Shown here piece by piece: positions 1 to 24,385 of a DNA stretch of 24,385 bases; position 1 is the stretch's first letter; every line of letters begins with the position of its first letter. This DNA is from a virus. The notes under the pieces were generated by a model. It was not told the DNA's origin and searched no databases. It saw only the letters and a program-made list of their open reading frames with translations. The stretch lies in IMG/VR virus record IMGVR_UViG_3300028610_000282, positions 1-24,385 of that record. The stretch is one strand, 5' to 3'. Position numbers and translations under genes: made by a program.

Positions 1-68
1 CGGCAAGGAATTGAACAGGTCTGTTTCTGACTTTTTATTAATTCTTTTTCACAAATTACACAGTCCAT
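1..68 (-). CDS. Cys-rich zinc-finger-like protein, 5' fragment (cut by window edge)
   Basis: An ATG at 68 overlaps the TAA of the large tail-fibre gene by one base (TAATG), the coupling used elsewhere in this window. An AGGAGA lies about 12 bases upstream. The 22 complete codons before the window edge stay open. They hold two cysteine pairs, C3-x2-C6 and C18-x3-C22, the second in a TCSIPC context. This spacing resembles the zinc-binding N-terminus of phage HNH nucleases and short zinc-finger proteins. The rest of the gene lies outside the window, so HNH nuclease or plain zinc finger cannot be decided. The reading frame and coupling are seen directly; the function is inferred from the cysteine pattern only. 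Confidence 0.5.
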   Translation of the reverse strand, partial: MDCVICEKELIKSQKQTCSIPC

Positions 69-2941
69 TATGGCAAACTTTCTCCTAATTTATCAGATAT
101 ATATTCTATTTCTATTCCGACTAGCGAAGCTGAACTCGAATAAGTATCTGAACCGTGGGTGGGGTCGCGGAATATAGTCATGCCTATAGTATCTTCTAAA
201 GCTAAATTTGTACCTGATATTGTCATACTGCTGCTTTCTAATAATTCATCTTGTGTATTCTGTGCATCATCGGTTATATATACAGTGGTTCCAACATTAC
301 TTATAACTTCATTGGCGTCTAAGGCCACAGCATCGTAAGTCATTTGCCACATAACTGTGCCAGAATTAGTATCTATAGGGGCCCAGTGAATACGGGTATT
401 GACATCTGTCCCTACTGACCAATCAGTAGGTATATGAAAGGAGGTATACACCGATTGAGTTGTAGTTTCACCTGTAAATTGTAAAATTGAAAAATTTCCT
501 ATAACTGCTTCAGCAGGACCTGGCGCTCCTAATTTAACATTCTCTGGTCTTATTGTAACATGTTTCTTCACTGTAAGTCCACTCACAGTTACATAGTCTT
601 GAAGATCAAGTATGTCTGCCTCAGTCAGAGTAACCATTTCTAACGCCGTAGCGCCAGTATTTACTTGTAAGAAGTTGTTGGCTATATAAGTTGAAGGTGT
701 ATCTAAAAGCTGAGTAAATGCTGTTACACCAACACCACCTGCGCCTCCGCCAGCTGTTATATTAGGTATCTTGCCGCGCAAATCCTCTGTGTCATATAAT
801 GTCCAAGCATCGTTCTTATAAGTATAGGTAAATCTAGCAATTAGGAAGCCTACACCATTAAACTGAGCTGGTATATCATATACTGATTTATTATCAGCGT
901 TCTCTACAGCATCTTCCGGTGAGTTGAATGCGTAACTACCTGTGGGCAGATTAATCATCAAATGAGATGCTTCGCCTGACTTATTACCCACCCCCCACAA
1001 TACGAAACTAAAACTTCTGTTATTTAATGAATTTCCTTCAGCATCTGTTTGTTCATTACTAAGATTTGAAACACTTTTATACGGGGTGATATTATCATTG
1101 ACTATATGAAGATCACTTCCTGCAGCTGTATCAGACGCCGGAAAAGGTTGGTTATGCATCTGCATTACCACACCGGCGGTAGTAGAAATATATACCCCAT
1201 CAGGTGTTTCTGCTCCTGATATGGTGCAGGTTGCTGCCGCGCCACTTTTCCAAGTAGCACCTATTTTCTCTCTAACAGCTGATACTATGTGGGATAAATG
1301 ACCTTGATTATCAACTGTGCTTTGAATATGATCATTCCAATTTTGATTCCGTAGAGCACCATCAGTTACTGTAGTTGCAGCACTTTGTAACACTATTGTT
1401 GCTACTTTAATATGTTCTACTGGAGGCCACTCTGATGTACTTACTGTCAATACTTTTGTGCTTTTTGGTACATAAACATAATTAGTTTGTGGATTGGTGT
1501 CTGTACCTGGCACCAAAACTATTTCTGCGGGGGGAGTGGTTTCCAACAAAGTAAATCCATCACTGAATAGCATAGTCATATTGGGATGACCATTTGTAGG
1601 TGTTAATGTTCCAGTTACAGTTCCACCTAAAGATGAGGTTCTGAAATCAATACTTTCTCTAAATATACCATTCCAGAAATTTTGAGTGGTACGATAAATG
1701 TCGCTTGAAATGGAAACTATCAGTTCACCATCAGTCACACCTGTTGCTATTAGTGCCCCTATACTTACATTATAATCTGGAAATGCTGGCTTAGTGTTAG
1801 TTAGTGCGCCCGGAACTGTAGCAGAAACCCAAACAGGACCAGGGTTTAAACTACCAGTGTTTAAATGTCTAACATTACCACGAACGGTAGCTAAACCGCC
1901 TTGGTCAGGGAGTATATCCGATGTTATTACACCTATTGTACCTTGCACACCTAAAAAATCATTGGCTATAGCAGGAGAAGCATTTATTAAACCACTGGTC
2001 ATAGTAAGTACTGGAAAGGTGGGGTGTACCACCGTGCCATTTAATAGAGTTGAACCAGTAGCGTTATGTACCCTAAAATATTCCTCTTGTCCTACTTGTA
2101 GGACTGGACCTAAACCAGTTGGTATATTGAGTGTATAGTCCTCACCGTTCCAAGTGATCTTTTGTCCATCGGTGAAACCTATACCAGAGATACCAGTAAT
2201 AGCATAGTTATTAAAGTCCATATCTTCATCAACAGTTATGTCGCTGGAGTTATGTAGATGGACTGTGTCTGCCTTCTCGGTGTCCAATGTACCGCTTGTA
2301 GTATCAATCTTTGTATCCAGTATCACGGCAGCCGCTATGTAAGCGTTAGTTACTACTGTGTCGGCGGCGGTGTAATCCGCCGCCAAATCTCCAGAGATGG
2401 TTGTCATTTCTGAATCAGTGACATAATTGCCTGCTGGCTGAAATCCAGTATGTCCAGCACTTGCGTAGTCCAAACCATTAAGCTCACTGTGGTCATCCAT
2501 CTGACCGGATTTAGTAGTCCACCAGGTATCTAACCTAGTAGAATTATAGTATTGAGTATGATCATCATCGCCGAGTCCAGTAATGGAGCCATGATCGGAA
2601 GTTAGACTTCCTGTAGCAGTGGTTATAGCATCAGTCACATCTTCCCAGGGAAAGTGAATGTTAGAATCAGCGATATGAGCATCTATGCCTGTATGTGTAG
2701 TACTCCCTATATCAGTGAGCTCTATATGGCTAGTAGGTATCTGTGACACTATATGGCCAGACGTAGTTATTAATTGATCGTACCTCACCATTTGATAAGG
2801 CTGAGATGCACGTATACCACTGATAGTGGAATTGATGTACAATTCACCACCAGAGTAGCCCATTCGGATAGTACCTGCATCGTCGAAATCTATACGTTCT
2901 CCGGTCTTTAGATCCAGATTACGATTTTTAAATTTGGCCAT
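68..2941 (-). CDS. Large tail fibre / receptor-binding protein (957 aa)
   Basis: This 957-residue protein has typical phage-fibre composition: rich in Thr, Ser, Gly, Asp and Asn, almost no Cys, with many beta-strand-like segments. It starts MAKFK and carries an RYDQL motif near residue 53, both shared with the next fibre gene, which suggests a common attachment domain. Residues 117-131 hold the fibre motif HGSITGLGDDDHTQY, whose histidines resemble metal-binding trimer motifs. Around 281-310 is a segment (LQVGQEEYFRVHNATG) of a kind often seen in phage fibres. In the last quarter there is an FTQLLDTPSTY repeat-type motif, followed by a Ser/Thr-rich beta-domain that is probably the receptor-facing tip. 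The role in adsorption is inferred from composition, motifs and position after two related genes. The receptor cannot be predicted. Confidence 0.8.
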   Translation of the reverse strand: MAKFKNRNLDLKTGERIDFDDAGTIRMGYSGGELYINSTISGIRASQPYQMVRYDQLITTSGHIVSQIPTSHIELTDIGSTTHTGIDAHIADSNIHFPWEDVTDAITTATGSLTSDHGSITGLGDDDHTQYYNSTRLDTWWTTKSGQMDDHSELNGLDYASAGHTGFQPAGNYVTDSEMTTISGDLAADYTAADTVVTNAYIAAAVILDTKIDTTSGTLDTEKADTVHLHNSSDITVDEDMDFNNYAITGISGIGFTDGQKITWNGEDYTLNIPTGLGPVLQVGQEEYFRVHNATGSTLLNGTVVHPTFPVLTMTSGLINASPAIANDFLGVQGTIGVITSDILPDQGGLATVRGNVRHLNTGSLNPGPVWVSATVPGALTNTKPAFPDYNVSIGALIATGVTDGELIVSISSDIYRTTQNFWNGIFRESIDFRTSSLGGTVTGTLTPTNGHPNMTMLFSDGFTLLETTPPAEIVLVPGTDTNPQTNYVYVPKSTKVLTVSTSEWPPVEHIKVATIVLQSAATTVTDGALRNQNWNDHIQSTVDNQGHLSHIVSAVREKIGATWKSGAAATCTISGAETPDGVYISTTAGVVMQMHNQPFPASDTAAGSDLHIVNDNITPYKSVSNLSNEQTDAEGNSLNNRSFSFVLWGVGNKSGEASHLMINLPTGSYAFNSPEDAVENADNKSVYDIPAQFNGVGFLIARFTYTYKNDAWTLYDTEDLRGKIPNITAGGGAGGVGVTAFTQLLDTPSTYIANNFLQVNTGATALEMVTLTEADILDLQDYVTVSGLTVKKHVTIRPENVKLGAPGPAEAVIGNFSILQFTGETTTQSVYTSFHIPTDWSVGTDVNTRIHWAPIDTNSGTVMWQMTYDAVALDANEVISNVGTTVYITDDAQNTQDELLESSSMTISGTNLALEDTIGMTIFRDPTHGSDTYSSSASLVGIEIEYISDKLGESLP

Positions 2942-2951
2942 TTAGCACCTC

Positions 2952-4058
2952 TTAGTTTTTCTGTCCGTAAAATGCCTGCCATTCTAATACGAAATCTGAT
3001 GAATCAATTTTACCAGAAAAATGTATAGTAAATCCAGTACCAGCTTTAACACCTTGGATAATACTATAAATAGAAGGCTTATTATCAACTTCATTAGTCA
3101 AAACAGCCACTAATGTATAGTCATCATCCGGCCATGCGGTACCAAATACTACAACCTGGTCTCTATTTCCATCTATACATGCTATTCGGCCCCATTTCTG
3201 ATTATCAGCATAAATATTACCGGTGTAAATATCACCAGTTCCAGAAATGGTACTATCTCCATAATTAATACCACTATTAACGGTCATAGTCTCATTAAAC
3301 GTTGTACCACCGTTAAAAATAGTATCCCCTTCAAAAGTGTTAAAAATAGTATCCCCTTCAAAAGTCTTAGAGCCGGAAATAGTTTGATCTGTATTCAAAG
3401 TAACATAATTATCTAATTCTTCGTAGATAGTACCAGAAATAGTATTTATCTGGTCATCCACATATTCCTTGGTGATTAGGTCGTAGTCTTCAACGGGATA
3501 AACACCACTGACAGTACTAGTAAAACCTCTACTGCCGTCTGTGGGTACGTATTGAGTATGACAATCCAACTCAAGGCCATCTAGATCACAATGCTCTGGA
3601 TGTGTCACCCCACTAATGGTAGCATCCACATAATTCTTTGTAACCAAATGGTAATCTTCAACGGGATAAACACCGCTGACAGTACTAGTAAAACCTCTAG
3701 ATCCATCTACAAGTATATAATGTAAATGATCATCATCGTCTAGTCCCGTCAAATCACCATGGTTGGGGATAAAAGATAACAACTGGTCATATCTTGCTAA
3801 ATGATAATCCTCAGTTGCACGCTCACCAGCCAAAGGAACCGACATAACCATCTCATCTACTTCTGAAATGACAGTAGTTCCTGACCCCGGCAAGGTGGTA
3901 TTATACCCTGATATAGTAGTATAACCTATAAAAGGTTTCTCTGAACCCAAATTAATTGCTGGATACTCGGCAGGACCATATACACCTAGACTATCGTCAC
4001 CAAATAAGATTCTCTGTTCTTCTTGAAGAAGAATATCTAGATCTTTAAACTTGGCCAT
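2952..4058 (-). CDS. Tail fibre protein with repeated modules (368 aa)
   Basis: This fibre protein starts MAKFK like its downstream neighbour and has RYDQL near residue 89. Residues 99-114 and 155-170 are two diverged copies of the HGDLTGLDDDDH-type fibre motif. Each is followed by an almost identical segment, DGSRGFTSTVSGVYPVEDY, at 118-136 and 174-192. A nine-residue unit, TFEGDTIFN, is tandemly duplicated at 232-249. The last 60 or so residues (about 300-363) form a beta-rich domain that clearly matches the end of the 171-aa protein encoded just upstream (shared PSIYS, SGF/TGFT and FSG-ID features). This suggests a shared C-terminal binding or trimerisation domain. The start is supported by AAAGGAGAG upstream. 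It probably binds the host surface or forms part of a branched fibre. Confidence 0.78.
   Translation of the reverse strand: MAKFKDLDILLQEEQRILFGDDSLGVYGPAEYPAINLGSEKPFIGYTTISGYNTTLPGSGTTVISEVDEMVMSVPLAGERATEDYHLARYDQLLSFIPNHGDLTGLDDDDHLHYILVDGSRGFTSTVSGVYPVEDYHLVTKNYVDATISGVTHPEHCDLDGLELDCHTQYVPTDGSRGFTSTVSGVYPVEDYDLITKEYVDDQINTISGTIYEELDNYVTLNTDQTISGSKTFEGDTIFNTFEGDTIFNGGTTFNETMTVNSGINYGDSTISGTGDIYTGNIYADNQKWGRIACIDGNRDQVVVFGTAWPDDDYTLVAVLTNEVDNKPSIYSIIQGVKAGTGFTIHFSGKIDSSDFVLEWQAFYGQKN
3312..3365. repeat. 27-bp perfect tandem duplication in the fibre gene
   Basis: Two exact 27-bp copies (3312-3338 and 3339-3365) lie side by side in the 368-aa fibre gene. The length is a multiple of three, so the frame is kept, and the duplication adds one nine-residue beta-strand-like unit, TFEGDTIFN. 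Perfect identity points to recent slippage. Confidence 0.95.
3487..3699. repeat. 45-bp near-identical repeat pair, 168 bp apart, in the fibre gene
   Basis: The segments 3487-3531 and 3655-3699 match at 44 of 45 bases. They are spaced exactly 168 bp (56 codons) apart and encode the repeated DGSRGFTSTVSGVYPVEDY segment. The sequence between the copies has diverged much more. The pattern fits an older 56-residue module duplication with this part kept alike by gene conversion or selection. Confidence 0.9.
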
Positions 4059-4085
4059 TTTGTTTTCTCTCCTTTAATGTATTTT

Positions 4086-4601
4086 TTATTTAAAAATTTC
4101 CCATTCTAGAATGTAATTATTTGTGTCTATTACACCAGAAAAAAAGACGGTAAACCCACTGACTGTCTTACTCCCGACAATAGAAGAGTAAATTGATGGA
4201 TTTACATCTGATGTTACTAATTCTGTGTTCACGTTGTAACTCGTATCTGGTTGAGATGTTATAAATGTTACCACCTGACTCACAGCCTCTAACGGAATAG
4301 CCACGGAACCCTTTGAACTGATGGTATCGGTATAGTCTGTTCCATATAATTCATATGTGGCTCTTAGAAGTTCTCCAGGCTCTGGTGCAACATAAATTAA
4401 AGTTATTTCGTTATCACCAGTTTGTGTAAAATCATCGGGAGAGTGTAAGGCTTGACCGTTGTAATGTAAATCTATTCTATTTGGCTTGAATCTGTATGTG
4501 GTATAAAATACCCGATTAGAACCATCAATAGCGCCAGTTATAGTATCTGCTACTATTACTCCCGTGTTGAGGGTAGGCGCTATTTTTCTTAATATAATCA
4601 T
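4086..4601 (-). CDS. Small tail/fibre-associated protein (171 aa)
   Basis: The start is placed at ATG 4601, not at the in-frame start at 4649. GGAG lies eight bases upstream, and the ATG overlaps the TAA of a 30-aa microgene (TAATG). Residues about 16-85 resemble a common tail-protein module (DTITGAIDGSNRVFYTTY, then a YNGQ turn and an FTQTGDNEITL strand). Residues about 108-170 match the C-terminal domain of the following 368-aa fibre protein. It is therefore probably a short virion protein that shares a binding or oligomerisation domain with the fibre. No transmembrane segment or catalytic motif is visible. The family relation to the neighbour is seen in the sequence; the baseplate or fibre role is inference. 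Confidence 0.75.
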   Translation of the reverse strand: MIILRKIAPTLNTGVIVADTITGAIDGSNRVFYTTYRFKPNRIDLHYNGQALHSPDDFTQTGDNEITLIYVAPEPGELLRATYELYGTDYTDTISSKGSVAIPLEAVSQVVTFITSQPDTSYNVNTELVTSDVNPSIYSSIVGSKTVSGFTVFFSGVIDTNNYILEWEIFK

Positions 4602-4693
4602 TACACAGTCTCCATAAAAATATAGCCAATGAGAGTATAAACGTACCACTGTTTCTTATGCTCAGATGGTTTATTTTTATACCTATTGGCCAT
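4601..4693 (-). CDS. 30-aa microprotein, translationally coupled to the tail gene
   Basis: This is a short open frame from ATG 4693 to TAA 4601-4603 in what otherwise looks like a 230-base gap. AAGGAGAG lies about 11 bases upstream, and the stop overlaps the next start as TAATG. The N-terminal half is basic and polar (MANRYKNKPSEHKKQ). The C-terminal half is aromatic and hydrophobic (WYVYTLIGYIFMETV), long enough for a short membrane-associated helix. It could be a real small virion or membrane protein, or a leader peptide whose translation controls the tail gene. The frame, ribosome site and coupling are seen directly; function is unknown. Confidence 0.6.
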   Translation of the reverse strand: MANRYKNKPSEHKKQWYVYTLIGYIFMETV

Positions 4694-4806
4694 ATGATAT
4701 ATCTCTCCTTATGGTTTTTCTGCCTCGCTACTGCGCCCTTTCAAAATCATAGTCCCGTCCTGCGCGGCCCGATTTGCAAACTTTCTAGTTCTAAATCACC
4801 TCCGTC

Positions 4807-4861
4807 CTTTAATTCTTATTATCTTCTACTACTTATCTTCTACTACTTATCTTTAATTCTT
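4807..4861. repeat. 11-bp direct repeats flanking a 14-bp tandem duplication
   Basis: An 11-bp direct repeat (CTTTAATTCTT on the plus strand) occurs at 4807-4817 and 4851-4861, 44 bp apart. Between the copies a 14-bp unit, ATCTTCTACTACTT, is perfectly duplicated at 4821-4834 and 4835-4848, with a partial third copy. The tract contains the stop of the 164-aa gene. Neither 14 nor 44 is a multiple of three, so changes here shift the frame. Confidence 0.9.
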
Positions 4862-5327
4862 CAATTCTCTTCATCAGAATTATTCGTAGGCTATCTTTGC
4901 CTACCCGTTGATTAGCTTGATTTTCAGCATATTTAAGAAGTTGTATATCATGTATCTTAGGTACAATCTCACGTGCTTTTCTTACTGATAACTCAACTAT
5001 TTCATCAACGGTAATTTCCTTGGTAACAATAGTTGCTACGTTATCTCCTCTTGTTTTCTTCGTGTCTACTGTTGGTGCCTCTACTTTTTTTTCTTTCTGT
5101 ACTTCTTCTTCGTAAGGGTTATCGTCTGATTTAAAAATGCGCCACCTACTTTTATCACGAAGCTTAACGTCTTGCAACCACTGAACGAATTCTTTTCCCT
5201 TTTTTAGATTGTGTCTCTCACCGTACTGAGCATACAAATCATCAAGAGGAATCTTTGCTCCCGGACCTACTGTCCTTTTCATCGTGTGCGACCACAGATG
5301 GGTCATGTTCTTCACGTAACCGTTCAT
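4833..5327 (-). CDS. Conserved-looking phage protein of unknown function (164 aa)
   Basis: The start at ATG 5327 is supported by AAAGGAG six bases upstream, although this makes the gene overlap the previous one by 86 bases. ATG 5282 (residue 16) is a possible alternative because the folded-looking part starts there (MKRTVGPGAKIPLDDLYAQY), but it has no ribosome site. Residues about 16-70 form a compact domain rich in charged and aromatic residues (EFVQWLQDVKL, RWRIFK). A lysine/glutamate-rich linker follows, then a helical C-terminal part. The protein ends in a slippage-prone repeat tract, so its C-terminus may be recently truncated. From its place between head and fibre genes it may be a virion or assembly protein, but I do not recognise a function. 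Confidence 0.7.
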   Translation of the reverse strand: MNGYVKNMTHLWSHTMKRTVGPGAKIPLDDLYAQYGERHNLKKGKEFVQWLQDVKLRDKSRWRIFKSDDNPYEEEVQKEKKVEAPTVDTKKTRGDNVATIVTKEITVDEIVELSVRKAREIVPKIHDIQLLKYAENQANQRVGKDSLRIILMKRIEELKISSRR

Positions 5328-5679
5328 AATCTTCTCCTTTGCTGTTAAAGTCTAAATCCCTTGGCCTTTTCTCATCCAACCAATCTATAGTAAAGTGTAG
5401 CATATTGGCCAATCTGTGTAACACTAAAACTATGATAACGAAATCAAAAGACTCCGTTAAAAAGAATAAAGCAAAAATTCCTGCCATCCACACAGATGTA
5501 CAATAACCACAGTCTAATATATCATGTATAAAATTAAAAATCCTAAAGCGCCTTAGTTTAAATAGAGGCCCTTTAATAAAACGCATGGAAAATTCTGATT
5601 TAATAATCAGATTGGTAGCTGCCTCTGTAGCAATGACAGCCATAATCATATCCAACAACGTTGCTAATAATACTTCCAT
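5242..5679 (-). CDS. DUF1360-like integral membrane protein (145 aa)
   Basis: AAGGAA lies six bases upstream of ATG 5679. The protein has a hydrophobic N-terminal segment (about residues 3-25) and a longer hydrophobic region (about 62-90), with a basic stretch (KLRRFR) between them. Residues 57-64 (CGYCTSVW) followed by LHRLANMLH near 87-95 resemble the DUF1360 family of small membrane proteins. The C-terminal 45 residues are charged and disordered-looking, and they are encoded where the gene overlaps its downstream neighbour by 86 bases. The position right after the capsid gene might suggest a holin, but the CxxC motif and length do not especially favour that. The membrane location is well supported; the function is unknown. 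Confidence 0.65.
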   Translation of the reverse strand: MEVLLATLLDMIMAVIATEAATNLIIKSEFSMRFIKGPLFKLRRFRIFNFIHDILDCGYCTSVWMAGIFALFFLTESFDFVIIVLVLHRLANMLHFTIDWLDEKRPRDLDFNSKGEDYERLREEHDPSVVAHDEKDSRSGSKDSS

Positions 5680-5693
5680 ACATCATTCCTTGA

Positions 5694-5721
5694 GATATCT
5701 TACCCCGAAGAATAAGATATC
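5694..5721 (-). other. RNA hairpin with C(UUCG)G loop just after the capsid gene
   Basis: Positions 5694-5702 and 5713-5721 form a perfect 9-bp inverted repeat. On the transcript the ten-base loop reads UUCUUCGGGG, so it can close further through two U-G pairs and a C-G pair around a UUCG tetraloop, a very stable cap. There is no run of U after it, so it does not look like a normal intrinsic terminator. The downstream ribosome site (AAGGAA) begins within a few bases of the stem. A role in stabilising the 3' end of the capsid mRNA, in processing, or in limiting downstream translation is inference. Confidence 0.6.
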
Positions 5722-5744
5722 GAGATTGCATAACAATCCATATT

Positions 5745-6809
5745 TTATAGAGAGCGGTCGATCACGCCAATACCCAGACTTCTTGGGTCTAGACATGCGA
5801 ATCCTAGCTCTGCCCAACCAAAGAAACCTTGTTTTTGGACACGCAGAAGTGTAGGATCATCGTACGCTTCGTATTCTTTACGGATCGGCATAACCAATGA
5901 ATCGTTCACGCTTTGATCGAAAGCCATAACCTGAGTTTCCCCAAGTGTTCCGACAGTACCATCAGCGTTGGTCAGATTCGGATTGTCCAGGGTATAGCCA
6001 TTATAGACATTACCCGAAGCAATAAACTTACCAAATTCTGAAGTTGCGCCATTGATATTATACAGACCGGTAGCGCCTAGATGCTGTACCTCATGTAGAG
6101 ATACATTCCAGATACTGCCCATGCCCGATGCCTGAAAGATTTCACGTCTGGTGATAGGATCGATATCAGTATCGGTCCATTCACGAATATCAGCTGCGTC
6201 TTCTGGAGACACATACAGATCGGTTAGAGTTCTACCGATTCTCTTGAAACCTACCATCATCTTATTGATGAGTTCTTTCGACAGGTAACCAGCGCCTGTA
6301 GAAGCAGGATTGATTTCATAGATCGGTGCTGGACGGGAGCCCAGTAGACCCTTACCAGAAAAAGATGAAGTGGCCGCCGGCATAATCACCCGCCATCCAC
6401 ATTCTTCCTCGTAGTTTGCTAAGTCTTTGGCTACGCGAGCCGCAGACCTCTGTGCGATATCAACACGCGAATCACGTGCATATGTGATCTTCCAATCAGC
6501 GGAAGCATTGATAGCAAACGTCGGAACGTAAACTTCTTCTCCAATACCTTCGATGAAGTTTTGAGCCATGTAACCCAATCCAGGTAAAACCCAGACAGGA
6601 ATTTCAAAGTCCTCAGCAACCGGATAAACGGCCTGAGCACCTGGAGCCAATCTTTCGACAGCAAACATCTGTCTCATGAGAGATTCCAGCTCAATCTTCT
6701 GAAGGATGGGAGTTGTGATAGCTGCCGCGAATGCTCTAAAAGCTGCCTCACCTTCCGGCCCTTTCTCCGCGGTTGCTCTAAACAGTTCTTGCATTTCCTT
6801 AAGTTCCAT
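5745..6809 (-). CDS. Major capsid protein (354 aa)
   Basis: This is the likely main head subunit, expected to have the HK97 fold. The start is ATG 6809, giving a protein beginning MELKEMQELF, because AGGAGGAG sits eight bases upstream; the in-frame start at 6854 has no ribosome site. The protein has a helical N-terminus, an alternating Arg/Ala/Glu helix near 120-140 (RVDIAQRSAARVAKDLANYE) like the HK97 spine helix, and a C-terminal end (FFGWAELGFACLDPRSLGIG) typical of phage capsid proteins. It lies after protease, scaffold and a probable decoration gene, the standard head-gene order. No long cleavable N-terminal delta domain is visible, which fits a separate scaffold protein. The identification rests on this pattern and on context. 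Confidence 0.85.
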   Translation of the reverse strand: MELKEMQELFRATAEKGPEGEAAFRAFAAAITTPILQKIELESLMRQMFAVERLAPGAQAVYPVAEDFEIPVWVLPGLGYMAQNFIEGIGEEVYVPTFAINASADWKITYARDSRVDIAQRSAARVAKDLANYEEECGWRVIMPAATSSFSGKGLLGSRPAPIYEINPASTGAGYLSKELINKMMVGFKRIGRTLTDLYVSPEDAADIREWTDTDIDPITRREIFQASGMGSIWNVSLHEVQHLGATGLYNINGATSEFGKFIASGNVYNGYTLDNPNLTNADGTVGTLGETQVMAFDQSVNDSLVMPIRKEYEAYDDPTLLRVQKQGFFGWAELGFACLDPRSLGIGVIDRSL

Positions 6810-6845
6810 GTTTACAACTCCTCCTATGAGTTTATATAGTTTAGG

Positions 6846-6864
6846 AAGCACCATAATCGTGCTT
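6846..6864 (-). other. Small hairpin in the capsid gene leader
   Basis: A perfect 6-bp inverted repeat (AAGCAC/GTGCTT, loop of seven) lies in the 81-base gap before the capsid gene. It has no U-run after it, and the capsid ribosome site is about 20 bases downstream. It could modestly insulate or stabilise the capsid message. It is short enough to be chance. Confidence 0.25.
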
Positions 6865-6890
6865 TAATCCCTAAAAATTAAAATACCGAT

Positions 6891-7589
6891 TTAGACCAAT
6901 ATCTTGATTCTAATCGGATACAGAGTAGTGTTATTGAAGTTAGCTTGACACTTGGCCAAACTAGCGCCCTTAACAACTATAGCGACAGGAGCAGCATACT
7001 GAACGTGAGCTCCATTAGCCTTATCTGTAGCAGGTGTTCCGCTAGAAGCATCAGTACTATTATTAGTAACCTTAGCTTCATCAGCAGCTGGGTACAATTT
7101 GTCGCCCGGCTTCATCTGATCGGTTGCCGAAATAACGCTAGCAGTCATGTCACAAGTATAATGTACGGTGTCCCAGATACCCATATGAGCAACGCCTAGC
7201 GGAGCTTCTTTGGTTCCTGCGATATCGCCATTAGAGTCATAGCTGGGTTGAGCAATAACATCACTAGAACCCAGGTCGCCTGGCATCATAAAGCCAGTCG
7301 GATGTACCTGATGGTAACCCATCTTGACCTTCTGCATAGCGAATCCAAAAGCGTTCTGATCAAGGGAATAACCACTGGTTGCACCAGTTGCAGTTCTAGA
7401 ACCGTCGCCATGAGCCATCTTAAAAACAATGGGTTCCTCATTAATGTTATTGACAGCATGAGCATATAGCTTAACAACAGATCCAGCATATGCTACAACA
7501 CCACCTACACCAGCTGAGTTAGCAGCACTTGTCACAGCACCATAACTACAAAATTGATTTTCAACAACAGGATGTCTTGGAATAAACAT
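6891..7589 (-). CDS. Virion head protein, probable decoration protein (232 aa)
   Basis: GGAGGAAATAGG lies just upstream of ATG 7589. The protein is rich in Ala, Gly, Ser, Thr and Val, with alternating hydrophobic residues typical of a beta-structured virion protein. It has no catalytic motif. A segment of small residues near 17-38 and short Asp/Thr/Ser-rich loops near 120 and 180 look surface-exposed. The gene sits directly between the scaffold and the major capsid protein, where many large phages encode a head decoration or stabilisation protein made in high amounts. That role is inferred from position and composition. A head-completion protein or second coat protein is the main alternative. 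Confidence 0.6.
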   Translation of the reverse strand: MFIPRHPVVENQFCSYGAVTSAANSAGVGGVVAYAGSVVKLYAHAVNNINEEPIVFKMAHGDGSRTATGATSGYSLDQNAFGFAMQKVKMGYHQVHPTGFMMPGDLGSSDVIAQPSYDSNGDIAGTKEAPLGVAHMGIWDTVHYTCDMTASVISATDQMKPGDKLYPAADEAKVTNNSTDASSGTPATDKANGAHVQYAAPVAIVVKGASLAKCQANFNNTTLYPIRIKILV

Positions 7590-7603
7590 ATCCTATTTCC
7601 TCC

Positions 7604-8362
7604 TTAATTATCAGTTTTCATACGCTCTGCCATGGCTGCGCCAAGTTTTGCGTATTTAGCTATGACATTATCCGAAGGCATAACCTCCATGTTCATAGCG
7701 GCAGCTACTGCCATATCAGGATCGACATTGACCGGAGGAGTTTCCTCTTCAGCTTCCTCTTCGTTTTCCTCAGAGGCTTCTTCATTGGTTTCTTCCTCAG
7801 TAGCTTCTTCTTCATTAACTTCTTCATTGTTCTCCTCCGCGGTTTCTTCTTCTTGAGTCTCCTCTTCAGAAGCTTCTTCCTCGGATGCAGGTTTCGCCAA
7901 TTCAGCTTCAACAGCGCTTCTTAGAGAGACGAGCTCTTCTTTATAACTTCCAAATTCCTCGTCTTCCATCTCCCTGATCTTAGCCGTCTGTGCGTCCTTA
8001 TCAGAAAGTGCCACGCCTGCCTTCACCAATTCGTCCATGCGAAGCTCAGCAGCTTTGTCTTTTCTCATTTCTTCGATTTTACTCTCAGACTCGGCGAGCT
8101 TACTAGCTGATTCTTCAACTTCATTCTGTGCTGCCTCAAGCCCAGAAGTTAGTTCGGTAACTTTAGTCTCCAGATCGTTAATCTGCGTCGCTACTTCTTC
8201 GTCCGAAGCGTTTTTGCCTTCCAGCGCGTCGGTCAGTTCAGTAATAGTATCGGCAGATCTCTGAAGAGCTTTTTCAGTCTCAGCTCTTTGCTCGGCCTCT
8301 TCTTTCTGAGAAAAGATTTCGGCCACCATCACCACAACATCTTTTTTCAGTTCTTCATTCAT
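7604..8362 (-). CDS. Prohead core / scaffolding protein (252 aa)
   Basis: Residues about 20-105 form a long heptad-rich coiled coil full of Glu, Lys, Ala and Leu. A helical segment near 107-150 (RMDELVKAGVALSDKDAQTA) follows, in a style common in phage core proteins. Residues 159-208 are almost only Glu with Ala, Thr and Asn. The last 35 residues form an Ala/Met-rich amphipathic helix suited to bind the inner capsid surface. Scaffold proteins guide shell assembly and are then removed, usually by the prohead protease, which is encoded two genes upstream. A strong site (AGGAGG) lies nine bases before ATG 8362, and a 129-base untranslated stretch precedes it. The composition and its place before the capsid gene support the call. 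Confidence 0.78.
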   Translation of the reverse strand: MNEELKKDVVVMVAEIFSQKEEAEQRAETEKALQRSADTITELTDALEGKNASDEEVATQINDLETKVTELTSGLEAAQNEVEESASKLAESESKIEEMRKDKAAELRMDELVKAGVALSDKDAQTAKIREMEDEEFGSYKEELVSLRSAVEAELAKPASEEEASEEETQEEETAEENNEEVNEEEATEEETNEEASEENEEEAEEETPPVNVDPDMAVAAAMNMEVMPSDNVIAKYAKLGAAMAERMKTDN

Positions 8363-8491
8363 AAAGTAATACCTCCTATGAAATTTTAAACGAGATATTT
8401 ATTCTTTTACTACCAACCTGAATGAATTTAAGTATTTTTACAACAAAACTTCCCTTCTCCTAATACCTAAATCAGTAAGTCAATGTTACTT
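8363..8491. other. 129-base AT-rich untranslated spacer before the scaffold gene
   Basis: This is the longest clean gap in the head cluster. It has no convincing small open frame. On the minus strand there is an isolated TTGACT without a matching -10, an orphan purine tract (GGAGAAGGGAAG), and AATAAATA about 35 bases before the scaffold start. The last differs by one base from the T4-type late promoter core TATAAATA. None is strong enough to call. Confidence 0.3.
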
Positions 8492-8917
8492 TTACGGTAG
8501 CATCTGACGTGCGCCAGTGTTGCCTCTACACGCAATAGTTGCAACGTCGGGGTCCATACCTACCATAACTATGACGTCAAAGTTGGTATCAGCCGAAACT
8601 GAACTACCTACTTTAACTTTAATCACGTTATTGACAGTATCTTTCTCGACCCAATGCTCGTCCCCAGCGTCAGACGCGGGGGTAGCTGTCACATTGCAGT
8701 ATGTAGCAGCTTCCATTCCATGGAACTTCACACCGCTGATAACAGTGACTTCAGCAGCACCAGAAGCTACTGTAACGGTCTCAGACCATATAAATGGGTA
8801 AGCGTGGTTATTACCCATATTACGATAAATCAGCGCCATGGCGTCATCACCGTTGATGCGGGTAAGTTTCGGGGTACTTTTCAGTGTTCCCTGTTGTCCA
8901 ATGTTAATGTCTGGCAT
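8492..8917 (-). CDS. Beta-rich virion protein (141 aa)
   Basis: AGAGGAGG lies just upstream of ATG 8917. The protein is short, with a polar N-terminal 20 residues (GQQGTLKSTPKLTRING) and then a run of alternating hydrophobic and polar residues (VTVASGAAEVTVISGVKF, VNNVIKVKVG, FDVIVMVG). This fits a beta-sandwich such as a head fibre, decoration or joining protein. No cysteine pair, membrane segment or enzyme motif stands out. It lies between the prohead protease and the scaffold, so a capsid-associated structural role is likely but inferred. I do not recognise the exact family. Confidence 0.6.
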   Translation of the reverse strand: MPDINIGQQGTLKSTPKLTRINGDDAMALIYRNMGNNHAYPFIWSETVTVASGAAEVTVISGVKFHGMEAATYCNVTATPASDAGDEHWVEKDTVNNVIKVKVGSSVSADTNFDVIVMVGMDPDVATIACRGNTGARQMLP

Positions 8918-8966
8918 AATTGCCTCCTCTACGATTTAGATTTAACTGCCTCGTGTCAAGCAGCTT

Positions 8967-10097
8967 TTAATTCAATTTTCCAGCTTTGTCTAATGCGTCA
9001 TTGAGCACCTTAGTCAGCTCTGTTCTTCTATCGCTCTTTTCTCTCTCGTTGATTAGTGTTTTAGCGTAGGTTTTGGCTGCTTTTCTTGCTTGATTTCTTA
9101 AACAGTCTGGGTCAGTAGTGTCTCTTGAAAAAGATGTACATCCTTTCTCATATAGGGTACACCAATCAGTGTTGACAACTTCTGTGTCGGGGCCTTGTGG
9201 CTCCTGTGCGAATACTCTACGTTTGTAGTTTACACAAATTCCAGTTGTGTCTTTGTACTGTAATTCTGCTTCCTCAGTTTCATCCGAAGGGTCTGTAATT
9301 ACAGAAGTATCGCCCTCTACTTTATTAGAGGTTAGTTTATTAGCTTTCTCTAACAGATCGTAATCTAAGACAATTACCTCTTTAGAGGCCTTCGAACTCT
9401 TCTCAGAAGCTGTCTCAAGTATTATAGATGCTGGGTTTGCAGGATTTTTGACTACACCACATCCTGAGAATACTATACCTCTCAGGACACGCTCTAGTGT
9501 TCCCTCCGCTATTTCTTTTCCCTTCTTGACGACCTTAGCCAGTTTACCAAAGAGTCTGTCATTAAATGCTAATCCCATTACTTCAGCCTCGCGCTGGGTT
9601 AAAACTAGATCACCAATTTTTACATCATAACTTGAGTAATAACACTCCATTGACACGCACCACTTACCGCTAGATACTTCTCTCGCTAAATTGGGAAATC
9701 TGTTTCTATATATCACACCAGCGATTACCACGTGCATATCATTATTCTCACTGTCGAGACTGGCGTCCTCTTTATTAGCTAGTTCCTCCATATTTAGCTT
9801 TTTATTATCATTGTCCATAAATGCCCTGTCGTAAATGTGACCCACAATGTCTTCTTCTTTGTGTTCCACGTCTAGAGCTTTACTAACAATAGTATCCTCT
9901 GCCTTTACAAGCTCAGAAGGTAAGAAATGTGCTCCATTTAGATTTGTGCCGGCGGAAACAAAAACAGCAGAAAAATATTGTAAATCTGGCTGCTTGTCTT
10001 CATTTCTAGGAAGATCTATAACAGCGGCACACGCCTTCTGTAAATCTTCAGTTTCTTCCTCAAGTATAATATCTGCTTTTAAATAAAATTTACCCAT
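8967..10097 (-). CDS. Prohead maturation protease with Cys-rich C-terminal extension (376 aa)
   Basis: The N-terminal half looks like the assemblin-type serine proteases that cut scaffold and capsid during head maturation. A histidine in LDVEHKEEDIVGHIYDRAF (H79) and a serine in WCVSMECYYSSYDV (S149) sit in the order and setting of the family's catalytic His and Ser. GVVKNPANPAS (214-224) matches the conserved strand near the end of the domain. After about residue 230 there is a linker, then a tail (about 280-345) with four cysteines at 288, 313, 320 and 332 that is not part of the usual protease. The gene follows the portal and precedes the scaffold, as expected. The start is supported by AAGGAGACTTTAA before ATG 10097. 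Protease identity is likely; the tail's role is unknown. Confidence 0.75.
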   Translation of the reverse strand: MGKFYLKADIILEEETEDLQKACAAVIDLPRNEDKQPDLQYFSAVFVSAGTNLNGAHFLPSELVKAEDTIVSKALDVEHKEEDIVGHIYDRAFMDNDNKKLNMEELANKEDASLDSENNDMHVVIAGVIYRNRFPNLAREVSSGKWCVSMECYYSSYDVKIGDLVLTQREAEVMGLAFNDRLFGKLAKVVKKGKEIAEGTLERVLRGIVFSGCGVVKNPANPASIILETASEKSSKASKEVIVLDYDLLEKANKLTSNKVEGDTSVITDPSDETEEAELQYKDTTGICVNYKRRVFAQEPQGPDTEVVNTDWCTLYEKGCTSFSRDTTDPDCLRNQARKAAKTYAKTLINEREKSDRRTELTKVLNDALDKAGKLN

Positions 10098-10108
10098 TTA
10101 AAGTCTCC

Positions 10109-11935
10109 TTATTCCTCTTTTTCAAAGCGAAGTTTAGCTAATTCATGTGTAAATTCTGCAAAATCTTCATCCGACATATTCTTTACGACATCTTGAATAG
10201 ATGCTGTTTTTTGAGCCGGCGTTGTTTGTGGTTTAGTTTTTGTCTTTGTTTTAGTTGTATTCTTTTTTGACGGGCTTGCAGGCTGTTTCTTCTTTGCTGG
10301 CTGTCCTTTAGGTCTACCACTAGATGGTGTTCCTTTAGGGGCCTTCTGTGTATTCTGTAAGCCACCAGCCTGTTGCCAGGGTGATCCAATAATACCAAAG
10401 ATACCTTTGTCAACCAGTGGAAATTCCTCTTCCATGTTAGCCAGTTCGTTGGGGTAATCAAACCCTACTTCCTCAAGAGCAGTGTGATAACTGATCATTC
10501 TTCTATCAACCAGTTGTGAAATAATGTTCATGTACATTATAGTATCTTTAAGTATACCGTCATCCCATCTGATCTTGGGAAATCTATCAAACCCCATAGC
10601 CTCAGCTATCTGTTGGTACTCTCTGTAAATCCAATTAGTGACCTGACGTCTAGCATAATCTATTTCTTCTTGTATACCTTTTATAACAAGCTGTGCTTCA
10701 GCTACATTCATATCACCAACACCATCTATAAGGGCCCTTGACATAGCCAAACCAGCAGATATATCTTCGTTGACCTGTATGTATTTTTCTGGTCCTAAAA
10801 TATCTCCAATCTCAGGGGACACTATCTTCTCTACCTTTAGTGTGTGATTCCACACCACGTCAAAGGATTTACCAGATGTGTTGAACAGCTGTGATACAGC
10901 CTCTAACTCTTCCTGTGTCACCACTGGATAATCATCGTTACCTATTGTAATTTTTAGTATATAGTTAGTAATACCATCTAAAGTACTTAGGTCTGCCTGT
11001 CTTAAAGCATTTTTGTATTCTATTGAATCAAATATTTTGAACGATCTTGGTTTGGCGTATCGTTCGTAAGGCATCTTTCTGTAAGTTACAAAGCCTACCA
11101 GCCTGGAGTCTAGTGGAAACTCTCCACCTTTTTCTGCTGCTTGTTTCATATCAGATGGAAGCGCTTTGATAAGTTCTTTCTCATCCTCTGTGAGCTCGCT
11201 GGTGGGTTTCTTTAATAGTTCTGTCAACTCCGGTGGCGGTGTTAGTTTTACACTCACCTTGTCAAATAACAAGTTGCCTTCTATGTTCACCAATAACGGA
11301 TTTAGTACAGTATAACTAACTGGTAAATGCCCCTTGGACCAAATGTTCTTTTTGGCAGCAGTTGCTTTTTTATTAGTTTTAATTTTTTGTCCGGGGATTG
11401 GTGAAAGATGGGATACACGAGGTTCATACTTAGCTAGAACCTTATATGTAGTTACGTGTCCGTACTTGAAAAAATCTAAATAAATCCAATCTATCAACTC
11501 ATGAAATTTTGTGTCAAATGCCCAGACATCGAAAAAGTTTTTAATGTTGTCATCATCAATGTCATGTTCAAAGCCCTTCGATGACAAGCCTGTTAGGATG
11601 TTGACAGTGGAACCTAGTTCTGGGATCATGTTGTAATACCTTATGGCATTCTCGAACTGTTCCTGGGGGGTTTGCTGCATTGGGTCTTTTGCATTTTGTT
11701 GTTGTAAATCTAAGAAAGTACGGTTGATTGTATCCCTAGTTATTACAGCAGCCTTTTCCTTATATACCTTGGGTACTATGCCGCCGTTTTCCAGATACGC
11801 CAGGGTCTTTGGTTTAGGATCTAGTAAGAATGTAGACTGTCCAGTCTTTTCATCTATAGAAATAGACTTGATCCCTACGTCTGGGTATTTTTTCTGGAGG
11901 TCAGCAGTGACCTTATTTAGTTTATTTTGGTCCAT
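10109..11935 (-). CDS. Portal protein (608 aa)
   Basis: The portal forms the ring at the head vertex through which DNA is packaged and ejected. The evidence is size, order (after terminase, before prohead protease) and sequence style. An N-terminal helical region carries YNMIPELGSTVNILTG (about 101-116), typical of portals. A core motif, WIYLDFFKYGHVTTYKV (about 150-166), follows, and a long stem-like helix near 410-450 precedes a C-terminal segment (DTIMYMNIISQLVDRRMISY) usual in portal proteins. Between about 525 and 575 is an unusual Lys/Pro/Thr/Gln-rich low-complexity stretch, followed by a short acidic helix. AAGGAGAGG lies six bases before ATG 11935. The call is strong though no single catalytic residue defines the family. 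Confidence 0.85.
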   Translation of the reverse strand: MDQNKLNKVTADLQKKYPDVGIKSISIDEKTGQSTFLLDPKPKTLAYLENGGIVPKVYKEKAAVITRDTINRTFLDLQQQNAKDPMQQTPQEQFENAIRYYNMIPELGSTVNILTGLSSKGFEHDIDDDNIKNFFDVWAFDTKFHELIDWIYLDFFKYGHVTTYKVLAKYEPRVSHLSPIPGQKIKTNKKATAAKKNIWSKGHLPVSYTVLNPLLVNIEGNLLFDKVSVKLTPPPELTELLKKPTSELTEDEKELIKALPSDMKQAAEKGGEFPLDSRLVGFVTYRKMPYERYAKPRSFKIFDSIEYKNALRQADLSTLDGITNYILKITIGNDDYPVVTQEELEAVSQLFNTSGKSFDVVWNHTLKVEKIVSPEIGDILGPEKYIQVNEDISAGLAMSRALIDGVGDMNVAEAQLVIKGIQEEIDYARRQVTNWIYREYQQIAEAMGFDRFPKIRWDDGILKDTIMYMNIISQLVDRRMISYHTALEEVGFDYPNELANMEEEFPLVDKGIFGIIGSPWQQAGGLQNTQKAPKGTPSSGRPKGQPAKKKQPASPSKKNTTKTKTKTKPQTTPAQKTASIQDVVKNMSDEDFAEFTHELAKLRFEKEE

Positions 11936-11948
11936 TTAATTCCTCTCC

Positions 11949-12221
11949 TTATGGGTTAACGTCTAAAATACTATCTTTCCTACCAATATATACATCCGCT
12001 GGCTGGTTAGTGCCAGTATGATTGTACATATCAGTTACTCCGCTATATGTAGTACCACCTGCTGCGCTTAAGCCACTTGTAGTGGAATTATATAGCATCT
12101 CACCACTTCTATGTCTATCTTTATCGTCGGCCCAACTTGGCATAGCAGCATCTGGCGTACCGGCGCCCGAAACAGTAGCCCACCAATTTTCGGCCTGGAA
12201 ATCTTTTTCCATTGTCGCCAT
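11949..12221 (-). CDS. Small virion-associated protein, unknown (90 aa)
   Basis: AGGAGG lies seven bases before ATG 12221. The protein is small, polar and rich in Gly, Thr, Ser and Asp, without membrane or catalytic features. Its GEMLYNSTTSGL segment (about residues 40-51) resembles GGELYINSTISGI in the large tail fibre's N-terminus, which hints at a shared structural turn or attachment motif. It lies between the two-TM protein and the portal. A minor head or neck role is possible, but the function is not recognised. Confidence 0.6.
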   Translation of the reverse strand: MATMEKDFQAENWWATVSGAGTPDAAMPSWADDKDRHRSGEMLYNSTTSGLSAAGGTTYSGVTDMYNHTGTNQPADVYIGRKDSILDVNP

Positions 12222-12232
12222 ATTACATCCTC

Positions 12233-12559
12233 CTATTTATCTGTATCCATATCACCATTCGTTCCGTTCGTAAGCTTGGTACGTGCGATTATACGACTTG
12301 TTGCTAGTGTAATAAATCCACCTCCTAAAAAACCTAAACCCACAGTAGCTGATATCCAGGGAGTTGGAGGCGTTGTTCCAGGTTGTATATTAAACATACC
12401 CCATATGGTTGGAATATAAAGTAGTAACAACCATTGGAATTTCATTGAGGCTACATTACGTAATAGCTTCTGAATCCATAGATCCCAGAAATTGCTTTTG
12501 AAAATACTAAGTTTGTCAGGCTTAGCACATTCGCGTTTATGTTCTACTTCTTCAGGCAT
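12233..12559 (-). CDS. Two-transmembrane-segment protein (108 aa), holin candidate
   Basis: After a basic N-terminal 40 residues come two hydrophobic segments, about 42-60 (FQWLLLLYIPTIWGMF) and about 68-88 (ISATVGLGFLGGGFITL), split by a proline-rich loop, with a short polar tail. Size and topology match many class II holins, which form pores in the inner membrane at lysis. However, it lies between the large terminase and the portal rather than next to the M15 peptidase, so another membrane role is equally possible. The ribosome site AGAGGTGA lies four bases before ATG 12559. Membrane location is clear; function is inference. Confidence 0.6.
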   Translation of the reverse strand: MPEEVEHKRECAKPDKLSIFKSNFWDLWIQKLLRNVASMKFQWLLLLYIPTIWGMFNIQPGTTPPTPWISATVGLGFLGGGFITLATSRIIARTKLTNGTNGDMDTDK

Positions 12560-12613
12560 AATGTCACCTCTCCGGCGTGAGCGCAGTTCTCTAATAAATA
12601 ATAGGTTAGTTAA

Positions 12614-14350
12614 TTACTTGATTCTCTTCTTATCTTTTAATATTGCATGACTTATGCCACGATCTTTTCCTATAGACGGGCCCGGTCCGATCGCCTTGTG
12701 CTTGTTAAGAACAGTCCATGGAGAACCAGCTTTACGTTCTCGTATATAACCAGCCTTCTGAAACAATATAGGCTCCGGTTCGGCCTCCAGTTCCTTAGCC
12801 ACCATTCTACATCCGTGCGCTGCCAAAATTACAGCAGAATACAAGTCCTTATTTTGTCCTTTCTTAGGTGTATCAAAGTGTAATGCACCAGAGGCTGTCT
12901 GTGTAACAACTATGTTTAACATCTGTTTCTTAAGTGTCAAAACATTCTTGTAAGCGTCGGCCAATATATCAGCTGTACTTGTAGGAGGCTCTGGAAACAA
13001 CAATTTCTTGTCCTCTAACATAGCTAGTGTGGTGAAGTTAGCGTCCGCTATCCACGTAGGATTGAAGTTCACCATCTCTAATATATGTCTACCCTTCAGG
13101 TGGCGCTTATCGTCGTCTGTGCGGTCAATGAGGGGCTCGTAGTCGTTATATCCGTCCTCTAACAGATCCATGATAGCCTTACCACCACCACCCTTATCAA
13201 CGAACACTCTTATTACATTATACGAATCACAGATAGCTTGTACCATCATGGTAAGATCTTGTGTGGTTCTGCGTTTCAGTTCCAGGACGTTTACTATCTT
13301 GTTAGGATTACCATACTTTATTATTACTACACCACAGCTGGCGTCGCCGCCCTGACTGGGGTCAACACCCACCACATACTGTGCTCCAGGTTCTCCTCTA
13401 ACTTCTAATGTGTAACCACTCTCTTCTGTACATGCTTCTAATACAGAAGCCTTAAAGAAACCTTCTGAATCAGATATCATGGCAGCTTCGTATTCCATTC
13501 GGAACTCAGCGTTGGACATGATACGTTGGGCTTCTGCAATATTGTTTCTGTCTAAGAAACCCTCTGGAAGATCCCAGTACGGTATCTGCCACACTCTGTA
13601 TTGAGAAGCATCCCCGTCTTCTTCCATTTGAGACCAATGATCCTTCATTCGGCGCCACATATGATTAAACTTATAGAAACCAGATGACGTCATTATCATC
13701 TTATTTACAGTCTCAGGTTCGAAGTCATCTTCTGTGGCTAATCCCATTTCAATCAAACGATGTTGTCTTTCTAGTCGCCGGACGTTTTCCATAGGTTCTA
13801 ATGTAGTAGCACCCATAGGTCTGACAACCATATCCAGTGTTTGATCTGGCACTTGTGCTAATTCGTCCACCACAATTAAATAGAAACGAGATCCACGAAT
13901 CTTGGAACCATCACCAAGAGGTAAAGCCTCTATAAAGGATGGATTGTAACCACCAATAGCTTTAAATCTTAAATAGCAGGTGTCTGAACCGCGGGTAGGT
14001 CTTTTATCAGTGGCTTCTCTAAGTAATGGGGATTTAGCGTAGAGTTTTTCAACTTCACTGAATATCATTTTTGATTGTCTGAAAACCGGAGCTATTAATC
14101 CAACACGATATCCAGGATACAACATACAACTTAACGCAGATAGGGCTCCTAGTAGGAATGTCTTACCGAAACCACGGCCAGCAACCGTGATAACATAATT
14201 CTTAAACCACATGTCTTCAAATACAACACGTTGGATATCTGCTAAATCAATACGTAAAAGATCGTAAGCTGCTACACAAGGATTTTCTCTGTAAAATTGT
14301 ACTAACTTTGTGCCCTGATCCATCAGGACTTCGATGTTTTTTCTTGCCAC
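12614..14350 (-). CDS. terL: Terminase large subunit (578 aa)
   Basis: This is the DNA-packaging motor and nuclease. The ATPase half has a Walker A motif AGRGFGKT (57-64), a Walker B motif FYLIVVDE (156-163) ending in the catalytic Glu163, and a coupling motif MTSSGF (220-225). The nuclease half has the RNase H-like acidic residues Asp330 (VVGVDPSQGG), Asp385 (RVFVDKGGGG) and Asp502 (KDLYSAVILA). All key residues are present, so it should be active. The start is a GTG at 14350 that overlaps the TAG of the small subunit by one base, with GAGGGGG about 12 bases upstream. The two subunits are thus translationally coupled. Together they cut concatemers and pump DNA into the prohead through the portal. 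Confidence 0.95.
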   Translation of the reverse strand: MARKNIEVLMDQGTKLVQFYRENPCVAAYDLLRIDLADIQRVVFEDMWFKNYVITVAGRGFGKTFLLGALSALSCMLYPGYRVGLIAPVFRQSKMIFSEVEKLYAKSPLLREATDKRPTRGSDTCYLRFKAIGGYNPSFIEALPLGDGSKIRGSRFYLIVVDELAQVPDQTLDMVVRPMGATTLEPMENVRRLERQHRLIEMGLATEDDFEPETVNKMIMTSSGFYKFNHMWRRMKDHWSQMEEDGDASQYRVWQIPYWDLPEGFLDRNNIAEAQRIMSNAEFRMEYEAAMISDSEGFFKASVLEACTEESGYTLEVRGEPGAQYVVGVDPSQGGDASCGVVIIKYGNPNKIVNVLELKRRTTQDLTMMVQAICDSYNVIRVFVDKGGGGKAIMDLLEDGYNDYEPLIDRTDDDKRHLKGRHILEMVNFNPTWIADANFTTLAMLEDKKLLFPEPPTSTADILADAYKNVLTLKKQMLNIVVTQTASGALHFDTPKKGQNKDLYSAVILAAHGCRMVAKELEAEPEPILFQKAGYIRERKAGSPWTVLNKHKAIGPGPSIGKDRGISHAILKDKKRIK

Positions 14351-14883
14351 TAATCATCATCCCCCTCATTTATTTCTGTCTCTACGTCATACCGATTGCC
14401 GGTATAATCTTTGCGGGATGCTAATATAGCCTCTTCCTCTATTCTGTTTTTACGGATTTGCTCTGTGAGTTTGTGTTTCTTTGCTTCATCAAATGCAACT
14501 GCTAAATCTACAATAGAAAAACCTTTGAACTCATTGGGGTTAATTCTGTCTTTACGGCGGGTAGCTAGATTCTCTTTTAGTACTTTATTCTCTTTTCGTA
14601 TTTTCTCTAATGCAGTTGATATATCGACCTGCCTATCTGTGTCATCGCGGCTTGTTCTGAGAAGTCTAAATTCTAGAACACGGTTCTTGGCTAAATCCAT
14701 TATATCATCCATATCACCAGATGTTAAATCTTCTTGATCGAAGTCTGCTAGATACACATCTACAAAGTCATGGTATATAGCTGCCTCATCTGGCTTGAAG
14801 ATCTCCTCTATAGGGATGATCTCCTTGATCATTTTTTTTGGTTTAGGTGCGTTCTTTAATCTACCACTTCCTTCTCCGCCCAC
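14350..14883 (-). CDS. terS: Probable terminase small subunit (177 aa)
   Basis: The protein starts MGGEGSGR, a start often seen in small terminase subunits, and is mostly helical and charged. Its central part (about 60-120) can form a helical hairpin or coiled coil of the kind that builds the small-subunit ring. The C-terminal 20 residues are acidic (ETEINEGDDD). It directly precedes and overlaps the large subunit by one base. Small subunits recognise the packaging site and regulate the motor. The assignment comes from position, length and start sequence; no diagnostic DNA-binding motif is obvious. The neighbouring 142-aa NUMOD3-like protein is an alternative candidate for the DNA-recognition role. 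Confidence 0.65.
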   Translation of the reverse strand: MGGEGSGRLKNAPKPKKMIKEIIPIEEIFKPDEAAIYHDFVDVYLADFDQEDLTSGDMDDIMDLAKNRVLEFRLLRTSRDDTDRQVDISTALEKIRKENKVLKENLATRRKDRINPNEFKGFSIVDLAVAFDEAKKHKLTEQIRKNRIEEEAILASRKDYTGNRYDVETEINEGDDD

Positions 14884-14894
14884 AACTACCTCCT

Positions 14895-15323
14895 TTAGCC
14901 CATCTTGTCAAAATACTCACTTGGATCTATATCTAATATTTCACACTGTTCTATAAACAACACTAATAGTTCTGGTGTAATTTCATGGCTGAAAAACTCT
15001 ATGTTGGGCCCCACTGTAATCTCAATACGGTTAGCATTTCTGAGACTTTTTAAAGTCATGACATCGTCTAATCTATCAAGATTCTCCTCATTCTCTGCCA
15101 TCCATTCACAGACTTCGCCGGGCTCCTCAAAATTACAGTACATGTTTGTCAGCTCTTCTGACAATGGATTTTTGCGTTTAAAAAATACTATTAAAGAGTC
15201 TGATATCTTATCTTTTGTTTCCTGTCTGTGCCTTTGACCTTTTTTAGATTCGCTTATAGAACGCTTACTTATCTCACTTAACTTAAAACCGATCGGTCTA
15301 CCTCTACGGCCACTACTCATCAT
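14895..15323 (-). CDS. NUMOD3-like putative DNA-binding protein (142 aa)
   Basis: After a basic start (GRRGRPIGFKL) residues about 14-44 look like the NUMOD3 motif: KLSEISKRSISESKKGQRHR, then ETKDKISDSL. This is a helix-type DNA-binding module usually found in GIY-YIG or HNH homing endonucleases. Here no nuclease domain follows. Instead there is an acidic helical region with FEEPGEVCEWMAENEENLD (65-83) and a C-terminal part with HEITPELLVLFIEQCEIL (113-130). It overlaps the upstream zinc-ribbon gene by 11 bases and is 11 bases from the small terminase gene. It may bind DNA in packaging or late regulation. The motif resemblance is seen; the role is inference. Confidence 0.6.
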   Translation of the reverse strand: MMSSGRRGRPIGFKLSEISKRSISESKKGQRHRQETKDKISDSLIVFFKRKNPLSEELTNMYCNFEEPGEVCEWMAENEENLDRLDDVMTLKSLRNANRIEITVGPNIEFFSHEITPELLVLFIEQCEILDIDPSEYFDKMG

Positions 15324-15636
15324 CTACCCCCGTTACCGTAGAGAATTTCTTACACTCTGGGCATATGATCCCCGCAGTAGCTGTAGTGCCTGAAGTTATA
15401 TAACCACAGTTATCGCACTGTATATACGCAGTTCTGCCTACCGGTTTTGAAGGTTTTCTAAAAGAAAATTCTAAATTTTTTGAGTCTGTTATTTTACTTT
15501 CTTTGTGAATCCGAGCATTGTGTTTACCAACTCCGCCAATAGGCTCATAGCGCCGTGGTGATCCTGGCGGCAACTTCTGACCCAAGTCAGAGTTTCTAAC
15601 GTGCCTAGCTATGTCCTTCTTAAACTGTTCATTCAT
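15313..15636 (-). CDS. Zinc-ribbon protein (107 aa)
   Basis: The C-terminal third holds a clear four-cysteine zinc ribbon: C74-x2-C77 (IQCDNCGYI) and C92-x2-C95 (IICPECKKF). The N-terminal two thirds are basic and probably flexible (LPPGSPRRYEP, FSFRKPSKPVGR). Such small phage ribbons often bind nucleic acid or RNA polymerase, but nothing here fixes a target. Its start overlaps the previous stop (TAATG), and its end overlaps the next gene by 11 bases, so it is translated as part of a coupled string just upstream of the terminase genes. The zinc site is well supported; function is unknown. Confidence 0.75.
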   Translation of the reverse strand: MNEQFKKDIARHVRNSDLGQKLPPGSPRRYEPIGGVGKHNARIHKESKITDSKNLEFSFRKPSKPVGRTAYIQCDNCGYITSGTTATAGIICPECKKFSTVTGVDDE

Positions 15637-15854
15637 TAAGTCCTCTCCTTAGTTTCTTCTGCCATTAGTTTTTCAAGTATAGGGTCAGCCAATGACTCTC
15701 CTACAAAACCTTCTTCTTCCCAATCCAGACCAAATTTAGTAGATAACGCATGATGGATACTATCGTCTAAATATAAATCACCTTCTTTGGGTTTTGTTTC
15801 TGCAGCACATAAAGCTATTGTGTGTCCGTTTACTCTTCTAATTCTTATTGCCAT
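15636..15854 (-). CDS. Small conserved-style phage protein, unknown (72 aa)
   Basis: This short protein begins MAIRIRRVNGHTIALCAAET and has GDLYLDDSIHHALSTKFGLD in its middle (about 25-44), a pattern found in many small phage proteins of unknown role. The fold is probably compact alpha/beta with a charged C-terminal helix. AAGGAAAGGAATT lies before ATG 15854, and its stop overlaps the next start by one base. It follows one arm of the 16-bp inverted repeat. I can name no function. Confidence 0.7.
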   Translation of the reverse strand: MAIRIRRVNGHTIALCAAETKPKEGDLYLDDSIHHALSTKFGLDWEEEGFVGESLADPILEKLMAEETKERT

Positions 15855-15871
15855 AATTCCTTTCCTTGTTA

Positions 15872-16255
15872 TAGATAGATAGTAGATGTTATTTTATTTA
15901 GTCCCTATAGTTCGCTACTATTTTTTCTATTGTCTTTCCATTATCATTCAGTAAATATGCTACTGTATCAAACGCTACTGAATATTCCTCTCCACTGTTA
16001 AGTCTACAAATCAATTCATAATATCCCACACAGTTTGTACAACAGATAGTATCTGGTTCACACTCACATTTTGCTTCTACATCAAAGATATATGCATCCA
16101 TGCCGTCTGACACCGTGGGTGCTCCACTGTGGTACATACGCTGTGAAATACTTATCTTCCTTACGTCATCATAAATCCACCAACTTTGATTGTCTTTGTA
16201 TCTCTGTATCTTTAATATCATGTCTGTCTCCTTATTACTATCTACTATCTATCTA
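15872..16255. repeat. Perfect 16-bp inverted repeat enclosing a single gene
   Basis: TAGATAGATAGTAGAT at 15872-15887 has its exact reverse complement at 16240-16255. The arms enclose only the 107-aa Cys-rich gene. One arm covers the stop codon of the HD-domain gene; the other lies in the 43-base gap before the 72-aa gene. The arms are partly simple-sequence (GATA repeats), which raises the odds of chance similarity. A perfect 16-base inverted match placed at both gene borders is still striking. Confidence 0.8.
15898..16221 (-). CDS. Cys-rich small phage protein, unknown (107 aa)
   Basis: The protein starts MILKIQRYKDNQSWWIYDDV, then after about residue 50 has a dense cysteine cluster (C52, C54, C60, C61, C64 and C72; CECEPDTICCTNC), a probable metal site. 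The rest looks like a small beta-rich fold ending in a helix (VAYLLNDNGKTIEKIVANY). GGAGACAG lies upstream of ATG 16221. The gene is bracketed by a perfect 16-bp inverted repeat, so it may be an inserted or exchangeable cassette. No enzyme motif is visible and I do not recognise the function. Confidence 0.7.
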   Translation of the reverse strand: MILKIQRYKDNQSWWIYDDVRKISISQRMYHSGAPTVSDGMDAYIFDVEAKCECEPDTICCTNCVGYYELICRLNSGEEYSVAFDTVAYLLNDNGKTIEKIVANYRD

Positions 16256-16759
16256 GGTTCTATCTCGTTTGTAATCTACGTGTATCTCTCTCTTACTAGC
16301 TATGTAATCTGATAAATAAACTGTCAGTTCTTCCGAAGTATATTTACTCAAATCTTTTTTCCAATCCTTTGAGCTCCAGGTTGCATCCTGAACCTCTTTA
16401 ACCAGCTCCGCCGCCAGCTTTGGATGGTTCTTAGCTGTATGGCCGGATTTTTTCATTCCTTGTTTTCTTAGATCATGTATTAGACATGCTGCAAGTATCT
16501 CGTCCCTTCTACTCTCACACTCAAGCCCACGGCATAATTGATATGCCACAGTAAATACCTTCTTGGTGTGTAGTATAGTACCATCAGCACCTAGCTCATC
16601 AATCGGATGAAACTTACCCGTTGATGATGCTGGACAATCTGTAAAAAAGTAATCAGGTGCCGCACATATACATAATCTTGTGAATTCTCTTATTGTATCG
16701 TTATATATTAATTCTAATTGGTCAGCGAATACTCCGCTCTTATAAATCTCATCCACCAT
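16253..16759 (-). CDS. HD-domain phosphohydrolase (168 aa)
   Basis: The HD superfamily hydrolyses phosphate esters of nucleotides with bound metal ions. The expected ligands are visible in order: H64 (ILHTKKV), the H95-D96 doublet in AACLIHDLRKQG, H112 (KNHPKLAAELV) and D151 (YLSDYIAS). The N-terminal CPASSTGKFHPIDELGADG (42-60) is a stretch I associate with phage HD hydrolases. Possible substrates are dNTPs, nucleotide second messengers or alarmones; the sequence does not decide. AGGAG lies six bases before ATG 16759. It sits two small genes after the dNMP kinase, so a role in nucleotide metabolism or countering nucleotide-based defence is plausible inference. Confidence 0.8.
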   Translation of the reverse strand: MVDEIYKSGVFADQLELIYNDTIREFTRLCICAAPDYFFTDCPASSTGKFHPIDELGADGTILHTKKVFTVAYQLCRGLECESRRDEILAACLIHDLRKQGMKKSGHTAKNHPKLAAELVKEVQDATWSSKDWKKDLSKYTSEELTVYLSDYIASKREIHVDYKRDRT

Positions 16760-16768
16760 CTCCGTCTC

Positions 16769-17026
16769 CTAATACGGCTTAAATGTCTGAGCCGTAGTAT
16801 CTATATTTGTCCTTACTATCTCTGTCCTGATAGAATTATGGTTAGTATTGTAGCCTGGGGCTTTCCAACCATCCCCTCTATCTGGGTCTGCGTTATATCT
16901 TTCTAAATGTGTCCCAGGTCTAATGGTCATGTTCTTGTAAGCATAGTTCTTGTCTATGACCCAGGGGTATCTAGTTTGCATCTTAACCCAACGAGGTGAT
17001 GCATATTCAGATATATCTATCGGCAT
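16769..17026 (-). CDS. Unknown protein (85 aa)
   Basis: This is a small, polar protein rich in Arg, Tyr, Asn and Thr with a notable aromatic start (MPIDISEYASPRWVKMQTRY). It has no cysteines, membrane segment or known motif. AAAAGGAGAG lies before ATG 17026, and it is nine bases from the HD gene. The clear ribosome site and tight spacing support a real gene. No function can be assigned. Confidence 0.65.
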   Translation of the reverse strand: MPIDISEYASPRWVKMQTRYPWVIDKNYAYKNMTIRPGTHLERYNADPDRGDGWKAPGYNTNHNSIRTEIVRTNIDTTAQTFKPY

Positions 17027-17058
17027 ATGTCTCTCCTTTTTTGGATTTTAATTACTTC

Positions 17059-17409
17059 TTACTCGTCTTCCTCAGACTTTTCTTTGGGTTTACTTTTCAG
17101 CTTACCATTCTTGTCATACAGTTCAGGATTGTGTTCCTGACATGTCTTACAAGAAAACTCTTCATACTCGGCGGCGCGTTCTTCGTTAACGCCAACTTCC
17201 ATTGCATTAGCCTGCATAAAACTCATAAGATTCATGGCGAAATCAGGAATGTCATCTCCTTCCCATTCATAACTGACTGACATGTATTCTTTCTCACTAA
17301 CTTTGACCACTACACGAGCAGAATTATAACCATCCTTGCTTTTGGAAATGTTGGTATATAATACCTGGTCGGGATCAATTTTAATTGTCATACCTTTTTT
17401 ACTAGCCAT
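17059..17409 (-). CDS. Unknown protein with C-terminal CxxC (116 aa)
   Basis: Residues about 8-70 look like a small alpha/beta domain (TIKIDPDQVLYTNI, ARVVVKVSEKEYMSVSYEWE). A single CxxC pair (C87-C90) precedes a Lys/Glu-rich tail. One pair could bind metal only in a dimer or with other ligands. The start overlaps the dNMP kinase stop by eight bases, with GGAG ten bases upstream of ATG 17409. The tight coupling to the kinase suggests co-expression, but no shared pathway can be read from it. Confidence 0.65.
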   Translation of the reverse strand: MASKKGMTIKIDPDQVLYTNISKSKDGYNSARVVVKVSEKEYMSVSYEWEGDDIPDFAMNLMSFMQANAMEVGVNEERAAEYEEFSCKTCQEHNPELYDKNGKLKSKPKEKSEEDE

Positions 17410-18046
17410 TGATTCTAATCTCCTTTAATTTTTTAAGATCTTTCTGACTGTCTTTTAAAAAGGCAGCGGTTTCGTCTGCTGTTACCTTCAAAACATCTAA
17501 CGTCCAGTTATTCACTACTGTGAAGTCGAATCGGTTGTAACCATCAAGCTCGACCTCTGAGGGATGCTGTTCATTGTGTACAGTATCCTTATTTTCACGC
17601 TCAACTCGAATAACATAACCACCATTGTTAAGAATATAATCAGCTTCATTAATATATCTAACATCAGTAATAATGACATTCGTGTACTCCTTATCTTCTA
17701 TTACTCTAAATAAATTCTTTACCCAAAACTCACTGTCTATAGTTCTGTAGAAAGCACCGTAGTCTTGCATAATCTCTCTTGCAGTCCAATACACTATCGG
17801 CATCTCCCCAGTACCAGTCAATGTAGTACATGGTACTCTAACATACCTTTCATCAGGTACTTCCTTATCATCACCCCAGAGCTGCTCCCATGTTAAATCA
17901 AAAGCTGCCTGGCATCTTAGTTTAAGTTCATTAGCAAACGCCATCATGACGTAAGGAGGGTAGGCCCCCTTGTTAAGTTCTGTTGCTAACATTTCTGCAA
18001 ACGTGTCCTTGCCTGATCTTGCCTTTCCTGAAATTCCTATAATCAT
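17402..18046 (-). CDS. Deoxynucleoside monophosphate kinase (214 aa)
   Basis: This enzyme phosphorylates dNMPs to dNDPs to feed phage DNA synthesis. The P-loop GKARSGKDT lies at 7-15. TAREIMQDYGAFYR (88-101) and NVIITDVRYINEADYIL (123-139) match the T4 gp1 type of dNMP kinase, with a GGYVIRVER strand after it. The length is slightly below T4 gp1. AAGGAGAAG lies before ATG 18046. It shares the cluster with the HD-domain hydrolase, which fits nucleotide pool control during replication. Which bases it accepts cannot be told. Confidence 0.85.
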   Translation of the reverse strand: MIIGISGKARSGKDTFAEMLATELNKGAYPPYVMMAFANELKLRCQAAFDLTWEQLWGDDKEVPDERYVRVPCTTLTGTGEMPIVYWTAREIMQDYGAFYRTIDSEFWVKNLFRVIEDKEYTNVIITDVRYINEADYILNNGGYVIRVERENKDTVHNEQHPSEVELDGYNRFDFTVVNNWTLDVLKVTADETAAFLKDSQKDLKKLKEIRING

Positions 18047-18061
18047 AATTCTTCTCCTTTC

Positions 18062-18784
18062 CTATCTCAAATAAGTACCACAGTTCCCACAAAATTTCAT
18101 ACTAGACTTGGACCTACGTCCGCAGCTAGAACATTGTAATCTTGTTTTTACTGTGACTGCTTTTCTAATCTTTCTAACTTTTTTATGTTTCTTAACAGCA
18201 CCTTTCAAATGTAATACTATCACATGAGACTGCATCTCTAACGGTTTTGTGTGACCGTACTCGAAATTTTGATTGGTTTCTTTGCCGGGAACTGTTATTC
18301 CCGCATCAGAACTACATAATGTGAAACTATCACAGGTAGCTCCGTACCTGACCTCGTTGGAAGAATTATAGTATGTCCATACATCATCACGGCTATAGCC
18401 CTTCTTTTTCATAGGTCTAATAGGAGTCCGAATAACGTCATACTGTTCGAAACGGTATTCAACCCTCACTAATCCATCATCCTCGCGGTCTCCTCGAAAA
18501 TTACTGATCTCTCTAGTCTTCTCAATGAACCTAAAATGATTGCTGACGTTAAGGCCGTTTATGGCGCCCTTAAGTTCAACTGAATCATTGCCTGGGACAA
18601 TAACGCCAGTGGCTACATCCTCTCCGTCTATCTCGACATCTGCCACTGCGCTTCTCGAATCCTTGTTCTTGAGTAGAATGCTATAGTCGCTACCAAACGG
18701 TAGTCTGACCACACCACTGTTACTCTCTCTTAATACCTTACCTTTATGTTTTACTACTACTACAAAATTATTTCTATACATCAT
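18062..18784 (-). CDS. Phage protein with C-terminal zinc ribbon (240 aa)
   Basis: ATG 18784 is chosen because AAGGAGAGAGG lies just upstream; an in-frame TTG at 18865 would add 27 residues but has no ribosome site. The N-terminal domain (YRNNFVVVVKHKGKVLRES, then LPFGSDYSILLKNKDSR and FIEKTREISN) looks like a beta-sandwich of a type I have seen in other large phages without a known function. A Lys/Arg-rich stretch (about 190-212) follows. A zinc ribbon closes the protein, C218-x2-C221 and C232-x2-C235 (CSSCGRR, FCGNCG). The basic linker plus ribbon suggests nucleic-acid or protein binding. The ribbon is certain by eye; the role is unknown. Confidence 0.75.
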   Translation of the reverse strand: MMYRNNFVVVVKHKGKVLRESNSGVVRLPFGSDYSILLKNKDSRSAVADVEIDGEDVATGVIVPGNDSVELKGAINGLNVSNHFRFIEKTREISNFRGDREDDGLVRVEYRFEQYDVIRTPIRPMKKKGYSRDDVWTYYNSSNEVRYGATCDSFTLCSSDAGITVPGKETNQNFEYGHTKPLEMQSHVIVLHLKGAVKKHKKVRKIRKAVTVKTRLQCSSCGRRSKSSMKFCGNCGTYLR

Positions 18785-18914
18785 AATACCTCTCTCCTTA
18801 TACGGCGTACTGGCCAAACGCCCGGTTATTTTTAGACCAGTTGGATCAACAACACTAAGTCTCAACTCAAATTTAATATAACATCATCACCACATAATTT
18901 CATATCTTTATACC
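18785..18914 (-). other. 130-base leader region with broken mini-ORF
   Basis: Right after the stop at 18915 there is a GAGG and, nine bases on, an ATG at 18903 opening a 13-codon frame that ends at 18862. A five-base tandem duplication (CTCAA twice on the plus strand, 18861-18870) sits at its end. Without one copy the frame would run in phase into the zinc-ribbon gene. The same stretch also holds a candidate extended -10 promoter. Either a recent frameshift or an untranslated leader would explain it. Confidence 0.4.
18875..18903 (-). promoter_or_regulatory. Candidate sigma70 extended -10 promoter
   Basis: On the minus strand TATATT (18875-18880) is preceded by TGT, giving an extended -10 TGnTATATT. 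A weak -35 (ATGAAA, four of six) lies at 18898-18903 after 17 bases. It would start transcripts about 80 bases before the zinc-ribbon gene. The element is in very AT-rich sequence, so chance is a real possibility. Confidence 0.3.
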
Positions 18915-19157
18915 TCATATTTTGTATTTCTTAATACTTCTACTTATCTTACTTTGAAATTTTTGCATCTCACTTCGAAGCTTCCTTGCCTCTATACTTA
19001 GATGCTTTGTGGCCTCTTCCAACTCCTGTTTCCTATCAATTTCCATGAACTTAACTACATATTCCTTACAAGTATCGTCCTTACATTTTCTGTGATGCTC
19101 GTCACATACACATTCTAAGTCCATACCGTCAAATTTGGCCCATACTTTATTAATCAA
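18915..19157 (-). CDS. Cys/His cluster protein (80 aa), TTG start
   Basis: The N-terminal part carries C16, C18, H21, H22, C25 and C30 (ECVCDEHHRKCKDDTC), a likely zinc site. The rest is a Lys/Glu/Arg-rich helix (about 40-78) that may form a coiled coil. The start is TTG 19157, overlapping the previous gene by eight bases, with GTGGAG placed eight bases upstream. No in-frame ATG with a ribosome site exists nearby. The layout, a small metal-binding head plus a coiled coil, suggests a binding or regulatory protein. The function is unknown. Confidence 0.6.
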   Translation of the reverse strand: MINKVWAKFDGMDLECVCDEHHRKCKDDTCKEYVVKFMEIDRKQELEEATKHLSIEARKLRSEMQKFQSKISRSIKKYKI

Positions 19158-19557
19158 TTACAGTGCTCCACTCTATAACCTTCAGTTCATTTGAAATTGT
19201 AGTATGCTCTTCAAGCAATTTATCTCTCTGCTCCATTAAACTAAACACGTCCAATACACCGTTCTCATTTTCTATCAGAGCATTAAGTAGATCTATCTTC
19301 CGTTTCATTGTTTTAGTAATAATAAAGGCATTAGCTAAAACTACCTTCGAACTACCAATAGATACCTCTGTAGTATTATTCATCTTGTTTATTGATATAA
19401 GATGACTTCGGTGTTTGTCAAGTAGATCTAGTAATTTAATAGTAGCTGTGTCAGCCAGGGTAGCATTGTTGTCTGCTAGCCTATGAAGATAATCTTCAAG
19501 TTGGCTAATCCTCTGCTTAAGATTTCGCATCTCTATAAGAACTTCAGCTAATACCAT
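19150..19557 (-). CDS. DIP1984-family-like coiled-coil protein (135 aa)
   Basis: The protein is mostly helical, with an early coiled coil (EMRNLKQRISQLEDYLHRLA) and a central SHLISINKMNNTTEV (about 52-66) followed by a long helix and a final LMEQRDKLLEEHTT helix. This order, helical hairpin with an IN-x-x-N-x-T segment in the loop, resembles the DIP1984 (septicolysin-like) family found in bacteria and phages, whose function is poorly known. GAGGAG lies nine bases before ATG 19557. It sits just after the cold-shock gene. The family call is tentative. Confidence 0.6.
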   Translation of the reverse strand: MVLAEVLIEMRNLKQRISQLEDYLHRLADNNATLADTATIKLLDLLDKHRSHLISINKMNNTTEVSIGSSKVVLANAFIITKTMKRKIDLLNALIENENGVLDVFSLMEQRDKLLEEHTTISNELKVIEWSTVID

Positions 19558-19563
19558 TTATTC

Positions 19564-19785
19564 TTACTCCTCTGGTAGAACTTCATGCGCTTGTATACCA
19601 CGATCAGTGTCTACCAACACAAAAGAAACTTTCTGCCCTGCTCGAATAGTTTTATACCCTTCCATATTTACATAGCTATAATGTACAAAATACTCTTTCT
19701 CGTCAGGATCATCATCAATCAATAAAAATCCATATCCACGTTCGTTGCTGAACCACTTTACGGTTCCACTAATTCGCTCGCTCAT
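19564..19785 (-). CDS. Cold-shock domain protein (73 aa)
   Basis: This is a single OB-fold cold-shock domain that binds single-stranded RNA or DNA. GTVKWFSNERGYGFL (7-21) contains RNP1 with its aromatic surface, and EYFVHYSYV (31-39) is RNP2. The length is usual for bacterial CspA-type proteins; an acidic insert (DDDPDEKE) sits between the two strands. GAGG lies 11 bases before ATG 19785. Phage copies may act as RNA chaperones or antiterminators and help host takeover. No 5' leader of the cspA type is visible, so cold regulation is not suggested. Confidence 0.92.
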   Translation of the reverse strand: MSERISGTVKWFSNERGYGFLLIDDDPDEKEYFVHYSYVNMEGYKTIRAGQKVSFVLVDTDRGIQAHEVLPEE

Positions 19786-19800
19786 TTTAAGTTAAACCTC

Positions 19801-20208
19801 CTAAGTTTTAAGTTCAAAATGCGGTAGATCAAAAAAAGTCTGATCATGTAGTTCGCCATCACTGTCCCAGTCTCCACCCCAACGTAAAGGTATGCCTAAT
19901 GTATCTGCTATAGCCTGTACATATCCAGCGAAATGATAGAACTTCTGGCTATCATTCCAACGGATATTAGGTTTTGTTGAGAACCAAGGTACGACATCAA
20001 CGGCCTGGGATGGTTGTTTATTGTGTTTACCGTTCGGGTAGCGTATCTTGGAACGTCCTTCATGAAAAGCTTTATCTTGGTCTTCTTGGTTTCTGTACCC
20101 ACACAAAACGGTACAATCATAACCCTTTATTACTTCATTAAACAATCGCTGCAAGTCTGGATGTGCGGTTGATAGATTGTTTCTGCTGCGTTTTCCGAAA
20201 CTTGGCAT
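19801..20208 (-). CDS. M15-family cell-wall peptidase, probable endolysin (135 aa)
   Basis: The start is ATG 20208 (MPSFGKRSRN), with GAAGGAG eight bases upstream; a TTG at 20235 would only read through this ribosome site. The fold matches zinc D-Ala-D-Ala carboxypeptidase / L-Ala-D-Glu endopeptidase enzymes (VanY/CwlK type). CGYRNQEDQDKAF (36-48) is the usual early motif, KHNKQPSQAVDVVPW (61-75) holds zinc ligands H62 and D71, RWGGDWD (109-115) follows, and DLPHFEL (127-133) gives H130 as the third ligand. The likely role is cleavage of peptidoglycan peptide bridges at lysis, or in a tail-associated step. There is no signal peptide, so it would need a holin or mechanical delivery. Confidence 0.88.
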   Translation of the reverse strand: MPSFGKRSRNNLSTAHPDLQRLFNEVIKGYDCTVLCGYRNQEDQDKAFHEGRSKIRYPNGKHNKQPSQAVDVVPWFSTKPNIRWNDSQKFYHFAGYVQAIADTLGIPLRWGGDWDSDGELHDQTFFDLPHFELKT

Positions 20209-20244
20209 AAAAATTTCTCCTTCCCTATCTAACAAGAGGTTATA

Positions 20245-20595
20245 TTATTTAAACATCGGTAATGCATTAACTAACTCTAAAGGTGTAACTGCAATACCTA
20301 GATTTTCTAAAGCGAAAGGTTCAATTTTAAGTTCCTTATTCAATACTCTTTTGATAGCAGCATTAAATTTCTTTTCGTGCTCAGGTAGGATTTTAATATT
20401 CTTTTGTTCACCCTCACCCTCCTCTTCTACACCATACTTCTGAAACAGTTCTGTGCGTTTCATTTCAAAATTCTGAATTTCCATCAGTACCTCTCTAACA
20501 AATGTTGCGAATTGGAACGCAGATACTGGGTCCATTTCCACTCCTGCCATTTTTTCCAGTGTCGGCCTTGCGCCGATGGCGTCATTCAATTTCAT
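20245..20595 (-). CDS. Phage protein, DUF1617-like (116 aa)
   Basis: The protein is helical at its start (AFQFATFVREVLMEIQNFEM, 26-45), has KRTELFQKYGVEEE (46-59), an acidic turn, then KILPEHEKKFNAAIKRVLNKEL and an end (GIAVTPLELVNALPMF) that packs like a small domain. The arrangement resembles DUF1617-type phage proteins, which have no firm function. AGGAGG lies nine bases before ATG 20595. It follows the actin-like gene closely, so it might be a small partner of that filament protein, but this is speculation. Confidence 0.6.
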   Translation of the reverse strand: MKLNDAIGARPTLEKMAGVEMDPVSAFQFATFVREVLMEIQNFEMKRTELFQKYGVEEEGEGEQKNIKILPEHEKKFNAAIKRVLNKELKIEPFALENLGIAVTPLELVNALPMFK

Positions 20596-20608
20596 CTAAT
20601 AAATCCTC

Positions 20609-21607
20609 CTATAGTTGGGCGGCCAATAAACAACCGTTTGCAACAGCTGTCATAGGATCGCCCGCTTTTTTAATTTCGCCTATTTTAATAGGTAGTTCTA
20701 TTGTACTTAATACATCACGTACTTTACCACTAAAGCCCTTAGCTAAGGTAAGTCCTCCAGACAATATCATAGATACTTCTTCTCTAAAAATAGGAAGATC
20801 TTTTTTACGTCTGATAAGCTCAAAGGCCACATTCTCTAATGTATATTTTATTACACTACCGTAGTATACAGCTACGGCCTCCATAATTTTAGTCTCGTGG
20901 TTGTTCAGGTCCACCCCTGACTCCTTCTCAAGCTGTACTAAGCTGGGAGAGATATCCAGCGCGTTTCCCGCTGCAATGTCAATAAAATCTCCAGCTCTGG
21001 TCGTACTAAATTCTACAAGTGGATCTCCCTGATGGATGACGGCTGTATTCACCATACCAGCACCAAAGCTGAGACAGATACCAGTCAGTCCCTCATCTAG
21101 AAGTTCACTTAAAGCAATGGCGAATGCCTCGTTAACTGGTTGGGCCCTATACCCCATCTGTCCTAAATATCCGCCCATCATTTCAGTATGATATACAATA
21201 TCAAATATACCATCTATGGGTTTGGCAGGAACGGAATAAACTAAATTGGTGTCTCCGTTTCCCTTACCAAGAAGATTCTCAATCAAGAGTTTTAACATTG
21301 GTAAAGAATCTTTTTCTTTGGGTGAAATGACACCCCTCCTTAACGGCCTCTTAGCGACGTCGTTTCTTTCAATAGCTGTCTCAAGGGCTTCCTCTCCAAC
21401 AACAACAAAAGAACCATCACTATCCTCAATAAAGTTGAATGCTCTCTTGGTGAGAGCTTTCTTGATGCTATTACGATTGACTTCGCTCTTAGGTACAATT
21501 CTGTAGAAAGCATCTCGCTGCATCTTAAATACAGGTTTTCCTTCCTCCCCAATAGTAGCAGCTACTAACATGTTAGTACCAATGTCTAGTCCTACACCTT
21601 TGCTCAT
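20609..21607 (-). CDS. Actin/MreB-like ATPase (332 aa)
   Basis: The actin fold's nucleotide-binding motifs appear in order. Phosphate-1 is GLDIGTNMLVAA (6-17, Asp8). Connect-1 is PVNEAFAIALSELL (157-170, Glu160). Phosphate-2 is LSFGAGMVNTAV (179-190), and the adenosine motif is MILSGGLTLAKGF (280-292), followed by connect-2 (AVANGCLLA). The usual Asp of phosphate-2 is Ser180 here, which may alter metal binding or slow hydrolysis, or mark a distinct subfamily. Length and motifs fit MreB and plasmid actin-like proteins more than Hsp70, which has a C-terminal domain. It lies just after a coiled-coil gene, so a filament plus adaptor pair for DNA or particle positioning is a reasonable inference. 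Confidence 0.85.
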   Translation of the reverse strand: MSKGVGLDIGTNMLVAATIGEEGKPVFKMQRDAFYRIVPKSEVNRNSIKKALTKRAFNFIEDSDGSFVVVGEEALETAIERNDVAKRPLRRGVISPKEKDSLPMLKLLIENLLGKGNGDTNLVYSVPAKPIDGIFDIVYHTEMMGGYLGQMGYRAQPVNEAFAIALSELLDEGLTGICLSFGAGMVNTAVIHQGDPLVEFSTTRAGDFIDIAAGNALDISPSLVQLEKESGVDLNNHETKIMEAVAVYYGSVIKYTLENVAFELIRRKKDLPIFREEVSMILSGGLTLAKGFSGKVRDVLSTIELPIKIGEIKKAGDPMTAVANGCLLAAQL

Positions 21608-21618
21608 TTTAATTCCTC

Positions 21619-22353
21619 CTATTTATTGGGTAATTTACCTAACAAGTCTTTAAGTTTATTGACCTTATCACCCACTTCCTCGTCCTTAACAACTGTTTCT
21701 ATATTAATCGTTGCCTTCATCCCCTTACCGGCGTCTTCCTCCAGAGGGTCAACAAAAACTTGTTCCATCTGAGGTCTGTCAGGGTCTGTAAAAATCTCGC
21801 CTTCAAGTATTGCCGGCCTAGTCTTAAGCATCTCTACCATCTCTCCTTTACCAACCAGTTCTTGTTCCAGAACTGCTATTTGTTTCTTAAGTTCAACAAC
21901 ATCTACCATCTCAGCTTCAAGTTTAGCTATCTTTTCTTTCAAGTTTCCGCTTTCTTTGGTAATAGAAGCGTGTAGTTTAGTGAGATTATCATTACCTCTT
22001 TGTAATTCTACTATTTGTTTCTTATACTCATGTACCAACGGCGCCATGTCTGCATTCTTAGTGTCACCCTTAAATGAGATTGCTGACTCAGCTACCGCGG
22101 CTTCTACAGCCTTTCTAATCTCCTCATCTACCTGTTCTGGTGAGAAAAATCCTGCTGGAGCTGCATCGCCACTCCTACTTTTCATCGCCAAAATCTCAGC
22201 CCTAAGCTCTGTTAGTTGGTTGGTGAGAAGTTCAACCATACTAGTGTCTGGTGTGTAGCTACCAACAGTACGTGCCTGCATATCACGAGGACCACTCCTG
22301 TTCAACTTGCGGCCATCAGATTTTACATACTGTTTCTTATACGGAATTGCCAT
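21619..22353 (-). CDS. Coiled-coil protein next to the actin-like ATPase (244 aa)
   Basis: The basic N-terminus (MAIPYKKQYVKSDGRKLNRS) leads to a helical stretch (40-60) and a long coiled coil from about 105 to 185 with regular Leu/Ile/Val spacing. An acidic segment (about 195-210) and a separate C-terminal block (MKATINIETVVKDEEVGDKV, 213-232) follow, which may be a binding tip. It is 12 bases upstream of the actin-like gene and seven bases after ClpP. Coiled-coil proteins beside actin-like genes often link filaments to cargo. The first five residues and 17 bases at its start are identical to those of clpP. Function is inferred from neighbours only. Confidence 0.7.
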   Translation of the reverse strand: MAIPYKKQYVKSDGRKLNRSGPRDMQARTVGSYTPDTSMVELLTNQLTELRAEILAMKSRSGDAAPAGFFSPEQVDEEIRKAVEAAVAESAISFKGDTKNADMAPLVHEYKKQIVELQRGNDNLTKLHASITKESGNLKEKIAKLEAEMVDVVELKKQIAVLEQELVGKGEMVEMLKTRPAILEGEIFTDPDRPQMEQVFVDPLEEDAGKGMKATINIETVVKDEEVGDKVNKLKDLLGKLPNK

Positions 22354-22945
22354 TGTCCTTTACTCCCTATTGTATTGAATTTCATCAATAAGACCATAGT
22401 CCTTGGCCTCTTGCGCAGTCATGAAATTATCCCGCTCCATATCCTTCTTGACCTTCTTGAGTGTTTGGCCAGTAAAATCAACATAATGTTCGGCCATTTT
22501 TTCGTAGAGTACTTCCATATGTTTAACTGAATTTCTGACCTCATGATATTTGCCTTCGGCCCCACCTGCCAGTTCATGAATCATAATATCAGCATTAGGA
22601 AGTGCAAATCTTTTACCCTTAGTACCTGCTGCTAATAAAAAAGAACCAGCACTCATACACTGCCCATAACCCATTGTGTTAATATCAGGTTTTACATATT
22701 GCATAGCATCATAGATACCATACATCTCAGAAATCAAACCGCCCGGACTATTTATGTACATATAAATATCTTTACTGGGTGAATCTGATTCAAGGAATAG
22801 TAACTGAGCTACCACAACATCAGCGAAACCGTCGCCGATGGGCCCCCTGATAAAAACAATCCTGTCCTTCAAAAGCCTTGAAAATAAATCGTACGATCTC
22901 TCCTGGTTGTTTGGACCCTTCTCAATAATATACGGAATTGCCATT
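22338..22945. repeat. 17-bp direct repeat over the starts of two adjacent genes
   Basis: The same 17 bases, TATACGGAATTGCCATT on the plus strand, occur at 22338-22354 and 22929-22945. Each copy covers the ATG and codons for MAIPY of the coiled-coil and ClpP genes. The repeat could reflect copying of a start region or a shared translational control element. Confidence 0.85.
22360..22944 (-). CDS. clpP: ClpP-family serine protease (194 aa)
   Basis: This is a full-length ClpP, the barrel peptidase that degrades proteins fed by Clp ATPases. The catalytic triad is intact: Ser98 in GYGQCMSAGSFLLAAG, His123 in IMIHELAGGAEG, and Asp172 in MERDNFMTAQEAKDYGLID. The oxyanion region INSPGG (64-69) is also present. 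The usual Ala-Ala before the catalytic Ser is Cys-Met here. The length and residue numbers match bacterial ClpP closely. No ClpX or ClpA gene is in the window, so it may use host unfoldases, mix with host ClpP, or work alone on small substrates. A separate prohead protease lies in the head cluster, so it need not be the capsid-maturing enzyme. It is third-gene-distance from a strong promoter. Confidence 0.95.
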   Translation of the reverse strand: MAIPYIIEKGPNNQERSYDLFSRLLKDRIVFIRGPIGDGFADVVVAQLLFLESDSPSKDIYMYINSPGGLISEMYGIYDAMQYVKPDINTMGYGQCMSAGSFLLAAGTKGKRFALPNADIMIHELAGGAEGKYHEVRNSVKHMEVLYEKMAEHYVDFTGQTLKKVKKDMERDNFMTAQEAKDYGLIDEIQYNRE

Positions 22946-23176
22946 TTAATCTTCCTTTCCTTTAAGTTGTATTAATTGTTTTGCAAGCTCCTTAGCCGCT
23001 TCTATTTGTTTATTATTTTTTTTGTTTGCTACGATTCCCTTAATCATGTAACCCAAATCTATTATGTCATCCCTGTCTTTCTTGAGGATTATGCCAGCGT
23101 TTGATAATGTGTTTAATAGACATAGCATCATATAAGAGTTTGGATCATCCCCATCAAACAAATCTTTTGATTCCAT
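22946..23176 (-). CDS. Small acidic-start protein, unknown (76 aa)
   Basis: ATG 23176 is the likely start: AAGGAGG is eight bases upstream, and the promoter's expected transcript start falls near 23189, which excludes the in-frame GTG at 23206. The protein (MESKDLFDGDDPNSYMMLCL) is helical, with an acidic start, a mid-section (NTLSNAGIILKKDRDDIIDL) and a Lys/Gln-rich end. It has no known motif. It is the first gene of the ClpP and actin-like operon and ends one base before clpP begins, so it could be a ClpP adaptor or an unrelated early protein. Nothing in the sequence decides. Confidence 0.65.
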   Translation of the reverse strand: MESKDLFDGDDPNSYMMLCLLNTLSNAGIILKKDRDDIIDLGYMIKGIVANKKNNKQIEAAKELAKQLIQLKGKED

Positions 23177-23193
23177 TATTCTGTCCTCCTTAC

Positions 23194-23223
23194 ATAATAT
23201 AATCACTATTTGTTATTTGTCAA
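23194..23223 (-). promoter_or_regulatory. Sigma70-type promoter for the ClpP/actin-like operon
   Basis: On the minus strand a perfect -35 TTGACA (23218-23223) is followed after 16 bases by TATATT (23196-23201). An alternative -10 TATTAT (23194-23199) has 18-base spacing. It lies in the only gap between the Asn-synthetase-like gene and the 76-aa gene, with a strong ribosome site just downstream. It should be read by unmodified host RNA polymerase, which suggests early or middle expression of the operon. Confidence 0.6.
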
Positions 23224-23226
23224 GTT

Positions 23227-23940
23227 TTATTTGTTATTTTCTATAAAAGCATCACAAAATCCATATTTATTTCGTGTTATTATTTTTTCAGGTATTTCAA
23301 GATACCTTGCCATACTACAAACTATTTTTTTTCGTATAGTTGGATTTACTTTCTCTGATAAAGAAATATGCTTAAAAATATTTACAAGATCATTATCTAA
23401 ATAAGGAATAAATACTTTAGTATCCTTTGAATTATTATCTAATGGTATGAGGTGACCTGATAATAATCTACTTAAAAAATATCTATAAGTTTCATGTTTC
23501 AAATCCTGATGTGCATAATAACCACACATAAATTCATCTATACCATCACAACAAATTATTTCATTTGTTTCTATCAATTCAAACAACTGTCTTATAGCAT
23601 TATCTCCTGTAAATTTATCAGTTTCTTCATGTGTTGGATCAACAATAAACTCCTGATGTGTACTATTATATATTGTACTACCATATTTAGCAAACTGCAT
23701 ATCAGGATGATCTTCCCTCGAAGATATTGTATAAGTAAATACATTGTCAAAGATCCTGGTTAATAAACACAATACAATAGTGGAATCTACCCCACCACTA
23801 TACGCCAAACAATTCACATTTATTTTTTTAAGCACACCATACAAAATATCTATTATATTCGGTATATCAACGTCAACATGTCCTTCGGATAAAGCAAATT
23901 TTTCATAGTCTATGTGCCAATTTTTAGGGTAAACAATCAT
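23227..23940 (-). CDS. Asparagine-synthetase-type ATP pyrophosphatase, no glutaminase domain (237 aa)
   Basis: The protein carries only the synthetase half of AsnB. The PP-loop is YSGGVDST (47-54); CDGIDEFMCGYY (131-142) matches the AsnB DGxDExxxGY motif; VFIPYLDNDLV (176-186) and RNKYGFCDAF (223-232) match later active-site strands. These enzymes adenylate a carboxylate and then join an amine, as in asparagine synthesis, cyclisation of peptides or modification reactions. The glutaminase domain with its N-terminal Cys is absent, so the amine would come from ammonia or a partner. The coding sequence is AT-richer than the structural genes. The start at 23940 has only a weak AGGA and is two bases after the previous stop. 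The substrate is unknown. Confidence 0.8.
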   Translation of the reverse strand: MIVYPKNWHIDYEKFALSEGHVDVDIPNIIDILYGVLKKINVNCLAYSGGVDSTIVLCLLTRIFDNVFTYTISSREDHPDMQFAKYGSTIYNSTHQEFIVDPTHEETDKFTGDNAIRQLFELIETNEIICCDGIDEFMCGYYAHQDLKHETYRYFLSRLLSGHLIPLDNNSKDTKVFIPYLDNDLVNIFKHISLSEKVNPTIRKKIVCSMARYLEIPEKIITRNKYGFCDAFIENNK

Positions 23941-23941
23941 T

Positions 23942-24364
23942 TTATCTATCCTGCTCAGACCATTTGGTCTTTTTTAAACTGACCACACCCGTAAGCACAG
24001 CCCATTTTCTTTTGTTGATTTCCTTTATCTTAACTTTATAGGAATTATTTAAATGACAATAAACTATCTCTGGCGCTTTATCCATTTCTTTTTCTTTAAG
24101 ATCTAAAACATGTTGAAAAACCTTACCATCTTTAACATGACGTTGTGTATATTTTTTACCCTTTTGTCCTTTTTTCTCATGTAAGAAACAATGATGTAGA
24201 GTTTCCATATCTTCTTCCTTCTTAGGTGGATGCATATGATGTATCAAATATATCCAATCTTGTTCTGCAACAGGTGTCTTATGTTTCTTAGCGTTTATTA
24301 CATCCTCCAGTGTGAAACCATACTGCGCTAATACTCCATCAACTATTTTTCTATCTATTTCCAT
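23942..24364 (-). CDS. Unknown protein (140 aa)
   Basis: AAGGAGG lies eight bases before ATG 24364. The N-terminal 25 residues look like a small helical domain (MEIDRKIVDGVLAQYGFTLE). A His/Met/Pro-rich centre (IHHMHPPKKEEDMETLHHCF) and a Lys-rich stretch follow, with a C-terminal beta-like end (YKVKIKEINKRKWAVLTGVV). The His cluster could bind metal, but the spacing fits no family I know. It is directly upstream of the Asn-synthetase-like gene and separated from it by one base, so the two are probably co-translated. No function is assigned. Confidence 0.65.
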   Translation of the reverse strand: MEIDRKIVDGVLAQYGFTLEDVINAKKHKTPVAEQDWIYLIHHMHPPKKEEDMETLHHCFLHEKKGQKGKKYTQRHVKDGKVFQHVLDLKEKEMDKAPEIVYCHLNNSYKVKIKEINKRKWAVLTGVVSLKKTKWSEQDR

Positions 24365-24385
24365 AGTAACTTCCTCCTTATTATT

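Follow-up and report, generated by a model that had tools for sequence, protein, structure and literature searches.

We propose that the DNA analysed here, a 24,385-base virus record (the window, meaning the whole stretch), encodes a two-gene filament module in which an actin is paired with its cognate coiled-coil tether (cc), and that this module is co-transcribed with the peptidase half of a phage Clp protease; we put the probability of this reading at about 0.62.

Results

One promoter precedes four closely spaced genes

Almost every likely gene of the window lies on the minus strand, and no tRNA genes were found in it. The initial annotation had described a single promoter followed nearly without gaps by a 76-aa ORF, ClpP, a coiled-coil protein and an actin, and we recovered all of these on the minus strand as follows:

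23196..23223, minus strand: sigma70-type promoter, TTGACA-16-TATATT, 11 of 12 consensus positions
22946..23176, minus strand: 76-aa ORF with an ATG start, no Pfam match, specific to the window genome
22360..22944, minus strand: ClpP, 194 aa, complete (PF00574, 3.1e-68)
21619..22353, minus strand: cc, coiled-coil protein of 244 aa, proposed actin tether, with homologues directly 5' of the actin in the ClpP-cc-actin (triplet) clade
22264..22353, minus strand: cc head, residues 1-30, Y-x-K ... G-R-x-L-x-x-x-G-P-R-D-x-Q-x-[RK], invariant Y5, K7, P22 and R23
21622..21798, minus strand: cc tail, residues 186-244, comprising the box R-P-x-x-E-x-x-[FV]-[IV]-D-P, a spacer and the C-terminal helix V-G-D-K-V-N-K-L-K-D-L-L-G-K-L, invariant P194, D202, P203 and L234
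20609..21607, minus strand: volactin-family actin-like ATPase, 332 aa (PF25216 Volactin, 5.6e-54)
Window gene order, minus strand, first part: h140, asparagine-synthase-like, 76-aa ORF, ClpP, cc, actin, 116-aa gene, M15-type endolysin, cold-shock protein (CSD)
Window gene order, minus strand, rest: small genes, dNMP kinase, TerS-like, TerL, portal-like, 376-aa gene, scaffold-like, capsid protein, tail genes

The portal, scaffold and protease roles in this order were assigned partly by position. From the 76-aa ORF to the actin, neighbouring genes are separated by 1 to 11 bases with no terminator-like sites on the minus strand between them; the same-strand gene run extends beyond 20609, so the operon does not necessarily end there. 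The pattern TTGACA-N15..17-TATAWT matches once in the window (vs. 0.07 matches expected), and a TTGACA box with a -10 element was found 5' of clpP in 13/16 loci, mostly 77-141 bases ahead of the clpP start. In those relatives the promoter is followed directly, or almost directly, by clpP, with the 76-aa ORF as an addition peculiar to the window genome: the ORF has no relatives among 2.9 million viral contigs, and its place in related phages is taken by other small unrelated genes or by no gene. The suggestion that the 76-aa protein might act as a ClpP adaptor was therefore not borne out, and a conserved adaptor role was ruled out by this absence of relatives. The endolysin and the sigma70-type promoter together suggest a bacterial host. 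Separately, a Fermentibacteria contig (L109) and a phage record (L007) are both 32,411 bases long with the same match; L109 resembles a phage contig that ended up in a bin, and it carries little information on the host.

The phage has an intact ClpP, and large relatives encode a Clp ATPase

That the ClpP is intact, as had been claimed, was confirmed: the protein is full length and belongs to the S14/PF00574 fold family by fold, length and catalytic triad, with Ser98, His123 and Asp172 aligning with the triad of solved ClpPs (PDB, ~1e-62) and the triad invariant in 16 relatives. It scores above the cut-off of the ClpP subfamily model NF001368 (253.5 vs. 249 bits) and below that of the NCBI equivalog TIGR00493 (234.6 vs. 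308.6), which places it close to the narrow ClpP equivalog model, though outside it.

The phage ClpP had also been taken to lack its own unfoldase, a claim that does not hold for its large relatives, since a Clp-type AAA+ protein is encoded in all three ClpP-bearing records above 220 kb (G020, G021 and G022); the window is itself a 24-kb fragment, and its own phage may have one too. As with ClpA and ClpC, these ATPases carry an AAA_2 domain, joined in G020 by a D2-small domain, and a KTIGFG loop, its IGF invariant, where ClpA has IGL, and the peptidase, as the window ClpP illustrates, is full length with its triad. The phage proteins differ from ClpA, ClpC and ClpX in having a single AAA module and a phage-specific N-part and in being encoded far from clpP; by analogy with ClpA and ClpX, we take the IGF loop to be the ClpP-docking loop. 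No strong match to the Clp ATPase was found in a 189-kb ClpP-bearing record (G009). The G020 ATPase gene contains an intein and has a phage DnaK nearby. Phages thus have paired ClpP and IGF-loop Clp ATPase, and the members of the pair would presumably dock with each other.

The actin belongs to the volactin family

Over residues 5-330, the window actin scores 184.2 bits against PF25216 (cut-off 35), which makes it a member of the Volactin family. It keeps the motifs D8-x-G-T and S180-[FY]-G-[AS]-G-M, both common to archaeal members. In the second of these, the phosphate-2 motif, Ser takes the place of the Asp of most actins; because archaeal volactins also have Ser here, we read it as a family trait and not as decay. 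A model of a 65%-identical relative adopts the actin fold, with pLDDT >90 in the actin part, and its closest solved folds are the MamK filament (5ljv, the best PDB match, TM 0.71 to target), BeeR (8r2n, 0.67) and MreB (1jcf, 0.65), from which window-type actins differ in having 16-19% identity and different partners; a search of a viral structure library returned Hsp70-like matches only. Volactin-family actins occur in just two unannotated huge-phage records of the cultured-phage collection. One actin and one Clp ATPase contain an intein, and as inteins tend to insert in conserved, needed sites, we counted this in favour of the proposed reading.

ClpP, cc and actin keep their order, and ClpP and actin can be separated

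Scans of 2.9 million viral contigs yielded 21 close and 80 wider loci for the actin and 80 loci for ClpP. The window's actin clade forms one branch with 99% support and contains 40 distinct actins, of which 38 were assessable as two contigs end too early. ClpP-cc-actin, in this order and on one strand, was found in 37/38 assessable distinct viral loci and holds over 24-77% divergence of cc; the initial annotation had named confinement of the gene order to this genome as the outcome that would tell against its reading, and this is not the case. Insertions between ClpP and cc have left the order unchanged: HNH genes lie there in two loci (L008 and L020) and a 448-aa gene in a third (L011). In the single exception (L065), a head-bearing cc and an actin are present and ClpP is absent from the 20-kb record.

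In sister phages (L207 and L214-L219), ClpP occupies the corresponding position, and the protein encoded after it, of 77-122 aa, still has the cc head (SP[RH][DE]xQ) along with a short coil and lacks the FIDP box and the C-terminal KLKxL helix; two sister-phage records, one of 228 kb, gave no Volactin match. The 228-kb record of L214 contains ClpP and the ATPase without an actin, and another locus (L260) has ClpP and no cc. In more distant phages, 34/35 distinct actin loci have no ClpP nearby. The sister phages keep the head without an actin and the distant phages keep the actin without ClpP, and we therefore conclude that the tail follows the actin, and the head this phage lineage. Judging from these gene neighbourhoods, ClpP and actin are separable, each occurring without the other, and clearing or regulation of the filament by ClpP, as the initial annotation had envisaged, is a reading that this evidence does not require.

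The coiled-coil protein has a conserved head and tail

No named family was found for cc among Pfam, PHROG and NCBI models, and no cc match at all turned up in the cultured-phage collection. Its ends are better conserved than its centre (mean pairwise identity 42% in the head, 24% in the middle and 38% in the tail). In far phages whose actin has no ClpP next to it, no head was detected (1/33 above the 99th percentile). By gene position, the constant partner of the actin is the gene just 5' of it, which in the window lineage is cc, a gene that the initial annotation had named without assigning it a function.

The model of the 65%-identical relative had its adjacent cc and actin joined in one chain, with one stop codon read as Gln for the purpose of prediction alone and with an alignment of rows that have cc and actin in one frame (two rows from annotated records were left out). 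In this joined model, pLDDT is 79-83 over cc residues 171-190, which form two strands between flanking linkers near 40, whereas cc modelled alone, with a deeper alignment, has pLDDT 60-75 and no strands. The order that the cc tail is predicted to gain beside the actin is compatible with a putative docking onto it.

A tail motif is shared by actin partners of phages and archaea

In far phages, the gene just 5' of the actin is mostly unrelated to cc in its main body, encoding transmembrane stubs in L069-L082 and other domains in L084-L086, L090-L108 and L023. At their C-termini, most of these proteins carry an acidic-hydrophobic segment, then a spacer, then a basic helix with the pattern SxxxLAxLKxxK. 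Haloarchaea and Archaeoglobaceae have a membrane protein 5' of volactin (DUF7139 in the three tested), whose tail often carries VDDQxxxLKELR, sometimes in two copies. A C-terminal motif, V-D-x-x-x-x-K-L-K-x-L, is common to many members of all three groups of actin partners.

A profile of archaeal DUF7139 tails separated phage 5' genes from other genes of the same loci with an AUC of 0.83 (n 33 vs. 337) and, in a second phage comparison of the same design, of 0.89 (n 32 vs. 486). The likeness was first spotted by eye in phages and the archaeal training windows were chosen with the pattern in mind, a weakness from which the reciprocal profile, of phage cc tails on archaeal DUF7139, is free (AUC 0.965). 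Against shuffles of the same residues, the motif reached p<0.01 in 37/57, 10/33 and 8/32 sequences (vs. 0/52 genes 3' of the actin and 0/30 ClpPs), p-values that are not exact because the sequences are related and not independent. The motif is short, and in about half of the far phages it gives no score; the far-phage matches are spread over about seven separate tree branches. The coil of the actin-less L214 protein matches the helix motif weakly, by chance. At the level of sequence, the tail likeness exceeds the background of composition and neighbouring genes. By Pfam, cc itself is not a DUF7139 protein and has the tail motif alone in common with that family; taking a DUF7139 membrane partner as a criterion, as we propose here, the window lineage has no such protein, unlike the volactin of Haloferax volcanii.

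Discussion

How the module might work

We reasoned that the phage actin, like its family, would form ATP-driven filaments, and that the cc tail, through its FIDP box and C-terminal amphipathic helix, would bind the actin, probably at a filament end. Through the coiled coil, cc would be di- or multimeric and so gain valency, and the conserved head (GPRDxQ) may hold a phage-specific cargo or site; any choice of cargo is a guess, because the head has no known fold. Filament and tether together might position phage genomes, procapsids or the replication site in infected bacteria, and ClpP would be co-expressed from the same sigma70-type promoter with the same timing, its ATPase half being encoded elsewhere in the genome. 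That phage DNA or capsids are what is positioned is suggested by analogy with two known systems. In AlpA-AlpC of the Corynebacterium glutamicum prophage CGP3, a phage-borne adaptor and an actin in one operon form a filament with adaptor-bound cargo (PMC4446434); AlpA, however, binds DNA, AlpC belongs to another actin family, and the pair comes without ClpP. In nucleus-forming jumbo phages, which also have large genomes, the PhuZ spindle is a phage filament that positions phage DNA (PMC4244570, PMC7950403), although PhuZ is a tubulin and the window's filament protein an actin.

Alternative explanations

A pure two-gene reading does not explain the near-constant position of ClpP ahead of the pair. 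Were cc instead to bridge ClpP (or the phage ClpP-ATPase) and the filament, the result would be a three-part machine with proteolysis placed on, or turning over, the filament, a possibility in keeping with the ClpP that adjoins in all but one of the assessable loci, with the single promoter, with the confinement of the cc head to the ClpP lineage, and with the ClpP slot, which must be called kept since L015 fills it with a diverged ClpP (47% identity). However, the L214 record has ClpP and ATPase without an actin, L065 has head-bearing cc and actin without ClpP, L260 has ClpP without cc, and the correlation of head and ClpP is confounded by descent within one phage lineage; we consider such a machine unlikely. 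The three genes might also be mere late-operon neighbours beside the lysis and packaging genes, their order reflecting shared timing: the flanking run of endolysin, CSD, dNMP kinase, TerS-like and TerL is as conserved as the triplet, and insertions between ClpP and cc are tolerated. As this would leave unexplained the same tail motif 5' of the actin in unrelated phages and archaea, we give it a low probability.

An adaptor gene paired with an actin gene is likewise what a ParM-like segregation cassette of a phage-plasmid would offer, with cc as a ParR-like DNA-binding adaptor and a centromere nearby. The C-terminal helix of cc has a counterpart in the adaptor of ParR-ParM, and two 12-nt copies of AAATAACAAATA, 21 bp apart, flank the -35 box. 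Yet cc has no recognised DNA-binding domain, the AAATAACAAATA pair is not conserved in relatives, no iteron or repeat array was found in 19500-24385, and integrase, partition and lysogeny genes were not recognised among the window genes searched; of the features of ParMRC/AlpAC-type systems, a DNA-binding adaptor and centromere-like repeats by the operon, we found neither, and a segregation cassette seems very improbable. A structural operon with ClpP as head maturation protease is scarcely credible: the best PHROG for ClpP is the head maturation protease family (phrog_94, 2e-42), but this match reflects the common S14 fold, curated cut-offs rule the assignment out (NF001368 exceeded; head-maturation model NF045542 missed, at 83.2 bits vs. 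120), and a separate 376-aa gene (8967-10097) occupies the usual protease slot between portal and scaffold, as the inferred layout has it.

Relation to archaeal volactin

Of the known systems, volactin (VolA, HVO_2015, Haloferax volcanii, PF25216) is of the same family as the window actin over the whole length, with the same phosphate motifs including SFGAGM, and it too has a partner gene ahead of it that encodes the same tail motif. VolA is chromosomal and archaeal with a role in cell shape (PMC10869688), whereas the window actin, at 32-36% identity, belongs to a probable phage of bacteria. Dynamic filaments have been shown for the H. volcanii protein and seen to bind the membrane by their tips, with volactin-binding factors described as still to be identified (PMC10869688); the phage members are known here from sequence and model.

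Adaptor-paired phage actins are already known, and so, separately, are phage ClpPs. We found no paper on DUF7139 and none linking a phage ClpP with an actin, and in the literature and collections searched no volactin-family phage actin, conserved partner of it, tail shared with DUF7139 or ClpP-tether-actin operon was described. The two-gene filament module may be one case of a tethering principle common to the volactin-family actins of archaea and large phages, in which the 5' gene is an interchangeable anchor (DUF7139, transmembrane stub, coiled coil or other domain) ending in the same actin-binding tail. Under this wider proposal, which we advance tentatively and at slightly less than even odds, the phage form would be a cargo-bearing tether, DUF7139 would be the membrane anchor still sought for the tips of volactin filaments, and the tether of the window lineage may also hold the Clp protease. 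The comparison of phages and archaea names DUF7139 as a candidate volactin-binding factor together with a short motif, and it adds an actin family in uncultured large phages; the shared tail points to a possible common anchoring of such filaments in phages and archaea. In a midpoint-rooted tree, the archaeal volactins form one branch among the phage members.

Gene starts and upstream region of the operon

One 16-base sequence, ATGGCAATTCCGTATA (MAIPY), opens both the ClpP gene (window 22927-22944) and the gene for the coiled-coil protein, the proposed actin tether (window 22336-22353); this shared start, which is similar in the phage locus L003, is not kept in most relatives. At another phage locus, L015, the ClpP shows only 47% identity and occupies the same slot, as if the gene there had been replaced:

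L015:1576-2157, ClpP in the usual slot, whose active-site region (SMGA, HQPLGG) is closer to the canonical form

Upstream of the operon, AAATAACAAATA occurs twice on the - strand, 21 bases apart, surrounding the -35 box (window 23207-23239); the pair is possibly an operator and is not conserved among relatives. A further gene lies upstream:

Window 23227-23940, - strand (that of the operon), asparagine-synthase-like gene, 237 aa

Inteins, chaperone and actin neighbours in relatives

Two phage relatives carry inteins, and one of them also encodes a chaperone:

L028:7340-10492, - strand, Clp-type AAA+ ATPase with an intein (Hint and LAGLIDADG matches)
L028:3912-5804, - strand, phage-encoded DnaK (HSP70 match, 3.9e-261)
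L212:5176-7266, + strand, volactin-family actin with an intein (LAGLIDADG present)

Because the DnaK gene lies ~1.5 kb from the Clp ATPase, L028 suggests a phage proteostasis cluster. The L212 intein is inserted after actin residue 176, adjoining the phosphate-2 motif.

On most chromosomes surveyed from haloarchaea and Archaeoglobaceae (L117-L188), the gene upstream of volactin encodes a DUF7139 membrane protein, in which the motif VDDQxxxLKELR often occurs twice. The phage actins of L010, L013 and L017 have long N-terminal extensions containing NKT[KS]GPQ[DE][RK][VI]PK, a motif that recalls the head motif of the coiled-coil protein.
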